Shown here one piece after another: positions 1 to 64,000 of a stretch of 64,000 nucleotides of DNA (positions within the stretch are counted from its first letter, which is position 1; each line of letters begins with the position of its first letter). The position numbers and the translations under genes were made by a program. Below the pieces are notes generated by a model, which made no database searches, was not told where the DNA came from, and saw only the letters and a program-made list of their open reading frames with translations. The DNA is from Fimbriimonadaceae bacterium (GTDB taxonomy: Bacteria > Armatimonadota > Fimbriimonadia > Fimbriimonadales > Fimbriimonadaceae): contig JAHCHO010000003.1 in assembly GCA_026129685.1 (NCBI GenBank), positions 124,001-188,000 on the forward strand, read 5' to 3'.

Positions 1-909
1 CCGTTCGTCAAGGCGCAGTCCATCGGCAACGACTTCGTGCTGGTTCGAACCGAGGAACTCGAGCGGTGCCTCGCCCGGACGGATCGGGCGCTCGCGGACG
101 TCGTACGGGCGCTTTGCTCCCGACGATTCGGCGTCGGGAGCGACGGCCTGCTCGCCTACCGCGTCGAGGGTGAAATCGTCCATCAGCGCATGTTCAACCC
201 GGACGGCACGGAGGACTTCTGCGGCAACGGCTTGCGCTGCACCGCCGCCCGGGCGTTCCGGGAGCGGGAGGTGCCGCGCGAATTCACGTTTCACCATCTT
301 GGGTTGAAGGTCCCCTGCATCGTAACCCGGAACGGCTACGTGCGCACGACGCTGGCGGCGGCCCGGTGGCGGGCGGAGGAGGTCCCCGTCCTTGCCGACC
401 CAAGGCCGCGGCCCGCCAACCTGGAAGGACTCGTCGACTCGCTCGAAGGATGCGGACCCGAGCCGATGCAGACGCGAACCGTCGACGTCCCCACCTCTCG
501 CGGACAAACCGAGGTAACGCTGATCGCGGTCAACACGGGCAGCACCCACGCCGTTGTCTTTGTGGACGAGTTGCCCGGCGACCCGTGGTTCACCGAAGCG
601 AGCGCCCAGATCGAAGTCCATCCCTTGTTCCCCGAACGGACGAGCGTGATCTGGACGCGGGTGGAGCGTCGGAACGTGCTGCGCCTGCGCATCTGGGAAC
701 GGGGGGCGGGCGAAACCTTGGGTTGCGGTACGGGATCGGCCGCCGCGGCGGTCGCCTATCTGCGTCGAACGGGACGCTGGGGACACGGCCGGGTCCGCGT
801 ACACAACCCGGGCGGAAGCCTGACCTTTGACCTTCCGGAGGGATGGTCGGGGCCGGTCACGTCGATCGGGCGCGCGGAGACCCTCTTCGAGGGAGTCTGG
901 ACCGGCTAA
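1..909 (+). CDS. dapF: Diaminopimelate epimerase (5' end cut by window)
   Basis: Interconverts LL- and meso-diaminopimelate for lysine and peptidoglycan synthesis in the cytoplasm. The reading frame is open from base 1 and begins with the family's N-terminal motif (IGNDFVL), so only a few residues are missing. Both catalytic cysteine motifs are present: CGNGLRC in the N-terminal half and GAGETLGCGTGS near the C-terminus. The two-domain length of about 300 residues is normal. A GTG at 37 could be read as a start, but it lies inside the conserved GNDF motif and is not the true start. thyX follows within 12 bases. Confidence 0.95.
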   Translation, partial: PFVKAQSIGNDFVLVRTEELERCLARTDRALADVVRALCSRRFGVGSDGLLAYRVEGEIVHQRMFNPDGTEDFCGNGLRCTAARAFREREVPREFTFHHLGLKVPCIVTRNGYVRTTLAAARWRAEEVPVLADPRPRPANLEGLVDSLEGCGPEPMQTRTVDVPTSRGQTEVTLIAVNTGSTHAVVFVDELPGDPWFTEASAQIEVHPLFPERTSVIWTRVERRNVLRLRIWERGAGETLGCGTGSAAAAVAYLRRTGRWGHGRVRVHNPGGSLTFDLPEGWSGPVTSIGRAETLFEGVWTG

Positions 910-912
910 AAT
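907..912 (+). promoter_or_regulatory. -10-like box before thyX
   Basis: TAAAAT overlaps the dapF stop codon and ends 8 bases before the thyX ATG. No Shine-Dalgarno sequence lies in the gap. This spacing fits a leaderless or nearly leaderless thyX mRNA, as at several other genes here. Inference from position only. Confidence 0.4.
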
Positions 913-920
913 CCCCAGGC

Positions 921-1793
921 ATGGCAAGGATCGTCGTCCCTGAAGCGGAAGCGCTGCTCGACCAGGAGATTCCCGTCCTCGACAAGGGGTTCGTCCGTCT
1001 CGTGGACTACCTCGGCGGCGACGCCCGGATCGTGCAGGCGGCGCGCGTGAGCTACGGTGAGGGCACCAAAACCTTTCGTCAAGATCGGGGCCTCATCCAT
1101 TATCTTGTCCGCAACGAGCACACCTCGCCCCTCGAGCAGGTGATCCTCACTTTTCACGCCAAGATGCCGATTTTCGTCGCTCGCCAGTGGGTACGGCACC
1201 GAACGGCGCGCCTCAACGAGATTTCCGGGCGCTACAGCGTGATGAAGGACGAGTTTTACGTCCCGGACCCGAACCAGGTCCGCTTTCAGAGCGCGTCGAA
1301 CAAGCAGGGCCGAAGCGAGGAAGCCCTCGCCGAGGCCGACGTGACGGAGATCCTGGACGAATGGACGGAAGACCATCGGACGATCTACGCCCACTACCAG
1401 GCGATGCTCGACAAGGGAATGGCGCGCGAACTCGCCCGCGCCAACTTGCCTCTCGCCACCTACACCGAGTGGTACTGGCAGATCGACCTTCACAATCTGT
1501 TCCGGTTCCTGCGTCTGCGGATGGACCCGCACGCCCAGTACGAGATTCGGGCCTACGGCGAAGCCCTCTCCCGGTGCGCGAAGGCGGTCGCGCCGATCGC
1601 CTATGAGGCGTTCGAGGAGCATCTCCAGTGTTGCGTCAAGTTTTCCCGTGAAGAGGGGGCGGCCCTGCTCGCGCTTCTCGACGGACGCGAAAGTTCACTC
1701 GAGGGCCGGGCGAAGCAGCTGTTCGAGGAGAAGTTGGCGGCCCTGCGGGCGCGCACCGGGGTCGGGTTCGACGCGCAGGCGCCGGAAGGCTAG
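921..1793 (+). CDS. thyX: FAD-dependent thymidylate synthase
   Basis: Makes dTMP from dUMP with methylene-tetrahydrofolate, using FAD and NADPH. The signature RHRTARLNEISGRYS matches the ThyX RHRx7S motif that binds FAD and dUMP. The ATG at 921 is chosen because the protein then starts with a normal ThyX N-terminus; the frame is open further upstream into dapF, but that part has no similarity to the family. The product is 290 residues, somewhat longer than usual, with the extra length at the C-terminus. It lies directly behind dapF and is convergent with map (3-base gap). No thyA is seen in the window. Confidence 0.95.
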   Translation: MARIVVPEAEALLDQEIPVLDKGFVRLVDYLGGDARIVQAARVSYGEGTKTFRQDRGLIHYLVRNEHTSPLEQVILTFHAKMPIFVARQWVRHRTARLNEISGRYSVMKDEFYVPDPNQVRFQSASNKQGRSEEALAEADVTEILDEWTEDHRTIYAHYQAMLDKGMARELARANLPLATYTEWYWQIDLHNLFRFLRLRMDPHAQYEIRAYGEALSRCAKAVAPIAYEAFEEHLQCCVKFSREEGAALLALLDGRESSLEGRAKQLFEEKLAALRARTGVGFDAQAPEG

Positions 1794-1796
1794 GGA

Positions 1797-2546
1797 CTAC
1801 TCGACGGTCAGGATGTCCGGCCCGTTGCGACTGATGTGAACCGTATGCTCGAAGTGCGCCGACCGCTTGCCGTCGGCGGTGATCATCGTCCACTTGTCCG
1901 GCAGGGTCACGACTTTCCAGGTTCCCTCGTTGACCATCGGCTCGATGCAGATCGTCATCCCTTCGCGCAGCATTTCGCCCTTCCCCAACGTGCCGTAGTT
2001 CGGGACGGAGGGCTCTTCGTGGAGAGACCGTCCGATGCCGTGCCCGACGAGGTCGCGAACGACCGAGAAGCCGTTCGACTCGACGTACTTCTGGATGGTG
2101 AAGGCGATGTCCCCGATGCGGTTGCCGACCTTCGCTTTGGCGAGTCCTTGGTTGAGCGACTCTTTGGTGACGGCGAGTAGGCGCGCCGATTCCTTGGAGA
2201 TCGCGCCGACGGGAAAGGTGCGGGCGGCGTCCGCGTGGTAGCCCTCCAGGCACACGCCCACGTCGATGTCGACGATATCGCCTTCCTCGAGGGGGACGTC
2301 GTCCGGGATGCCGTGGATGACGACCTCGTTGCGGGAGACGCAAACGGCGGCGGGATAGCCTCGGTACCCCTTGAAGGAGGGGACGCCGCCGGCGTCGGCG
2401 ATGATCCTCTCGCCCAGTTCGTTCAGGTCGCGGGCGGAGGTCTTGCCGGGCACGATGGACTCGGCCAGTTCGCGAATGGTGCGCGCGACGATCCGGCCGG
2501 CGCGGCGCATGGTCTCGACCTCGGAGGGCTTCTTGAGGACGATCAT
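1797..2546 (-). CDS. map: Methionine aminopeptidase, type I
   Basis: Removes the initiator methionine from nascent proteins. The 249-residue product carries the five metal ligands of the pita-bread fold: Asp in VDIDVG, Asp in HADAARTF, His in GHGIGRSLHEEP, Glu in IEPMV and Glu in FEHTVH. The start ATG overlaps the adk stop in an ATGA, which argues for translational coupling; the frame is open further upstream but that stretch is adk antisense sequence. It is the last gene of the ribosomal/secY/adk operon. The typical infA-rpmJ-rpsM genes do not follow; thyX converges instead. Confidence 0.95.
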   Translation of the reverse strand: MIVLKKPSEVETMRRAGRIVARTIRELAESIVPGKTSARDLNELGERIIADAGGVPSFKGYRGYPAAVCVSRNEVVIHGIPDDVPLEEGDIVDIDVGVCLEGYHADAARTFPVGAISKESARLLAVTKESLNQGLAKAKVGNRIGDIAFTIQKYVESNGFSVVRDLVGHGIGRSLHEEPSVPNYGTLGKGEMLREGMTICIEPMVNEGTWKVVTLPDKWTMITADGKRSAHFEHTVHISRNGPDILTVE

Positions 2547-3190
2547 TCGTAGGAGGCCCGAACCAGGGCGGCGTACACGTGTTCCAGGTCCTCCATCCCG
2601 TCGATCGGCCGCAGGACTCCCTTCTTGCGGTAGTGAGCGATCACGGGTTCGGTGCTTTCGTGGAACACGCGGAGCCGCTCGCGGACGGTCTCCGGGAGGT
2701 CGTCGGAGCGGGTGATCAGTCCGACTTGGCAGTTGTCGCACACGCCCGGCTTCTGCGGCGGGTTGTAGACGGTGTGGTAGACCTCACCGCCCTTCGGGCA
2801 GATGCGCCGACCCGAGAGGCGCTCGACCAGCACGTCGTCCGGCACATCGATCGAGACCACCGACTGGATCGGCTTGCCCAGTTCGGCCAGCCGCTTGTCG
2901 AGTTCCTCGGCCTGGCGGACGGTGCGCGGAAACCCGTCCAGCACGAAGCCGGTATCGGCCTTGTGTTCCGCCTCGAGGTGGCGGATCATCATCGAGACGG
3001 TGATGTCATCGGGGACGAGTTCTCCGCGATCGATGTAGGTCTTGGCGAGCCGGCCGAGTTCGGAGGCGGCGTCGATCTCCGCGCGGAACACGTTGCCGGA
3101 GGCGAGATGACGGACGCCGAGCCGGGACTTCAGAAGGCCGGCCTGGGTGCCCTTCCCGACGCCGGGCGGGCCGATGAGCACGAGACGCAT
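2543..3190 (-). CDS. adk: Adenylate kinase
   Basis: Catalyses ATP + AMP = 2 ADP. The protein has the P-loop GPPGVGKGTQ at the N-terminus, the AMP-binding DGFPRT motif, and a long LID domain with a zinc-type Cys motif (RRICPKGG and VCDNC), typical of the zinc-containing long form. Its length of 215 residues is standard. It sits between secY and map, the common bacterial arrangement, and overlaps map by four bases. Confidence 0.97.
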   Translation of the reverse strand: MRLVLIGPPGVGKGTQAGLLKSRLGVRHLASGNVFRAEIDAASELGRLAKTYIDRGELVPDDITVSMMIRHLEAEHKADTGFVLDGFPRTVRQAEELDKRLAELGKPIQSVVSIDVPDDVLVERLSGRRICPKGGEVYHTVYNPPQKPGVCDNCQVGLITRSDDLPETVRERLRVFHESTEPVIAHYRKKGVLRPIDGMEDLEHVYAALVRASYE

Positions 3191-3208
3191 TCGACTTCCT
3201 TTGGGCCG

Positions 3209-4582
3209 TTACTGGCCGTAGGTCTTCATCACGAGATTCGCCTCGATCTGGCGCATCGTCTCAAGGGCGACGCTGACCATGATCAAGAGCGAGGTCCCGA
3301 ACAGGACGCTGACGCTGCCGCCGGACAACTGCACGGTGAACACGCGCGGCACCAAGAACTGGGTGAGGGCGACCAGCGCGAGAAACGCGGCGCCGACGAT
3401 GGTGATGCGGGAGATCACACCGTCCAGAAAGTCCTTCGTCTGCTTGCCGGGGCGCACGCCGGGAATGAACGACCCCGCCCGCTTGAGGTTGTTCGCGATG
3501 TCCTCGACGTTGTACTGGACGGCGGTGTAGAAGTACGTGAAGAAGAAGATCAGGAAGGTGTAGAAGATGGACCCAAGGACGGCCTTACCGGGGTTGGGCG
3601 AACCCGGATACAGGTATTCGGCCACGGTCATCAGCGCGTCGTGCATCGCCGTCCCCGGCGGGAACATCGAGGCGATCTGCTGCGGGATGTAAATGAGCGA
3701 GACGGCGAAGATGATCGGAATGACGCCCACCATGTTCACGGAGAGGGGGAGGTAGTTCGGACCACCGCCGCCGCCCATCGTCTTCGCGCCCATCTGGCGC
3801 CGCATGTGCTGGATCGGGATGCGCCGTTGGGCGGTCGTGAAGAACACGATGACCCAGGTGACGAACAAGAAGATCGCCACGACGATCAGGACCTGGTAGA
3901 TCGGGATCAGGCCGTCGCGCAGTCCAAGACCGATCGGAGTGACCATCGCGGGGAACGAGGCGATGATGCCCGCGAAGATCATGAGGGAGACGCCGTTGCC
4001 GATGCCCTTCTCGCTGATCTGCTCACCGAGCCAGAGGATGAACATCGCGCCGGCCATCCAGAAGGCCACGACGGTGACCTGCTGCATGACGGACAGCGGG
4101 ATGCCGCCCTGCGTCTTCATGATGTTCAGGAGACCCATCCCTTGCGCGACGCAGAGGACGAGGGTGAACATCCGGGTACGGCGGTTCTGCTGTTTGCGCG
4201 CGTATTCGCCGCCTTCCTGCAGTTCCTTTTTCCACGCCGGGTAGGCGGTGGTCAGAATCTGCATGATGATGCTGGCGGTGATGTAGGGGTTGAGCCCGAG
4301 CGCGAAGATGGAAACCCGCTTCAAACTGCCGCCGCCGAACATGTCGAGCAACTGGAAGAAGGGGATCTTCTCGAGGGCGGAGACGAGGCTGCCCGTGTCG
4401 ATGCCAGGAATCGGCACGCCAATGTGAATGCCGACCACGTAGACGGCGAACATTTGCAGCACGAACATGATCCGCGACCTGAGGTCGGGATCGGCCCAAG
4501 CGAGACGCATCGTCTCGAACAGGGGCATGCTCAGCGCTTTGGGATTGACCCCGCTGCCCACGCCTCCGCCAAGGGAACTCAC
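3209..4582 (-). CDS. secY: Protein translocase subunit SecY
   Basis: Channel subunit of the SecYEG translocon in the inner membrane. The 457-residue sequence has ten hydrophobic segments and recognisable SecY landmarks, including PGIDTG in the first periplasmic region and the long hydrophilic loop with GAKTMGGGG. The start is GTG at 4582, overlapping the rplO stop as GTGA, so the two are translationally coupled. Gene order rplO-secY-adk-map is the classic spc-operon tail. Confidence 0.97.
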
Positions 4583-5022
4583 AGGACGACGGCCTCCCCG
4601 CCGGCCTTCGCGATCGCTTCGGCGGCGCTCTTGCTGAACTTGTTGGCCTTGACCGTCAGCTTCTTAGTGAGTTCGCCGAACCCAAGGACCTTGACGCCGT
4701 CCTTGAGGCCGGGGATGATGCCGGACTTGAGGAGGGTCTCGGGGGTGACTTCGGCGCCCGCCTCGAACAGCTTGTCCAGGTCGTCCAGGTTGACGATCAC
4801 GAACTCCTTGTGGTTGGGGTTTCGGAAGCCCTTCTTGACCGGAAGGCGGCGCTGCAGGGGCGTCTGGCCGCCCTCGAAGTTGGGGTGGACCTGGCGACGA
4901 GCCTTCTGGCCCTTGGTGCCTCGGGTCGCGGTCTTGCCCTTGCCGCTGCCGATTCCGCGACCGACGCGTTTGCGCCGCTTGTTGGAGCCGGGGCTCGGCT
5001 GGATCTCATGAAGTTGCGGCAT
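4579..5022 (-). CDS. rplO: 50S ribosomal protein L15
   Basis: Large-subunit protein of 147 residues. The N-terminus has the glycine/lysine-rich tail of L15 ([17 protein letters not shown], then RGTKGQKAR), followed by [13 protein letters not shown] and the globular C-terminal domain. It lies between rpmD and secY, as in most bacteria. Confidence 0.97.
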
Positions 5023-5026
5023 GGCG

Positions 5027-5206
5027 TTACTCCTTCACCTCTTCGACTTCGAGCAGGTGGCGGACTTTGCGAATCATGCCCCGAACGGAGGCATCGTCCT
5101 TGTGTTCGACCACCTGGTGCATCTTCTTCAGGCCCAAAGCCTCAACCGTGCGGCGGTTGGCGGGCTTGTTGGCCACCGGACTTCCGACGAGCTTAATGCG
5201 CAACAT
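5027..5206 (-). CDS. rpmD: 50S ribosomal protein L30
   Basis: A 59-residue protein in the frame that ends at 5027. It starts [14 protein letters not shown] and contains the conserved [14 protein letters not shown] stretch of bacterial L30, followed by an [10 protein letters not shown] tail. The start ATG overlaps the end of rpsE by 14 bases, and rplO starts four bases after its stop. The position between rpsE and rplO is the standard one. Confidence 0.95.
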
Positions 5207-5759
5207 CGGCTTCCTCCTTGCGGGCTTTGGAGAGCCACGGAACCAGTTCATCGACTTCGATCCCGCGCGCGGCGGCCATGTCTTCCGGTCGGCGGAGGAG
5301 TCGGAACGCCTCCATCGTGGCGGAAGCCATGTTGACGGCGTTGCGGCTCCCGAGCGACTTGGCGAGCACGTTGTGAACGCCGGCCGCCTCGAGGCAGGCC
5401 CGGACGGCGCCGCCCGCCTTGACCCCCGTACCGGGCGATGCCGGCCGGAGAATGACGCGGGACGTGCCGAACGTCGCGGCGATCTCGTGGGGAATCGTCT
5501 GCCCGACCCTTTGGATCGCAAACATGTTCTTGCGGGCGGCCTCTTCGGCCTTTCGGATGGCTTCGGGGATACCGCGCGCCTTGCCGATGCCCATGCCGAC
5601 CTCGCCGTTGTTGTTCCCGACGACGACGAGGATCGACCACGAAGCCGTCTTGCCGCCCTTGTGGGTCTTGAAGACTTTGTTCGTGCGAACGATTCGGACG
5701 TCGAGCTGCGGTCCTTCGGTCGAGCGGCTTTCTCTTTTACCACTGAGTCTCAGTTTCAT
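5193..5759 (-). CDS. rpsE: 30S ribosomal protein S5
   Basis: Small-subunit protein needed for decoding accuracy. The double-stranded-RNA-binding N-terminal domain is followed by the C-terminal domain containing SPGTGVKAGGAVR and LGSRNAVNM, both diagnostic. At 188 residues it is about 20 longer than the E. coli protein, with short extensions at both ends. It is cotranscribed with rplR upstream (3-base gap) and overlaps rpmD. Confidence 0.97.
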   Translation of the reverse strand: MKLRLSGKRESRSTEGPQLDVRIVRTNKVFKTHKGGKTASWSILVVVGNNNGEVGMGIGKARGIPEAIRKAEEAARKNMFAIQRVGQTIPHEIAATFGTSRVILRPASPGTGVKAGGAVRACLEAAGVHNVLAKSLGSRNAVNMASATMEAFRLLRRPEDMAAARGIEVDELVPWLSKARKEEADVAH

Positions 5760-5762
5760 AGG

Positions 5763-6113
5763 TTAGAACTCCAGCCCGGCCGATCGGGCGCCGTCCGCCA
5801 AGCTGGCGACGCGGCCATGGTAGCGGTAACCGCCCCGGTCGAAGACCACCCTCGTGATTCCCTTTTCGAGCGCGCGTTTGGCGAGGGTCTCGCCGACCGC
5901 CTTGGCGCCGTTCTTGTCGCCCTTGGCGATCTCCTTTTCCCGGCTGCCGGCGGCGCAGAGGGTCCGCCCGGTCGAATCGTCGATGATCTGAGCGTAGATG
6001 TGCTTGAGGCTGCGGTACACCGCGAGTCGGGGGCGGGTTTCGGTTCCGTCCACCCGCTTGCGGATTCGGTCGTGCCGAACCTCGCGCAGAAAACTTCGTG
6101 TCTTGTTGGCCAT
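5763..6113 (-). CDS. rplR: 50S ribosomal protein L18
   Basis: A 116-residue 5S-rRNA-binding protein. The sequence shows the family's features [19 protein letters not shown] and the C-terminal [19 protein letters not shown]. It lies between rplF and rpsE in the operon. Confidence 0.97.
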
Positions 6114-6125
6114 GGTGAGAACTCC

Positions 6126-6686
6126 TTACTTGCCCGCCGCTCGCTTGCCGGGCTTGAGCTTGATGACCTCGCCCTGGTAACGAACGCCCTTGCCCTTGTA
6201 GGGATCGGGCTTGCGCGTCTTGCGGATGTCCGCCGCGACCTGGCCGACCCGCGCCTTGTCGATGCCGGCGACCACGATCTGCTGGGTGCGAGACCGATCG
6301 TCGGACTTCACGTCGAAGGCGACCCCGTCGACGGGAGCGACCTTGACCGGGTGCGAATAGCCGAGGCTGAGGTTCAGACCCTGCCCTTCGGCGGCGACGC
6401 GGTAGCCGACGCCCACGATCTCGAGGGTCTTCTTGTGGCCCTCCGTCACGCCGACGACGCAGTTGTGGATGAGGGTGCGCGCGAGGCCGTGCTGAGAACG
6501 GTGCCGCCGCTGGTTCGTCGGGCGCGAGATCGTGAGCAAGCCGCCCTCCTGGACCAGCGTCAGTTCGCGAGCGATCCGGACCTTCAATTCGCCCTTCGGG
6601 CCCTTGACGGTCACGTTGCCGAGGACGTCGGACTCGATCTCGACGTTCTTCGGCACGGTAATGGGTTTCAAGCCGATTCGTGACAT
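6126..6686 (-). CDS. rplF: 50S ribosomal protein L6
   Basis: A 186-residue protein with the two L6 repeats. It begins MSRIGLKPI and carries the C-terminal signature [11 protein letters not shown], which contacts the factor-binding region of 23S rRNA. It sits between rpsH and rplR. Confidence 0.97.
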
Positions 6687-6696
6687 CGTGTTGCTC

Positions 6697-7092
6697 CTAC
6701 CAAACCTCGCAGAGGACTTCGCCTCCGATGCGGCGCCGGCGCGCTTCGCGATCGGTCATCACACCGTGGCTGGTGGACACGACGCGGGTGGCGAGACCGC
6801 TTCGCAGCGGCTTCAGTTCGTCGCAACCCATGTAGACGCGCAGGCCGGGCTTGCTCACGCGCTTGAGCGCGGAGATCAGCGGCTTGCGCTTCCCGTCGTA
6901 GCGGAGGTGGATCTTGATGGTCGGGAATTGGGATTCGGTGGTGATCTCGTAGCCCTTGATGTAGCCTTCGGCCTCGAGAATCTTCAGAACTTCGATCTTG
7001 ATTTTGCTGTGGGGGGCCTCGACGGTCGGGAGCTTGGCTCGAAGGCCATTCTTCACGCGCGCCAGGAGGTCCGCGATCGGGTCGCTGTGCAT
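6697..7092 (-). CDS. rpsH: 30S ribosomal protein S8
   Basis: A 131-residue 16S-rRNA-binding protein. It starts [16 protein letters not shown] and ends with the conserved [20 protein letters not shown]. The ATG at 7092 is chosen from this N-terminus; the frame is open further upstream only as antisense sequence of rpsN. A purine-rich GGAGACAACC stretch just before the ATG can act as ribosome binding site. Confidence 0.97.
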
Positions 7093-7109
7093 GGTTGTCT
7101 CCTGTCCGC

Positions 7110-7295
7110 CTACCAGCTGGACTTGGTCACGCCCGGCAACATGCCCCGGTGGGACAGCTCTCGGAAGCAGACGCGGCAGACGCCGAAGAAGCGAATGTAG
7201 CCGCGCGGCCGCCCGCACAGCTTGCACCGGTTATAAGCCCGGACCTTGAACTTGGGCTTTTGTCGTTGTTTTTCGATCAGACACTGCTTTGCCAT
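7110..7295 (-). CDS. rpsN: 30S ribosomal protein S14, zinc-binding type
   Basis: A 61-residue S14 of the short zinc form, with CKLC and CRVC cysteine pairs separated by 12 residues and the tail [16 protein letters not shown]. This type is usual where zinc is available and in phyla outside the gamma-proteobacteria. It is the first gene of this ribosomal cluster: the rplN-rplX-rplE genes normally found upstream are not here. Confidence 0.96.
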
Positions 7296-7464
7296 AGGCT
7301 TTCGTTCCCGCCGTTGCCGAATCGGTTCGCGGTGACCCTCGGTCTGACGCCGTCGAGGCCGCGCTTCGTTCGTGGCTAGGTTGTTGCGCGCACGAGACCG
7401 AAGTCGACGGACGCGCGAACGAGAAAGATACCCGATGGGAACGACGGTTGGGAAGGGCCGCGCC
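7296..7464. other. Leader region of the ribosomal operon
   Basis: 169 bases without a gene between rpsN and the next minus-strand gene. The operon promoter should lie here, but I see no convincing -35/-10 pair on the minus strand; a TATCTT near 7430 is the only weak -10 candidate. No rplE remnant could be recognised. Confidence 0.4.
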
Positions 7465-8025
7465 TCAGTAGGCGGCGTACACCTTTTCACGGAACCGAAT
7501 CTCGCTCAGGAGCCGGCGAAAGTCGCCGAGGTGCTTGGCCAGGTTTTCCCGACGCCCCCCGTTCGCCCCCATGGACACGATCAGGGTGGTGTTGCCCCGA
7601 ACGGAGTACGCGGTGAGGGTGGTGCGATCCGGCCCCGCTCGCTCGATCATCGAAAACCGCTCCGATCCTCGGGTCTCGTCCTCGAGCCGCCGGGCCGTCC
7701 AGCCGTCGAAGTTCGCCTTGGTCACCCCGATGTACTGCTCGGCGATCCCGTCCGTCGTCAGTTCGGGGGTCGGGTTGACTTCGTCCACGACCCGGCTGAC
7801 CGCCCCGATGATGAACACCTTGGTATCGGGATGGCGAAATCGGAAAAGCTGCTGGGGGCCGGGGCGCTCTTTGTTCCAGCCCGTCGGCACCTCGTACACG
7901 ACCTCATAGTTGGTCGCGTCGGACCCGACGTAGGGGAACCACGTCTTCATGAACTCGCGCGCGCCGACAAACAGGCCCACGGCCACGAGGACGAACAGGA
8001 TCGGTCTATAGGCTCGCTTGCGCAC
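7465..8025 (-). CDS. Unknown membrane-anchored protein
   Basis: 186 residues with a single N-terminal membrane segment ([16 protein letters not shown]) and a soluble domain outside. The start GTG at 8025 is preferred because GGAAG lies five bases upstream; an ATG at 8070 would add 15 residues and has no clear binding site. The soluble part has no motif I recognise; it contains alternating hydrophobic strands and ends in a helix-like RRLLSEIRF. It is transcribed with the thioesterase and tpiA upstream, probably as one operon. Confidence 0.7.
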
Positions 8026-8078
8026 GACGCTTCCATCGTAGCGGGATCGGCCCCGATTGCCAAGACCCATTCCGCGTT

Positions 8079-8618
8079 TTATTCGGCCGCAAGGAGGCGA
8101 TCCAGCTCGTCGTCGGACGATCGGCGCAACTCGGCGAACAGGACTTCCCGTTCCGCGATCGTCGCCGCCCGCGTCTGCCGCCGTATCCGTCCCTCGAGAA
8201 ACCGAAGCTTCTCGTCTCGCGACTCGCATATTAGTCGCGGCACGGGGGTCGGTTTTCCGTCCTTTATCGCGACCATCGTCACGCGCGCGGTGTTCGTGTG
8301 TCGGCGGGTGCCCGTCACGATGTTCTCGGCGACCACTTCGATCGTGGTCTCGACGCTCGTTCGTCCCACGAAGCTGACGTAGCCGGTGCAGGAGACCATG
8401 TCGCCGACCTCGATCGGTTCGTGGAAGTCCACCCGGTCGAAGCTGGCGGTCACGCACACGTTGCCGGCGAATCGGGACGCGGTGCCGTAGGCGGCGAGGT
8501 CGATGAGCGAGAGGATCTCGCCCCCGAACACCTTTCCCAGGAAGTTGGCCTCCTGGGGCGTCATGAACTTAGAGGTCTCGAACCGGGTCGAGGCGACGGT
8601 CTTGGCGTCGCGGTTCAT
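8079..8618 (-). CDS. Acyl-CoA thioesterase, hotdog fold
   Basis: Hydrolyses acyl-CoA thioesters. The N-terminal motif MTPQEANFLGKVFGGEIL followed by a helix with an Asp (SLIDLAA) is typical of the YciA/ACOT family, and the strand FDRVDFHEPIEVGD is the second hotdog landmark. The 179-residue length fits one hotdog domain plus a C-terminal helical tail (LRRSSDDELDRLL). Its ATG overlaps the tpiA stop by four bases, so it is translationally coupled to tpiA. Confidence 0.88.
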   Translation of the reverse strand: MNRDAKTVASTRFETSKFMTPQEANFLGKVFGGEILSLIDLAAYGTASRFAGNVCVTASFDRVDFHEPIEVGDMVSCTGYVSFVGRTSVETTIEVVAENIVTGTRRHTNTARVTMVAIKDGKPTPVPRLICESRDEKLRFLEGRIRRQTRAATIAEREVLFAELRRSSDDELDRLLAAE

Positions 8619-9406
8619 GCGCTCATGACGATCAGCGAGAACTCCTGCGGGTCGAGGCTCGCGCCTCCCACCAGGCCGCCGTCGATGTTGGGCTGGGAGA
8701 ACAACTCGCGGGCGTTGGTGGACTTGACGCTGCCGCCGTAGAGAATGCGTACCTGACGGGCCAGTTCGTCGTCGTACATCGCCCCGATGCGCGTTCGGAT
8801 GAACTTACAGACCCTCTCCGCTTCGGCGGTGTCGCACGTGACTCCGGTTCCGATCGCCCAGACGGGTTCGTAGGCGACGACGAAGGTGAACAACTCGCTG
8901 GCGTCCAGCCCCTTCATCGCCCCTTCGAGTTGGGACTGGATCACGCGCTCGGTTTCGCCCGCCTGCCGCTCGGCGAGCGTTTCGCCGACGCAGAGAATGG
9001 GCGACATCGCCCGGAACAGGAGAGCCCGGATTTTGAGGTTGACCGTCTCGTCGGTTTCGGCGAAGTAGCCGAGGGTGGACTCCGGCGTTTCCAGCTTGCC
9101 GAAACGGCCGCGGGTTTCCGAGTGGCCGACGATCACGTGGCTGACGCAAAACTCGTCGAGCATCTTGGGGCTGACGAAGCCGGTGAAGGCGCCCTGTTCG
9201 TTCCAGAACACGTTCTGGGCGCCGACCTTGATGTGCGTGTTCCGGAGGAGTTCGCGCACCTTGGGGATGGCGAGGTAGGGCGGGCAGATCACGACGTCCA
9301 CGTTCGCCTTGGCGTCCACGTGCTGCACGAACGTCTCGACGGCGGCGGCGGCTTGCGCCACCGTGTTGTTCATTTTCCAGTTTCCGGCAACGAGTTTGGT
9401 CCGCAT
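8615..9406 (-). CDS. tpiA: Triosephosphate isomerase
   Basis: Interconverts dihydroxyacetone phosphate and glyceraldehyde 3-phosphate in glycolysis. The 263-residue TIM barrel has the Asn-x-Lys motif (GNWKMNN), the catalytic His in IVGHSETR, the catalytic Glu in AYEPVWAIGTG and the phosphate-binding YGGSVKSTNA. The ATG at 9406 follows a GAGG ribosome binding site; an in-frame upstream start would only add a proline-rich tail absent from the family. Confidence 0.97.
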   Translation of the reverse strand: MRTKLVAGNWKMNNTVAQAAAAVETFVQHVDAKANVDVVICPPYLAIPKVRELLRNTHIKVGAQNVFWNEQGAFTGFVSPKMLDEFCVSHVIVGHSETRGRFGKLETPESTLGYFAETDETVNLKIRALLFRAMSPILCVGETLAERQAGETERVIQSQLEGAMKGLDASELFTFVVAYEPVWAIGTGVTCDTAEAERVCKFIRTRIGAMYDDELARQVRILYGGSVKSTNARELFSQPNIDGGLVGGASLDPQEFSLIVMSA

Positions 9407-9472
9407 CGCGCTACCTCTTCCGTTCCAGTTTGGCTCAGGACGGGCGGGTTCTGCCACGCGGATGGGACCCGA

Positions 9473-9898
9473 TCAGCGCACCCAGGCGTCGCTCGCGACG
9501 AGCCACGCGGCGAAGGGGACGGCCCACAGCAGCGCTCCCCGGGTCCGGCGCACCTGCCAAAACCAGACCAGACAGGCGAGTCCGGCGACCGTCAGCGCCG
9601 ACGCGTACACCGGCGATGGCAACCCGCCGAAGCGACCCCACAGGGCGACGGAAAGCCCTGCCATCGCGAAGGCGGGGGCGATCCAGGGCTTGTCCCCTCG
9701 GCGCCCCAATTCAGCGGAAACGCCGAGCGCAAGGCACGCGACGGCGTTGAGCGGGACGAGCCAACCGGCGGGAGGTCCCACGTGTCGGCTCGCCTCGTAG
9801 ACGACCAACCCTCGTAGTATCGCCTGAGCCCCGATGAAGGCGAACGCCTGGGACAACGCCAGGATGCCGAGGGTCCGAACCGCCGTAGGCGACGCCAT
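9473..9898 (-). CDS. Small integral membrane protein, unknown
   Basis: 141 residues with four hydrophobic segments (starting at about residues 9, 46, 73 and 97) and short charged loops such as RRGDKPW. No family recognised. TAACCT, a possible -10 box, lies nine bases before the ATG. It is divergent from the gene at 9996. Confidence 0.6.
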   Translation of the reverse strand: MASPTAVRTLGILALSQAFAFIGAQAILRGLVVYEASRHVGPPAGWLVPLNAVACLALGVSAELGRRGDKPWIAPAFAMAGLSVALWGRFGGLPSPVYASALTVAGLACLVWFWQVRRTRGALLWAVPFAAWLVASDAWVR

Positions 9899-9995
9899 GG
9901 TAGGGTGAGGTTACCGGGTTCGACGCGCCGGAGGTCCCACGATCCAGATTCGCCCGGGCCATACTGCAAAGACCCCGTTTTCGGGTCGGAACGGC

Positions 9996-10601
9996 ATGAG
10001 CCTCGGCAACGAGTTCTACAACGAGGACGACGCGCAGAAGATTCTCCAAATGGCGGCGCGCCACGGGGGCGGAGGGATGACGCACTCCCAACTCGTCGAG
10101 GCGGCCGCCGAACTCGGCATCCCGCCGGAGGCGATCACCCAGGCGGCGGAGTCGCTGAGGCAGAAGCGAGAGGAGGAGGAACTGCGCCAAGAGTTCCGTC
10201 GGAAGCGCAGGCGAAACGAGGTCAACGAGTGGACCTCGTACTTCAGCACATGCCTCGTGTGCTGCGCGATCTGGTTCTTCACGACGAAGGGAAGCGGCTA
10301 CTTCTGGCCGATGTGGGTGGCCGGGCCGTGGGGCGTCTTCAAACTCATCGGCACCCTCACCACTTGGGTTCGCTCGGAAAGGGACGAGTTCGACGAGTTC
10401 GTGCGCCGGCGACGGGCAGAGCAGGCGGACCGTCCCTCGTTGCCGGCGACGGAGGTGGACGCGTTCCTCGAAAGCCTCGCGGCCCTGGGCACGAGCAAGC
10501 TCGAGGCGATCAAGGAGGTCCGCCAGCGCTACGGAACCGACCTCAAGGGGGCGAAAGACCTCGTCGTGGACTACGAGCGGCGAAACCCCGGGTCTTTCTG
10601 A
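9996..10601 (+). CDS. 2TM-domain protein with L7/L12-like C-terminus
   Basis: 201 residues. The N-terminal 60 residues are helical and charged (QKILQMAARHGGGGMT, then a run of Glu/Arg), the middle holds two membrane segments around residues 85-120, and the C-terminal 45 residues (GTSKLEAIKEVRQRYG, then LKGAKDLVVDYE) resemble the ribosomal protein L7/L12 C-terminal fold, which recruits translation GTPases in ribosomes. The role of this combination is unknown to me. It is convergent with ftsH, nine bases apart. A similar helical N-terminus (EDVRKVLERAE) occurs in the protein at 34955. Confidence 0.7.
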   Translation: MSLGNEFYNEDDAQKILQMAARHGGGGMTHSQLVEAAAELGIPPEAITQAAESLRQKREEEELRQEFRRKRRRNEVNEWTSYFSTCLVCCAIWFFTTKGSGYFWPMWVAGPWGVFKLIGTLTTWVRSERDEFDEFVRRRRAEQADRPSLPATEVDAFLESLAALGTSKLEAIKEVRQRYGTDLKGAKDLVVDYERRNPGSF

Positions 10602-10610
10602 AGTCTCGGA

Positions 10611-12551
10611 TTACGCAGGGCCGGGCTCGAACCGAGGCGGCGGGACCGATTTGCCTCGTTCCTTGGCGGCCTCGACGGCGGGCGACTCGAGCGTCGGCAG
10701 GTCGTTCTGCCCAAGGACGAAGGGGGGCAGTTCCTCGCCGTTCATCACCTTCACGAACTCGTCGCGATCCAGGGTTTCGCGCTCGAGCAACGCTTCGACG
10801 ACGCGATCCAACTTGTCGCGGTGGGTTCGGAGAAGGTCTTCGGCGCGACCGTGGCACGTGTCCACGATGGAGCGGACCTCTTGGTCGATCATCCGGGCGA
10901 CCTCTTCCGAGTAGTTGCGCTCGTCCATCGCGTAGTCTCGGCCGAGGAACGGGCTGTGGCTTCGGCGGCCGAGGGCCAGGGTGCCGAGTTTGTCGCTCAT
11001 CCCGTACTCGCACACCATCGCGCGGGACATTCGGGTGACCTTTTCCAGGTCGTTGCTCGCGCCGGTCGTGATCTCGCCGTAGACGATCTCCTCAGCGACG
11101 CGACCACCAAGGGTCATCGCGATGTTGTCGAGAAGCTGCTGCTTGCTCACGAGGTACTTGTCGGCGTCCGGCAGCGACCACGTGGAACCGAGCGACATGC
11201 CTCGCGGGAGGATCGTGACCTTGTGGACCTTGTCGCAGTTCTCGAGCATCTCGCCGACGATCGCGTGGCCGGCCTCGTGGTAGGCGATCGTCTCGCGCTC
11301 CTTGGCGTCGATGATGCGGCTCTTGCGCTGGGGGCCCGCAATCTGGCGGTCGAGGGCCTCTTCCAAGTCGCTCTGGCTGATCTTGACGTGGTTGCGACGC
11401 GCGGCGAGGAGGGCGGCCTCGTTCAGCATGTTCGCCAAGTCGGCGCCGGTGAAGCCGGGGGTGCGCTTGGCGAGGACCTCGAGGTCGATGTCCTTCTCGA
11501 GGGGCTTGCCACGGGCGTGAATTCTGAGGATCAGTTCGCGGCCCTTTGCGTCGGGCACGTCGATCACGACCGTTCGGTCGAAACGACCGGGGCGAAGAAG
11601 GGCCGGGTCGAGGACGTCGGGCCGGTTCGTCGCGGCGATCATGATGACGCCGCTGTTCGGGTCGAACCCGTCCATCTCGACGAGCAACTGGTTCAGGGTC
11701 TGTTCGCGCTCGTCGTGCCCACCGCCGAGTCCCGCGCCGCGCTGGCGGCCGACGGCATCGATCTCGTCCACGAAGATGAGGCTTGGCCGGTGGGCTTTCG
11801 CCGTTTCGAACAGATCGCGCACACGGGCGGCGCCGACGCCGACGAACATCTCGACAAAGTCGGAACCGCTGATGTGGAAGAACGGGACGCCCGCCTCGCC
11901 GGCGACGGCGCGGGAGATGTGCGTCTTGCCCACGCCGGGAGGTCCGGTCAGGAGGATGCCCTTCGGGATCTTCGCGCCGAGGGCGGTGTACTTCTTCGTG
12001 TTCTTGAGGAAGTCGACGACCTCGTACAGCTCTTGCTTCGCCTCGTCGATCCCGGCGACGTCCTCAAAAGTGACCTTCGGACCTCCCTCGCCGACGCGCT
12101 TGGCCTTGCTGCGTCCAAAGTTCAGCGCCTGGTTGCCGCCCATCTGGGCCGACCGATACAGGAAGAACCAGAGCAGCCCGATCATCAGCAACGGGAACGC
12201 CAGGTACGTGAGCACCTGGAAGACCATCGCGCTGGCGGGGGGACCCTGGAGTTCGACGCTCGCGCCCTCTCCCTTGAGTTTCTTGTAGAGTTCGCTGCCC
12301 GCCGGGCTGTCCGAGGCGAAGCCCATCACCACGAACTTCTCGCCCGTCTTGGTCTCGCCGCGAATCTCGGTGCCCTGCCAGGTGACCGACTTGACGGTCG
12401 CGGCGTCCTCTTCGAGGCGGGACACGTCCCAGCGTGCGGGGGCGCGGTTCGGCATCAGGATGCCGCCCGTCCCGGCCGACAGGTTCACGATGACGAAACC
12501 GGCCAGCACGAGGACGACGATGGCGAAGAGGGCACGAGCAGCCTTGTTCAA
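10611..12551 (-). CDS. ftsH: ATP-dependent zinc metalloprotease FtsH
   Basis: Membrane-bound AAA+ protease that degrades misfolded membrane and regulatory proteins. The 646 residues show TM segments at about 7-25 and 110-131, Walker A GPPGVGKT at 203-210, Walker B LIFVDEID near 258-265, the arginine-finger region RPGRFDR, and the zinc site HEAGH at 425-429 with the third ligand in SNDLEKVTR. Start is TTG at 12551 with GGAG upstream. The residues after the P-loop (HISRAVAG) differ from the common LLAKA version. The C-terminus is proline-rich. Confidence 0.97.
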
Positions 12552-12740
12552 ATAAACGACTCCAACAGATTCGAGGCGAACCTCGGTTGCCTACGCTTCG
12601 CGCGGTCCGAACGTTGCGGAGCGTCCCGTCCGGGGCGGGCTTGGCCTTACCATTATGCCCAAGCCGAACCGCGTTTCCGAACGCTCGGCGACGTCCCGCG
12701 GTTCCACGGGCGCCATCCGGCCCTGTGCAATGATCGGACT

Positions 12741-13217
12741 ATGCGCGTGCAAGACTACATGGCGCGGCTCACCGACGAGGCCTCCGAACTGCTGATCCGC
12801 CTCGTCCGATCCACCCCGGAAGACAAGTGGACGTGGTCACCGCTGAACGAAGGGCGCCCCGTGCTCGATCAGCTTCAGGAGTGCGCCCGGGTCCCGCTCT
12901 GGTTCGACGAGATTCTAACGACCAAGACGAGCCCTTCGTGGCCGGAGGACTTCTGGATGCAGGAGCGGGAGGCGCGGAAGGTCTGGGACACGGTGGACAA
13001 GGCGGAAGCGGCCCTGCGCGAGAACACCGCGCGGCTGACGGCGACGATGCGAACGCTGAGCGACGAAGACCTTGAGATCGAGGTGACGATGCCCTTCCGG
13101 GGCGGCGTCCGGGTCCGCCTCGCGGACATCCTGCAGTTCCACCTCCGCAATCTGCACTGGCACGCCGGGCAAATCGCGTACGTCCAGACGCTCTACGGCG
13201 ATCGGGACATGCATTGA
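12741..13217 (+). CDS. DinB/YfiT-family protein
   Basis: 158-residue four-helix-bundle protein of the DinB superfamily, many of which are metal-dependent thiol transferases or hydrolases. It begins MRVQDYMARLTDEASE and ends with the helix FHLRNLHWHAGQIAYVQT, whose histidines are likely metal ligands. No ribosome binding site precedes the ATG; the start is set by family length. The last 90 bases recur in degenerate form at 15126, with the genes at 13267-14991 in between. Confidence 0.8.
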   Translation: MRVQDYMARLTDEASELLIRLVRSTPEDKWTWSPLNEGRPVLDQLQECARVPLWFDEILTTKTSPSWPEDFWMQEREARKVWDTVDKAEAALRENTARLTATMRTLSDEDLEIEVTMPFRGGVRVRLADILQFHLRNLHWHAGQIAYVQTLYGDRDMH

Positions 13218-13266
13218 TCCGTCAGAGTCCTCCGGGCCGTGCGGGGCGATCCGTTGGGCTTGACGG

Positions 13267-14214
13267 TCAGGGCGAGCGCACGAGGTACTCGTTGCCGTCG
13301 CCCCGGTTGATGGTCAGGAACCGGAAGTTGGCCGACATTGCGGAGAACGACCACAGGGGGTCTTCCCAGTCCGGCTCGCCTGCCTTCTTCAAAAGATCTC
13401 GAAGGTAGGCGGGGTCGCGGCCCCGTATCCAGAGCGCTTGCGTCCGATAGGCGGAGAGGGTCGCGCGCTCGCCGTCGTCGGAGACGTGGGTGGCGACGGT
13501 TCCCGAATCGTCGCCACCCACGAGGGACGGAAGAATCAGCGGCGGCCCGTTCAGGCTCCAACGGCACGGGTGGCGTCGCCCGTCCGCGTCGGTCGCCCAA
13601 CCGACGGCGAAGCGTCTGCCATCGGAGTACGTCAAGGCGGTCGCGTCGGTGTGGCCGGGCGGGGCGACGATCGGGATCGGCGGGTCGGGGGGCGGACCGT
13701 CGCTCTCCTCCACCACGTCCGGAAGGCGGAACCGGATCGTTCGGTAATAGCCGCCGCCGACGCTGAACGCGGCGACGAAGGAACCGTCGCCGCGCAGTTC
13801 GCGGACGGACAGAATCCTGCCCTTGCGCGTCACGACGGGGCGCGGGCCGCGCTCGCGGTCCCACAGGTACAGCGTCAGTTCGTCGCCCGATCCGTCGGAC
13901 ACCAGAACTCTGGAGAAGGCGACGGCAAAGGCACCGTTGGCGCTCAACTTGGTGAACTGAGCGGTACCTCCGACCTCGTACCGCACCACCCGGTCCGCGA
14001 GCTTGACCCCCAAAACTCCAGGGGTTCCTCGCAGTGCCATGACCGATCCGTCGTTGGACACGCCCGTCACGCCCGTGAATTCGGCAGGGAACGCCAAGGG
14101 CTCCACCGTGATCCGGTTCCACGGGGTCTCTTCGGCAGGCTTCTCTCGCGCTCCCCCGCAGCCCAGCGACACCGAGAGGAGCAACGCTCCGAGAAGTCGT
14201 GGCGTTCGGTTCAC
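13267..14214 (-). CDS. Secreted lipoprotein, beta-propeller-like, unknown
   Basis: 315 residues with a lipoprotein signal peptide (LLLSVSLGC, lipidated Cys 19). The rest has repeated strand patterns with short WD/HAF-like phrases (VSNDGSVMALRG, HVSDDGERATLSAY) suggesting an extracellular beta-propeller. The start GTG at 14214 overlaps the stop of the upstream gene as GTGA, so the two were expressed together. Function unknown. Confidence 0.7.
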   Translation of the reverse strand: MNRTPRLLGALLLSVSLGCGGAREKPAEETPWNRITVEPLAFPAEFTGVTGVSNDGSVMALRGTPGVLGVKLADRVVRYEVGGTAQFTKLSANGAFAVAFSRVLVSDGSGDELTLYLWDRERGPRPVVTRKGRILSVRELRGDGSFVAAFSVGGGYYRTIRFRLPDVVEESDGPPPDPPIPIVAPPGHTDATALTYSDGRRFAVGWATDADGRRHPCRWSLNGPPLILPSLVGGDDSGTVATHVSDDGERATLSAYRTQALWIRGRDPAYLRDLLKKAGEPDWEDPLWSFSAMSANFRFLTINRGDGNEYLVRSP

Positions 14215-14991
14215 ACCAACCTCCAGTCCTGGCCGCTCGCCCACCGTTGGGCGGTGTCGAGCCACATCTGCTCGTGGTTGAGCAGGCCCTCCGGGGTCCC
14301 CGCGAAGTGGCGCTGGGCGAAGTCAACCGCCTCGTTCGCGACCGAGGCGATCCCGAGCCGCGCAGGCGGCGGCCCACACGACGGGCGCGAACGCGTCGTG
14401 GTTGCGGCTCCGCCAAAACTGGGGCACCTTCACCGTCATTCGGTCGAAGGCGGCGATCTTGCGCTCCCGATCCAGATTGGGTTCGTCGGAAAGGGGCACG
14501 TCGTACGCCACGAGGAACGGGTAGGACAGCGTCTGCGAGCCCCCCGTCAGAAGCGCGAACCCGGTGTACGGCCCGACCTGCGGATCGTCCGATAGCGAAC
14601 CGAACACGACGAACTCGGCGGTCGGGCCGACGTGGGCCCAGTTCGCGTTGTTCCCCTGGTACGTCGGCGGGTTCGTGCCCGCGCCCGTCGGGTTGAGGCA
14701 ACTGTAGAACCGGGGGTCGTTCGGGCTCGCCGGGGACCACCGGACCACGTCCAGATCCTGGTACGTCGCGCCCTGCGTCCACTGCCGCACGAACGCGAGC
14801 GTCGCCTGGGGGTAGTCGTAGACCGCCTCGCCGGGGACGTCGTTGCGGCGCACGGTGTAAGTCGGGATGGTCAGCCCGTAGACGCCCGCCGAAGTGGGCT
14901 GAAAGGACCACGATGGGTTCTGGTAGTTCCCACCGTTGTCGGCCTGGACGAAACCCGCCGGATTGGACACGTTCGCGACATAGATCGCCAA
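14211..14991 (-). pseudogene. Frameshifted surface or phage-tail-like protein
   Basis: From a TTG at 14991 with a perfect AGGAGGAG binding site upstream, the frame runs about 213 residues and then hits an early stop at 14323. One frame over, the sequence continues sensibly (NEAVDFAQRHFAGTPEGLL ... QMWLDTAQRWASGQDW) to a stop at 14211 that overlaps the next gene's GTG. Removing one base in the region about 14345-14360 restores a protein of about 259 residues. The N-terminal part has aromatic-rich repeats (WTQGATYQDLDVVRW, FYSCLNPTGAGTNPPTYQ) like carbohydrate-binding or tail-fibre modules. A real mutation and a sequencing error cannot be separated from one sequence. Confidence 0.6.
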
Positions 14992-15033
14992 GGCGGTTCT
15001 CCTCCTGGATGGGGTCGTTCCTCGTCCGATCCC

Positions 15034-15039
15034 ATTCTA
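15034..15039 (-). promoter_or_regulatory. Extended -10 box before the frameshifted gene
   Basis: On the minus strand the sequence reads TGATAGAAT, an extended -10 element, about 42 bases upstream of the TTG start at 14991 and ahead of its strong ribosome binding site. A similar TGATAGGAT precedes the gene starting at 44585. Confidence 0.4.
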
Positions 15040-15125
15040 TCACAGGCTTCGCCGTGACGGACGACCCTTCTGACTTCGGAGAGGCGATCCTGGCGTGCGG
15101 GATCATGGTTGCCCCGGCGAACTTT

Positions 15126-15217
15126 CTGCAGTACCGCCAACGGAATCTCCACTCGCTCTGCGGGCAGATCGAGTACGTCCAGACGCTCTGCGGCGACCGG
15201 GACATGCACTGATCCGG
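15126..15217 (+). pseudogene. Remnant of a dinB 3' end
   Basis: This stretch aligns without gaps to 13131-13222, the end of the DinB gene, with about 15 mismatches in 91 bases by eye. The reading frame (GQIEYVQTLCGDRDMH, stop at 15212) is kept, but upstream similarity fades and no start exists. It is a decayed partial copy; the genes between the two copies may have arrived with the duplication. Confidence 0.75.
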
Positions 15218-15260
15218 AGGGTCGGCGCGTCGCCGGGACGACCGACCGACGCTCCCCTGG

Positions 15261-16697
15261 CTAGCGAGCGCCGGTCGGCGTCGGATCGAGGTAGACGCGA
15301 TACACCTTGCTCATCGCCCAAGTCGTGTCGTTCGCGTTCTGCGCGACGGGTGAGACGATGCCGCCCACGATCCACCCGACGTGGGTTCGCCGCCGGATCG
15401 CCCACAGATCGAGGATGCCGTGGTCGATGGTCGGGTAGGCCGCGTAGGTCTTGGCGACCGGCACGAACTTCGCGTTCGCACCCATCCGCATCGGCAACGG
15501 CGCCTCGTGGTGCGCGTGCTCTCGGTGCGCGCCGTCGGCGTTCCGGACCAAGGTGGTCACGGTATCGATCCAGGGCACACCGTCCAGGAAGTCGGGGTCG
15601 CCCGGCGCTCCCTGTTTCGGGGCGATCACAAAGCTGCGCGCGGCCCGGTCGTAGGTGTAGCGGCTGAGCCCCCCAAAGAACGTCGTGTACATCGTGCGCG
15701 TTTGGCGATCGTAGAGGCGCATGTTCGCGCAGGTGTACTGGCTCATACGCTGGGCGTACTCGCCCGCAATCGAATAGCCCGTGGGCGCGACGTAGACCGG
15801 CGCGAGGTACACATCGTCGGCGTTCGGATTGGGGTCGCCGTTCGGCAGGGTTGGCGGCGTGAAGACGCCCCCGTACGCGCCGAGGCCAAGGGTACCGTCG
15901 GGGAGGATCGTGTGCTCGACGTTCAGGTCGCGGCGATGGAACTCGGTGGGATGCGTCCAAGGCTGGTACGAGCCCGAAACGACCTGCGGGTAGCCCAGAA
16001 CCTTCTGGATTTCGAACCGACGAACTTCTTCGGTATAGACCTGTTGCTGGTCCGGCGCGAGGTAGATGCCGTGGAAGTCGTGGCCGAAGACGAGGTAGAG
16101 GCGCCCATCGTCGAGCTTGCGGAGTTCGCCCCCCGTCACCCGCATCCGGGCGTCTTCGACGCTTCGAACCGCATCGGCGGCGAGAGCGGTGTTCCCCGAC
16201 TTCACGGCCTGGACGAGTTTCGGCAGGTCGAGCACGGTCAGGAGGGGGTAGGTCTGGCGCTCGCCGTACGAGTTGTGACCATAGCCGCCGACGACGACGA
16301 GGTCGTCCCCGTCCTGGGTGTAGCACGTGTTCGCCGAACTCAGTTGGTCGCGAACCATCGTCGGCAAGGAAACGTCGGCCAAGGGCATGCTCCACACGTT
16401 GGCGCCCGGTTTCCCGAGGGGCATCACGACCCAGATCGTTCGGTTCGCCAAGCCGCGAGAGAACGACGACCCGGGCGGCACGAAGCCGTGAAAGCCGTTC
16501 GTCCGTCCGGTCACGAACACCCAGTGCCCGGCCGTCCGGCCAAAAGCGAAGGAGTGGAGACCGGGGAGCGACGCGAACCGCCCGGAGGTTTCCTCTTCCA
16601 CCGAGATCGCGAACGGGACTCCCGCATTGTCTTGCGCGAGCGCCCCGGCGGCAAGCACAAGGGCCGCAACAGCCGAGCCAATCCTGATTCCACGCAT
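15261..16697 (-). CDS. Secreted kelch-like beta-propeller protein
   Basis: 478 residues. A signal peptide (VAALVLAAGALAQ) is followed by kelch-like repeats with phrases such as DDLVVVGGYGHNSYGERQTY and RLYLVFGHDFHG, indicating an extracellular propeller. The ATG at 16697 is chosen because the signal peptide begins there; the longer open frame upstream is arginine-rich antisense sequence. It is divergent from the PfkB kinase, 58 bases apart. Substrate or partner unknown. Confidence 0.7.
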   Translation of the reverse strand: MRGIRIGSAVAALVLAAGALAQDNAGVPFAISVEEETSGRFASLPGLHSFAFGRTAGHWVFVTGRTNGFHGFVPPGSSFSRGLANRTIWVVMPLGKPGANVWSMPLADVSLPTMVRDQLSSANTCYTQDGDDLVVVGGYGHNSYGERQTYPLLTVLDLPKLVQAVKSGNTALAADAVRSVEDARMRVTGGELRKLDDGRLYLVFGHDFHGIYLAPDQQQVYTEEVRRFEIQKVLGYPQVVSGSYQPWTHPTEFHRRDLNVEHTILPDGTLGLGAYGGVFTPPTLPNGDPNPNADDVYLAPVYVAPTGYSIAGEYAQRMSQYTCANMRLYDRQTRTMYTTFFGGLSRYTYDRAARSFVIAPKQGAPGDPDFLDGVPWIDTVTTLVRNADGAHREHAHHEAPLPMRMGANAKFVPVAKTYAAYPTIDHGILDLWAIRRRTHVGWIVGGIVSPVAQNANDTTWAMSKVYRVYLDPTPTGAR

Positions 16698-16755
16698 CGT
16701 CGGACCGGAATCTACCCGTCGGATCGCCGGGGCGGCGCGGGTATCGTCCCCGTCG

Positions 16756-17664
16756 GTGGTCACCGTCTTCGGCACCGTCTGCCTCGACCGTGTGCGGCGC
16801 GTCGCGAAGTTGCCGCCGGCCGGCGGGTACGTCGAGATCGACGAAGAAGCGGCGTTCCTCGGCGGGGAGGCGTCGAACACCGCCGTCGCCCTCGTCGCAT
16901 GGGGGAACCCCGCCTTGTTGTTCGGCAACTCGCTCGGACGAGGTCCGGAGTCGGACCTGTTGTGGGGGTTGCTTCGCGCCAAGGGCCTGGGTGACTACCG
17001 GTGCGCCGACGCGGACGCGCCGACGCCGGTGTGCGAGATTTACGTCACCCCGGACGGCGACCGCACGATGTTCGGCTACGGATTCCGACACATGGCAGGG
17101 ACGGTGGACCCGGGCGCCACGCCCGTCCGTCCGGGCGATTGGCTGACGGGCGAACCGAACATGGGGGAGGTCGCTCGCGAGGTGATGCGCGCGGGCCACG
17201 CGGCGGGGATGCGCACCTATTTCCTCGACTTCTACCAACCTCACGACCCGATCACGGAAGGCTCGTTCTGGCAGAGCAGCACCGACTGGGTCGGCGAACG
17301 CGGCAACTTCGAGCGCAACGAGCGGTTCTTGCGAGAATGGGTCGATCGGCACGGCTGTTTCGGCGTGCTGAGCGACGGACCGCAGGGGTTCTGGGCGGGC
17401 TCGCCGACCTACCGCATCCGTCACTACCCGGCCTACCCCTGCCCGAGCGTGGTGGACACCACGGGAGCGGGCGACGTCTTCCGGGCGGGGATGTTGCACG
17501 GGCTGTGCCGCGGGTGGACGATCGCCGATTGCCTGCGCTTCGCCTCGGTGGCGGGATGCCTGAACTGCCGGTTTCTGGGGGCGGCGGATCGGGTGCCGAC
17601 GGTCGCCGAAATCGAGGCGCACCTTGCCGCGCATCCGGCGATCGGCCGAACCTACGAGCCGTAG
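16756..17664 (+). CDS. PfkB-family carbohydrate kinase
   Basis: 302 residues of the ribokinase/PfkB fold. The C-terminal signature DTTGAGDVFRAGML holds the catalytic Asp and the anion hole; the N-terminal region has a glycine motif (FLGGEASNTAVAL) for sugar binding. The GTG at 16756 is chosen because the family N-terminus (VTVFGTVCLDRV) begins there. The sugar substrate cannot be told from sequence. Confidence 0.85.
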   Translation: MVTVFGTVCLDRVRRVAKLPPAGGYVEIDEEAAFLGGEASNTAVALVAWGNPALLFGNSLGRGPESDLLWGLLRAKGLGDYRCADADAPTPVCEIYVTPDGDRTMFGYGFRHMAGTVDPGATPVRPGDWLTGEPNMGEVAREVMRAGHAAGMRTYFLDFYQPHDPITEGSFWQSSTDWVGERGNFERNERFLREWVDRHGCFGVLSDGPQGFWAGSPTYRIRHYPAYPCPSVVDTTGAGDVFRAGMLHGLCRGWTIADCLRFASVAGCLNCRFLGAADRVPTVAEIEAHLAAHPAIGRTYEP

Positions 17665-17696
17665 GTGCAGGGGAAATGGAGGAAACGGGAGCGCGG

Positions 17697-17732
17697 ACCT
17701 GACCAGAAACCTGACCGGCTACCTGGTCGTCT
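17697..17732 (+). repeat. Three tandem 12-bp repeats, likely TA operator
   Basis: ACCTGACCAGAA, ACCTGACCGGCT and ACCTGGTCGTCT follow each other without gaps, starting at 17697, 17709 and 17721, just ahead of the antitoxin GTG at 17740. The first GACCAG and last CTGGTC also form an inverted repeat. Antitoxins of this class usually bind such repeats to repress their own operon; binding here is inferred. Confidence 0.55.
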
Positions 17733-17739
17733 AGTAAGC

Positions 17740-17997
17740 GTGGTCAAGGTCAACGTGCAGGAAGCGAAGACGCACCTTTCGCAGCTCATCAAGCGCGCGC
17801 AGGCGGGGGAACGCATCGTGCTGTGCGTCCGCAACGAGCCGGCGGTGGAGCTGACGGTGGTCACCGGCAACGGGGCGAAGCGCCCGTTGCGCCCCCTCGG
17901 GTTGGGAAAGGGACTGATAACCTACATGGCGCCCGACTTCGACGCCCCGATGAGCGAAGAGGAACTCGCCGAATGGGAGCGCCCGATCGAACTGTGA
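17740..17997 (+). CDS. Antitoxin, Phd/YefM-like
   Basis: 85 residues beginning VKVNVQEAKTHLSQLIKRAQ, the usual N-terminus of Phd/YefM-type antitoxins that pair with PIN toxins; the C-terminal half (PDFDAPMSEEELAEWE) is acidic and would wrap the toxin. GTG at 17740 is chosen from this homology. Its stop overlaps the toxin start as GTGA, and 12-bp repeats sit upstream. Confidence 0.85.
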   Translation: MVKVNVQEAKTHLSQLIKRAQAGERIVLCVRNEPAVELTVVTGNGAKRPLRPLGLGKGLITYMAPDFDAPMSEEELAEWERPIEL

Positions 17998-18380
17998 AGC
18001 TGCTGCTCGACACCTCGACCTTCCTCTGGTGTTGCGAAGACTCGCCGAAGCTCAGCGCGGCCGCGCTCGAACAGCTGCGCGATCCGGCCAACCGGCTGTT
18101 TCTGAGCGCTGTCTCGGCTCACGAGATCGGACTCAAAGTCTCGATCGGCAAGCTGAGTCTCCGCCTGACGCCTGAGGCCTACATCACCCAGATGAGGGAA
18201 CTGCATCGGATCGGGTCGCTGCCGCTGACCGAGACGGCGGCGGTCCGAGCCGCCGGGTTGCCGAGTCATCACCGCGACCCTTTCGACCGAATGCTCGTCG
18301 CCCAGGCCCTCGCGCACGACTGTGCGCTGGTCACATCCGACCGCGCGATTCGCTCCTATCCGGTGACGACCATCTGGTGA
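17994..18380 (+). CDS. PIN-domain ribonuclease toxin, VapC-like
   Basis: 128 residues of the PIN fold. The acidic metal-binding residues are present: Asp in LLLDTSTFLW, Glu in SAHEIGLK, Asp in DPFDRMLVAQA and Asp in TSDRAI. The family cleaves RNA, often tRNA or rRNA. The sequence resembles the PIN group paired with Phd-type antitoxins rather than classical VapB. It is translationally coupled to the antitoxin. Confidence 0.88.
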   Translation: MKLLLDTSTFLWCCEDSPKLSAAALEQLRDPANRLFLSAVSAHEIGLKVSIGKLSLRLTPEAYITQMRELHRIGSLPLTETAAVRAAGLPSHHRDPFDRMLVAQALAHDCALVTSDRAIRSYPVTTIW

Positions 18381-18384
18381 CCCC

Positions 18385-18888
18385 ATGTGCCACCTGATCA
18401 CCCTCTCCACCACCCGCCCCGACGACCTGCGGGAAATCGAGCAGGCGTGTTGCGTATTCGAGCCGCTCGACGCCGACGATCCGATCGGCGCGGCGCTGGA
18501 GCATCCCCATCGCTGGTTCGTGGCGTGTCGTTTCGGCGGTTGCAGCTGCCACTTTCGCCACGCGCACGGTCCGGCCCTTGCCTGGGATCCCGCCGCCGGC
18601 GGCCCGCAGGAATCAGGCGGGTGGGTCGAGGACCCGCAGACCGAGCCGAGCTTTGGCCCACCGGAAGACTGGTCGCCCGAAGACGCGGACGACGTCCGGG
18701 CGACCGCCGAGTTCTGGGAGATCCTTCGCTCCCTCGCCGCGTCGGGCGATGCGGTGGAAGTAGTGTGCGTTTGGGAGGAGCCGCCCGGTACCGAGGTCGA
18801 GGTGCGGACCTGGGACGTCTCGCTCCGGGAGGTGCCGCGCGAGTCGTTCCGCTTCCACGACGGATGGCGGTTCCGCATCCGTCCCTGA
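18385..18888 (+). CDS. Conserved-type unknown protein with Cys/His cluster
   Basis: 167 residues, no signal peptide. Near residue 50 is a CRFGGCSCHFRHAHG motif that could bind a metal, followed by a proline/aspartate-rich linker and a strand-rich C-terminus. It starts four bases after the VapC stop and may be read from the same transcript. No family recognised. Confidence 0.6.
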   Translation: MCHLITLSTTRPDDLREIEQACCVFEPLDADDPIGAALEHPHRWFVACRFGGCSCHFRHAHGPALAWDPAAGGPQESGGWVEDPQTEPSFGPPEDWSPEDADDVRATAEFWEILRSLAASGDAVEVVCVWEEPPGTEVEVRTWDVSLREVPRESFRFHDGWRFRIRP

Positions 18889-18923
18889 ACCCGTCCGACC
18901 CCCTCTGGTAGCCTTGCCGGAGC

Positions 18924-21482
18924 ATGGATTCGGGTTCGCGCGTCCCCCTCTACTACACCTTCGGCAACCATCAGCACTGGGTCGACCTCCAGTGGCTGTG
19001 GGGCTACCACGTCATGCCGGGCTCGGTGGACGACATGGTGTTCATGATCGAGGAGACGGGCACCAAGGGATGCGTCAACTTCGACGGAATCGGCTACGAG
19101 AAGCTCGCCGCCGAATCCCCCGAGACCATCGCGCAGTTGCGAAAAGGGGTGCGCGAGGGGACGATCGAGGTGGTCGGCGGATCCTACGGCCAACCCTACG
19201 GCCTGTTCCATCCCGGCGAGTCGAACGTGCGGCAGCGCATCTACGGCGCGCGGGCGGTGCGGCGGGTGCTCGGCGCTTGGCCCACCACCTTCTGGGAGGA
19301 GGAGTTCGACTTCTTCCCGCAGTTGCCCCAGATGCTCGCCCGCACGGGCTATCGGAACGCCTCGCTGTTCTTTCAGTGGACCTGGCACACCCCGGAAGTG
19401 CCGCGCGAGACGAGCGCCGCCGTCTGGTGGGAGGGACCGGACGGGTCGCGCCTGCTCACCGCCACCCGCAACGCCCTGAACCTGCACCAGTGGCCGGAGG
19501 ACATGCAGATTCTGTTCGACCAGCTCGCCGCCGGTCAGCAACCCGTCGCCGGCGTCGGGAACGTGCCGCCGCTCATTCTGCAGTGGGTCGAGCTGATGCG
19601 CACCCCCGACTGGATGTGCCGCACCGAGGTGCTCTTGCCCAAGCTGAAGGCGCTCCTGCAGGACCCCCGCTTTGAGATTCGCGCGACCACCCTGGGCGCC
19701 TACCTCGACCTCGTGCGCGCCGACGGCGGCGAGGTCCCGGTTCGGCGCTACAGCTTGGACGACGTCTGGCACGGGATGTCGAACGGCAAGAACGACGACC
19801 GGATGCGCCAGGCCTCCCGCGAGACCGAGGAGAATCTCCTCGCGGCGGAGTCGCTCGCCGCGATGCTCGGGCTTTTCGGGCGGCCCTATCCCCGGTGGGA
19901 CGTGTACCCGACCTACGAGTTGGAGGAGGCCTGGCGTCACCTCCTCGCCACCCAGCACCACGACAACGACGAGTGCGAAGTGCTGTGCGGCCACGTGGCC
20001 AAGGCGCAGCACGCCTACGCGCAGGAACTGGCGCCCACCCAATACTCCCTCGAGTTTCTCGCCGAGCGCGTCGGGCTCTCGGAAGGGCAGCGCTTGGTCT
20101 ACAACCCGTTGCCCTGGGAGGTGACGGACGCCGAGTCGGGGACCGTGCTTCCGCCGATCGGGTACGCGGTCGTCGAGCGGGACGATACCGAGGAATCGGC
20201 GGACGACGACGATCCGCCCGACTCCTTCTGGGCGACCGATCACGGATACGAAGGCGTCCACGACGACCTTCGGGTCGTGCTGGACACCTGCGCCCAGACG
20301 GTTCGGCTCCTCGCCCCCGGCTTCCCGGAGGGGTTGTTCGGCGACGCTCTCGTCGTCACCAAACGGAAGGACGGCAAGGAGGTCCGATTCAAGGGGGTCC
20401 ACGACGTGATCGGCGAGTCGGACGGCGTGTTCTTCACCCTTCGCGCCGAAGGGACCGACGAGACGATCGGGGTCGAGATCAAGTTCGACGCCGCCCTCGA
20501 CGGGTTCGCGATCTGGACGAGCGTCGAGATGTACCAGGGTCCCGAAGAGACGGTCGTCCCCGAGTGGGTCTGCGATCCCGGCCTGAACGGAGCGTACCGT
20601 CTCCACCTCGAGCCGTCGCTGCCGGACTGGACGATACGGACGGACGCGCCCTACAGCGTGCAAACGGTGCGCCCGAACGGCGAGTGGCCGAAGAAGTACC
20701 CAGAGGGCGACTGGATGACCTCCGCGCAGTGGTTCGAGAAGGTGCGTGACCCGTTCCACTCTTCGACCTTCGTGGACGTGGCGGACGCGGCGGGCAAGGG
20801 CGTCCAGATCGTGCACGAATCGAGCCAGCAGTGGTTCCTCGCCGACGGCGCGATCCAAAACGTGCTCACCATGCGCGACCCTTGGGACAACGGCTTGTTC
20901 CTCGGCGAATCGAAGAAGCAGTTCGTGGTGGTGCCGCACGAGAAGGAGTCGGCGCGCGAGATGTGGCAGCGTGCCCAGACCTGCTTCCGAAAGCCGATCG
21001 AACTCCGCCACCGGCGTTACCACCGCGCCGCCGTCGCGCCCGAGGTGGACCTCCCGGCCCAGTTCGGGGCGCTGAAGTTCGACGCGCGGCACTCCCTCGT
21101 CACCGCCTTCTACCGCGAGATCGAGGAATATGCGGGCAAGTACCTCGACGACTACGCAGGCCGCGGAATGGGCTACCCGTACGTCGTGCGCCTCGTCGAG
21201 TTCGACGGAGTGGGCGAGGAGGCGACGCTGCACCTACCGGGCGCGGTGGCGGCGGCGTTCCGGACGAACCTGCTCGGCTCGATCGAGGGTCGCCTGGACC
21301 CGGAGCCGAGCGGGCGTCCCGACTTCGCGCACGGCTTGCCCGACCTCTCGTGGAGCGCCCTGCGCGTTGGGCTGAAGCCCTACGAAATCGTCACCCTCTA
21401 CCTCGATCTCGAGATGGGGCGAAAGGAGACGCGCGACCTTGACGCGAAACGTCACGTCTGGGCCACGGTCCACCGAGTCTAG
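18924..21482 (+). CDS. Glycoside hydrolase family 38-like protein
   Basis: 852 residues without an obvious signal peptide. The N-terminus has an HxHxxD-type metal motif (NHQHWVDLQWLW, residues 15-26) and the phrase TTFWEEEFDFFPQLPQML, resembling the catalytic domain of GH38 alpha-mannosidases; the remaining 500 residues look like the helical and beta-sandwich domains of that family. Family membership is inferred from these motifs and overall layout and should be taken as likely rather than certain. A GGAG lies before the ATG. The O-methyltransferase starts on the base after its stop codon. Confidence 0.6.
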   Translation: MDSGSRVPLYYTFGNHQHWVDLQWLWGYHVMPGSVDDMVFMIEETGTKGCVNFDGIGYEKLAAESPETIAQLRKGVREGTIEVVGGSYGQPYGLFHPGESNVRQRIYGARAVRRVLGAWPTTFWEEEFDFFPQLPQMLARTGYRNASLFFQWTWHTPEVPRETSAAVWWEGPDGSRLLTATRNALNLHQWPEDMQILFDQLAAGQQPVAGVGNVPPLILQWVELMRTPDWMCRTEVLLPKLKALLQDPRFEIRATTLGAYLDLVRADGGEVPVRRYSLDDVWHGMSNGKNDDRMRQASRETEENLLAAESLAAMLGLFGRPYPRWDVYPTYELEEAWRHLLATQHHDNDECEVLCGHVAKAQHAYAQELAPTQYSLEFLAERVGLSEGQRLVYNPLPWEVTDAESGTVLPPIGYAVVERDDTEESADDDDPPDSFWATDHGYEGVHDDLRVVLDTCAQTVRLLAPGFPEGLFGDALVVTKRKDGKEVRFKGVHDVIGESDGVFFTLRAEGTDETIGVEIKFDAALDGFAIWTSVEMYQGPEETVVPEWVCDPGLNGAYRLHLEPSLPDWTIRTDAPYSVQTVRPNGEWPKKYPEGDWMTSAQWFEKVRDPFHSSTFVDVADAAGKGVQIVHESSQQWFLADGAIQNVLTMRDPWDNGLFLGESKKQFVVVPHEKESAREMWQRAQTCFRKPIELRHRRYHRAAVAPEVDLPAQFGALKFDARHSLVTAFYREIEEYAGKYLDDYAGRGMGYPYVVRLVEFDGVGEEATLHLPGAVAAAFRTNLLGSIEGRLDPEPSGRPDFAHGLPDLSWSALRVGLKPYEIVTLYLDLEMGRKETRDLDAKRHVWATVHRV

Positions 21483-22154
21483 ATGACACCTCCGCGCAGC
21501 AAGTCCATCCTTTTCGACGACGCGTTCTACGCCTACCTCGTGGATCACTGGGTGCGCGAGCCCGACCTTCTGCGGCGTCTGCGCGAGGAGACCGACGCGA
21601 TGCCCAACGCGGGCATGCAGATCGGGCCGGAGCAGGGCCAGCTCATGGGTCTTCTTGTGAAGCTGCTCGGCGCGCGCCGTTGCCTGGAGGTGGGGGTGTT
21701 CACCGGTTACTCGTCCCTGGCGGTGGCGCTCGCGATGCCCTCCGACGGCTGCATCGTGGCCTGCGACGTCAGCGACGAGTACACCTCGGTGGCGCGAAGG
21801 TACTGGGCGGAAGCGGGGGTGGCCGACCGGATCGCCCTGCACCTCGGGCCGGCGGTCGAGACGCTTCGGACGTTGCTCGAGCAAGGCCAAGCGGGCACCT
21901 ACGACTTTGCCTTCGTGGACGCGAACAAGGGCGACTACGACGCCTACTACGAAATGGGACTCAAACTCCTGCGTCCCGGCGGCGCGATGCTGATCGACAA
22001 CGTGTTCTGGCACGGACGGGTGCTGGACGAAGCGGACCAAAGCGACGACGTCCGCGCGATCCGGGACCTCAACGCGAAAGTTCGCGCCGACGAGCGCGTG
22101 GACCTAGCCGTCGTTCCCATTTGCGACGGCGTCACCCTCGTCCGCAAGCGCTGA
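21483..22154 (+). CDS. SAM-dependent O-methyltransferase, class I
   Basis: 223 residues of the caffeoyl-CoA/catechol O-methyltransferase family. SAM-binding motif I is LEVGVFTGYSSL; the metal-binding acidic residues lie in FAFVDANKGDY and the Asp-Asn pair in LIDNVFWHG. The acceptor is unknown. It is directly downstream of the GH38-like gene with no gap, so the two share an mRNA. Confidence 0.88.
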   Translation: MTPPRSKSILFDDAFYAYLVDHWVREPDLLRRLREETDAMPNAGMQIGPEQGQLMGLLVKLLGARRCLEVGVFTGYSSLAVALAMPSDGCIVACDVSDEYTSVARRYWAEAGVADRIALHLGPAVETLRTLLEQGQAGTYDFAFVDANKGDYDAYYEMGLKLLRPGGAMLIDNVFWHGRVLDEADQSDDVRAIRDLNAKVRADERVDLAVVPICDGVTLVRKR

Positions 22155-22156
22155 CC

Positions 22157-22504
22157 CTATTCCGCCTCCTCTTCCCAGTGGAACCGGTGGAGGAGACGGT
22201 GGGCGACGGGGGCGATCATCACCCCCGCGATCGCGACGAAAGCGAGCCCCGAGAAGAGCGCGTAGAACGAGGCGAACAGCTTCGCCGGCGCGGTGTGAGG
22301 CGCTTGGATCGGCCCCATGCCACCAAGAATCATCGAGGCTTCGAGCAACGAGTCCAGCCAGTCGAGACCCGCGAACCGGTGGTAGCCCAGCACCCCGATC
22401 CCGAGGGCGAGACCGACGATCACTCCCGCCACCAAAGCATGGCGGAGGACGCGGACGAAGAACTCGCGAGGCGGGATCGGCGGCTTTCCTCTCGGCTCGT
22501 ACAT
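22157..22504 (-). CDS. Small two-helix membrane protein, unknown
   Basis: 115 residues. Two membrane segments (LVAGVIVGLALGIGVLGY and LFSGLAFVAIAGVMIAPVA) flank a loop with a short hydrophobic re-entrant-like stretch (SLLEASMILGGMGP), a layout reminiscent of ion-channel pore modules, though no selectivity filter is seen. The ATG at 22504 gives the N-terminus MYEPRGKPPIPP. It is convergent with the methyltransferase. Confidence 0.6.
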   Translation of the reverse strand: MYEPRGKPPIPPREFFVRVLRHALVAGVIVGLALGIGVLGYHRFAGLDWLDSLLEASMILGGMGPIQAPHTAPAKLFASFYALFSGLAFVAIAGVMIAPVAHRLLHRFHWEEEAE

Positions 22505-22619
22505 GGTCAATGGCGAAGACGTTCGACGACGGGCCAAAGGCACCGCATGAGGGCGGCGGTTACTGGGCCTATCGCCCGCCCTGGCAGGTTTTGGCCGCCG
22601 GGGCGCGAACTCGGTTAGG

Positions 22620-24233
22620 ATGATCCTCGCCTGCGCCCTCGCTTTCGCCGGCCTTTTTCCCTCGGCTCGGGCCCCGAAGACCTACCCCGACAAGATCGGG
22701 CTGGAGCTTTCCGGCATCGGCGACGGCGGGCGGGACAAGCCCTTCGCCGATCTGGCGAAGACCCTCCGCCCCTGGACGACCCTCGACGGTCAACCCGCCC
22801 CGGTGGACGCGTTGGGTTGGCCGACCACCGACGCGCAAACGGTGCTCTTCGACATCCGACCCTTCGGCGCCTGGGCTCCGCCGATCGACGACCCGGACGC
22901 CTTTCAGCCGGACTGGAGCGGCGTGTACCCCTTTGAGTTCACCGGGCGGGCCGAGCTTCGTCAGACCGACGCGACCAAGGTCCTCCTCCGCAACCTGACC
23001 TACGACGCTAGGACCAACCGCACTACGGGCGAGATGGTCGTGCCCAAGGGGCAAGGCTTGGTCGTCCTCGCCTTCGGCAAGACCAAGCGAACCCCGGCGT
23101 CGCCTGTGGGCAGCGGAATCACCGGCCTGCGGATGATGCGTCCCGGCTACAAGCTTTCGGACCGCGCGACCTTCACCCGCGAGTTCCTCGAAATGCTCAA
23201 GCCGTTTCGGGTGCTGCGATACATGGACTGGCTCGACACGAACCACAACCCCGGCTACTACGGGGACGCGGGCCACCACGCCTTGAGGTGGGCCGACCGC
23301 AAGACGCCCGCCCACGCGACCCAGGCCACCGATTCCACCGGCTACGGGGCGGCTTGGGAGTACGTCGCCGAACTGAGCAACACGACGGGCAAGGACGCAT
23401 GGATCAACATCCCGGTGGCGGCGACGGACGACTATGTAAGGGAGTTGGCGAAGTTTCTAAAAGCCCGCCTGAAGCCCACGATAAAGGTGTATCTCGAACA
23501 CTCGAACGAGGTCTGGAACTTTGGGTTTCCCCAGTACATCTACAATAAACTCGCGGCGATCGACGAGGTGAAGCGGGGCGGCAGTCCGCTGAACAAGGAC
23601 GGCGAAACGAGCGAGGAGCGCTGGACGCACCGGCGGCACGCCAAGCGCCTTCACGACATCCAGGCGATCTTCGTCAAGGAGTTCGGACCGGGCAGCTACG
23701 GCAGGCGCGTATTCCCGGTTTACGCCTCGTGGGTGATCAACCCCGACTCGCACTACCGGGATGTGTTCGCCTGGTTCGAGAAGGCGATCGGACCGGTGAA
23801 CAGGTCGTTCTGGTCGCTCTCGGGGGCGGCGTATTACAACGCGCACGGCGCGCCGAAGGACGCCTCGCCGGCGCAGATTCTGGAGATCATGCGCCGATCG
23901 AGCGACTCGAACCGCGTTTTCTTGCGCCGACTCAAGGAGATCGGGGACGCCCATGGCCTCGCCCTGACCCAGTACGAAATCGGCCCCGACAACGGGGGCG
24001 GCGACCCGACGAACGTGGCCAACCGGATTCGGGCCAACCGTCTGAGCGCGATGAAGGACTTGGTGCTCTACGACGCCCGGCAGTGGTTCGCGATGGGCGG
24101 CGACCTCTACATGTACTTTGCCAGCCCGACGGCGGTCAGCCGCCACGGTTGCTGGGGCCTCAGCGAAGACGCGGCCGACCTGAACACGCCCAAGTGGCGC
24201 GCGATCTACGAGCTGACGGGGTTCCGTCGGTGA
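22620..24233 (+). CDS. Secreted glycoside-hydrolase-like protein
   Basis: 537 residues with a short signal peptide (LACALAFAGLFPSARA). A TIM-barrel-like core contains YLEHSNEVWNFGF, where the Asn-Glu pair looks like the acid/base of clan A glycosidases, and later TQYEIGPDN, a candidate for the nucleophile. The first 150 residues may form a beta domain. Substrate unknown; a polysaccharide is likely given its neighbours. It is convergent with lexA. Confidence 0.6.
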   Translation: MILACALAFAGLFPSARAPKTYPDKIGLELSGIGDGGRDKPFADLAKTLRPWTTLDGQPAPVDALGWPTTDAQTVLFDIRPFGAWAPPIDDPDAFQPDWSGVYPFEFTGRAELRQTDATKVLLRNLTYDARTNRTTGEMVVPKGQGLVVLAFGKTKRTPASPVGSGITGLRMMRPGYKLSDRATFTREFLEMLKPFRVLRYMDWLDTNHNPGYYGDAGHHALRWADRKTPAHATQATDSTGYGAAWEYVAELSNTTGKDAWINIPVAATDDYVRELAKFLKARLKPTIKVYLEHSNEVWNFGFPQYIYNKLAAIDEVKRGGSPLNKDGETSEERWTHRRHAKRLHDIQAIFVKEFGPGSYGRRVFPVYASWVINPDSHYRDVFAWFEKAIGPVNRSFWSLSGAAYYNAHGAPKDASPAQILEIMRRSSDSNRVFLRRLKEIGDAHGLALTQYEIGPDNGGGDPTNVANRIRANRLSAMKDLVLYDARQWFAMGGDLYMYFASPTAVSRHGCWGLSEDAADLNTPKWRAIYELTGFRR

Positions 24234-24243
24234 ACGAGGTCCT

Positions 24244-24879
24244 TTAGAACGCCATGCCTTCGTAGTCGCGTATCAGACCGACGATGCGCCCGATGACGCG
24301 GGCGTCGTCCCGAGAGCGATCCACCACGATTGGGTCGTACGCCGGATTGCTCGGGACGAGGCGGATGCTCTTCGCGTCGAAGTGGATGCGCTTGACGGTC
24401 GCCTCTTCGCCCACGAGGAACGCCACGAGGTCCCCATGATTGGCGGTCGGCTGCGGGCGGACCACCACAAGGTCGCGCGGCAGGATTCCCTCGCCCGCCA
24501 TCGAGTCGCCCTTGACCCGGAGCAGAAACGCGTGCTCGATGCTGCGAACCATCTCCGACGGGACCGGGATGAGGTCCTCGACGTTTTCTTGGGCGGTGAT
24601 CGGGGCGCCCGCCGCGATCGAACCCAGAAGCGGGAGCATGATCACACGACGGCTGGTCTGGTACGCGGGGTGCACGACCTTGATCGAACGCGGCATGTTC
24701 GATCGAGAGATGTAGCCCTTGCGCTCAAGCGCGTCCAGGTGCACGGTCACGCCTCGAAGCGAACCGATTTCGAATTCTTTGCCGATTTCGCGGATGGACG
24801 GCGGATACCCCTCGCGCTGGATATAGTCCAGCACATACTGCAGGATCATCTGTTGCCGTTTGGTGAGTCCTTTCGCCAT
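24244..24879 (-). CDS. lexA: LexA repressor
   Basis: Represses the SOS regulon and cuts itself when RecA is activated. The 211 residues have the N-terminal winged helix (SIREIGKEFEIGSLRGVTVH), the Ala90-Gly91 cleavage site (IAAGAP), the catalytic Ser126 in KGDSMAGEGI and Lys163 in ATVKRIH. The ATG at 24879 is chosen for MAKGLTKRQQ, the usual start. Upstream lies a GTAGAC-containing motif also found before the gene at 34754, a candidate self-operator. Confidence 0.95.
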   Translation of the reverse strand: MAKGLTKRQQMILQYVLDYIQREGYPPSIREIGKEFEIGSLRGVTVHLDALERKGYISRSNMPRSIKVVHPAYQTSRRVIMLPLLGSIAAGAPITAQENVEDLIPVPSEMVRSIEHAFLLRVKGDSMAGEGILPRDLVVVRPQPTANHGDLVAFLVGEEATVKRIHFDAKSIRLVPSNPAYDPIVVDRSRDDARVIGRIVGLIRDYEGMAF

Positions 24880-24903
24880 GTGAGCACCGTCCACCGGGGG
24901 ATA

Positions 24904-24933
24904 GTCTACGAGAAGGGACGTTTATTTGTCTAC
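24904..24933 (-). promoter_or_regulatory. Candidate lexA operator/promoter
   Basis: Two GTCTAC hexamers (GTAGAC on the lexA strand) at 24904-24909 and 24928-24933 are direct repeats 24 bases apart. On the lexA strand the outer copy reads GGTAGACAAATAAACG, nearly the same as TAGTAGACATAAATC in the palindrome at 34764. LexA binding is inferred. Confidence 0.35.
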
Positions 24934-24995
24934 CTAAGTGTCGCGGTTTTCCACGTTTTCCGCGTGGCGGTCTCGGTGCGGGGGAGGCCGGAGAA

Positions 24996-25159
24996 ACGAG
25001 AACGCCCCCGTGGGGTGTTGGGGGCGTCTCGTTCGATCGCTCCGATGCGGATCGGAGGATCTCCTTGGGGAAGGAGGATATGCGTCACTTTGTTAAACTC
25101 CCGACGGAGTCGGATCGTTCCGCCCAGGCGTCTGGGGTGTGCCAAAGGTCCTTGTTTGG
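24996..25159. ncRNA. Structured intergenic region, possible small RNA with terminator
   Basis: Six inverted repeats follow each other: 24996-25032 (13-14 bp with one bulge, loop of 10), 25040-25057 (7 bp, tetraloop), 25059-25079 (8 bp, GGGG loop), 25097-25110, 25123-25136 and 25142-25159 (5 bp each). Read on the minus strand the strongest hairpin comes last and is followed by TTTCTCC, so it could end a small RNA, or end the PIG-L transcript ahead of lexA. No known RNA family recognised. Confidence 0.35.
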
Positions 25160-25161
25160 AC

Positions 25162-25893
25162 TCAGGCGTAAGGATTGCCGTCGAGCGCCTCGACCCAGCG
25201 GCGCCAGTTTCGGGTGCGCGCGACCCGGTTCGCGAGGGTCCCCGGCAAGTTCGGCGCACGGAAGTCGCGGTGCGTTTGGGGTCGGAGCCGCTCGACCGAG
25301 GCGAGGGTGGGTCGTCGGCCGAGGGAGAGTTCGCGCACCTCGTGCCAGATCAGATTCCACCGAATCCTCTGGCTCGGGTACCCGCGCGCCAATCGTTTCT
25401 TGAGAAGGCGTTCGTCAGGTTCAAGAACCAGGGTCTCCTCGTCCGTAGGGTCGGCGAACCGTCCGATCCACGGCATCGGCGTGAGGTAGGTGTGGTACAG
25501 CGGCAACTCGAAGATCGGTCCGTCGAAGGCGCGGTTCGCGATCAAGTTCGTCGCATCGTGGTCCAAGTGCCCTTGCTCGAACGCGGCGGTCACGACGCGA
25601 TCCGGGCGAGACCGACGCACGTTCTCCCGGACCCGGTCGGTGAGGTCGGCCACCCGGTCCAGAAGTCCCTTGGTGGGCGCGCCGAGGAAGGTGGCGGCGC
25701 GCGCATCCCCGCCGATCGTCGCCCAGACCGCGCGGGACTCGGCTTCCCGAACGGGGCTTGAATGAAGCCAGACCGCCTCGACGGACGCGCCGGCGCGGTG
25801 AAGCCGGCGCAACCAGGCCGCGATGGCGAGTTCGTCGTCCGGGTGGGGAAAGACGAACAGCCAGCGGAGGCCGGGATCGGGGTCGAACGCGCG
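25162..25893 (-). CDS. PIG-L family deacetylase
   Basis: Zinc-dependent N-acetylglucosaminyl deacetylase fold; members remove acetyl groups from GlcNAc-containing lipids, thiols or glycans. The signature FPHPDDELAIAAWL holds two metal ligands and the catalytic Asp, and EQGHLDHDATN supplies the third ligand region. The start is uncertain: the only start codon close ahead of the motif is TTG at 25893 (243 residues) with no binding site. The frame stays open into the VOC gene upstream, which suggests coupled translation. Confidence 0.78.
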   Translation of the reverse strand, partial: RAFDPDPGLRWLFVFPHPDDELAIAAWLRRLHRAGASVEAVWLHSSPVREAESRAVWATIGGDARAATFLGAPTKGLLDRVADLTDRVRENVRRSRPDRVVTAAFEQGHLDHDATNLIANRAFDGPIFELPLYHTYLTPMPWIGRFADPTDEETLVLEPDERLLKKRLARGYPSQRIRWNLIWHEVRELSLGRRPTLASVERLRPQTHRDFRAPNLPGTLANRVARTRNWRRWVEALDGNPYA

Positions 25894-25946
25894 CAACGCG
25901 AAGGGATTCTGGCACCGAACGGTGGCATCCGCCCGTTGCCGGGGGA

Positions 25947-26309
25947 CTACCGCTTCTCTTCCATCAGGGCCAGCAGGTGGCCGTCCGGATCGCGGAAGAA
26001 CACCATCCACAGTTCGTGGTCCGGCATCTTGGCGACCACGTGCGGCTCGTCGACCATGGCGACGCCGCGCGCCTTGAGTTCCTGGTAGGCGGCCTCGATC
26101 CCCTGCACCGTGAAGTAGTGGCACTCGTCTCCGATCACGACCGACTCCTTGGCCGTGCCTTCAAGCATGAGGCGGACGCCGGCGCAATCGAAGAACACCA
26201 GGTCGCCGAAACGAAAAAGCTTGGGCAGACCCAAGGTTTCGCCGTAAAACCGCTCCGATCGGTCGGCATCGGTCACGTTGAGAGCGATCTGGCCAAGGGC
26301 GCTAAGCAT
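25947..26309 (-). CDS. VOC-superfamily (glyoxalase/dioxygenase-like) protein
   Basis: 120 residues with one vicinal-oxygen-chelate domain: the first beta-alpha-beta module ([19 protein letters not shown]) and the second ending in [15 protein letters not shown]. The first metal ligand position, often His, is Gln here, so enzyme activity is uncertain. GGAGGAA lies before the ATG. It is followed by the PIG-L gene on the same strand. Confidence 0.85.
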
Positions 26310-26392
26310 GGGTTCCTCCGTCGTGCGACCCCGACTCTACCGCAGAGATCCGGTCTCCGGTCCGTGGCGCCGACCACACGCTCGTCCCGCGC

Positions 26393-26398
26393 CATAAT
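26393..26398 (+). promoter_or_regulatory. -10 box of tRNA-Ser
   Basis: CATAAT ends nine bases before the tRNA 5' end. The same hexamer is found just ahead of several protein starts, which supports reading those as real -10 boxes. Confidence 0.5.
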
Positions 26399-26407
26399 GA
26401 CCTCTGC

Positions 26408-26495
26408 GGAGGGGTGCCGGAGCGGTCGAACGGACCTGTCTTGAAAACAGGCGTCCCGCAAGGGACCGTGGGTTCGAATCCCACCCCCTCCGCCA
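26408..26495 (+). tRNA. tRNA-Ser (anticodon UGA)
   Basis: The acceptor arms GGAGGGG (26408-26414) and CCCCTCC (26485-26491) pair fully. The anticodon stem CCTGT/ACAGG encloses the loop CTTGAAA with anticodon TGA. A long variable arm (CGTCCCGCAAGGGACC) marks it as serine, the T arm is GTGGG-TTCGAAT-CCCAC, and CCA is encoded. It decodes UCA and likely other UCN codons. Confidence 0.95.
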
Positions 26496-26500
26496 GACTC

Positions 26501-27262
26501 CTATCGTCGGCGCCGTCTCAGGAGACCGCCCGCCCCGATCGCCAACGCCGCCAGCGACATGGGTTCGGGGACGGGATTAAGCCAGTTCAGGCCGGTCCCG
26601 GAGGTCACGTCCGGCGTGACGAGGTTGCCGCCCGAATCGCGCACGTCCGAGATCCCCGTCCACTGAACGGTGCTCTCGAAGTCGGCCTCCGCGTGCCCGA
26701 TGTTGGCCATCGCGCTCACCATGTTGCTGACGCGAATCTGGAACGGTTCCCCCCAGGTGAAGGCAAAGGGCAGTTCCAGGAATCCGTTGGGGTCGCCGGT
26801 GACGCCGAAAGCGGAATGGACGCGGCCGTCCGCCGACGCGAACTCGCCGGCGACGGTCAGACCGTGGACGAAGGCCGCCTGGGCCTCCCAAGGCGGGAGC
26901 GCGCCGGCGTCAAGGCGACCGGAGAAGTCCACGCGGGCGACCGCCGTGCCCGAGCCCGACAGGCCGGCACCGGTGAAGGTCGCGGTGTCCTCGAAATAGG
27001 ACTCGGCCCGCGCGATGCCGTTGCCTTCGGGATCGGCGTGCACAAGTTGGGCGTACGAGCGAACCGTGCCGTAGTTCAGGTTCAACCGCGCGACCGCGCC
27101 GCCGTCCACCGCGTCGAGGATCACCGGGCCTACGCTGACGTTCGCACCGTCGAAGTCGTTCTGGGCCTGCAAATAGCCGAAGAGCGTCGGGCCTCCCTGG
27201 GCGAGCGCTCCAACGGAACCAAGGGCGAAGGCCGACCAAGCGGCGACGCGAAGACCAACCAT
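26501..27262 (-). CDS. PEP-CTERM sorting-domain protein
   Basis: 253-residue exported protein. It has a signal peptide ([10 protein letters not shown]) and ends with the PEP-CTERM tail: [17 protein letters not shown], a short membrane segment, then a cluster of arginines. Such proteins are cut by exosortase and placed on the surface or in the extracellular matrix; no exosortase gene is in this window. The body is beta-rich with no known domain. A good promoter lies at 27336-27364. Confidence 0.88.
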
Positions 27263-27335
27263 GTTTCTATCCTCCGCGCGCCCCGCAGGGCGCGTTCACT
27301 CGCCGCGTCTTCCGCGCGGCCAACCAACTGCCGCC

Positions 27336-27364
27336 ACTATAACACGGTTCCCGGGTTTCGCCAA
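27336..27364 (-). promoter_or_regulatory. Promoter of the PEP-CTERM gene
   Basis: On the minus strand TTGGCG and TATAGT are separated by 17 bases, close to the vegetative sigma consensus, about 75 bases ahead of the start at 27262. Confidence 0.55.
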
Positions 27365-27444
27365 GTCGTGGGTTCGGACCTTGCCGAGTCCCAGGCGGCC
27401 GCCGCCCACCCGATGCAGAATCCTAGCGAAACAAGGAGGCTTGC

Positions 27445-29601
27445 GTGAGTCTGATCGCATCGCTCGTCGTCATGGCTACCCTCGGCGCCCCCGCTCCCGA
27501 ATCCTGGCCCGTGCCCAAGTCCATCGGACCGACCCGCTGGGCGGTCATGGGGATGTTCGACTGCCCAAGCGTCGCGCTCGGCGCGGGCATCGCCGTCGAC
27601 TATCTGGCGCCGCTCGGCGGCGAGGCGAACGCCCGCTACGACAGGACGGGCTTCGTCACCCACCAGGGCAAGCGCGCCGCGACCCAAGCGGTCGCCGCCG
27701 ACGCGAACGGCGCGGTCGACCTCAAAGCCCTCTTCGGAGCGGACACCGACAACAAGGTCGCCTATGCGTACGCCGAGTGGAACGTCGCCAAGGCGGGCAA
27801 GGCGCTCGCGCTTTTCGGTTCGGACGATTCGGCGGTCGTCTGGCTCAACGGGCAGGAAGTCCATCGCGTCCTGCAGGGGCGGGCGCTCGACGCGAACTCG
27901 GACCGGTTCGACCTCGCGTTGCCCAAAGGCCGTAACCGGATTCTCGTCAAGGTCGAGAACGGGTCCGGCGGATGGGGATTCGCCCTTCGCGTGTTCGACG
28001 AGAAGGGGCTCGAGGTCCTCGACCGCCTCCGGACTCGCCGCAACTTGGAGGAACTGGACCTGGGGCCGGAGGGTGGTTCGTACTTCCTCGGCGAAGCGTT
28101 TCCGAAGCTGGTGTTCCGCAGTCCGCAGGCTCGGTCCGTCTTCGGTTCGCCGATCAAGGTCCGCTGGTTCGGCCCCGACCTGGCGGAAGTGGCCAAGCCG
28201 ACCAAGGTCGGGCGGTACGCCGCCGTCTGCGAGGCGACGACGAAGGACGGCCAAGTCTATCGGCGGATGGTCGCTTTCGCCAAGGTGCCGCCCGGGTTCC
28301 GGCCGGAAATCCCGCCGCCTCCGTTCTACGAGATGCCCGTCGTGCGGCTACCCCTATCGGAGTTCGGCGGACCGGCGCTCAACGAAGCCCAGCAGGGCGA
28401 GCTTTCCCGCCACGTCTGGCGCGCCTTTTTCGAGTACTTCGACCGGAGCGAGAGCGCGGCCATCTTGGCGGCGAACCTGCTCGAACTCGCCAACGCGCCG
28501 AAATCGAGCGAACCCTCTTGGCTTCAAAGCGGTTGGCTCCGCAACCTGGAGTACCAGCTCGACTTGCGAATGAAGATCGAGGGTCGCACGGCCCGAGCGG
28601 TCGCTCCGCCCAGAACGCTCGCGACGCCCGCGCCCGAACTGCGGGACGGAACCGAGACGGAGGCGGGCTTCGCGTCGGGGACGGTGGCGAAACTGCGCGC
28701 CCTGTGCGACGAGTGGATCAAGGACGATCCGAACGGCTTCTCCGTGCTCGTCGCGCGAAAGGGCGTGATTTGCATGAACGAGGGCTTCGGCGGTTACGAT
28801 GGCAAGACTCCGTTCTACCCGGCGAGCATCGGCAAGTCCATCGCGGGCATAACGATCTCCCGCGCGGTGGACCAGGGGTTGCTGGCCTACGACGAGCCGC
28901 TGAGCAAGGTGCTGCCGGATTGGGACAAGGCGCCGGCCGATCGAGTGACCCTCCGCTACTGCTTCAACCACCTCACCGGATTCGGTGGGCACGCCTCCCA
29001 CGCGGGGCTCTTCAACGCCTACCTGGACAACGCCCTCCGCGTCGAGGACCTGATCTTCGAAAACCCGGGAACCCTCCACCGCTACAACGGCGACGGATAC
29101 AACCTCGCGGGCCAGGTGCTCGAACTCACGACGGGCAAGCCGATGGCCCGGCACCTGTACGACTCGCTGTTCAAGCCGCTCGACGAGCCCGTCACCCAGT
29201 TCGACAACGGTTTCGGCCACCAGTTCACCGCCCGCTTCCTGGGAAAGGTCGGCCAGATGCTTTTGCAGGACGGACGTTACGGCAAGCACGAGATCTTCTC
29301 GCCGGGGTTCGTCCGGCGATTGATGCCCCAGCGGATCGCCGATACGGTGCCGGTCTTTCCCGACAAATCGATGGAGTGGGGGATCGGCCTCACGTGGATG
29401 ATCGACCCGGAGGGCCCCCGCGAGAAGGGGGCGCTCGGCCCGAACGTCGTCGGCCACGGCTCCGCGTCGGCGAGCGTTTGGCGGGTCGCGCCGGACCACG
29501 ACCTCGTGGTGGTTATCGGCCGGAACGCCTTCAAGGACTACGCGGGCACCGGCGCCTGGGCGGCCAAGTTCATGGCGATCCTGAAAGACGGGATGCGCTG
29601 A
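27445..29601 (+). CDS. Secreted serine hydrolase (beta-lactamase/PBP-like) with N-terminal beta domain
   Basis: 718 residues. A signal peptide is followed by a beta-sandwich region with PA14/galactose-binding-like phrases (LFGSDDSAVVWLNGQEVHRV) to about residue 190. The C-terminal 300 residues are a class C beta-lactamase/DD-peptidase-type domain: SIGK (nucleophile Ser at about 460), the YGN-equivalent DGYN near 546, and HGSAS near 671 in place of KTG. Start GTG at 27445 has AAGGAGG six bases upstream. Likely an esterase or peptidase on the cell surface. Confidence 0.82.
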   Translation: MSLIASLVVMATLGAPAPESWPVPKSIGPTRWAVMGMFDCPSVALGAGIAVDYLAPLGGEANARYDRTGFVTHQGKRAATQAVAADANGAVDLKALFGADTDNKVAYAYAEWNVAKAGKALALFGSDDSAVVWLNGQEVHRVLQGRALDANSDRFDLALPKGRNRILVKVENGSGGWGFALRVFDEKGLEVLDRLRTRRNLEELDLGPEGGSYFLGEAFPKLVFRSPQARSVFGSPIKVRWFGPDLAEVAKPTKVGRYAAVCEATTKDGQVYRRMVAFAKVPPGFRPEIPPPPFYEMPVVRLPLSEFGGPALNEAQQGELSRHVWRAFFEYFDRSESAAILAANLLELANAPKSSEPSWLQSGWLRNLEYQLDLRMKIEGRTARAVAPPRTLATPAPELRDGTETEAGFASGTVAKLRALCDEWIKDDPNGFSVLVARKGVICMNEGFGGYDGKTPFYPASIGKSIAGITISRAVDQGLLAYDEPLSKVLPDWDKAPADRVTLRYCFNHLTGFGGHASHAGLFNAYLDNALRVEDLIFENPGTLHRYNGDGYNLAGQVLELTTGKPMARHLYDSLFKPLDEPVTQFDNGFGHQFTARFLGKVGQMLLQDGRYGKHEIFSPGFVRRLMPQRIADTVPVFPDKSMEWGIGLTWMIDPEGPREKGALGPNVVGHGSASASVWRVAPDHDLVVVIGRNAFKDYAGTGAWAAKFMAILKDGMR

Positions 29602-29617
29602 CCTCCCTCAGCGCCAA

Positions 29618-29650
29618 CCAGGGTGCGGACCTTCTCGGACCGCACCCTGG
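29618..29650. terminator. Bidirectional hairpin terminator
   Basis: CCAGGGTGCGG and CCGCACCCTGG form a perfect 11-bp stem around an 11-base loop between two convergent genes (29601 and 29672). No long T run follows on either side. Confidence 0.6.
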
Positions 29651-29671
29651 TGCTCTTACCGAATCGGGCGA

Positions 29672-30391
29672 TCAGCCCTCGTTCGAGTTGCCGCCGAACC
29701 ACTGGCCGTTGCCGGCCGAGCTTGTCCAGGTTCCGCCGCAGTGAATCCCGCCCGTGACGAGGAAGAACCGCCCGCTGAAGGTCGCGGTTCCGGCCCCACC
29801 GGTGACCGTTCCGGTGATCGTGGCGGCCCCGGTCGCGGTCAGTTGCCCGGTCACGGTGAAGTTCCCCGCCGCGTTCGAGTGCGCGGTGCCCGTGAAGCGT
29901 CCGCTCGAGTCCACGTCACCCGTCCAGGTGCCGGAATCGGCGCCCTGGAAATAGCCCTCGTAGTGGGCCGCGAAAACCGAGTGGTTCGCATCGGCGGCAA
30001 AGGTCGCGGTATAGGCGATGGTGAAGGCCCCGGCGACGGTTCCCGCCGCCGTTCGTCCCGCGCCAGAGCCCGCCAGGGTTCCGACCACGGTGACGTGCTC
30101 GGGAGGAACGGCGGTGTTCGCGCAGTCCACCGAGAAGCCGTTGTTCGCGTTGACGGTCCCGGTTCCGACGAACGGACCCTTGGTGTCGTCGTTCACGACG
30201 ATGTTGATCGTGCCGGCGCCGGTCACGTTGATCAGCATCGTGCCGGACGCCCGGTTGTAGCCACAGGTGTACGTCCCCGCGTAAGCGGCGGCGTTGCCTC
30301 CTCCGGCATCGCCGCCACTGCCGCCGCAACCCGTCAGCACGAAAAGAAACGCCAGCAACGCCGCCGGCAGCAAAGCAATCGTTTTTCGCAT
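29672..30391 (-). CDS. Lipoprotein with threonine/glycine-rich beta repeats
   Basis: 239 residues. The signal peptide ends in the lipobox LTGC (Cys 22) followed by a glycine-rich linker. The body is low-complexity, rich in Gly, Thr and Ala with repeated short strands (GTLAGSGAGRTAAGTVAGAF), as in surface beta-helix or solenoid proteins. Function unknown. Its promoter is one of the clearest in the window. Confidence 0.75.
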   Translation of the reverse strand: MRKTIALLPAALLAFLFVLTGCGGSGGDAGGGNAAAYAGTYTCGYNRASGTMLINVTGAGTINIVVNDDTKGPFVGTGTVNANNGFSVDCANTAVPPEHVTVVGTLAGSGAGRTAAGTVAGAFTIAYTATFAADANHSVFAAHYEGYFQGADSGTWTGDVDSSGRFTGTAHSNAAGNFTVTGQLTATGAATITGTVTGGAGTATFSGRFFLVTGGIHCGGTWTSSAGNGQWFGGNSNEG

Positions 30392-30431
30392 GGTTCAATC
30401 CTTCCGAGGCGATGGTGAACCCCGGTAAACC

Positions 30432-30460
30432 ACTGTAAACCTTGGAAGCGGGCCTGTCAA
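30432..30460 (-). promoter_or_regulatory. Promoter of the lipoprotein gene
   Basis: On the minus strand a perfect TTGACA (30460-30455) is followed after 17 bases by TACAGT (30437-30432), about 40 bases ahead of the ATG at 30391. Confidence 0.65.
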
Positions 30461-30728
30461 GAGGTTTGGCGAGGTTTCGGGGGATCGGGTCGGCACGCGC
30501 GATCCAGCCATGACTCGTGCCCCTCCGCCCAAACCTTGCGGCGGGCGTCCCCCCGGGGCGCAACGGGCGGAAGGTCCCGTTCGTCCCACCCACGCAACGG
30601 TACGATTCGGGTCGGCCATGCGGACCGGATGAGTCTGGTCGGGCCAGCGGTTCGCGCGTACCCGGGTATCCCGGTGTGTCGCGCCACCCGACGCGATCGG
30701 ACCCGCCCTCCGCGCCCAAGGAGGCCCC
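30461..30728. other. Gene-free stretch
   Basis: Part of a 337-base gap between the lipoprotein and the next PEP-CTERM gene. It holds GC-rich sequence with no convincing gene; AAGGAGG just before 30729 is the ribosome binding site of the next gene. No clear promoter, repeat or remnant was seen in the rest. Confidence 0.4.
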
Positions 30729-31448
30729 ATGAACTCGCGTTTCCAACACGAGCGTCGCGCTCGGTTCGCGCTCCGGTCGATGCTCGGTTCGGCCTTGTTG
30801 GCCGTCAGTCTGGCGCACGCCCAGGTCTACGTGACCCAGCCACCGGTCGCGGGCGGAGGCGTGATGCGCTGGTCCCAGTTGTGGGTCGACCCATCCGGTA
30901 ACGGGAACGACCTCGACAGCGACGCCATCTGCTACGAGGGATTCGTGCTCGCGGCACCGGCGACCATCCGCCACCTCGACTGGTGGGGGACGGGCGCCAG
31001 CGAGTTGGGTTTCCAGATCGAGTTTTGGAAGCAGGACCCGGGTACCGTCGCGTACCAACCGTGGGCGGTGTTCCGAGATGTCGGCGCGTTGCCCGAGGCC
31101 GCCTTCACGCTGACGAACATCCAGACCACGGCCGAAGGTTCGATCACGAAGTACTCGGTGGACCTGCCGACCCCGGTGGATCTGGCGGCGAACCACGCGG
31201 GGAATCCTCGTTGGTTCGTCGCGGTCATCGGGAAGACCGGCCAACCGTTCGCCACCTGGAACTGGGCGCAGAGCCTTGCGGCAACCGGCACCTTCTGGTG
31301 GGTTCGGGCCGACGGGAACAACTTCCACATGCTGGGAGACGCGCGGGCCGTCGACATCGTCGGCAACCCGGTGCCGGAGCCGACGTCGGTCGTCGTACTC
31401 ACGGTCGGGCTCGTCGCCGCCCTATGGCGGGGTCGTCGAACCCGCTAG
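30729..31448 (+). CDS. PEP-CTERM sorting-domain protein
   Basis: 239 residues. It has a signal peptide ending SLAHAQ, a beta-rich body with WDLRHLDWWG-like aromatic strands (as ATIRHLDWWGTG), and the C-terminal sorting signal PVPEPTSVVVLTVGLVAAL followed by WRGRRTR. The body has no domain I recognise. It is the second exosortase substrate in the window. AAGGAGG lies four bases before the ATG. Confidence 0.88.
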   Translation: MNSRFQHERRARFALRSMLGSALLAVSLAHAQVYVTQPPVAGGGVMRWSQLWVDPSGNGNDLDSDAICYEGFVLAAPATIRHLDWWGTGASELGFQIEFWKQDPGTVAYQPWAVFRDVGALPEAAFTLTNIQTTAEGSITKYSVDLPTPVDLAANHAGNPRWFVAVIGKTGQPFATWNWAQSLAATGTFWWVRADGNNFHMLGDARAVDIVGNPVPEPTSVVVLTVGLVAALWRGRRTR

Positions 31449-31450
31449 GA

Positions 31451-32968
31451 TCAAGAGATCGGCAGAGCGCTCGAAGCCGCCTTGCCCGGCGGGGCCTTCG
31501 GCGCATACGCGTCCTTCAGGTTGCGCAGGGCGTCGTTGAGGGTGATCGAAGCGTCGGTCAGGACTTGGCCGTCGCCGGTTTCAAGGTACTTGCCCATGTC
31601 CACCAGGTAGAGCCGACCGAGTTTGAGCCCGAGCAGCACCGCGTCGCGGCCCGCTTTCTGCCCCTCCGGAAACCAGGCGCGCTCGACGAGCGCCTGGAGG
31701 CCTTCGCCCACTCCCGACAGTCGCCGATGCTCCTCGGCGGTCGCTTCGGCCTCGCGGCGGGCGCGGGCGCGCTGAAGGAACGAGCGGGCATCGTCCGCGA
31801 ACCGTTTGATCCCCTCGGCGAGAACCGGGCGCAAACGCCTTTCCCAGACCGCCTTGGCCGGGTCCTCCCCGTCGTACCCGAGTTCGCCGAGGCGAGCAAG
31901 GTGGCCGGCCGCCGCCTTGGGGTCGGCGTCGAACGCGGTCGCGCAGGCCAGGCCAAGGGCGGCCGCCCAACTCGGCTTCAGCGCCTGGGACTGGCCGAAC
32001 GCCTGGTGAGCGGGCGCCAAGTCCTGCGCCAACAAAGACAGGTAGCCGGAGAGGAGGTGGGCCGCAGGGTCGGTCGGGCTGCGTCCAATCGCTTCGGTCA
32101 CCTCGCGACGGGCCTCCTCGAGCCGTCCGTCCTGGACGAGGGCCTCGACCGCCAAGACGCGCAGGGCCGGCCGATCGGGCAACAGAGCGGCCGCCCTCCG
32201 CGCTTCGTCGGCGGCCATCGCGGGTTCCTCGGCCCGCAACAACGCCCGGACGAGTTGGATTCGGCACTCGGCGTGGAGCGGGTTCTCGTCGACGAGATCG
32301 CGCAGCCGCAGGACCGCGCCATAGGCGTCGCCCGTTTCGATCAGGCGTTCCGCCTCCGCGAACCGGGCGGTGAAGTCGGATTCGCGCGGCGTCTCGGCCG
32401 GAGGCGTGACGGGGGGTTGCGCGCCCGTCGCGGGCGGCGACTCGACGACGGCGGGACGGGGAGCCAGGTCCTTGAGCGGTCCCTGGGCCATCAGCCGCGT
32501 CCACGTTCGACCAATCGTCGAAGCGAGGCTCGAGGTGTCGGGGGCGCCGCCGACGGTCACGCTCATCGTCTTCTCGTCGGTCCAGATCGGGCGAGCGGAC
32601 GCGCCCCGGTACAAGCTTGCTTTGGCGGTGACGAAGTCGCCGTCGCGAATCGCGGAGAACACGAGCAGATAGGCGATTTTGAGCCGCCGCACGACGTCTC
32701 GCCCGCCGTCCAGCGTGGCTTGCGCGCCAGGCTTGATCTTGCCCTCTTCCGTCGCCGTTCGGAATATGGGGTCCGTCACCGACCAGACGATCGTGTTCAC
32801 GCGTCCGTCGTTGTCGAGCTCCTGGGCGATCTCGCCGTACATCGGGACGTTGGGGTTCGTGCCGTCCTTAGTCTCCTGCAGGACCTGGACGATGAGCATC
32901 TCCGGCGCGGCGAATCCGGTGACGGAAAGAGCAAGGCACGCGAGGACGGCGAGACGGCGGAGGGTCAC
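31451..32968 (-). CDS. Secreted TPR protein
   Basis: 505 residues. A signal peptide (LACLALSVTGFAA) leads into a first domain of about 150 residues (DVVRRLKIAYLLVFSAIRDG), then a proline-rich linker, then several TPR helices (FAEAERLIETGDAYGAVLRL, ALLPDRPALRVLAVEALVQ). It is probably a periplasmic scaffold. The zinc-ribbon TPR gene upstream ends two bases before it, so the two form an operon. Confidence 0.7.
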   Translation of the reverse strand: MTLRRLAVLACLALSVTGFAAPEMLIVQVLQETKDGTNPNVPMYGEIAQELDNDGRVNTIVWSVTDPIFRTATEEGKIKPGAQATLDGGRDVVRRLKIAYLLVFSAIRDGDFVTAKASLYRGASARPIWTDEKTMSVTVGGAPDTSSLASTIGRTWTRLMAQGPLKDLAPRPAVVESPPATGAQPPVTPPAETPRESDFTARFAEAERLIETGDAYGAVLRLRDLVDENPLHAECRIQLVRALLRAEEPAMAADEARRAAALLPDRPALRVLAVEALVQDGRLEEARREVTEAIGRSPTDPAAHLLSGYLSLLAQDLAPAHQAFGQSQALKPSWAAALGLACATAFDADPKAAAGHLARLGELGYDGEDPAKAVWERRLRPVLAEGIKRFADDARSFLQRARARREAEATAEEHRRLSGVGEGLQALVERAWFPEGQKAGRDAVLLGLKLGRLYLVDMGKYLETGDGQVLTDASITLNDALRNLKDAYAPKAPPGKAASSALPIS

Positions 32969-32970
32969 GG

Positions 32971-34236
32971 TCAGCCGCCGAGGTTGGCGATCTCCTGGTT
33001 GCAGACGTCGATCGCGAGGGCAAGACGGTTCCGGTCCCCACCCTGGGCGATCTGGCCCTCGTAGGATTGGATGGCCCGCCGGTAGGCCCGGACGGCGTCG
33101 TTCTTACGACCCATGCTCTTGTACACCGAGGCTAACTGCTGGTTCGTGCGACCGGAGTCCGCGCCCGCCTCGAGGGCTTTCTCGTAGCCGAGCGCCGCTT
33201 GCGGAAGGTTGCCCGCCTGGTGCTGGTTCTGGGCCGCCTTCAGCAATGCCTGAGCCCGATTCTCGGTTCGTACGGGCGTACCGGGGGGCGTCGTCGTGCC
33301 TCGGCTCACCTGGATATCGATGAAGCCGGGGTCGTCGGGAGGTCGCGTCGGAGGAGCCGTCGGATTCGGATTGACGACGACGGGCGGGGGGTCGGTGCGG
33401 GTCGCGTTGCCAGTGTTTCCGGTTGCCCCTTCGTTCGGGTTCACCGGAACCGGGTCCACCCGAATCGGCCGTTGACCCCCGTCCCCTCCGTTGCCCGTTC
33501 CCCCGTTTCCCACGTCCGGCAAGCGGTCGCGCGGGTCGATGACCACGCGGCCAGGCTCGGAGACGTTGCCCTGGCCGCCGTTCGGGGCGGGGGCCGGGTT
33601 GGCCGTTCCGGACGGTGCCGAAACGTCCGGGTTCGGGGCGCCCGTGGCGGGGTTGGGGGCGGCGACGTCCGTCGCGTTGCGCAGATTCGTGTCGAAGGGG
33701 GTGGCGTTCTTGCCCTCGTCGGGACCCATCACCAGACGCGGCTCCCGGTTGCGCGCCATCTGGCTCTGGACCGCGCCGATCGCCGCTCCGACCGCGACGA
33801 CCAGCACGACGGCGGCCGCCGCCGCGAACAGCGCCCGCCGTCGCCGTGGCCTCTCGGCCTCCGCCACCGGGTCGTGCAGGAGCAGGGTGTTCCGCAAGTG
33901 GTTGAGTTTGATCTTGTCGATCGTCGCGTCGGGGTCCAACTCGACGATCCTCTCGTAGCACTCGATCGCGTCGCCGAGTTCCTGGCGTTGCTCGTGGACG
34001 GAGGCCTTCAGGGCGTGGGCGTCCCGGGAACCGGGATGGGCGGCGACGGCGGTCTCGGCGACCGCGAACGCCTCGTCGAGGCGCCCCTCGAGGACGAGCT
34101 TCTGCCCTTCCCGAACGAGCTTTTCATGCTCACGGAGGGCGTCGTGGAGCGCCGCCTCGGGAATCGCGCCGCCGCAGTTTCGACAGAACTTGCTGTCGAG
34201 GCTGTTGGCCGTTTGACAAATCTCGCAGGTCACCAT
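32971..34236 (-). CDS. Zinc-ribbon, TPR and single-membrane-span protein
   Basis: 421 residues in clear modules: a zinc ribbon at the N-terminus (Cys 4, 7, 18 and 21), TPR-like helices to about residue 120, a membrane segment at about 135-155, a long disordered Asn/Pro/Gly linker, and further TPR repeats at the C-terminus (AALGYEKALEAGADSGRTNQ). The zinc ribbon should be cytoplasmic and the C-terminal TPRs outside. It is cotranscribed with the secreted TPR gene; a sensing or assembly role is possible but unproven. Confidence 0.72.
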   Translation of the reverse strand: MVTCEICQTANSLDSKFCRNCGGAIPEAALHDALREHEKLVREGQKLVLEGRLDEAFAVAETAVAAHPGSRDAHALKASVHEQRQELGDAIECYERIVELDPDATIDKIKLNHLRNTLLLHDPVAEAERPRRRRALFAAAAAVVLVVAVGAAIGAVQSQMARNREPRLVMGPDEGKNATPFDTNLRNATDVAAPNPATGAPNPDVSAPSGTANPAPAPNGGQGNVSEPGRVVIDPRDRLPDVGNGGTGNGGDGGQRPIRVDPVPVNPNEGATGNTGNATRTDPPPVVVNPNPTAPPTRPPDDPGFIDIQVSRGTTTPPGTPVRTENRAQALLKAAQNQHQAGNLPQAALGYEKALEAGADSGRTNQQLASVYKSMGRKNDAVRAYRRAIQSYEGQIAQGGDRNRLALAIDVCNQEIANLGG

Positions 34237-34286
34237 CCGCTTGTTCGCACTCGGCGGGCCGATACCGCATTCTACGACGGTGCGCG

Positions 34287-34754
34287 CTAGATTCTACCAA
34301 CCCCGATCAACGATCGAGCCCCGCCGGTGCGGCGGCCCCGACGCACCTCGTCGTGGTAGACCTCGCTGAGTCCTCGGTACGGATAGACGTCTTGGGCGCG
34401 TTCCAGCTTCTTCTTCGCTTGGGAGAAAATGCTTTGCGCCCCCTGCTTGGTGTGACCACCGAGTCGACCGATCTCCTCGAACGTCCGGCCCTGTGCCCGG
34501 AGTCTGAAGACGGTCTTCTGGCGATCGGTGAGGCCCGCGTCGACGAGGATCGCCTCGATTTCGGAACAGAGGAGCGGATGGCCCCCGCGACCCATCGCCA
34601 AGTGGGCGAGGCGCGGTTCGCGCCGATGGGCGACGGCGAGTTTCCCTTCGAACGCGCGCTCCGTGTAGTGGGGGGCGTCGCGGTCCCGCTCGCACAGGGT
34701 CAGGAGGGCGTCCGCGACGAAAGCCAAGTCTTGCCTTTTCATAGCCGCGACCAT
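34287..34754 (-). CDS. Sigma-70 region-4-like DNA-binding protein
   Basis: 155 residues. The C-terminal half has a sigma region 4/LuxR-like helix-turn-helix (LTDRQKTVFRLRAQGRTFEE, then IGGLGGHTKQ-like turn and a recognition helix QSIFSQAKKKLERA). No region 2 is visible, so it is not a full sigma factor. The ATG at 34754 is preferred over one at 34799 because a palindromic operator and a TACTAT -10 box lie between them. It may regulate itself and the TPR operon downstream. Confidence 0.65.
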   Translation of the reverse strand: MVAAMKRQDLAFVADALLTLCERDRDAPHYTERAFEGKLAVAHRREPRLAHLAMGRGGHPLLCSEIEAILVDAGLTDRQKTVFRLRAQGRTFEEIGRLGGHTKQGAQSIFSQAKKKLERAQDVYPYRGLSEVYHDEVRRGRRTGGARSLIGVGRI

Positions 34755-34759
34755 GCCCC

Positions 34760-34783
34760 ATAGTAGTAGATTTATGTCTACTA
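34760..34783 (-). promoter_or_regulatory. Palindromic operator over the -10 box
   Basis: TAGTAGA (34764-34770) and TCTACTA (34777-34783) form a perfect 7-bp inverted repeat with a 6-base spacer. On the minus strand the inner arm overlaps TACTAT (34765-34760), a -10-like box five bases before the ATG at 34754. A protein bound here would block transcription. Confidence 0.55.
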
Positions 34784-34954
34784 TAGGAAGAAGGGTCACG
34801 ACGGATTTCCGTCAACCGACCTGGGGAAAAGAAAGCCCTTAAAGCGGCTCGCGACGACGCCCCCACGGCCTTCCGCGACCCCCTCGCGAGCCCGCCCGGA
34901 CCGTCGGGTCCTCGCGGGCGGGGCGAACGCACCCAAGGCCCGATCGTCCGCGCA

Positions 34955-35551
34955 TCAACGAGTCAGCAGGCGCGACAGGAGCGCCATCAGCAGACCGCCC
35001 GACGCGAGACCAAGCGCATAGGCGAGGAGCAGGGCCTTGGCTCGACCGAGCGGCCTTCGCTCGCGGGGCGGCTCCCACCGAACCTTGGCGATCGGGAAAC
35101 GATGGGTGTCCCAGGCGTCTTGAACCTCGACTTCCCGGTTTGTCGGATCGAAGGACAGCACGGTGGCCGGGCACCAGCCCCAGGTTGGGAACGGGCAGGA
35201 GATTCGCTCGCCGGGCAGGAATCGGGCGGGCCGAAGGTCGCCGACGGGCAACGAGTGCTCGCCACCGTTCAGGAACCGAACGCGCGCGTCCAACCCGTTC
35301 ACCGCGAGAACCTCGGCCACGTAGTGCTTGCCATCGGCGGACTTGGCGAACGCGAGTTCGCCCGGTTCGGGCGGCAACCCTCGCTCGCGGGCGTGTTCTC
35401 GCAGCGCCGCTTCAAGGGTCTCCCGCGAGAGACCGGCTTCCTGCCCCGCCGCGAGCAAGGCCTCGAGGCTCGCGCCACCCGCGCGTTGGAGCGACTCAGC
35501 CCGCTCCAAGACCTTCCGCACGTCCTCTTCGGTCAACTGCTCGTGGCTCAT
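34955..35551 (-). CDS. Tail-anchored protein of unknown function
   Basis: 198 residues from MSHEQLTEEDVRKV. The N-terminal 60 residues are helical (SLEALLAAGQEAGLSRETLE) and similar in pattern to the N-terminus of the protein at 9996; the middle is a beta-rich domain of two SH3-like halves (ARVRFLNGGEHSLPVGDL and TVLSFDPTNREVEVQDAW); the C-terminus is a membrane anchor (LLLAYALGLASGGLLMALL). Function unknown. Confidence 0.65.
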   Translation of the reverse strand: MSHEQLTEEDVRKVLERAESLQRAGGASLEALLAAGQEAGLSRETLEAALREHARERGLPPEPGELAFAKSADGKHYVAEVLAVNGLDARVRFLNGGEHSLPVGDLRPARFLPGERISCPFPTWGWCPATVLSFDPTNREVEVQDAWDTHRFPIAKVRWEPPRERRPLGRAKALLLAYALGLASGGLLMALLSRLLTR

Positions 35552-35576
35552 TGATGCCCTTCCGGCCGCCAAGGGC

Positions 35577-36389
35577 CTACTTCGCGGCGATGTCGAGGGT
35601 GATGCTGCCCGTCGCCCCGCCCTGGGTGAGGCCCATCTTTCCCCTCATCGAGCGCGTGCGGCCGGTCGCCCGATCCACGACGACCTCCATCGGTTTCGGC
35701 ACCGTCACTCCCTCGCCCGTCATCGCCGCGCTCAGCGTCACCGTATCGGGGGCGATCTTGACGACCGTGTAGTCCACCGTCACCGTCGCCGGGTCGATCA
35801 TCATCGTGCCCGTCCACGTGTCGCCCACTTTCACCTCGTGGCGCGGGAAGGTGACGATCAGGGGCACCTTGCCGCTCACCTGTTTGCCACCGATCCCCAG
35901 GGTCGCGCTCTTCACGCCGCCGAGGGAGTCGAACACGATGGTCCGGATGCCCTGCTTGCGCTGGCTCTCGACGGCGGCAGCCTGGGAGGCGAATCCGCCG
36001 GTGCCGGTGACCTTGGCGTCGCTCACCCGTTCCTCCACCTTCGCGTCCGTACCCTCCACCCCGAGCACTTTCGCCGCGACGGTCGTGGTCATCGTCAGCA
36101 CGTGCGGACCGGGCACCGTCACCGGCGAATTCGGGCCGAGGTCGGTCTGCTCGATCGCGATCTTCGTCACGTAGCCGTAGGTCTCACCCGGTTTGAAGCG
36201 CAGACGCAGCACGACGGCGTCCGGCCCGGTGGGGGTCGGCTCCTCGATCGACGCCGTCGGCTCGGCCGGGGCGGGGCTCGCCGCGGATTCGCCCGACTTC
36301 GGCGGTTCGGCGGGCTTGGGCGCCTCCGAACCGGAGCACCCTCCAAGCAGGGCGAGAGCGAACAGGGGGAGCAGGCGACGCGGACGCAT
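35577..36389 (-). CDS. Putative lipoprotein, unknown
   Basis: 270 residues. Signal peptide with lipobox LLGGC (Cys 18), a Pro/Glu/Ala-rich linker to about residue 55, then a beta-rich domain with phrases such as LGIGGKQVSGKVPLIVTFP and VDRATGRTRSMRGKM. A family assignment is not possible from what I see. CATAAT lies six bases ahead of the ATG. Confidence 0.7.
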   Translation of the reverse strand: MRPRRLLPLFALALLGGCSGSEAPKPAEPPKSGESAASPAPAEPTASIEEPTPTGPDAVVLRLRFKPGETYGYVTKIAIEQTDLGPNSPVTVPGPHVLTMTTTVAAKVLGVEGTDAKVEERVSDAKVTGTGGFASQAAAVESQRKQGIRTIVFDSLGGVKSATLGIGGKQVSGKVPLIVTFPRHEVKVGDTWTGTMMIDPATVTVDYTVVKIAPDTVTLSAAMTGEGVTVPKPMEVVVDRATGRTRSMRGKMGLTQGGATGSITLDIAAK

Positions 36390-36395
36390 GGGCCG

Positions 36396-36401
36396 ATTAT
36401 G
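36396..36401 (-). promoter_or_regulatory. -10 box of a likely leaderless gene
   Basis: CATAAT on the minus strand, six bases before the ATG at 36389, with no ribosome binding site between. Confidence 0.45.
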
Positions 36402-36452
36402 GGCGTATCGGAACGTACCGATGGGCCGGAACGGTGCGTCTGACCTTCGACG

Positions 36453-38225
36453 ATGCGTGCGCTTGCCGGAATCCTCCTCTTCGTCGGCCTCTCGGGCGCG
36501 TTGGCGAGCCAGATGCGTCAGGAGTGGCTGAACCGCTACAACGGCCCCCTCAACGATTTCGACCAGGCGTTTGCGGTGTCGGTGGACGCGGCGGGCAACG
36601 TCGTCTCCACCGGAGGCTCGACCCAGAGCGGAACCGGGGTGGACATCGTCACCCACAAGTACAGCCGAGCGGGAACCCTCCTGTGGACCGCCCGATACGA
36701 CGGGCCGGGAGGCGTGCGCGACGTCGGGGTAGGCGTCGGCACCGATGCGGCGGGCAACGTCTATGTCCTTGGCACCTCTTACGGCGGTGCCGCCACGATC
36801 GACGACTGGGTGATCGTCAAGTACAACGCGAACGGAACCCAGCAGTGGGCCCGGCGGTACGGCGGCACCGGGAGCGATCTGGCGACCGGGCTTTACGTGG
36901 ACGCCGCTACGGGCGCCTGCTACGCGACGGGCGCGGTGGTCGGAACCGGATTCGAGAACTTCGCCGTGATCAAGGTGGCGTCCGACGGCGCCCTCGTCTG
37001 GGACTTCCAGTACGACCGAGCGGGGGGCAACGATCGAGGACTCGCCGTCCAGGCCCTGCCGAGCGGGGTGTGTTACGCCACCGGGAGCATGACGGGAAGC
37101 GGCACGAACACCGACTACGCCACCGTTCGCCTTTCCGCGACGGGTTCGTTGCTCAACATCGCCTTCTACAACGGTCCCGGGAACGGGCCGGACGAGGCCC
37201 GGGATCTGGTCCTCGATCCGAGCGGCAACGCATACGTGACCGGTTGGTCTCGGGCGGTCGGGCTGTTCGACGACATGGCGACCGTGCGCTACGGCGCCAC
37301 GCTCAACCAGGTCTGGGTCGCCCGGTACAACGGGCCGGCGAACAACGACGACTGGGCCAACGCGATCGCCCGCGATCCGGCCGGGAACATCCTGGTGACG
37401 GGCGCTTCGGTCGCGTCGGGCAGTGGCCGAGACCTGACGACGGTGCTCTATAGCGCCGCCGGGGTCCAATCCGCCGTCCAACGGTACAACGGACCCGGCA
37501 ACCAAGCGGACGAAGGAACCGACATCGCCGTCGACCCGGTGGGCAACGCCTACGCGATCGGCACGTCGGTCGGCTCCGGCACCTTCAAGGACTTCGTCCT
37601 CCTCAAGTACGCCCCGGGCCTCGTCCAGCAGTATCTGTTCCGCTACAACGGCCCCTCGTCGAGCGACGACACCCCCTGGCAGGTCGCGGTGAATGCCGGC
37701 GGCGACGTTGCCGTGACCGGCATGTCGCGCGGAGTCTCCACCTTCGACGACTACACCACCCTTCTCTACCGCCAGGACTTCCCGCTTGCGGGGTCGGTCA
37801 CCTTGGCGAGCTTCGGGGGCTCCCCCACGGGCCTCCCCGTCCGGGTCTGGCTGTCGCCCCCGGGGGGCGCCGAGCCGACTTGGTCTGGGCAGGCGACGCT
37901 CGACGCCCAGGGAAGGTTCACGCTTCCGTGCCCTTACACCGGCAAGGTGGACGTCCGGGTCAAAGTCGGCCATTGGCTCCGGCGCCGCGTCGCCGACGTG
38001 GACTTCACCACCTCGGGCGCCGCCGCGAGCTTCGCGCTGATCAACGGCGACGTGAACGACGACAACTCGGTCAACGTCGCGGACTTCGTGGCCTTGCGGT
38101 CCGCCTTCGGGAGTTCGTCAGGGTCGCCGAACTGGAATCCGGAGGCCGACCTCAACGGCAACGGCTCGGTCAACGTGACAGACTTCCTGATCCTTCGGGC
38201 GAACTTCGGCCTCTCGGGCGACTAG
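36453..38225 (+). CDS. Secreted SBBP-type beta-propeller with C-terminal dockerin
   Basis: 590 residues. After a signal peptide ([13 protein letters not shown]) come about nine copies of a 50-residue repeat with phrases such as [15 protein letters not shown] and [12 protein letters not shown], the SBBP/propeller type. The last 60 residues are a dockerin with two calcium-binding loops ([17 protein letters not shown] and [16 protein letters not shown]). Dockerins bind cohesins, but no cohesin is in the window; in this phylum they may serve as attachment modules. It is convergent with the GH51 gene, overlapping by four bases. Confidence 0.85.
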
Positions 38226-39697
38226 GCCAGCGTCAGGATCGCGACGGACTTGGCGGGCAGATCGGCGACGATCATGTCGTTGGACTTGCGCACCGTCGTC
38301 AACTTCGCCGGGCGCACCGCGTCCGGCTCGTCGAACGTGTTGTGCGCCGTCATTTCGCTCGCGGTCAGGACCCTCGCCTCGGCCACCCCCAGGCTCGGCA
38401 TCCCCGTTTCGATGCACACCGAGACGCCGGAGTTCGGGTCCAGGTTCGCGAGCGATACGTGGATCGCGTCCGTCCGGGTCGCCGAAGCGCTGACGGCGGG
38501 CACCGAGACGCCCCCGTGGGCGTAGTCCAGCGTCTGAACCTTCATCGGAATCACCCTCCCGCCTTGGTGGACCTTGAACATCTCGAACACCCAGTAGGTC
38601 GGCGTTCGCAACATTCGCGGCCCGTCGGTTAGGACCATCGCCTGCAGCACATTGACGGTCTGGGCGATGTTGGCCATCGTCACCCGGTCGGCGTGGCGAT
38701 GGAAGATATGGAAGTGAATCGCCGCGACAAGGGCGTCTCGTAGAGAGTTCTGCTGGAACAGGAAGCCGGGGTTCGTTCCCGGCTCGACGGCGTGCCAGGT
38801 GCCCCACTCGTCCACGACCATCCCGACGCGCTTCTCCGGGTCGTGCTTGTCCATGACCTCCGCGTGGCGTTGGATGAGGCCGTCCATACCAAGGGCCGCC
38901 TTCAGCAGGTCGATCCAGGCGGCTTCGTCGAAACGGATCGCGCTCCCGGAAGGCGGCCACTTCTGGCCCGCCAGGGTGTAGTTGTGAAGCGACAGGCCGT
39001 GCATGTGCCCTCGCGCGCGCTCCATCAGCACGTTCGTCCAGTTCGTGTCGTTCGAGTTTGCGCCGCAGGCGATGCGCTGGACGCGGTTGCCCGTGTAGTC
39101 GCGCACGAAGGTCGCGTAGCGGCGGTAGAGGTCGGCGTAGTACTCGGGCCGCATGTTGCCGCCGCACCCCCAGCTCTCGTTGCCGACCCCGAAGTAGGGC
39201 AGCTTCCAGGGCTCCTCGCGACCGTTCTTGCGGCGCAGGTCGGCCATCGGCGAGCGGGCGGAGGAGGTGATGTACTCCACCCATTCCTGCATCTCTCGCA
39301 CTTCCCCGCTGCCGACGTTGCCGCACACGTAGGCCGCGCACCCGAGTTGCTCGCACAGGTCGAAGAACTCGTGGGTGCCGAAGTGGTTGTTCTCGACGAC
39401 GCCGCCCCAGTGGGTGTTGAAGATCGCGGGCCGTCGCTCGCGGGGGCCGATGCCGTCTTTCCAGTGGTATTCGTCGGCGAAGCACCCGCCCGGCCAACGC
39501 AGGACGGGGAGATTCAGGGCCTTCAGGGCGGCGACGACGTCCTTGCGGATGCCGCGCACGTTCGGGATCGGGGAGTCCTCTCCGACCCAGAGGCCTTCGT
39601 AGATGCAGCGCCCCAGGTGCTCGGCGAAGTGTCCGTAGACGTTGGGGTTGACGACCGGGGCGGACTCGCTGGGTTCGAACTTGATCTGGGCTTGCAC
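38222..39697 (-). CDS. abfA: Alpha-L-arabinofuranosidase, GH51
   Basis: Releases arabinose from arabinan and arabinoxylan fragments. 491 residues with no signal peptide, so it acts inside the cell on imported oligosaccharides. The acid/base Glu is in [11 protein letters not shown] and the nucleophile Glu in [19 protein letters not shown] is another landmark. GTG at 39697 is preferred because GGGAGG lies six bases before it; an ATG at 39715 would add six residues and leave that site inside the gene. Confidence 0.93.
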
Positions 39698-39759
39698 GGG
39701 AATCCTCCCATCCATTCTAGGCCGGTTGACTTGGGGGCCGCACCGACTCGGTCGTAAGG

Positions 39760-39765
39760 TAACCT
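39760..39765 (+). promoter_or_regulatory. -10-like box before the MarR gene
   Basis: TAACCT lies six bases before the ATG at 39772 with no ribosome binding site. TTGACT upstream at 39726 is too far to serve as its -35. Confidence 0.3.
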
Positions 39766-39771
39766 CACGGT

Positions 39772-40197
39772 ATGTTCGCCTCGCTCATGGTGCTGTCCCG
39801 CGTGTCGGCGGTGTACGAGTCGCTCTACCAGTGGCTCGAACCCCGCTTCGCCGAACTCGACGTCTCGATGGCGGGGTTCGAGTTGCTCAGCGCCGTCCAG
39901 GCGGCGGGGGACGGGGCGACCCAGAACGCGCTCGCCGCCCGCCTCGGCATCACCCCGCCCTCCCTGAGCGAGTCCATTCGCGGCGCGGTCGCCAAGGGCT
40001 GGATCGAGCAGGCGCCCTCCGAGACCGACCGCCGCGCCAAGCGCATCGCCCTCACCCCCTTCGGCAAGCGCCTGCTGGAAGGTTGCGTGGCGGCGATGAA
40101 GGACGCGGAAACGCGAGCCCTGCGGGGGCTGCCCAACAGCGACCTGCAACTCATCGCCGCCACCCTCCAGAAGATGGCGGCGAACCTGGCGGAGTAG
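39772..40197 (+). CDS. MarR-family transcription regulator
   Basis: 141 residues with the MarR winged helix: [20 protein letters not shown] is the recognition region and [17 protein letters not shown] the wing. Such regulators respond to small molecules. It is followed after four bases by the DNA glycosylase gene, which it may control. Confidence 0.9.
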
Positions 40198-40201
40198 TCC
40201 G

Positions 40202-41113
40202 ATGCCCGAGCTTCCCGACGTCACGATCTATGTCGAAGCCCTCGCCGCCCGCACGGTGGGGGAGCCGCTGCGCGACGTCCGCGTCTTCGGACCCTCCGTC
40301 CTTCGCAGCTTCGAGCCGCCCCTGAGCGACGCGTTCGGCAAGCGGGTGGTCGGCGTACGGCGCGTCGGCAAGCGCATCGCGATCGTCCTGGAGGACGAGC
40401 TGTTTGTCGTGATCCACCTTATGGTGAGCGGGCGCCTTCTCTGGCAGGCGGGCGAACCCAAGGGTCCGCGACCGGGCGGCAAGACGACGATGGCCCTTCT
40501 GCGATTCCTCGGCGCGCACCTGATCCTGACCGAGGCGAGTACCAAGAAGCGCGCGGGACTGACCGTCGTGCGCGGGGAGGCGGGGTTGGCGGCGCTCGAC
40601 CCCGGCGGCCTGGAACCGCTGACGGCGACGCCGACCGCCTTTGCGGAAGCGCTGACCGCCGAGAACCGTACCCTCAAGCGCGCCCTGACGAACCCCCGCG
40701 CCTTCAGCGGCATCGGCAACGCGTACTCGGACGAGATCCTCCACGCCGCCCGCCTCTCCCCATTGCGCCTCACCCGGTCGCTGACCGAGGACGAGGTCGA
40801 ACGTTTGCGCCGGGCCACCGTCGTAACCCTGACCGACTGGACCGAGCGGCTGCGCCAGGAATTCGGCGGCCGCTTTCCCGGACGGGGCACGATCACCGCC
40901 TTCCGACCCGACTTCGCCGCCCACGGCAAGTACGGCCAACCGTGTCCGACCTGCGGCAAGCCGATCCAGCGCATCGTGTACGCCGAAAACGAGACCAACT
41001 ACTGCGCGGTGTGCCAGAACGAGGGCCGCCTTCTCTCCGACCGCGCGCTCTCGCGGCTGCTCAAGAGCGACTGGCCCAAAACGCTCGAGGCAATGCTGGG
41101 CGACGGGAGCTGA
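40202..41113 (+). CDS. DNA glycosylase of the Fpg/Nei family
   Basis: Base-excision repair enzyme removing oxidised bases. 303 residues. After Met removal, Pro2 and Glu3 (MPELPDVTIYVE) supply the Schiff base and acid; SGIGNAYSDEIL is the helix-two-turn-helix, and a C4 zinc finger (CPTCGKPIQ ... NYCAVCQ) closes the protein. The zinc finger lacks the usual Arg before its third Cys region, and the chain continues another 30 residues. Whether it is Fpg or Nei VIII-like cannot be settled by eye. Confidence 0.88.
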   Translation: MPELPDVTIYVEALAARTVGEPLRDVRVFGPSVLRSFEPPLSDAFGKRVVGVRRVGKRIAIVLEDELFVVIHLMVSGRLLWQAGEPKGPRPGGKTTMALLRFLGAHLILTEASTKKRAGLTVVRGEAGLAALDPGGLEPLTATPTAFAEALTAENRTLKRALTNPRAFSGIGNAYSDEILHAARLSPLRLTRSLTEDEVERLRRATVVTLTDWTERLRQEFGGRFPGRGTITAFRPDFAAHGKYGQPCPTCGKPIQRIVYAENETNYCAVCQNEGRLLSDRALSRLLKSDWPKTLEAMLGDGS

Positions 41114-41151
41114 CGCTCAGGCCGAAAGGTAGGCAATGCAGTGGGTACGCA

Positions 41152-41181
41152 CCGCCCGCCCCGGCGTTACGGGACGGGCGG
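41152..41181. repeat. Hairpin downstream of TPR gene A
   Basis: CCGCCCGCCCCG and CGGGACGGGCGG form a 12-bp stem (one G-T pair) around GCGTTA. The same hairpin follows TPR gene B at 42044-42073, 892 bases away. It may act as a terminator or processing site. Confidence 0.55.
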
Positions 41182-41190
41182 CGAACGGCG

Positions 41191-42012
41191 TTACGAGTTA
41201 CCGTCGCGGAAGGTGGGATCGAACGTGCGAATTCCTAGGAGGACACGACGCCGAATCGTCCCCGTGGCATCGGGCAACACAGACTTGAGCAAGGCCGCGC
41301 ACCAGGCAGGCGTTTCCCCGGCGTTGTGACCCGCCACGGCCAGTCCGATCGCGATGGCGGGATTCCGGGGCAAGAGCCGGTGGGCTTCGCGATAGCATTC
41401 GACCGTAAGCGGATACCGGCTCGATTCCCGCCGGGCGAGGGCGAGATACGCCGCGGCAAGTGCGTCCTCCCGGCGCAGGAGGTCGGGCAAGGTTCCCGGA
41501 CAGTCCTTGAACTGGTCGAAGTACTCGGACTGCTTGCGGATGTATCGGCGGATGTCGAGGTTGTCGGTGCCGGTCTGAAGGCAACTGATCGCGTAGATCA
41601 GAAGCGGCGGCTCGTCCCACACGGGGTGGACGACGGGCGCCAAGACCTCGCGGCACTCCGCGAACCGTTTCTGGAGGAACAGCTTCTCCGCCAGCATCCA
41701 GCGCAGGTACGGGTCGTTGTCCGACGAGCCCTGCAACGTGGCGCGCAAACGGTTCTCGGCGGCGGCGTAGTCCCGCGCTTTGAAGAACGTCTCCGATTCG
41801 GCGATTCCTCGGGCCACGAAGAGCGCCTCTTGGCTCGGACCGTCGGCGAATCCCCGGTAGTCGTTCACCATCCGTTCGACGTACTCGTGGTCGGAGCGCC
41901 GTACCTCGACCCTGCTCTTGGCGAGCCAGTCACCGGAGGGGGGCTGGGCGAGGGCGACGCTCAGGGCGGCTGCTCGCGCGATTTCGAAACAGAGACTCAC
42001 AAGGACGCACAT
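41191..42012 (-). CDS. TPR-like exported protein, copy A
   Basis: 273 residues. The N-terminus has a hydrophobic stretch (IARAAALSVALAQ) likely to be a signal peptide. Helical repeats follow (ARDYAAAENRLRATLQGSS, YLRWMLAEKLFLQKRFAECR). Residues 15 to about 180 are nearly identical to copy B; the C-terminal 95 are about half identical. The ATG at 42012 is chosen because copy B starts at the same point. It is the last gene behind copy B and the secreted protein at 42907. Confidence 0.7.
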   Translation of the reverse strand: MCVLVSLCFEIARAAALSVALAQPPSGDWLAKSRVEVRRSDHEYVERMVNDYRGFADGPSQEALFVARGIAESETFFKARDYAAAENRLRATLQGSSDNDPYLRWMLAEKLFLQKRFAECREVLAPVVHPVWDEPPLLIYAISCLQTGTDNLDIRRYIRKQSEYFDQFKDCPGTLPDLLRREDALAAAYLALARRESSRYPLTVECYREAHRLLPRNPAIAIGLAVAGHNAGETPAWCAALLKSVLPDATGTIRRRVLLGIRTFDPTFRDGNS

Positions 42013-42043
42013 AACGGACTCCCGACGACAAGGATAGGACGAA

Positions 42044-42073
42044 CCGCCCGCCCCGGCGTTACGGGGCGGGCGG
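42044..42073. repeat. Hairpin downstream of TPR gene B
   Basis: CCGCCCGCCCCG and CGGGGCGGGCGG form a perfect 12-bp stem around GCGTTA, the second copy of the hairpin at 41152. Confidence 0.55.
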
Positions 42074-42082
42074 CCAACAGGG

Positions 42083-42904
42083 CTACGAGCCGCCGTCCCG
42101 GAAGCGGGGATCATAGATTCGGATGAGCGAGACGACACGCTTCCGAAGGCGTCCCCCGGCATATGGCAGCACGGACTTAAGGACTCCGGCGCTCCAGGCG
42201 GCCGACTCCCCACCTCGGTACCCATATCCTGCGCAGACGGCCGCCACGTTGACGTTCGTCGGAAGTAGCCGGTGAGCCTCGCGAAGACACTCGACGTTGA
42301 GCGGGAAACGACTCGACTCGCGCGTCCCCAGCGCGTAGTACCCGGTGGCGATCGCGCTCTCAAGGCTCAGCACGTTAGGGAGAGTCTCCGGAAACTCGGC
42401 CAGCTGGTCGAAGCGCTCCGCCTGCTTCTTGATGTAGCGGCGGATATCGAGGTTGTCGGTACCGGTCTGCAGGCAACTGATCGCGTACATCAGGAGCGGC
42501 GGCTCGTCCCACACGGGGTGGACGACGGGCGCCAAGACCTCGCGGCACTCCGCGAACCGCTTCTGGAGGAACAGCTTCTCCGCCAGCATCCAGCGCAGGT
42601 ACGGGTCGTTGTCCGACGAGCCCTGCAACGTGGCGCGCAGGCGGTTCTCGGCGGCGGCGTAGTCCCGGGCCTTGAAGAACGTCTCCGATTCGGCGATGCC
42701 GCGCGCCACGAAGAGCGCCTCTTGGCTCGGACCGTCGGCGAATCCCCGGTAGTCGTTCACCATCCGTTCGATGTACTCGTGGTCCGAGCGCCGTACCTCG
42801 ACCCTGCTCTTGGCGAGCCAGTCACCGGACGGGGGCTGGGCGAGGGCGACGCTCAGGGCAGCGGCTCGCGCGACTTCGATCAAGTAAGTCAGAAGGTGGT
42901 TCAT
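42083..42904 (-). CDS. TPR-like exported protein, copy B
   Basis: 273 residues, same length as copy A. The start MNHLLTYLIEV leads into a signal-peptide-like stretch and the same helical repeats. The C-terminal part differs from copy A (e.g. TNVNVAAVCAGYGYRGGESA in place of RNPAIAIGLAVAGHNAGETP). It begins two bases after the stop of the large secreted protein, so the three genes probably share a transcript. Confidence 0.7.
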   Translation of the reverse strand: MNHLLTYLIEVARAAALSVALAQPPSGDWLAKSRVEVRRSDHEYIERMVNDYRGFADGPSQEALFVARGIAESETFFKARDYAAAENRLRATLQGSSDNDPYLRWMLAEKLFLQKRFAECREVLAPVVHPVWDEPPLLMYAISCLQTGTDNLDIRRYIKKQAERFDQLAEFPETLPNVLSLESAIATGYYALGTRESSRFPLNVECLREAHRLLPTNVNVAAVCAGYGYRGGESAAWSAGVLKSVLPYAGGRLRKRVVSLIRIYDPRFRDGGS

Positions 42905-42906
42905 GG

Positions 42907-44585
42907 CTACGGTGCGGGGGGAGGGGTGACGGCGCGCGTCCAAAGGGGATGCTCGGGGAACGGGATCTGGCTTGTGACGGCGGCGCTCGCGTTCGGCAGA
43001 GCCCAGACTCCGCGAGGAAAGCTGGGAAGTTGTGGTGGCGATTTGGTGGCATGGCCGCTGACCTGCCAGCGCCACTGCCTGATCGGGACGGGCTTCGAGA
43101 ATCCTGGCGCAAAGTACAGCATGTGAGTCTTGAACTCGTTTTCGAACCGAATATCGCCGGGGATCAACAGGCCCGGTGCGACGGTCCACGCGATGTTCGG
43201 GTTGTCCACGAGAACGCCGGTGAACTGACCGGTGACAGAGCTGTAGGTCGCGCCCGGACTCGGGTTCTTGGTTACCCTTTGGCCGGAGCCGGGCGGCTCG
43301 ACGTAGATATCTTTGAACGGGTAGTACCCGTCAAGCGGCCAGTCGTTGACGGGAGGGTGCGGGAACGGCGATCCGTCTTCCAGCACGATCGTGGTGTTGT
43401 CAATGAACTGCTGGACGAAGGTCCACGTCCCCATCTGGCCGCCGTTGCGACAGGCGGAGTCGTCGAGTGCGGCGCCCAAGAGGAGCCCTAACGTGGGGTC
43501 CCAGTCGGTCCCTCCGTTAGCGTTTGTCACGAACCTCCGCTTGGCCCCGAACAGAGCGATCATGTTGACGACCGCGGCATCGCCATCGGCCACCACCGCT
43601 CGCGGCGGGCCCTTCGAGACCAACTCCGGTCTGCCGATGTTCCAGGGAGCGTAGCGGTCGTGGAAGGTCGGGGCGAGGCTTGTTACGTACGCTCCCAGCG
43701 ACATCTTTCCCGAGATGCCAGACAACGTGACCTGGCATTCCACCGAGGCCGAGTCGCGCGCGGTCCGGAAGTAGAACTCCGTTGCGGCGGTGCTTCCGGG
43801 TTGGTAGGGGGTGTAGACGGCGGTGTGAATCTGCGGATTCTGGTTGGGGAGAGTCTCCGTGACCACGTAGTCCGCGAACGGTTCGCCGCCGGACACCGTC
43901 CAGGCGTAGGAGGTCGGCGAAGGGGCGCCCGCGTCGAGAACGACCTGGGCGGTCACCTTCTGGCCGATCGCCACCTTGTTGGTGGTCCCGTCTTTCCACA
44001 CCTCCCCTCCCAGCACGAGGCGGGCGGCGAAGACCTGAGCGGTGTAGTTCACCCGGCAGAAGCCGTAGTTGGGCGAGCCGGAACCGAGGGTCATCAGGGC
44101 GGCGGGCGAACAGGTCACCGTGAACGAGGGACCGGGGAGCTCCTTGATCGTCCACTTCGTCCCCTCGCACGTCCCGCCGGGGTTGTCCGGGTACTCGGTC
44201 TCGACGACCGGGCTCCCGAGGCCGTTGGCGCAAGAGCCGGCGTCGCCGTACCACTCCGCGACGGAGGTCTCTTTCAGAAGGAGGGCGGGGGGCGGTTCGG
44301 TCCCGGTGCCGGCGTCGTTCCAGACGAAGGTGGCGGTGATCGTTCCGCCGCAGGTGGCCGAACCGGGTCCGGGGTAGAAGAGAGGCGTGACGGTTCCGTA
44401 CGGACCGGTGCCGGCGTAGGAACCGGACGAACCGCCGGAGGTCCAGGTCCCGCCGGAATAGGTCACTTCGTAGCGCGGATTACCGGGGGGGGGGAGGCGA
44501 GGGCGACGGCGGCGAGGCTGAGGCACAGCGACGCGAGACCGACCAAGCGGCCGGACGGGACGGTTCCCAAAAGACGCTCAAACAT
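42907..44585 (-). pseudogene. Large secreted protein interrupted at a G10 tract
   Basis: A signal peptide (GLASLCLSLAAVALAS) starts at ATG 44585 but its frame runs into a stop soon after the homopolymer at 44485-44494. The rest, in the next frame, continues for over 500 residues (from PPGNPRYEVTYSGG) to 42907, with Ig/PKD-like beta domains (SYAWTVSGGEPFADY, QVTLSGISGKMSLGA). Eleven C instead of ten on the coding strand would join the two parts. Either a sequencing error, a mutation, or a switchable tract. Listed as pseudogene because the sequence as given is broken. Confidence 0.65.
44485..44494. repeat. Homopolymer of ten G
   Basis: Ten G in a row (ten C on the coding strand) exactly at the join between signal peptide and mature protein of the gene at 42907-44585. 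Tracts like this slip during replication. Confidence 0.8.
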
Positions 44586-44609
44586 GGACTCTACGAATCT
44601 CCGCTCTCC

Positions 44610-44615
44610 ATCCTA
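44610..44615 (-). promoter_or_regulatory. Extended -10 box of the secreted-protein gene
   Basis: TGATAGGAT on the minus strand, 25 bases before the ATG at 44585. Nearly the same sequence (TGATAGAAT) precedes the gene starting at 14991. Confidence 0.35.
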
Positions 44616-44683
44616 TCACCGATTCCGCCAATGCGCGAGCCCGACCGGCAAACGGGACCAAAGAACCGGTGCAAACCGATGGA

Positions 44684-45103
44684 CTACCCAGCCCGTAGGC
44701 CGCTCGTCACAACCAGAGAGGAAAGCGCGAACCGGCGAACGCGCAGGAACACCGTTACGTGACACGCGCCGCCAAGCCAGAGGTCGATCGTGACGCCCGA
44801 ACCGGTGGCGAACGACGTGGGGGTCACGAGTCCCAAACTTCGAAACGCTCCCGCCGCACCACCCAACCGCAAGGTCGAGACGATCTCCTCCTCTCGCGTC
44901 AGCTCGGTGAAGCCGCTCGAGGAAGGATGCGGGTAGAACAGCAACCTACCTTCGTGGTCCATCGCTTCGCAGAACGGCCATCGTCCGTCCCGGCTCCACG
45001 CCATGTTGATCGCCAAGGGCGCCAGTCTTTCCAGTAACACGAGCGCATCCGACCCGTACTCCGTCGGACACACCTCTTCCACGGAACGCAATAATCGGGT
45101 CAC
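44684..45103 (-). CDS. Unknown protein coupled to sulP
   Basis: 139 residues, mixed alpha/beta, no signal peptide and no motif recognised; the middle has CEAMDHEGRLLFYPHPSSSG. GTG at 45103 overlaps the sulP stop as GTGA, which fixes the start and implies coupling to the transporter. Function unknown. Confidence 0.65.
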   Translation of the reverse strand: MTRLLRSVEEVCPTEYGSDALVLLERLAPLAINMAWSRDGRWPFCEAMDHEGRLLFYPHPSSSGFTELTREEEIVSTLRLGGAAGAFRSLGLVTPTSFATGSGVTIDLWLGGACHVTVFLRVRRFALSSLVVTSGLRAG

Positions 45104-46773
45104 TCTAGACTCCTTAGAATCTCGCGCGCCCGTTCCAGACCGGCCGTCAGGGTGGGCAGGATGTTCTCGTCGCCAATGTGCCGGTGAAACTCCGACAGCT
45201 CCATGAGTTTCGCCGGCTGGTCGCGCATGCCGCACAGCACCAGGTGACGCCCGGAGGCGTGCAACTTGTCGGCAAGATGCTCGAGCGCCTGGATGCCCGT
45301 CGCGTCGATCGCCGTCATGTTCCGCAAGCGCAGCGCGACCACCTTGGGCAACGCGTCGAACTCGTCGTCGATGACGGACAGTTTGTCGGTCGAACCGAAC
45401 AGGAACGGACCGTGGATACGATAGATCGCCAGCCCTTCCGGGATGTCGTTCGATTGCAGGCTGTGCTGCCGACCGTCCTCCACGTACTCCGGGGTGACAC
45501 GGGCCACCGTCGTGGTCACCGTCACCTTTTGGATATAGAGGAGCGCCGCCAGGATCATGCCGGCCTCCACCGCCACGGTCAGGTCGGCGAAGACGGTCAG
45601 CAGGAAGGTGATCAGCCAGACCGACTTGTCCGACTTGCTCAGCTTGAGAATCTCCGGAATCTCGCCCCATTCGCCCATGTTGTAGGCGACGACGAACAGG
45701 ATCGCGGCGAGGACGCTAAGCGGGATGTGCTTGGCGAGCGGGGCCGCGAAAAGCAGGATCGCGAGGAGGGTGAGGGCGTGGATCATCCCCGCCACCGGGG
45801 TGCGCGCCCCCGTGCGGATGTTGGTCGCGGTGCGCGCGATCGCCCCCGTCGCCGGCAAACCGCCAAAGAGGGGCGACATCACGTTCGCCACCCCCTGCGC
45901 GAACAGCTCGACGTTGGGATTGTGCTTGTCGCCGGACATTCGGTCCGCCACCACCGCCGAAAGGAGCGACTCGATCGCGCCCAGCATCGTCACGGTGAGG
46001 GCGGGCGAGAGGAGCGGCAGGATCAATTCGGGTCGAAACACCGGGATCGCGAACTGGGGCAAGCCCTGCGGGATGCCGCCGAAGCGCGTTTCGATCGTTT
46101 CGACCGGGAGCCCGAGGGCCCAGGCGACCCCCGTGCCGAGCAGCAGCGCCACGATCGTTCCCGGCACTTTCTTGAGGAACCGGTTGCACAGCACGATCGT
46201 CGCGAGGGTCGCCACGCCGACCAGGGTGGTGGTGGTGGAGAAGGTCCCCAGGTTTTCGGCGACGACCCGCATCCGATCCAGGAACTCGCCGGGGACCTTT
46301 TCGATGCGAAGGCCCAGGAAGTCCTTGATCTGGGTGCTCGCGATCAGCACGGCGATGCCGTTCGTGAAACCGATCACGACGGGCCGAGGGATGTACTTGA
46401 CGGCGGTGCCGAGGCCCGTCAGCCCGAGGACGACGAGCAGCACCCCCGCCATCAGCGTGCACATGAACAGCCCGTCCATCCCGTGCTTCTGGACGATGCC
46501 GGACACGACGACCACGAACGCGCCGGTCGGGCCGCCGATCTGGGTGGTCGAACCGCCGAGCGCGGAGATCAGGAAACCGGCGATCACCGCGCAATAGATT
46601 CCCGCTTGGGGCAACACCCCGGAGGAAATGGCGAACGCCATCGCGAGAGGAAGCGCGACCAGGCCGACGGTGAGGCCGGCGATCAGGTCGGCGACGAACT
46701 TCTTGAGGTCGTAGTTTCGCAGGGCGACGAACGACTTGGGCACGAAACCGGCCACAGCAGGCATGCGGATCAT
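45100..46773 (-). CDS. SulP-family anion transporter with STAS domain
   Basis: 557 residues. About 10-12 membrane segments with SulP signatures (GLTVGLVALPLAMAFAISSG, GGPTGAFVVVVSG) are followed by a cytoplasmic STAS domain of about 110 residues (VVALRLRNMTAIDATGIQAL). The family carries sulfate, bicarbonate or other anions. It is coupled to the ArsR gene upstream (ATGA overlap), so its expression is probably controlled by that regulator. Confidence 0.92.
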   Translation of the reverse strand: MIRMPAVAGFVPKSFVALRNYDLKKFVADLIAGLTVGLVALPLAMAFAISSGVLPQAGIYCAVIAGFLISALGGSTTQIGGPTGAFVVVVSGIVQKHGMDGLFMCTLMAGVLLVVLGLTGLGTAVKYIPRPVVIGFTNGIAVLIASTQIKDFLGLRIEKVPGEFLDRMRVVAENLGTFSTTTTLVGVATLATIVLCNRFLKKVPGTIVALLLGTGVAWALGLPVETIETRFGGIPQGLPQFAIPVFRPELILPLLSPALTVTMLGAIESLLSAVVADRMSGDKHNPNVELFAQGVANVMSPLFGGLPATGAIARTATNIRTGARTPVAGMIHALTLLAILLFAAPLAKHIPLSVLAAILFVVAYNMGEWGEIPEILKLSKSDKSVWLITFLLTVFADLTVAVEAGMILAALLYIQKVTVTTTVARVTPEYVEDGRQHSLQSNDIPEGLAIYRIHGPFLFGSTDKLSVIDDEFDALPKVVALRLRNMTAIDATGIQALEHLADKLHASGRHLVLCGMRDQPAKLMELSEFHRHIGDENILPTLTAGLERAREILRSLE

Positions 46774-47150
46774 CGGTTCGCCTCTTCCATCTGCCGAAAC
46801 TGGAGCATCGCTTCTTCGAGGTGCGCGTGGAAGTACCGCCGAACGCTTTCGAGCAGTTCGACGAGGAGGAGGTCCCGTAGGCTGTAGAACACCTGGTTGC
46901 CCTCCTTGCGCTTGGCGACCAGTTGCTTGGCCTTGAGCAGCGCCAGGTGTTGGCTCAGGTTCGCCGGCTCGACGCCGGTGCGCTCGAGGAGCCCGCTCAC
47001 CGAGGACTCGCCGTCGCGCAGGCACTCGATGATGTGGATGCGCGTCGGGTGCGCGAGCACCTGGAACAAGTCGGCCTTGAAGCGGCGCAGGGCCTCCCCC
47101 TGGTCGGGCGCGTGACGATCGCCGTACGTTCGTTGCGGCACGATTCGCAT
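46770..47150 (-). CDS. ArsR-family regulator
   Basis: 126 residues with an ArsR winged helix: LAHPTRIHIIECLRDGE, then SGLLERTGVEPANLSQHLAL as recognition region and KRKEGNQVFYSL as wing. No cysteine metal box of the ArsR/SmtB type is visible, so the signal is unknown. ATG at 47150 is used; a TTG at 47168 would add six residues. It lies ahead of sulP and divergent from htpX. Confidence 0.88.
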   Translation of the reverse strand: MRIVPQRTYGDRHAPDQGEALRRFKADLFQVLAHPTRIHIIECLRDGESSVSGLLERTGVEPANLSQHLALLKAKQLVAKRKEGNQVFYSLRDLLLVELLESVRRYFHAHLEEAMLQFRQMEEANR

Positions 47151-47154
47151 TATG

Positions 47155-47175
47155 TCGCAATTTCGCAATATCGAA
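47155..47175. promoter_or_regulatory. Candidate ArsR operator
   Basis: TTCGCAATATCGAA (47162-47175) is a near-palindrome and TCGCAA is repeated at 47155 and 47163. It lies between the divergent arsR and htpX, where a repressor would act on its own operon. Inference. Confidence 0.35.
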
Positions 47176-47265
47176 AATCAAAGATGGCTTTGGTCCCGAT
47201 CGAGGGAACCGGGACGACGGTCGGGCACGTTCCGCGTAGAAGCCGCGAGACGGCACGGACACACC

Positions 47266-48096
47266 ATGACGACGAACAATCTGAAGACGGGACTTCTTCT
47301 GATCGGCATCGCCGCCTTGGCGATCTTCATCGGGCGCCACTTCTTCGGCGCGGCGGGGGCGCTGTTGGGACTGCTGATCGCGTTCGCCTTCCAGGCGTTC
47401 AGCTACTTCCAGGGACACAAGATGGCGCTTCGCTTCGCGCACGCGGAACCGCTTCCGTCCGGAACCCTCCCGTGGCTGGAGGACGCGGTGACCCAACTGA
47501 GCGAACGCGCTGGCATTCCGGCTCCCGCCCTCTACATCTCGCCCGATCCTCAGCCGAACGCCTTCGCCGCCGGACGCAACCCGGACGTGGCGGTGGTCTG
47601 CTTCAACCAGGGTCTTCTGAACACGATGACCAAGCGCGAGGTCATCGCGGTTCTGGCGCACGAGATCGCCCATATCAGGAACCGCGACACCTTGACGATG
47701 ACGGTGGTGGCCGCCCTTGCCTCTTTCGTCACGATGCTTGCGAACGTGGCCTGGCTCATCCCTTCCCAAGGGGACGAGGACCGGAACCCGCTCGTGGACT
47801 TGGCGATGATGCTGGTCGTACCGGTCGCGGCGATGCTGGTCCAGTTGGCCATCAGCCGGGCACGCGAGTTCGCGGCGGACCAAACCGCGTCCGAACTGAT
47901 GGGAGACACCGCGCCGATGGCGGACGCTTTGCTGGCCCTTGAACGAGGGGTGCAGCGGACCCCGAGCCGGGCCGCCCAACCGGCGATGGCCCACCTCTAC
48001 ATCGCGAGTCCGCTCGCGGGAGGGCTGGGTTCCCTGCTCTCCACCCATCCCCCGATCTCGCAACGCATTGCGCGCTTGCGGGCGATCCGGGTGTAA
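47266..48096 (+). CDS. htpX: HtpX-type membrane zinc metalloprotease
   Basis: M48 protease that degrades damaged membrane proteins together with FtsH. 276 residues with two N-terminal membrane segments (LLLIGIAALAIFIGRHFF, LLGLLIAFAFQAFSYF), the zinc site HEIAH (in VLAHEIAHIRNRD), two later hydrophobic segments and the third ligand region SRAREFAADQTA. ATG at 47266 is chosen because the family N-terminus begins there. The DUF2791-type genes begin 51 bases downstream. Confidence 0.93.
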   Translation: MTTNNLKTGLLLIGIAALAIFIGRHFFGAAGALLGLLIAFAFQAFSYFQGHKMALRFAHAEPLPSGTLPWLEDAVTQLSERAGIPAPALYISPDPQPNAFAAGRNPDVAVVCFNQGLLNTMTKREVIAVLAHEIAHIRNRDTLTMTVVAALASFVTMLANVAWLIPSQGDEDRNPLVDLAMMLVVPVAAMLVQLAISRAREFAADQTASELMGDTAPMADALLALERGVQRTPSRAAQPAMAHLYIASPLAGGLGSLLSTHPPISQRIARLRAIRV

Positions 48097-48147
48097 TGGT
48101 TCGAAGGCGTCCGAGGTGTTGCGGTCGCCGATCGCAGGGAATCACGG

Positions 48148-49137
48148 ATGTCTTCCAACCTTGGGCCTTGGCTTAGCGTGGTACGAACGGAGTATCTCGA
48201 ATCCTTCGTGCGCGATGGCGGGGGTACCGTGCGTCTTCTCGGCGCCGGCACCGACGACCTCAAGGCCGCGTTCGGCCAGTTACGAAAGAGCGCGACCGAC
48301 CTCGGCTACCACGTGGTCAGCCTTCATCCGGGTCGTCTTCGAGAGGACGGTCGGAAGCCGCATCTCCACCGAATGGATCGTCTGACCACGACGGTACTCG
48401 GATCGCTGAGTTGGGGAGACTTGGTCGATGCCCAGGTCCGGATCGCCCTGCGCGAGATGGGCCTCGACGAAGCGCCCGGCGGCGCTGGATTCGACGTCGG
48501 AACGCTCGCGGCGCACAATGGGCGGGACCCGCAGGACCTTCGAAGGAGGTTCGAGCGCTTGGTCGCGGCCGTCGCCCTTTCCGACCGGAACTATTGCGTC
48601 GAGTTCCGATTGGCGATCGCCGCGCTCGTCCGGGCTCGCCTTCTCCCGTCGGAGGTATCGGCCACGACGGAGAGGGCGGTGCTCAACTGGTTCAAGGGCG
48701 TGCAGGAACCCGGGGCCGCCGCTCAGTTGCGCCGAATCGGCATCCACGACCGAATAGGCAGACTCAACGCCCGCTGGGTTCTGCAGTCCGTCACCCACTG
48801 GCTACCCAAAACGGGAAAGACCGGACTCGCCGTGTTCCTCGACCTCCGACCGTACGAGCGAACGCCTTCGAGCCAGAGCCGGTCGGGGGAGGACGGAGCG
48901 CTGCACTACTCTCGACCCTCCTACATCCAGATGCTCGAGTCGCTACGGCGATTCCTCGACGACGCGGAGGAGTTTCGCTCGTTCGTCCTGTTCGTCGGCG
49001 CCACGCCCGACTTCTTCGCGGAAGGACGTCGCAACTACCGCGATTACGACGCCCTCTACGGGCGAGTCGCGAACGAGATACACCCCTCCGGAAGGCCGAA
49101 TCCAGCGGCGGCCCTCACCGTCCTGCGGGCAGGATAA
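48148..49137 (+). CDS. DUF2791/BREX-ATPase-like protein without a working P-loop
   Basis: 329 residues. Overall pattern matches the P-loop ATPases annotated as BREX ATP-binding proteins: FVRDGGGTVRLLG leads into the P-loop position, RIGRLNARWVLQSVTHWL and FRSFVLFVGATPDFFAEGRR are family landmarks. But the P-loop position reads GAGTDDLKA with no GKS/GKT, and the Walker B position reads VFLDLRPYE without the DE pair. It is therefore a likely pseudo-ATPase. The partner gene starts six bases after its stop. Homology is judged by eye. Confidence 0.6.
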   Translation: MSSNLGPWLSVVRTEYLESFVRDGGGTVRLLGAGTDDLKAAFGQLRKSATDLGYHVVSLHPGRLREDGRKPHLHRMDRLTTTVLGSLSWGDLVDAQVRIALREMGLDEAPGGAGFDVGTLAAHNGRDPQDLRRRFERLVAAVALSDRNYCVEFRLAIAALVRARLLPSEVSATTERAVLNWFKGVQEPGAAAQLRRIGIHDRIGRLNARWVLQSVTHWLPKTGKTGLAVFLDLRPYERTPSSQSRSGEDGALHYSRPSYIQMLESLRRFLDDAEEFRSFVLFVGATPDFFAEGRRNYRDYDALYGRVANEIHPSGRPNPAAALTVLRAG

Positions 49138-49143
49138 CGAAAC

Positions 49144-50343
49144 ATGGAGACGATCGAAGCACGCAGAGTCATCGAAGCGCTGCGGACCGGCGTTCCAAGC
49201 CGCGCGGCCGTGAAGTCGCTCGGGGCGGGATCGGCGGCGCTGGAACGCGCCTTCGTCCGGGCCCTCGAAGCGAAGAGCGAAACGACGGGCGCGGAGCCGA
49301 TTCTTTTCCAGGGCCCGTTCGGAATGGGCAAATCCCACCTGCTGTTGCACTGGCGCTCCTTGGCGGAGGAACGCGGCTTCGCGACGTCCCAGGTCGTTAT
49401 CGGCCCCGAAACGCCGCTCGGCAACCCCAACGCCGTGCAACGCGCGGTCGCCGAAAGCGCGCGGGCACCGGGTACGACCGGTAAGGCCGTCAAGGAACTC
49501 GCCGCCGTTGCACCGCCGGGCGCCGCCGAGGCGTTGCGGGCGGGCGCGGCCAAGGCGGGCCTCGGCGATCGGTTCCTGGCGCTGCTCCGCGTCTACGAGA
49601 CGACCCAGGACGAGGAGTTGCGAAACGACGTGCTCAACGACCTCGAGGGGCGCCCGGTCGCGGTCGGCCGGGTTCGGCGCGCCCTGCGAGAAATCCGTGA
49701 AGCCGACCGCTACAAGTTCGCGGCCGGCTCGAGCCACGCTCACGCCCATGAGCGCCTCGTGCTCGCCGCGCTCTTCTGCCGCGCCCACGGGCTTCGGGGA
49801 CTGGTCGTCCTGTTCGACGAACTAGAGAGGCTGACCGCGTTCGGACCCCGGTCGCGGGTCGCGGCCTACCGGGAACTGGGCTGGTGGCGCAAGGTCTGCA
49901 ACGACCCCGCGATGCCGTTGTTCGCCGTCTTCGCGTCCGCCGACAACGCCCATCATCGCTTCACCGACAAGGGCGACACGGCCCGGGTGAAGGCGCTGAA
50001 GCCCGAGGACCCGGAAACCGAATCGGTCGTCCTGGGTCACGCACTTTTCGGGACGGTCCAAGACCTTGACCCCATCGTGGACGACGCGGCGCAACTGCAT
50101 GCCCTCCGCAAAACGGTCGCCGAGATCTATGGCGAAGCCTACGGGTTTGCCCCCAGCGACGGGGACCTAACCGACTCCTACCCCACGATCCGGGCGGCCC
50201 TGAGAAGTTGGATCGCGCGATGGGACATGGAACGCCTGGCCCCCGGGGAAACCGGGGCCATCGTCACCGAAACGTTGGAATTCGGAGCGACCACTTTCAG
50301 CGACGAGGAACTGGCCGCGATCGCGTCTGACGACGACGCCTGA
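49144..50343 (+). CDS. DUF2791/BREX-type ATPase
   Basis: 399 residues. Walker A is GPFGMGKS (57-64) and Walker B LVVLFDELERL (220-230), followed by a sensor-like FAVFASADN. The N-terminus (ARRVIEALRTGVPSRAAVKS) is typical of the DUF2791 family, which in BREX type 2-like systems is called BrxD and works with a helicase. Here no helicase, methylase or PglZ gene is near, and a hairpin ends the operon right behind it. Probably forms a complex with the pseudo-ATPase encoded just before it. Confidence 0.75.
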   Translation: METIEARRVIEALRTGVPSRAAVKSLGAGSAALERAFVRALEAKSETTGAEPILFQGPFGMGKSHLLLHWRSLAEERGFATSQVVIGPETPLGNPNAVQRAVAESARAPGTTGKAVKELAAVAPPGAAEALRAGAAKAGLGDRFLALLRVYETTQDEELRNDVLNDLEGRPVAVGRVRRALREIREADRYKFAAGSSHAHAHERLVLAALFCRAHGLRGLVVLFDELERLTAFGPRSRVAAYRELGWWRKVCNDPAMPLFAVFASADNAHHRFTDKGDTARVKALKPEDPETESVVLGHALFGTVQDLDPIVDDAAQLHALRKTVAEIYGEAYGFAPSDGDLTDSYPTIRAALRSWIARWDMERLAPGETGAIVTETLEFGATTFSDEELAAIASDDDA

Positions 50344-50374
50344 GTCCACGGCGGCGAATCGCCGCCGTGGACTC
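50342..50374. terminator. Strong hairpin terminator
   Basis: GAGTCCACGGCGGC and GCCGCCGTGGACTC form a perfect 14-bp stem with a 5-base loop between the convergent ATPase and ABC-transporter operons. A second small hairpin (CAGGC/GCCTG) follows at about 50377-50391. Confidence 0.7.
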
Positions 50375-50395
50375 TCAGGCGGAGAGCCTGGCGGC

Positions 50396-51385
50396 TCAGT
50401 ACACCGAATCCGGGAAGTAGTAGTTCTTCGCGTTCTCCGGCGTGATGAGGTCCACATCGATCATCAGGTGGCGCGGCATGTACTTGCCCACCTTCTCTTT
50501 GTTTCGAAGGACCGCCGCCGCGAGTTCGACGCCCGTCGCGACCATCGAAGGTGGGTAGGTGATGTCCGCTGGGAACATCGGGTCCTTCTCCGAAACGCGC
50601 TTGACGATGTCCTTCATTCCCGCGCCGCCAAGAATCCAGACCCCCGTCCGGCCCGCTTCCTTGAGGGCCTGCTCCGCGCCCAGGGCCATATCGTCGTCCG
50701 CGGCCCAGATCGCGTCGAATTGCGGGTGCTTCACGAGGAGACTCTGGGTCACCTCAAAAGCCTTCTGCCGGTTCCACATGCCGGGCTGGCTGTCGAGCAC
50801 CTGGACGCCGCTGGCCTTGAACACCTCGTTCGCCGCATTGACCCGGTCGGTGTTGACGGTGGAGGGAATGCCCTCGAGGATCACGATCTTGCCCTTGCCG
50901 CCCAGTTTCTGAACGATGTACTCGGCGGACTTGCGGCCGAACGCCTTGTTGTCGCCTTCGATAAACACGTCGGCGACGGGCTCCAAGAATCCCCGGTCCA
51001 CGTTCACGAGGTAAATGCCACGCTTGTTCACCTCTTTCGCGATCGGGGTAAGGGGCGCGCTCTCCGTCGCGAGCACGACCAATCCGTCGATACCGCCCGC
51101 CATCATGGTCTCGATCTGGCTGATCTGGGTCTGGGGGGTGTCGGCGGCCTGCAGGTTCCACTCTATGTCGGGGTGCGCCTCCATGGCCTGGCGCGCCCAC
51201 CAGTTGACGCCCGCCGTCCAGCCGTGGTCCGCCGCCGGAATCGAGATGCCGATCTTGAGCTTCTTGCCCGTTCCGGCCGTCGCGCCGTCGCCGCCCGCGC
51301 TCGACGTACCGGAACCGCTCTGACACCCAAGGGCCATGACGAGAAACGCGCCGACGACCGACGCAAAGAGAAGCCGTTTCAACAT
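50396..51385 (-). CDS. Sugar ABC transporter substrate-binding lipoprotein
   Basis: 329 residues. Lipobox LVMALGC (Cys 21) and a Ser/Gly linker lead into a periplasmic-binding-protein type 1 fold (KIGISIPAADHGWTAGVNWW, AIWAADDDMALGAEQALKEA), as in ribose/xylose-type carriers. It is the last gene of a three-gene operon with the ATPase first. The ligand is probably a pentose or similar sugar; not determinable here. Confidence 0.9.
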   Translation of the reverse strand: MLKRLLFASVVGAFLVMALGCQSGSGTSSAGGDGATAGTGKKLKIGISIPAADHGWTAGVNWWARQAMEAHPDIEWNLQAADTPQTQISQIETMMAGGIDGLVVLATESAPLTPIAKEVNKRGIYLVNVDRGFLEPVADVFIEGDNKAFGRKSAEYIVQKLGGKGKIVILEGIPSTVNTDRVNAANEVFKASGVQVLDSQPGMWNRQKAFEVTQSLLVKHPQFDAIWAADDDMALGAEQALKEAGRTGVWILGGAGMKDIVKRVSEKDPMFPADITYPPSMVATGVELAAAVLRNKEKVGKYMPRHLMIDVDLITPENAKNYYFPDSVY

Positions 51386-51393
51386 GGGTCCAC

Positions 51394-52380
51394 CTAGTCC
51401 GTTGCCCGGCCGCGTTGAAGCAGCACGGCCAGCAGGATGATAGCACCCTTGACCGCGCCTTGCCAGTAGTTCGAAACCCCGAACGACACCATCATGTTCG
51501 AGATCACGCCGAGCAAGAGCACGCCGATCACGGTGCCCCACACGCGCCCTTTCCCCCCCGAAAGCGGGGTGCCGCCGATCACGACCGCGGCGATCGCGTC
51601 GAGCTCGTAGTACAGGCCGTTGGTGCTCGATGCCACCGAGTTCAGGCGGGCCGAAAGCAGAACGCCTGCCATCCCGCTGAGCGCCCCCAGCAGGGTGTAC
51701 GTCCAGAAGCGAATCGCCCCCGTCGAGATGCCCGAGTACCGTGCCGCCCGCTCGCTCGCCCCTACCGCGACGACGTACCGGCCGAAGCGCGCGCGCGCGA
51801 GCAGGAACGCCGCCCCGACCGCCAGGATCAGCCAGACGACGATGGACCAGTTGAGGATCAGGTTGCGTCCCGCCCCGTCCACGAACGGAAGCGGAATCCC
51901 GCCCGCCCCGAAGGCCGGGTAAGCGTCCATGCTCTGGCTCCGAATCTCACTGCCGTCCGCCATGACGAGGGTCACCGAGCGAAAGGCGACGAGTCCCGCC
52001 AGGGTCGCGATAAACGGCGCGAGACGTCCAACGCTGATCAGAAAGCCGTTCACCGCCCCCACCGCCGTCCCCACCCCGACGCCGGCGAGAACCGCGATCG
52101 CCACCCCCATCGTCCCCCGATCCAGGTTCTTGTTCAAGACCATCACCGCGCTCGCGCCGCTCAGGGCCACGATGCTGCCGACCGAGAGGTCGATCCCGCC
52201 CGCGATGATCACGAGGGTCATCCCGATCGCCACAATGCCGATGTAGGACGACTGGTTGAGGAGGTTCCGGACGTTCTCCGGCTGGAGGAACATCGCCGGC
52301 TTGAGAACCGCGTTGACAAGGACCAGGATCAGGAGCGCCAACACGACGCCGTACTGCTCGAAGATTCGTTGCGTTCGCAT
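51394..52380 (-). CDS. Sugar ABC transporter permease, RbsC-type
   Basis: 328 residues with about ten membrane segments. Landmarks of the ribose-type permeases are IAIGMTLVIIAGGIDLSVGS (as IVAIGMTLVIIAGGIDLSVG) and the cytoplasmic EAA-like loop GGTPLSGGKGRVWGT. It starts on the base after the ATPase stop codon. One permease gene means a homodimer in the complex. Confidence 0.93.
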   Translation of the reverse strand: MRTQRIFEQYGVVLALLILVLVNAVLKPAMFLQPENVRNLLNQSSYIGIVAIGMTLVIIAGGIDLSVGSIVALSGASAVMVLNKNLDRGTMGVAIAVLAGVGVGTAVGAVNGFLISVGRLAPFIATLAGLVAFRSVTLVMADGSEIRSQSMDAYPAFGAGGIPLPFVDGAGRNLILNWSIVVWLILAVGAAFLLARARFGRYVVAVGASERAARYSGISTGAIRFWTYTLLGALSGMAGVLLSARLNSVASSTNGLYYELDAIAAVVIGGTPLSGGKGRVWGTVIGVLLLGVISNMMVSFGVSNYWQGAVKGAIILLAVLLQRGRATD

Positions 52381-53862
52381 CTAGGCGGCTTCCTCCACAC
52401 CGGCGGCGAGCAACATGATGGCGTGCTCGCCGATCTCGTCGCCCACCAGTTCCCCGACCGAGCGGCCGTCGCGCATCACGACGACCCGGTGGCACAGGCC
52501 CACCAACTCCGGCATCTCGCTGCTGACGAGCACGCAGGCGAGGCCTTCGCTCGCCAGTCGGTGCACCAGCCGGTAGATTTCGCGCTTCGCGCCCACGTCG
52601 ACGCCCCGCGTCGGCTCGTCGAGCAGAAGCACCCGGGGCTTGCCGTCGAGCCACTTCGCAAGGGCGACCTTCTGCTGGTTGCCTCCGCTCAGGGTGCCGA
52701 CCGGCTCCTCGGGGTCGCCGACCCTGACGTCCAGCGCCTGAATCCAGGCGTCGGTGGCCCGCCGTTGCCGCCCCCGGTCGATGGTGAACCCGCCGTAGGC
52801 ACGCAGGTTCGCGAGGGTCGTGTTCTCGACCGCACTCATCCCCAGCACCAGACCGGCGCCCTTGCGGTCCTCGCTGAGGTAGGCCACGCCGTGACGCAAG
52901 GCTTCGCGGGGATTCCTCAGCCGAACCGATTCGCCGCCCAGGCGGGTGTCCCCCGTGTGCGCGCGCAATCCGACGATCGCTTCGCACGCCTCCGTCCGCC
53001 CGCTGCCGACCAGACCCGCCAGCCCGAGAATCTCGCCCGGGCGCACCGTCAGCCCAAGCCCGCGAACCCACCCGGGAACCTGTAGATTTTCCACCTCCAA
53101 AATGGGGTTCGCCTCGGCGGGGTGCGCTTTCGGCGGGAACACGTCGCCAAGGTCGCGACCGACCATCAGCTTGGCCAGCTCGGCGGGGCTCGAGCCGGCC
53201 GTCGGGCGGGTCTCGACGTGCTGCCCGTCCCGCAGCACCGAGACGACGTCGCACAGCCGCAGCACCTCGTCGAGCAGGTGGGAGATATAGATGAGGGTGA
53301 CGCCCTGGCCGTGAAGCCGCCCCAGGAGGTCGAACAGCGCGTCGGTCTCGCGCTCGCTGAGGACCGCCGTCGGCTCGTCGAGGATCAGGTACCGCGCCTG
53401 CTGCGACACGGCTTTGGCGATCTCGACGAGCTGCTTTCCCGCCACGCTCAGGTCGCCGACCCGGGTTCGCGGCCCGAACGGCGCCCGTACCTCGTGAAGC
53501 CAGCGTTCCGCCTCCTGTTCCGCCTTCTTCCGATCGATCGCGAACCCGCGCCTTGGCTCCCGGCCGAGAAACACGTTTTCGGCGGCGTTCAGCTCGTCCA
53601 CGAGGTTCAGTTCCTGGTGGATCATGGCGATGCCGGCTTGGGCCGCCTCGCGGACGGAGCGGAACCGAACGGGCGCCCCGTCGAGGAGCACCTCGCCCTC
53701 GGTGGGCTGTTCGACCCCGGCAAGGATCTTCATGAGGGTGCTCTTCCCCGCCCCGTTTTCCCCGATCACCGCGTGGCTCGTGCCCACGGCGAAGGCCAGC
53801 GACACCCCGTCCAGCGCGGTGACGGCGGGGTAGCGCTTCGTGATCGAGCGGACTTCCAGCAT
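52381..53862 (-). CDS. Sugar ABC transporter ATPase, RbsA/MglA-type
   Basis: 493 residues with two fused ABC domains. The first has Walker A GENGAGKSTLM; the second has the degenerate GLVGSGRTEACE typical of this family and the signature LSGGNQQKVALAKWL, with Walker B RVLLLDEPTRGVDVGAK. It energises import of the sugar bound by the lipoprotein at 50396. TAAAAT lies nine bases before the ATG, without a ribosome binding site. Confidence 0.94.
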   Translation of the reverse strand: MLEVRSITKRYPAVTALDGVSLAFAVGTSHAVIGENGAGKSTLMKILAGVEQPTEGEVLLDGAPVRFRSVREAAQAGIAMIHQELNLVDELNAAENVFLGREPRRGFAIDRKKAEQEAERWLHEVRAPFGPRTRVGDLSVAGKQLVEIAKAVSQQARYLILDEPTAVLSERETDALFDLLGRLHGQGVTLIYISHLLDEVLRLCDVVSVLRDGQHVETRPTAGSSPAELAKLMVGRDLGDVFPPKAHPAEANPILEVENLQVPGWVRGLGLTVRPGEILGLAGLVGSGRTEACEAIVGLRAHTGDTRLGGESVRLRNPREALRHGVAYLSEDRKGAGLVLGMSAVENTTLANLRAYGGFTIDRGRQRRATDAWIQALDVRVGDPEEPVGTLSGGNQQKVALAKWLDGKPRVLLLDEPTRGVDVGAKREIYRLVHRLASEGLACVLVSSEMPELVGLCHRVVVMRDGRSVGELVGDEIGEHAIMLLAAGVEEAA

Positions 53863-53871
53863 CGGCGCCCC

Positions 53872-53877
53872 ATTTTA
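53872..53877 (-). promoter_or_regulatory. -10 box of the ABC operon
   Basis: TGTAAAAT on the minus strand, nine bases before the ATG at 53862; fits a leaderless first gene. Confidence 0.4.
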
Positions 53878-53957
53878 CAGAACCGGGCCCCCTCCGCACC
53901 GTCGACGGGAACCGGCGCGCAACGATTTGGATTTCCTTTCGGTAGGAAGAACAAGCC

Positions 53958-54590
53958 ATGAAGCCATCGGTCGTGCTGATCGCCGGGTCCGTCGCCGCCA
54001 TCGGGTGGATCGCCCTCGCCAACGCGATGCAGACCCCGGCCAAAGGCGCGGAAACGCAGATGAACGCCAACGGAAAAGTGCTCGGCTACCGGGTCGTGAA
54101 CGGACGCTTCGCGGAGGGACCCTACGCGGGCTACCTCGTCGCCCGGCCCAACCGGCCCGATCGCGTCGAGAAGACCGACGACGAGTGGCGCAAACTCCTC
54201 ACCCCCGAGCAGTACAAGATTCTGCGCGGCCACGGCACCGAGGCGGCCTTCTGCGGCCGGTTCCACGACAACAAGAAGGACGGGGTTTACGTCGTCGCCG
54301 GGACGGGTCAGCCCGTCTTCCGTTCCGACGCCAAGTTCGACAGCGGCACCGGCTGGCCGTCGTTCTTCCAGCCTTACGACAAGGACGCGATCTGGCTGAA
54401 GCCCGACTTCAGCTACGGGATGACCCGGCTCGAGGTCCTCGCCACCCGGTGCGACGGCCACCTGGGGCACGTCTTCCCCGACGGTCCCGGCGAGAAGGGC
54501 GGCTTACGCTTCTGCATCAACTCGGAAGCCCTCGAGTTCGTCCCCGCCGACGAGTGGGCCAAGCGGGCAAGCGGCAAGAAGTCCGGCTGA
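53958..54590 (+). CDS. msrB: Peptide methionine (R)-S-oxide reductase, exported
   Basis: Repairs oxidised methionine. 210 residues: an N-terminal hydrophobic segment (VVLIAGSVAAIGWIALANAM) sends it to the periplasm, then a complete MsrB domain with GTGWPSFFQPY, RCDGHLGHVFPDGP and the catalytic Cys in RFCINSEAL. The CxxC zinc pairs of zinc-type MsrB are absent (VYVVAGTGQPVF stands where the first pair would be). A ribosome binding site AGGAAG lies upstream. Confidence 0.92.
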   Translation: MKPSVVLIAGSVAAIGWIALANAMQTPAKGAETQMNANGKVLGYRVVNGRFAEGPYAGYLVARPNRPDRVEKTDDEWRKLLTPEQYKILRGHGTEAAFCGRFHDNKKDGVYVVAGTGQPVFRSDAKFDSGTGWPSFFQPYDKDAIWLKPDFSYGMTRLEVLATRCDGHLGHVFPDGPGEKGGLRFCINSEALEFVPADEWAKRASGKKSG

Positions 54591-54610
54591 TCCGCCAGCC
54601 GACCGGCGAA

Positions 54611-55726
54611 TCAGCCGACATCCCGGAACCCGCGCCACATCGCCACCGCGCGCTCCACCTGCGCGGCATAGCGTTCGCGAAATACGGCCGCATCGAACCG
54701 CTCCGCTTGCGCCCGTAGCGCCGCCGGGTCGAAGGCGCGGCGACGCAGGGCCTCGATCCCGCGCGCGAACGCCTCCGGCGATTGCTCGTCGACCAAGACC
54801 CCGCAATCCCCGGTGACCGTTTCCGTAACCCCGCCCTGCCCATACGCGACGACCGGAACGCCCGCCGCGAGCGACTCGACGGGCACGATGCCAAAGTCCT
54901 CGTAAGGCGGGAACACCGTCGCCAGGGACCGACCCATCAGCTTCTTGAGTTCCTCGTCGGGGAGACGCCCGTGGAACACGACGTTCGCCGCCCCCGCCGC
55001 CTGGGCTTCGAGGTGCGCCCGCAACGGGCCGCTTCCGACGATGTTCAGCCGCAATCCGGTCCGTTTGGCCGCCTCGATCGCCAAGTCCACCCGCTTGTAC
55101 GGGATCAAGCGTCCCCAGATGAGGAGCCCCTCCTCGTCCGACACCCGCTCAACGTCCGCCCATTTCCCGGTTTCGACCGGAGGGTAGATGACCTCGTCCA
55201 CCGCCCTTCCGTAGAATCGGCGAATCCGATCCGCGGTCGTGTTCGAGTTGGCGAGCACGATGTCCGGCCCTTTCGAGGCGTCCAGGTCCAGACGCTTCAG
55301 CCTCTTGACGACCATGCGTTGCACGATCCCGGACATCCGCTTGTCGATTTCCGGCAGCCAAAGGCTGCGCGCGGGCGTGTGGTAGTAGCAGAGCATCACC
55401 GACCCGGGAGGCTTGCGGACGTTGTGGGCGAACGTATGGCTGTCCACCAGCAGCACGTCGAACTCCGAGAGATCGATAGATCGGAAGGCGTCGGGGGCGA
55501 CCGGCGCGTACAGGTAGTGGCGGGAATGGGCGAAAGGCATCCGGTCCAGCCACGTCACGCGCACCTCGCGCCCCTTGAGGAACGGGTACGCCGCCGGATT
55601 GAACTGGGTGGTCACGATCGGACCCTCGACCATCTCCGCGATGTGCCGGAACAGCTCCTCGGCCCCACCGAAGACCGCCATCCAGTCGTGCACGAGCGCG
55701 AACCGGACGTCGTCGTGGCGGATCAT
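54611..55726 (-). CDS. Glycosyltransferase, GT4 family
   Basis: 371 residues of the GT-B fold. The acceptor side begins FALVHDWMAVFGGAEELF, and the donor side has the E-x7-E motif PPYEDFGIVPVESLA plus GGVTETVTGDCGVLV. It should add a sugar from a nucleotide donor to a glycolipid or polysaccharide. ATG at 55726 gives MIRHDDVRF; CATAAT sits six bases ahead of it. Confidence 0.92.
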   Translation of the reverse strand: MIRHDDVRFALVHDWMAVFGGAEELFRHIAEMVEGPIVTTQFNPAAYPFLKGREVRVTWLDRMPFAHSRHYLYAPVAPDAFRSIDLSEFDVLLVDSHTFAHNVRKPPGSVMLCYYHTPARSLWLPEIDKRMSGIVQRMVVKRLKRLDLDASKGPDIVLANSNTTADRIRRFYGRAVDEVIYPPVETGKWADVERVSDEEGLLIWGRLIPYKRVDLAIEAAKRTGLRLNIVGSGPLRAHLEAQAAGAANVVFHGRLPDEELKKLMGRSLATVFPPYEDFGIVPVESLAAGVPVVAYGQGGVTETVTGDCGVLVDEQSPEAFARGIEALRRRAFDPAALRAQAERFDAAVFRERYAAQVERAVAMWRGFRDVG

Positions 55727-55731
55727 GCCCC

Positions 55732-55754
55732 CATTATGGGGCCCGACCATAATG
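55732..55754. promoter_or_regulatory. Back-to-back -10 boxes of a divergent gene pair
   Basis: CATAAT on the minus strand (55738-55733) lies six bases before the ATG at 55726; CATAAT on the plus strand (55748-55753) lies five bases before the GTG at 55759. Together CATTATGG and CCATAATG make a perfect 8-bp inverted repeat with a 7-base centre. Confidence 0.55.
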
Positions 55755-55758
55755 CGTC

Positions 55759-56196
55759 GTGTCTCCTTGGCTCGAGGTCCGGACGTACGACGAACTCGAA
55801 GCGTTCCTGCGTGTCGTCGGCGGCTTCCACGACGGCGTGCTCAAAGAGGTCCATTGGGTCAACCGGGATCACGTGAGCGCCTCGTTGGCGATGGTCCCGT
55901 ACCGGCTCGCCGACGCCCGCGTGCTCGGGCAGCGCCAGTGGGCGAACCCGTCCGCCGTCGAGATCTACTTCGAGGGCGTCTGGCGCCTGAGCCTCGACAC
56001 CGTGGACTTCATCTTCGGAACCACCGCCGGCACGGCGGAATCGTCCGCGCAGATTGGTCCACCCCGACCGCTCTTGACGCTCGACCTCGAGTCGAGCCAC
56101 ATCGCCTTCGAGCGCATGTTCTGGCGTGACGCTTCGGGCTGGATAGACGCCGAACCTCGGTTCGGCCCGTTCGAGCCGCCGACTGTCCCCGGCTGA
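55759..56196 (+). CDS. Unknown protein next to phage portal gene
   Basis: 145 residues starting at GTG 55759, with no signal peptide. It looks like one beta-rich domain (NRDHVSASLAMVPYRLADAR, PLLTLDLESSHIAFERMFW). A promoter box lies directly upstream. The portal gene follows 18 bases on, but I cannot say that the two belong together. Confidence 0.6.
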   Translation: MSPWLEVRTYDELEAFLRVVGGFHDGVLKEVHWVNRDHVSASLAMVPYRLADARVLGQRQWANPSAVEIYFEGVWRLSLDTVDFIFGTTAGTAESSAQIGPPRPLLTLDLESSHIAFERMFWRDASGWIDAEPRFGPFEPPTVPG

Positions 56197-56214
56197 GCGA
56201 ACGGATGGAGCCGG

Positions 56215-57348
56215 TTGACCAAACCCCGGCATCAAGCCCTTAGGTTCGCGATGCTCCGCCTCTTCCAAGCCAAAACCCGCCGTCCTCGTCCCGAACAGGA
56301 GTCGGCCCCCCAGTACACCGCCGCCGAACGACTCCAGTTCGCCTATCCCGGTGCGACCCCGAACGGGCTGACCGATGAGACCTACGACCTGATGCAGGCC
56401 GACGCGATGGTCCAGACCGCGCTGACGATCAAGCGCCTTGGGGTCCTGGCCGCCCCGTACCGGGTTGTGCCCGCCGACGATGGCGCCGAGGCGGCGAGGC
56501 GCGCCGCGTTCGTCGAGCGGGCGTTCGCCCGCCTCGAAGGCTCGGTCGAGTCCGTCCTGTCCGCCGCGATGGACGCCTTCGCCAAGGGGTGGGCGATCCA
56601 GGAGGTGGTCTGGGCCTTGGACGGGTCCAGCGTCGTGCCGAAGGTGCTCCGTCCGAAGAACCCCTCCCGTTTCGGGCTGGAGTTCGACCCCTTTGGACGG
56701 CTGACGGGACTGAAGCTGGTCCTGCCCGGCGAAGAGGAGCGTAGCCTCTGGCCCGGCAAGTTCGTGATCCACTTCCATCGGCCAACCTACCAGCGGCCGA
56801 AGGGCCGAAGCGACCTTGACGCCGCGTACCGACACTGGCAGGCCAAGTCCACCCTCCTGGCGGCTTGGAGGCTCCACCTCGAGCGATTCGCCTCGCCGAC
56901 GCTCCTGGGCCGGTACCGGCAAGGACTGCCCGCCTCCGAGCAGACGGCGATCTTGGCCGCTCTTCAGAACCTGCACCAGAACGCGGCGATCGTGTATCCG
57001 GAAGAGATCACGATCGACACCCTGGGAGGGAGCCGCGAGCCGTCCTCGAACTTCCAGACCGCGATCGACTACCACAACGCGGAGATCGCCCGCGCCATCG
57101 TCGGCCAGACGCTCACGACCGACGAGGGCCGCCGCGTCGGCTCCTTCGCGCTCGGCCGAGTCCATCTGCAGGTGCTGTTGCTGCAGCTCGAGGCTCTCCG
57201 CAAGGAACTGGCGGAATCCGTGTTGAACGAGCAACTGATCCGCCCGATGATCGGCTGGAATTTTGGCCCCGGCCTGGAGCCACGCTTCGAGTTCGCCAAG
57301 AGCGAGGGCTTTCCGTTCGCCACCGAGCCCAAAGCGACGACCTTGTGA
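56215..57348 (+). CDS. Phage portal-like protein (DUF935, Mu gp29-like)
   Basis: 377 residues. The pattern of Mu-type portal proteins is clear: ADAMVQTALTIKRLGVLAAP, DAFAKGWAIQEVVWALDGSS, KFVIHFHRPTYQRPKGRSDL and a C-terminal helical barrel region (HNAEIARAIVGQTLTTDEG). Start TTG at 56215 has GGAG six bases upstream; an ATG at 56251 is an alternative. No terminase, protease, capsid or tail genes lie beside it, so it is an orphan: prophage remnant or co-opted gene. Confidence 0.75.
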   Translation: MTKPRHQALRFAMLRLFQAKTRRPRPEQESAPQYTAAERLQFAYPGATPNGLTDETYDLMQADAMVQTALTIKRLGVLAAPYRVVPADDGAEAARRAAFVERAFARLEGSVESVLSAAMDAFAKGWAIQEVVWALDGSSVVPKVLRPKNPSRFGLEFDPFGRLTGLKLVLPGEEERSLWPGKFVIHFHRPTYQRPKGRSDLDAAYRHWQAKSTLLAAWRLHLERFASPTLLGRYRQGLPASEQTAILAALQNLHQNAAIVYPEEITIDTLGGSREPSSNFQTAIDYHNAEIARAIVGQTLTTDEGRRVGSFALGRVHLQVLLLQLEALRKELAESVLNEQLIRPMIGWNFGPGLEPRFEFAKSEGFPFATEPKATTL

Positions 57349-57351
57349 GGT

Positions 57352-58302
57352 CTATCCCTCCATCGGACCGACGTACGACGTCGCGATCACCACATCGTCG
57401 TACCACTTCTTGTTCTCGCGCCGGGTGTTGCTGCGGATGTGCAGGTCGAGTGCCGCATGGTTGATCTTCAGCGTCTCCACGTCCCGTAAGCGCAAGTTCG
57501 GGAAGTCCGCGATCAGCCGCCCGTCCACCCAGCACGCGATGCGACCGTCGCGTTTGCCGAGGGCGTTCGCCCTCACCATCAGTTCGTAGCAGGTCCACCG
57601 GCCGAGGCTGGGGATCACCTCCGGGCGCTTGACGAAGCTCGGCCCGAACTCCCCCGGCAGGTAGGTGAACGGCAGCACCTTCCCGGACGGAAAGAAGTGG
57701 TCGCCCCATTGCGAGCGCTGTTCGGGGTGGTAGACGTACACGTTGAGCTCTCCGGGCGAGGGCTTCGGGTTCTCGTCCTCCCGCCAGTTCTCGAAGCTCG
57801 CCACGAACTTGTTGTGCCCGTCCGCCTTGATCCCGGGGGTCGCGTAGGGCAGGCCGGGCGAAAGGGCGGCGAGGTAGCCCCCGTTGTGGCTGGAGCCCGT
57901 CTGGTCGAAGCCAGGGTCGAACCGCGAGTAGTAGCGCAGGAACACCGTGTCGTAGCCCTGTTCGAACCGCTTGACGACGGAGTTGCTGAGTTCGGCGTCC
58001 TGCTTGGGCACGGAGAACTCGAGCGCTCGCTTGCCCCCGTGGACGTTCTCGGGATCGGTGGCGAGGCGGATGCGCTCCTCGTGGAAGGCCATGCTCCACT
58101 TGTCCGACGGCTTCCCCGCCTCAAAGTCGTCGTGGAACAGAACGGCGGCGTCCTTCGCGATACCCCGGTCGCCAGGGTACTTGGCGGCGATCCCCGAGGA
58201 CCCTTCGGGGAGGCGTTCCGGCGGCGCCTCTTGCCTCATCAAGCCCGGACCCCTACCTGGACTCGCAAATCCGACGAGAGCCAACGCCACGAGGCACGTC
58301 AT
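57352..58302 (-). CDS. Secreted polysaccharide-lyase-like protein
   Basis: 316 residues with a signal peptide (CLVALALVGFASPG). The rest is a jelly-roll-like beta protein with phrases seen in alginate-lyase/heparinase-like families (SVVKRFEQGYDTVFLRYYSR, GKRDGRIACWVDGRLIADFP). Substrate and exact family unsure. CACAAT lies six bases before the ATG, suggesting a leaderless mRNA. Confidence 0.6.
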   Translation of the reverse strand: MTCLVALALVGFASPGRGPGLMRQEAPPERLPEGSSGIAAKYPGDRGIAKDAAVLFHDDFEAGKPSDKWSMAFHEERIRLATDPENVHGGKRALEFSVPKQDAELSNSVVKRFEQGYDTVFLRYYSRFDPGFDQTGSSHNGGYLAALSPGLPYATPGIKADGHNKFVASFENWREDENPKPSPGELNVYVYHPEQRSQWGDHFFPSGKVLPFTYLPGEFGPSFVKRPEVIPSLGRWTCYELMVRANALGKRDGRIACWVDGRLIADFPNLRLRDVETLKINHAALDLHIRSNTRRENKKWYDDVVIATSYVGPMEG

Positions 58303-58308
58303 GCCCTG

Positions 58309-58314
58309 ATTGTG
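58309..58314 (-). promoter_or_regulatory. -10 box of the lyase-like gene
   Basis: CACAAT on the minus strand six bases before the ATG at 58302, the same spacing as at 60713 and 61138. Confidence 0.4.
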
Positions 58315-58415
58315 GCCGAGCGCCGCCCCGCGTCGGCCTTCGGCGTCCCACCGCTCGTGAACCCCGTCCGGTCCGATCGGACCGGGACCCACAAGCCGGG
58401 CGAGGCGGCAGGCCG

Positions 58416-58421
58416 TATAAT
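58416..58421 (+). promoter_or_regulatory. -10 box of hpd
   Basis: TATAAT lies 35 bases before the hpd ATG; a GAGGAG ribosome binding site follows at 58445, so this gene has an ordinary leader. No matching -35 was seen. Confidence 0.5.
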
Positions 58422-58456
58422 CGGACCCTATCCATCGCTCAGCGAGGAGTGACGTT

Positions 58457-59542
58457 ATGGCAGACACTTTCCCCATCCGATGCGTCGACCACGTGCGCTT
58501 TCTGGTCGGCAACGCCAGGGCCTCGGCCTACTACTACCACAAGGTTTTCGGGTTCGACATCGTCGGCTACGACGGACTCGAGACCGGCCTCAAGCACGAG
58601 GTGGACTGGCTCCTCCGGCAGGGGAACGTCCGGTTCTTGTTCACCGCTCCCTCCCGCCCCGGGCACCCCCTGAACGAACAGCTGAATCGCTCCGGGGACG
58701 GCGTCATGGACGTGGCCTTCGAAGTGGACGACGTGGACTGGGCATTCGAGGCGGCCGTCGCGCGCGGCGCCAAACCGGCCAAGCAGCCCTGGACCATGCG
58801 CGACGACCGGGGAGAGGTTCGCCTGGCCGCCATCCACACCTACGGCGACACAATCCACACCTTCCTCAACCGCGACAAGTTCTCCGGCGGGTTCCTCCCC
58901 GGATTCCAAGACCGGGACCTGCGCGGGCATTCCACCGGCCTGCTCGAGGTGGACCATGTCGTCGGCAACGTCGAACTCGGCCAGATGAACGTCTGGGTCA
59001 AGTTCTACGAGCAGGTTCTCGGCTTCACCCAACTCATCAGCTTCGACGACAAGGACATCTCGACCGAGTACACCGCCCTCATGTCGAAGGTGATGTCGAA
59101 CGGTAACGGGAAGGTCAAGTTCCCGATCAACGAGCCCGCCGAGGGCAAGAAGAAGTCGCAGATCGACGAGTACCTCGAGTTTTACGGTGGCGCGGGCGTT
59201 CAGCACATCGCCCTCCTCACCGACGACATCATCCGCACCGTCACCGAACTGCGCAACCGGGGCATCGAGTTTCTGCAGGTGCCGAAGGCCTACTACGACC
59301 TCCTCCCGGACCGGGTCGGGAAGATCGACGAGGCCATCTCGGAGTTGGAGGACCTGGGCATCCTGGTGGACCGGGACGACGAGGGCTACCTCCTGCAGAT
59401 CTTCACCAAACCCGTCACCGATCGCCCGACCCTGTTCTACGAGATCATCGAGCGGAAGGGCGCGAAGAGCTTCGGCAAGGGCAACTTCAAAGCCCTCTTC
59501 GAGGCGATCGAACGCGAACAGGCGATCCGGGGCACGCTCTAG
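58457..59542 (+). CDS. hpd: 4-hydroxyphenylpyruvate dioxygenase
   Basis: Turns 4-hydroxyphenylpyruvate into homogentisate in tyrosine breakdown. 361 residues with two VOC halves. The iron ligands are His in LEVDHVVGNV, His in GVQHIALLTDD and Glu in FYEIIERKGAKSFG, whose following GxGNFKALFEAIE tail is diagnostic. Length is normal. Other genes of the pathway (homogentisate dioxygenase, fumarylacetoacetase) are not in this window, although two cupins lie close by. Confidence 0.96.
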   Translation: MADTFPIRCVDHVRFLVGNARASAYYYHKVFGFDIVGYDGLETGLKHEVDWLLRQGNVRFLFTAPSRPGHPLNEQLNRSGDGVMDVAFEVDDVDWAFEAAVARGAKPAKQPWTMRDDRGEVRLAAIHTYGDTIHTFLNRDKFSGGFLPGFQDRDLRGHSTGLLEVDHVVGNVELGQMNVWVKFYEQVLGFTQLISFDDKDISTEYTALMSKVMSNGNGKVKFPINEPAEGKKKSQIDEYLEFYGGAGVQHIALLTDDIIRTVTELRNRGIEFLQVPKAYYDLLPDRVGKIDEAISELEDLGILVDRDDEGYLLQIFTKPVTDRPTLFYEIIERKGAKSFGKGNFKALFEAIEREQAIRGTL

Positions 59543-59544
59543 GG

Positions 59545-59611
59545 GGAGGACGAAAGCGAGATGCTGGAGGGAGGAGAAGGTCAAGCCTCCTCTCTCCCCC
59601 TTCCGTCCTCC
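59545..59611. terminator. Inverted repeat between convergent genes
   Basis: GGAGGACGAAAG (59545-59556) and CTTCCGTCCTCC (59600-59611) pair as a 12-bp stem with one mismatch; the purine-rich/pyrimidine-rich loop between them can pair further. Likely terminates hpd and the hydrolase gene. Confidence 0.5.
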
Positions 59612-60270
59612 TAGCCGGCCCAATCCGCCAACAAGCCGACGACTTCCGCCTCGAGTTCCTTCCGGCGGCGCCCCGATCCCTTGGCCGGCTTGAGCGAGTG
59701 ATCCGCGCCTTCCAGCCAGCGCATCGATACGTTCGATCCGAGGCGCGCCAGCACCCCCTCCATCAGTTCCCGGGTGCAGAGCGCGTCCGCCGACCCGTTG
59801 ACGATCAGAGTCGGCACCGTGATCGCGGGCAGGTGGGCGTCGCGGAGTTTGTCCGGCTTGCCTTGGGGGTGGAGCGGGTAGGCGAAACACACGAGACGGT
59901 CGCAGGGCTCTCCCTCGGCGGCGAGCATCGAGGCCACCCGCCCGCCCATGGACTGCCCCGCCAACACTTGCTCCCCCTCCGCCCCGTACGCCAACCTCAC
60001 CGCTTCCATCACCCGGCGGTAACAGGCCATGCAGACCGGCATCGGATCTGGGAAGCTCCGGCCCGCCGCCTTGTAGAGGAAGTCGAAGCGCACCGTCCGG
60101 TAGCCCAGACCGCGAAACGTCCCGGCCAGGAAGACCAAGGACGGGCTCTCGCGGCGCGCCCCCGCGCTCGGGGCCAAGAAGACGGTGCCCCGTGTCTCGC
60201 CTTCCGGCTCCTCCACCTCGGCATAGGTCGGGGCGTCGTCCGCCTTCACGATGATCGGTCCGAGCGTCAT
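59611..60270 (-). CDS. Alpha/beta hydrolase, dienelactone-hydrolase-like
   Basis: 219 residues. The nucleophile elbow is GQSMGGRVAS, the acid Asp lies in VNGSADALCTRE and the His in GADHSLK. The small size and the RFDFLYK strand match the KANL3/Tex30-like and dienelactone-type hydrolases. Substrate unknown. ATG at 60270 is chosen for MTLGPIIVKADD. Confidence 0.85.
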   Translation of the reverse strand: MTLGPIIVKADDAPTYAEVEEPEGETRGTVFLAPSAGARRESPSLVFLAGTFRGLGYRTVRFDFLYKAAGRSFPDPMPVCMACYRRVMEAVRLAYGAEGEQVLAGQSMGGRVASMLAAEGEPCDRLVCFAYPLHPQGKPDKLRDAHLPAITVPTLIVNGSADALCTRELMEGVLARLGSNVSMRWLEGADHSLKPAKGSGRRRKELEAEVVGLLADWAG

Positions 60271-60313
60271 GCCCGAAGACTGCGACGCCCACCCGATCGA
60301 GTCCTGCCCGTCC

Positions 60314-60676
60314 TCAGATGGAAACGTCGTTCGGTGCGGTAAAGGCGTCGTCCACCACGTCGCCCGTGTTGCGCGTGTTCGCCGGCTCGAACACAAGGAC
60401 TTCCGCTTCCTCGTCCGCCGTCGTCCGATGCTCCACCCCGCGCGGAACCACGCAGAAGTCGCCCGCCCGCAGTTCGACTCGCTCGTCTCGGAACTCGACG
60501 GCCATCGTGCCGCGCCATACGAGGAACATCTCGTCCGCCTCGAGGTGCGTGTGCCACGGAAACATGCCGTGGAGTTTCACAAGCTTCACCTCCTGGCCGT
60601 TCAGCCTCGCGACCACCTTGGGCCGCCAAAGCTCGCGGATCAGGGAGAACTTCTCGTCAAGGGACGACTTTCGCAT
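60314..60676 (-). CDS. Cupin-domain protein
   Basis: 120 residues with one cupin: motif 1 WHTHLEADEMFLVWRG holds His, His and Glu ligands, motif 2 is GDFCVVPRGVEHRT. It starts MRKSSLDEKFSLIREL. It is divergent from another cupin gene with only 36 bases between the starts. The family includes isomerases, dioxygenases and sugar-binding proteins. Confidence 0.85.
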   Translation of the reverse strand: MRKSSLDEKFSLIRELWRPKVVARLNGQEVKLVKLHGMFPWHTHLEADEMFLVWRGTMAVEFRDERVELRAGDFCVVPRGVEHRTTADEEAEVLVFEPANTRNTGDVVDDAFTAPNDVSI

Positions 60677-60700
60677 GGCAGAGTCCGGTGGCGAATCGCC

Positions 60701-60706
60701 CACAAT
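60701..60706 (+). promoter_or_regulatory. -10 box of the plus-strand cupin
   Basis: CACAAT six bases before the ATG at 60713, no ribosome binding site; predicts a leaderless mRNA. Confidence 0.4.
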
Positions 60707-60712
60707 CTTGGC

Positions 60713-61096
60713 ATGACGTGTCGCGTGATTCGCGGAAGCGAGTCGTTCCAGGGCAAGCAGGGCCTCGACTACTTCGCCGGGGTCTCGGCGGAGTCCGTCG
60801 GGTCGAAGGCGATCTGCATGCACCTGCTCGAGATGCCCCCCGGCGCCAAGGCCCGGGTTCACCTACACGAGGCGCACGAAACCGCCATCTTCATGCTCGA
60901 AGGAACCGTCCACTTCCGCTACGGCCACGGCTTGGAGCACGAGGACGTGGCGCGCGCCGGGGACTTCGTGTACATCCCGGCCGGCATGCCCCACGTTCCC
61001 CGTAACGAGGGTCCCGGCGTTGCCCGCGCGGTGATCGCCCGCACCGACCCCAACGAACAGGAAAGCGTGGTCCTGCGCCCGGACCTGGAAGACTGA
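60713..61096 (+). CDS. Cupin-domain protein
   Basis: 127 residues. Motif 1 is [15 protein letters not shown] and motif 2 [17 protein letters not shown], with a complete set of metal ligands. Sequence is distinct from the neighbouring cupin, so they are not recent copies. leuC follows 41 bases downstream with its own -10 box. Substrate unknown. Confidence 0.85.
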
Positions 61097-61125
61097 ACCC
61101 GCCCACGGCCCCACCGGACCTGCGC

Positions 61126-61131
61126 CACAAT
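61126..61131 (+). promoter_or_regulatory. -10 box of leuC
   Basis: CACAAT six bases before the leuC ATG at 61138. Confidence 0.4.
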
Positions 61132-61137
61132 GAAGGC

Positions 61138-62523
61138 ATGCCCGGAACGCTGTTCGACAAGGTTTGGGACGCCCACGTTGTGACGACCCTGGACGGCGGG
61201 GCCACCCTGCTTTACATCGATCGCCACCTCGTCCACGAGGTCACCTCGCCGCAGGCGTTCGACGGGTTGCGCGAGGCCGGCCGAACCGTGCGCCGGACCG
61301 ACCTCACCTTCGCCACCGCCGACCACAACGTTCCCACCGATGGCCGACCCATCGACGAAACCACTTTGAGCGGGCTGCAGCTCGCCGCCCTCGAACGCAA
61401 CTGCCGCGAGTTCGGGGTCCCACTCTTCGGCTATCACCACCCCCAGCAGGGGATCGTGCACGTCATCGGCCCGCAACTGGGCCTCACCTTGCCCGGCCTG
61501 ACCATTGTCTGCGGCGACAGCCACACCTCCACCCACGGGGCTTTCGGCGCCTTGGCCTTCGGCATCGGCACGACCGAGGTCGAGCACGTGCTCGCCACCC
61601 AAACCTTGATCGCCCCGCACCGGCCCAAGTCCATGGGAATCCGAATCGACGGTGTCCTCGCTCCGGGGGTTTCGGCCAAGGATGTGATCTTGGCGATCAT
61701 CCGAAGACTGGGCGCGGGGGGCGCGACGGGGCACGTCGTCGAGTACTTCGGCACCGCGATCGAGCGCCTGGCGATGAGCGGGCGCATGACCATCTGCAAC
61801 ATGTCGATCGAGATGGGAGCGCGCGCGGGCATGATCGCTCCCGACGACACGACGCTCGCCTACGTCGCCGAGGGCGACCGGCCTTTTGCCCCCCGTGGCG
61901 CCGCCTTCGCCGCGCTCGAGGCCGCGTCCCGCGCGCTGCGAACCGATTCCCCGGCCGACTTCGACCGGCTCGAGTCGCTGCCGGTGGACCGGCTCGTGCC
62001 CCAGGTGACCTGGGGGACCACCCCCGCGATGGCGATGGACGTGGACGGCGTCGTTCCGGACCCGCACACCGTAGGCGAGGAACGCGCGCTCGGCTACATG
62101 GGCCTGAAGTCGGGCACCCCCATCGCCGACGTCCCCGTCCAAACCGTGTTCATCGGTTCCTGCACGAACTCGCGGATCGAGGACCTTCGCGAGGCGGCGG
62201 CGCTCGTCCGGGGTCGCAAGGTGGCCCCCGACGTGCGCGCGATGGTCGTGCCCGGAAGCGAAGCGGTCAAGGAACTGGCCGAAAAAGAGGGCGTGGCCGA
62301 CGCCTTCCGCGCTGCCGGGTTCGAGTGGCACCACGCCGGATGCTCGATGTGCCTCGGCATGAACGGCGACATCCTCCGCCCGCACCAGCGCAGCGCCTCG
62401 ACGAGCAACCGACCCTATGAAGGACGACAAGGGCCGGGCTCGCGCACCCACTTGGTCAGTCCGTTGACGGCGGCGGCGACCGCGCTCAAGGGCCGCTTCG
62501 CCGATCCTCGCGAACTGCTCTAA
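61138..62523 (+). CDS. leuC: 3-isopropylmalate dehydratase, large subunit
   Basis: Isomerises isopropylmalate in leucine synthesis, with the small subunit LeuD. 461 residues of the aconitase family. The 4Fe-4S cysteines are in [12 protein letters not shown] and [30 protein letters not shown] and the C-terminal [12 protein letters not shown] are diagnostic. leuD, normally next, is absent; a secreted protein follows. An aconitase or homoaconitase role is less likely given the length and the SNRNFEGRQ-type tail. Confidence 0.94.
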
Positions 62524-62582
62524 CGGCGTATGCGGCGTTTCGAGAAAGGAGGGCGGCGGCCACGGGTCGTATTGGCTCCGAT

Positions 62583-63917
62583 ATGGTCGCCACCGTGTTC
62601 GCCTCCCTGCTCCTGCTCGCGCCCGCGCACCGGGTCGTTCGCGTCAGCCCGCCCGAGTCGAGCGCGCCGAACGAGGTCGCCGTCGCGATCAACCCGACCG
62701 ATCCGAGCAACATCATTGGCGTGGCGCAGAGCTTCGGAATGGGGGCGACCAACGGGCGGTACGTCACGAAGGACGGCGGCACGACCTGGACCCCGTTGCC
62801 AGCCTTGAACCCAAAGCGGCTGACCCAGGGCGACGACGCCATCTGCTTCGACGCGGACGGGGCGGCCCACCACACCTACATCGCCTTCGACGGCATCTTC
62901 CAGCCGAACCCCCGACGCGCCCACACCGCGATCATGATGGCCACGTCGCGGGACGGCGGAACGACCTGGGAAGACCCCGTCCCCGTCGTCGAACACATCA
63001 ACTCCGCACAACCGATGGAGGACAAGCCCTGGCCCGTCGCCGACACCGCCAAGGACTCGAAGTACCGGGGCCGCCTCTACGTCGCCTGGACGCGCTTCGA
63101 CGTGTACGGGAGCAAGTCTCCCGAACACCGATCTCACATCTATGTCGCGCGTTCTGAAGATAGTGGAAAATTGTTTCGCGCTCCCGTGCGCATCAGCGAC
63201 AAACCCGGTGACTGCGTCGACTCGGACAACACCCTCGAGGGCGCCGTTCCCGCCGTCGGACCCAACGGCGAGGTCTACGTCGTCTGGTCCGGACCCGAAG
63301 GACTCGTGTTCGACAAGTCGCTCGACGGCGGCGTGACGTGGGGCAAGGACAAACCCATCCAGACGACCCCCGGCGGCTGGGACATCACCGTTCCCGGAGT
63401 CGGTCGCGCGAACGGAATGCCCGTCACCGGCGTGGACCTGAGCGACGGCCCTAACCGGGGAACCCTCCACGTCACCTGGACCGACGAACGGCACGGCGAC
63501 CACGACGTGTTCACCATGAGCTCCCGCGACGGCGGCGAGACCTGGTCGGCGCCGGTTCGGGTGAACGACGATCCGATCGGCAACAAAAAGGACCAGTTCT
63601 TCACGTGGATGGCGGTCGACCCGACCGACGGCTCGGTGAACGTGATGTTCTTCGACCGCCGGGATTTCGACGGCACCAAGACCGCCGTGACCCTTGCGCG
63701 CAGTGTCGATGGCGGAAAGACCTTCCGCAACACCCGCCTCGCCCTCGATCCGTTCGAGTTCACCGGCGGCGTCTTCTTTGGGGACTACAGCGGACTCGCC
63801 GCCCACGGGGGCCGGGTCGTCCCGATCTTCCCCCACTTCGTCGGGCCGCGCCGCCTCGCCGTTTCCGTCGGCCTCCTGCGCTTCAAGCCCGGAACCCACG
63901 AGGCGGCCCCGTGGTAA
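62583..63917 (+). CDS. Secreted sialidase-like (Asp-box) beta-propeller protein
   Basis: 444 residues. After a hydrophobic N-terminus (VATVFASLLLLAPAHR), at least five Asp-box motifs recur (TKDGGTTW, SRDGGTTW, SLDGGVTW, SRDGGETW, SVDGGKTF), marking a six-bladed propeller of the sialidase/BNR type. The catalytic Arg triad and Tyr of true sialidases cannot be placed with confidence, so the protein may bind rather than cut glycans. Confidence 0.78.
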   Translation: MVATVFASLLLLAPAHRVVRVSPPESSAPNEVAVAINPTDPSNIIGVAQSFGMGATNGRYVTKDGGTTWTPLPALNPKRLTQGDDAICFDADGAAHHTYIAFDGIFQPNPRRAHTAIMMATSRDGGTTWEDPVPVVEHINSAQPMEDKPWPVADTAKDSKYRGRLYVAWTRFDVYGSKSPEHRSHIYVARSEDSGKLFRAPVRISDKPGDCVDSDNTLEGAVPAVGPNGEVYVVWSGPEGLVFDKSLDGGVTWGKDKPIQTTPGGWDITVPGVGRANGMPVTGVDLSDGPNRGTLHVTWTDERHGDHDVFTMSSRDGGETWSAPVRVNDDPIGNKKDQFFTWMAVDPTDGSVNVMFFDRRDFDGTKTAVTLARSVDGGKTFRNTRLALDPFEFTGGVFFGDYSGLAAHGGRVVPIFPHFVGPRRLAVSVGLLRFKPGTHEAAPW

Positions 63918-63929
63918 CCAATCGTTTGG

Positions 63930-64000
63930 TCAGGGGCGTTCGCGAACGGCATCGGGAAAGTCCCGGTACAGCGCGCTCTTGAAACCCTGCACCCGGGAGA
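63930..64000 (-). CDS. C-terminal end of an unknown gene (cut by window)
   Basis: On the minus strand an open frame enters from the window edge and ends at 63930-63932 with the residues GFKSALYRDFPDAVRERP. The composition looks like real coding sequence and the gene would be convergent with the sialidase-like gene. Too short to name. Confidence 0.45.
   Translation of the reverse strand, partial: SRVQGFKSALYRDFPDAVRERP

Follow-up and report, generated by a model that had tools for sequence, protein, structure and literature searches.

An apparently orphaned pair of BrxD-like ATPase genes, one predicted to be catalytically dead, in a Fimbriimonadaceae genome and the five-gene helicase operon of its relatives

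Two adjacent open reading frames that resemble the ATPases of BREX-type phage defense lie among the genes of a Fimbriimonadaceae bacterium, and the question that they raise is whether such a pair forms a module of its own, belongs to a known system, or is what is left of a larger one. The window analyzed here is a stretch of 64,000 nucleotides from a genome (G000) of 3.94 Mb in 18 contigs that is 99% complete. The two frames, termed B and C, were read from the window sequence and have the coordinates given to them in the first-pass annotation, which had been made from the sequence alone. They and the features around them are as follows.

47269..48096, plus strand: htpX-like gene upstream of the pair, in a neighborhood that is not conserved, and probably incidental
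48148..49137, plus strand: B, 329 aa, putative pseudo-ATPase of the BrxD-like ORC/Cdc6 AAA+ class, with GAGTDDLKA at the Walker A position and FLDLRPYE in the Walker B region
49138..49143, plus strand: the six bases between the stop of B and the start of C, an operon-like spacing, read directly
49144..50343, plus strand: C, 399 aa, active-type BrxD-like ATPase by motif, with Walker A GPFGMGKS and Walker B VVLFDELE
50342..50374, no strand assigned: perfect 15-bp inverted repeat 3' of C, with a 3-nt loop and without a T-run

The first-pass annotation had described two BREX-type ATPase frames six bases apart, and this is borne out by the gap itself and by the scores of both proteins against the Pfam family PF10923 (BrxC_BrxD; cut-off 22.2 bits), which are 58.1 bits (9.8e-16) for C and 38.1 bits (1.1e-9) for B, the latter over residues 133-313 only. 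Both scores lie above the cut-off and the pair is therefore not a chance occurrence; the possibility, raised at the outset, that the first protein has no similarity to the ATPase family is likewise set aside by the score of B. No other PF10923 proteins were found in the window genome. The Walker A and Walker B motifs previously assigned to C are both present. In B the P-loop position does read GAGTDDLKA, as had been claimed, and the claim that both Walker B acids are lost needs correction, as the first Asp is kept; Walker A and the catalytic Walker B Glu are both gone, leaving B without intact ATP-binding motifs. The hairpin reported after the pair is real and its stem is 15 bp rather than 14 bp, with arms at 50342-50356 and 50360-50374 and a stability (−44.1 kcal/mol, z −6.3) far above that of shuffled sequences. 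It sits between C and a convergent gene (50396-51541, minus strand), and was rejected as a canonical intrinsic terminator for want of a T-run. The htpX gene is indeed just upstream of the pair, with its stop at 48096, and together with a sugar ABC operon it makes up the direct neighbors of B-C, within surroundings of housekeeping genes that are not a defense island. A same-genus genome (G002) carries a 73%-identical htpX without B-C and with other neighbors, and the htpX neighborhood therefore looks incidental; htpX was rejected as a partner of B-C.

The survey of gene neighborhoods that the first-pass annotation had proposed gave a clear answer. Among 60 relatives C was found in two others only, both of the same order, and in both of these genomes B-C lies inside a five-gene operon, A-B-C-D-E, in which A is of ~260 aa, D is of ~175-190 aa and E is a SNF2 helicase. 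A profile survey of 291 genomes of the phylum found B in 22 (~20 of them convincing), with A in essentially the same set, the window genome excepted. The operon is conserved in Armatimonadota and several other lineages, with B-C as its middle, and A-B-C-D-E is contiguous in eleven Armatimonadota genomes, including two in which C is frameshifted (G038 and G151) and one in which E is cut by a contig end (G166). Other genomes of the phylum show variations on this order, with A-B-C-D running up to a contig end (G153), an insert between C and D (A-B-C-[insert]-D-E; G229 and G226), A-B-C-E (G247), and A-B-C without an adjacent helicase (G160, G204, G144 and G168). A scan of species genomes with the B profile added six more independent loci, of which three are on MAG contigs outside Armatimonadota and have the full A-B-C-D-E order (L023, L025 and L026) and three are proteobacterial, one with A-B-C-E (L028) and two with A-B-C (L027 and L029). 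The number of A-B-C loci without an adjoining helicase is thus six in all, and the helicase is therefore not strictly required in cis. That L028 and L029 were spurious matches to long antisense ORFs was considered and rejected, as profile searches showed real A-B-C genes. A single-query search of the species-genome contigs with the window C found no relative, whereas the B profile did find some.

B is always accompanied by C, in that every locus with a clear B also has C, whole or frameshifted. The pair is a conserved adjacent unit, and with A, D and E beside it in most relatives there is no support for the idea that it usually stands alone as a minimal module of two genes. The alternative offered at the same time, that B-C is the core of an undescribed system with distant partners, fits best in its first part and fails in its second, since in relatives the partners are adjacent to the pair. 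The window B and C are placed by the tree within the clade of this operon, which we refer to as class 1, and score 445 and 535 bits, respectively, against the class-1 profiles, in which the window itself is among the rows.

Several loci deserve separate mention. The frameshifted copies of C, in otherwise complete operons (L008 9817-11074 in G038 and L081 3149-4499 in G151), could reflect assembly error, decay or switching. The insert between C and D in G229 (L095 11228-12265) encodes a 345-aa protein with no Pfam match, and that in G226 (L096 3410-4745) appears by eye to hold Phd/VapC-type and RelE-type toxin-antitoxin genes. A genome of the same order (G042; L022 8006-10337) has D-E alone, as a D-like protein and a SNF2 helicase without A-B-C. 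At another locus (L099 3385-7749, G245), a 275-aa ORF precedes a BrxD-like ATPase of 446 aa and then a helicase-like ORF of 727 aa, an arrangement that resembles a BrxD/Shango-type dyad.

As to the other members of the operon, E is recognized by SNF2 models and has, in many copies, an Mrr nuclease domain at its C-terminus; its best defense models are ZorD and DpdE, and SngC is not among the best. Neither A nor D reaches a Pfam or NCBIfam cut-off or has a convincing PADLOC match. The A proteins of the relatives have no Pfam TerB match, and the AlphaFold2 model of A (pLDDT 94.4) gave fold matches to helical hairpins at the N-terminus only, while D has no PDB sequence match. Scans of viral contigs with the B, C and D profiles and of phage records with the window C and its class-2 counterpart (see below) found nothing, and no class-1 B turned up on plasmids; there is therefore no sign of phage carriage.

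A tandem pair of PF10923 genes on an Aulosira plasmid led to a sister operon, here called class 2, with the order A' (280 aa), B' (420 aa), C' (400 aa) and a BrxHI/SngC-like helicase (700 aa). The P-loop of B' reads GSWG[TA]GKT, and both class-2 ATPases are predicted from their motifs to be of the active type. The Aulosira copy of A' has no Pfam or PADLOC family match, and A and A' align poorly (hhalign, 6%). The four class-2 loci are as follows.

L129 3896-9290: sister operon, Aulosira plasmid AP018310.1
L130 6858-12284: sister operon, Desulfomonile plasmid NC_018026.1, with the helicase by annotation only
L102 1232-6693: sister operon, G144
L098 5545-10988: sister operon, G257

On the Aulosira plasmid the sister operon comes directly after a type-2 BREX PglZ-BrxD-BrxHI set, and on the Desulfomonile plasmid there are AbiE toxin-antitoxin genes near it.

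Class 2 also provides a view of the origin of B. The P-loop is broken in 25 of the 26 aligned B proteins, the exception being the most distant one (L097, G168), which keeps GSEGTGKTH and IDDIEE and scores 77 bits against PF10923. Aligned by hhalign with no shared rows, class-1 B matches the active-type B' at 98.8% (E 9.6e-17; an alignment with L097 on both sides gave E 7e-38), with GAGTDD opposite GSWGTGKT. C matches C' at 99.7% (E 3.3e-25) and B matches C at 91.8% (E 7.5e-7; the first, shallow alignments gave a weak 10%), with no match between B and C' (2.2%). The correspondence of B to B' and of C to C', with none between B and C', places the split between B and C before that of the two classes, and the loss of the ATP site of B in the class-1 branch. 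The motif loss and the profile match to B' agree with the initial view of the first protein as an inactive relative of the ATPase, and, judged by sequence, B is a genuine catalytically dead pseudo-ATPase descended from an active BrxD-like paralogue. Structure prediction had been suggested for both proteins, alone and as a complex, and for B on its own it points to an ORC/Cdc6-type fold. The AlphaFold2 model of the window B (pLDDT 88.5, pTM 0.88) was aligned best by VIA-align to ORC/Cdc6 proteins (Z up to 11.3 for Orc1, over 145 residues at 2.9 A), a likeness of fold that by itself shows no function, and was also aligned to BrxC (Z 9.3) and TnsC (Z 9.2); Foldseek alone was weak (best E 2.6e-3, none below 1e-3). 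Sequence profiles and structural alignments together thus predict that B has an ORC/Cdc6-type AAA+ fold.

How, then, does the family relate to systems already described? PglZ is a core gene of BREX. It (PF08665) gave no match in the window genome and one borderline match among the 22 carrier genomes, and is thus absent from 21 of the 22. Homologues of the pair do not lie in BREX loci; had they always been found in complete ones, this would have told against the first interpretation. No BrxHI helicase adjoins the window pair, and neither of the Shango partners, TerB-like SngA and the SngC helicase, is beside it. By these comparisons of gene content, the A-E operon is neither BREX nor Shango. 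In type-2 BREX, the ORC/Cdc6 ATPase BrxD forms a tight dyad with the helicase BrxHI and has been put forward as a helicase loader (PMC12839542), and the window family shares with this dyad a PF10923 ORC/Cdc6-type ATPase gene beside a superfamily-2 helicase gene. It differs in having two ATPase-fold subunits, one of them dead, in scoring far below the BrxD cut-off, and in having a SNF2 helicase with an optional Mrr nuclease and no PglZ, PglX or PglW. Shango, a tested anti-phage system, consists of SngABC (a TerB-like protein, an ATPase and a DEAD helicase; PMC10250203) and is likewise a small operon with a SngB-like ATPase and a helicase, whereas the A-E operon has no TerB match in A, two ATPase subunits, a SNF2 rather than a SngC-like helicase, and the extra gene D. 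Catalytically dead ORC-like AAA+ subunits next to an active ATPase are also known from BREX itself in the form of BrxB and BrxF, which are dead ORC/STAND subunits and proposed sensors (PMC12839542), but B falls in the BrxC/D profile, descends from an active BrxD-like paralogue and is not accompanied by PglZ. Operons that pair an active with an impaired copy of Orc/Cdc6 occur beside a KAP NTPase in mobile neighborhoods (PMC10853773); there the impaired copy has an intact Walker A and a broken Walker B, whereas the window B has lost Walker A and the partner in its relatives is a SNF2 helicase. The resemblance of E to Zorya ZorD and to DpdE, which extends to the fusion of Mrr nuclease to SNF2, comes without ZorAB motor or Dpd genes, and E is shorter and below the NCBIfam ZorD cut-off. 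PADLOC, Pfam and NCBIfam do not list the A-B-C-D-E operon, and a literature search that mostly left subscription papers outside its reach found no account of it, of DUF2791, or of BrxD with SNF2 and Mrr. The operon is hence apparently undescribed; what is new is the dead partner subunit and the gene set, and what is known is the theme of a BrxD-like ATPase with a helicase.

That the window pair is simply a degenerate BREX or Shango locus is very improbable. BrxD is the top defense model for both B and C, and BrxD and SngB are the best named models, but the scores against the BrxD equivalog NF033438 are 32.6 bits for B and 43.0 bits for C compared with a cut-off of 350 bits, PglZ is missing from the genome, relatives have A, D and a SNF2 helicase in place of the BREX or TerB/SngC partners, and the B-C duplication is common to a distinct sister operon. 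We also regard it as quite doubtful that B-C acts without a helicase as an ATPase switch that binds DNA and serves the cell, for example in repairing DNA or controlling replication, rather than defense. The pair stands alone in a housekeeping region and there are the six A-B-C loci with no adjoining helicase, both of which would suit such a switch, but its occurrence is patchy (3 of 113 genomes of the class and ~20 of 291 of the phylum), as is typical of accessory genes, the pairs of its relatives go with SNF2-Mrr or BrxHI-like helicases, and plasmids carry the sister operon beside BREX or AbiE genes.

In the window the pair is not in the same locus as A, D and E, profile searches did not find A or D anywhere in the genome, and E is represented by no family member, only by distant SNF2 proteins. 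The window genome alone has B-C while lacking A, D and an E of the family. The distant SNF2 genes are not supported as dedicated partners, as two same-genus genomes without B-C have similar SNF2 matches, though they may act in trans. A dead remnant, in which a transferred A-E operon lost A, D and E and left B-C to drift, is an unlikely explanation, though one that draws on several features of the window. C is missing from both of the same-genus genomes and from all 36 same-genus or family genomes sampled; the terminal branches are long (1.37 for C and 1.46 for B, compared with medians of 0.38 and 0.45); and near residue 240 the window B is missing an insert of ~40 residues that follows RPYE throughout its clade. 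Against this, the two reading frames run uninterrupted through 728 codons with a coding-like GC content by codon position, and B keeps 33 of 34 and C 45 of 48 of the positions that at least 90% of the other members conserve, within the range of full operons. An intact but orphaned pair therefore fits the window best, and B-C may act with a helicase from another locus, retain a lesser function by itself, or be a recently orphaned remnant.

We propose, as the reading that we consider somewhat probable, that B and C are the dead and active ATPase-fold subunits of an old heteromeric BrxD-like machine that loads or gates the helicase-nuclease of the A-E operon on foreign DNA. In such a machine C would bind ATP and assemble with B as a ring or dimer on DNA, and B would have a structural or sensing part, either completing the nucleotide interface or gating C. 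A would be the adaptor, and the complex of A with B-C would load or license D-E, the helicase-nuclease, on foreign DNA; that DNA would then be remodeled or cut. The analogy with helicase loaders follows from the top match of the C profile to PDB sequences, the primosomal helicase loader 2w58 (E 0.0045, followed by DnaA and BrxC-BrxB), and from the loader role proposed for BrxD. Pairs of the B-C type are recurrently coupled to superfamily-2 helicases, SNF2-Mrr in class 1 and BrxHI-like in class 2. PADLOC-type genes among 106 flanking proteins, counted without a background control, include CRISPR type I-C, DarT, HEC-07, SspH and a methyltransferase, and these defense-type flanks, the patchy occurrence, the Mrr nuclease, and the plasmid sister operons beside type-2 BREX or AbiE genes suggest a defense role for the A-E operon, which is probably anti-virus. 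Hetero-assembly, DNA loading and a role in defense are thus what we infer for B-C and the operon.

In both BREX type 2 and Shango a BrxD-like ATPase is paired with a helicase. Our fullest reading, which we offer tentatively and hold to be somewhat short of an even chance, is that A-E is an undescribed system against mobile elements in which an obligate dead/alive ORC/Cdc6 pair loads or gates SNF2-Mrr, that its BrxHI-like sister does so with two active subunits, and that the window retains a still functional minimal pair. The window is a reduced, orphan example of this family, whose recurrent five-gene operon is not listed in the defense catalogues searched. The sister operon with two active subunits, the operon with one dead subunit, and the orphan pair represent a matched natural set, which makes it testable which subunit must hydrolyze ATP and what purpose the dead one serves.
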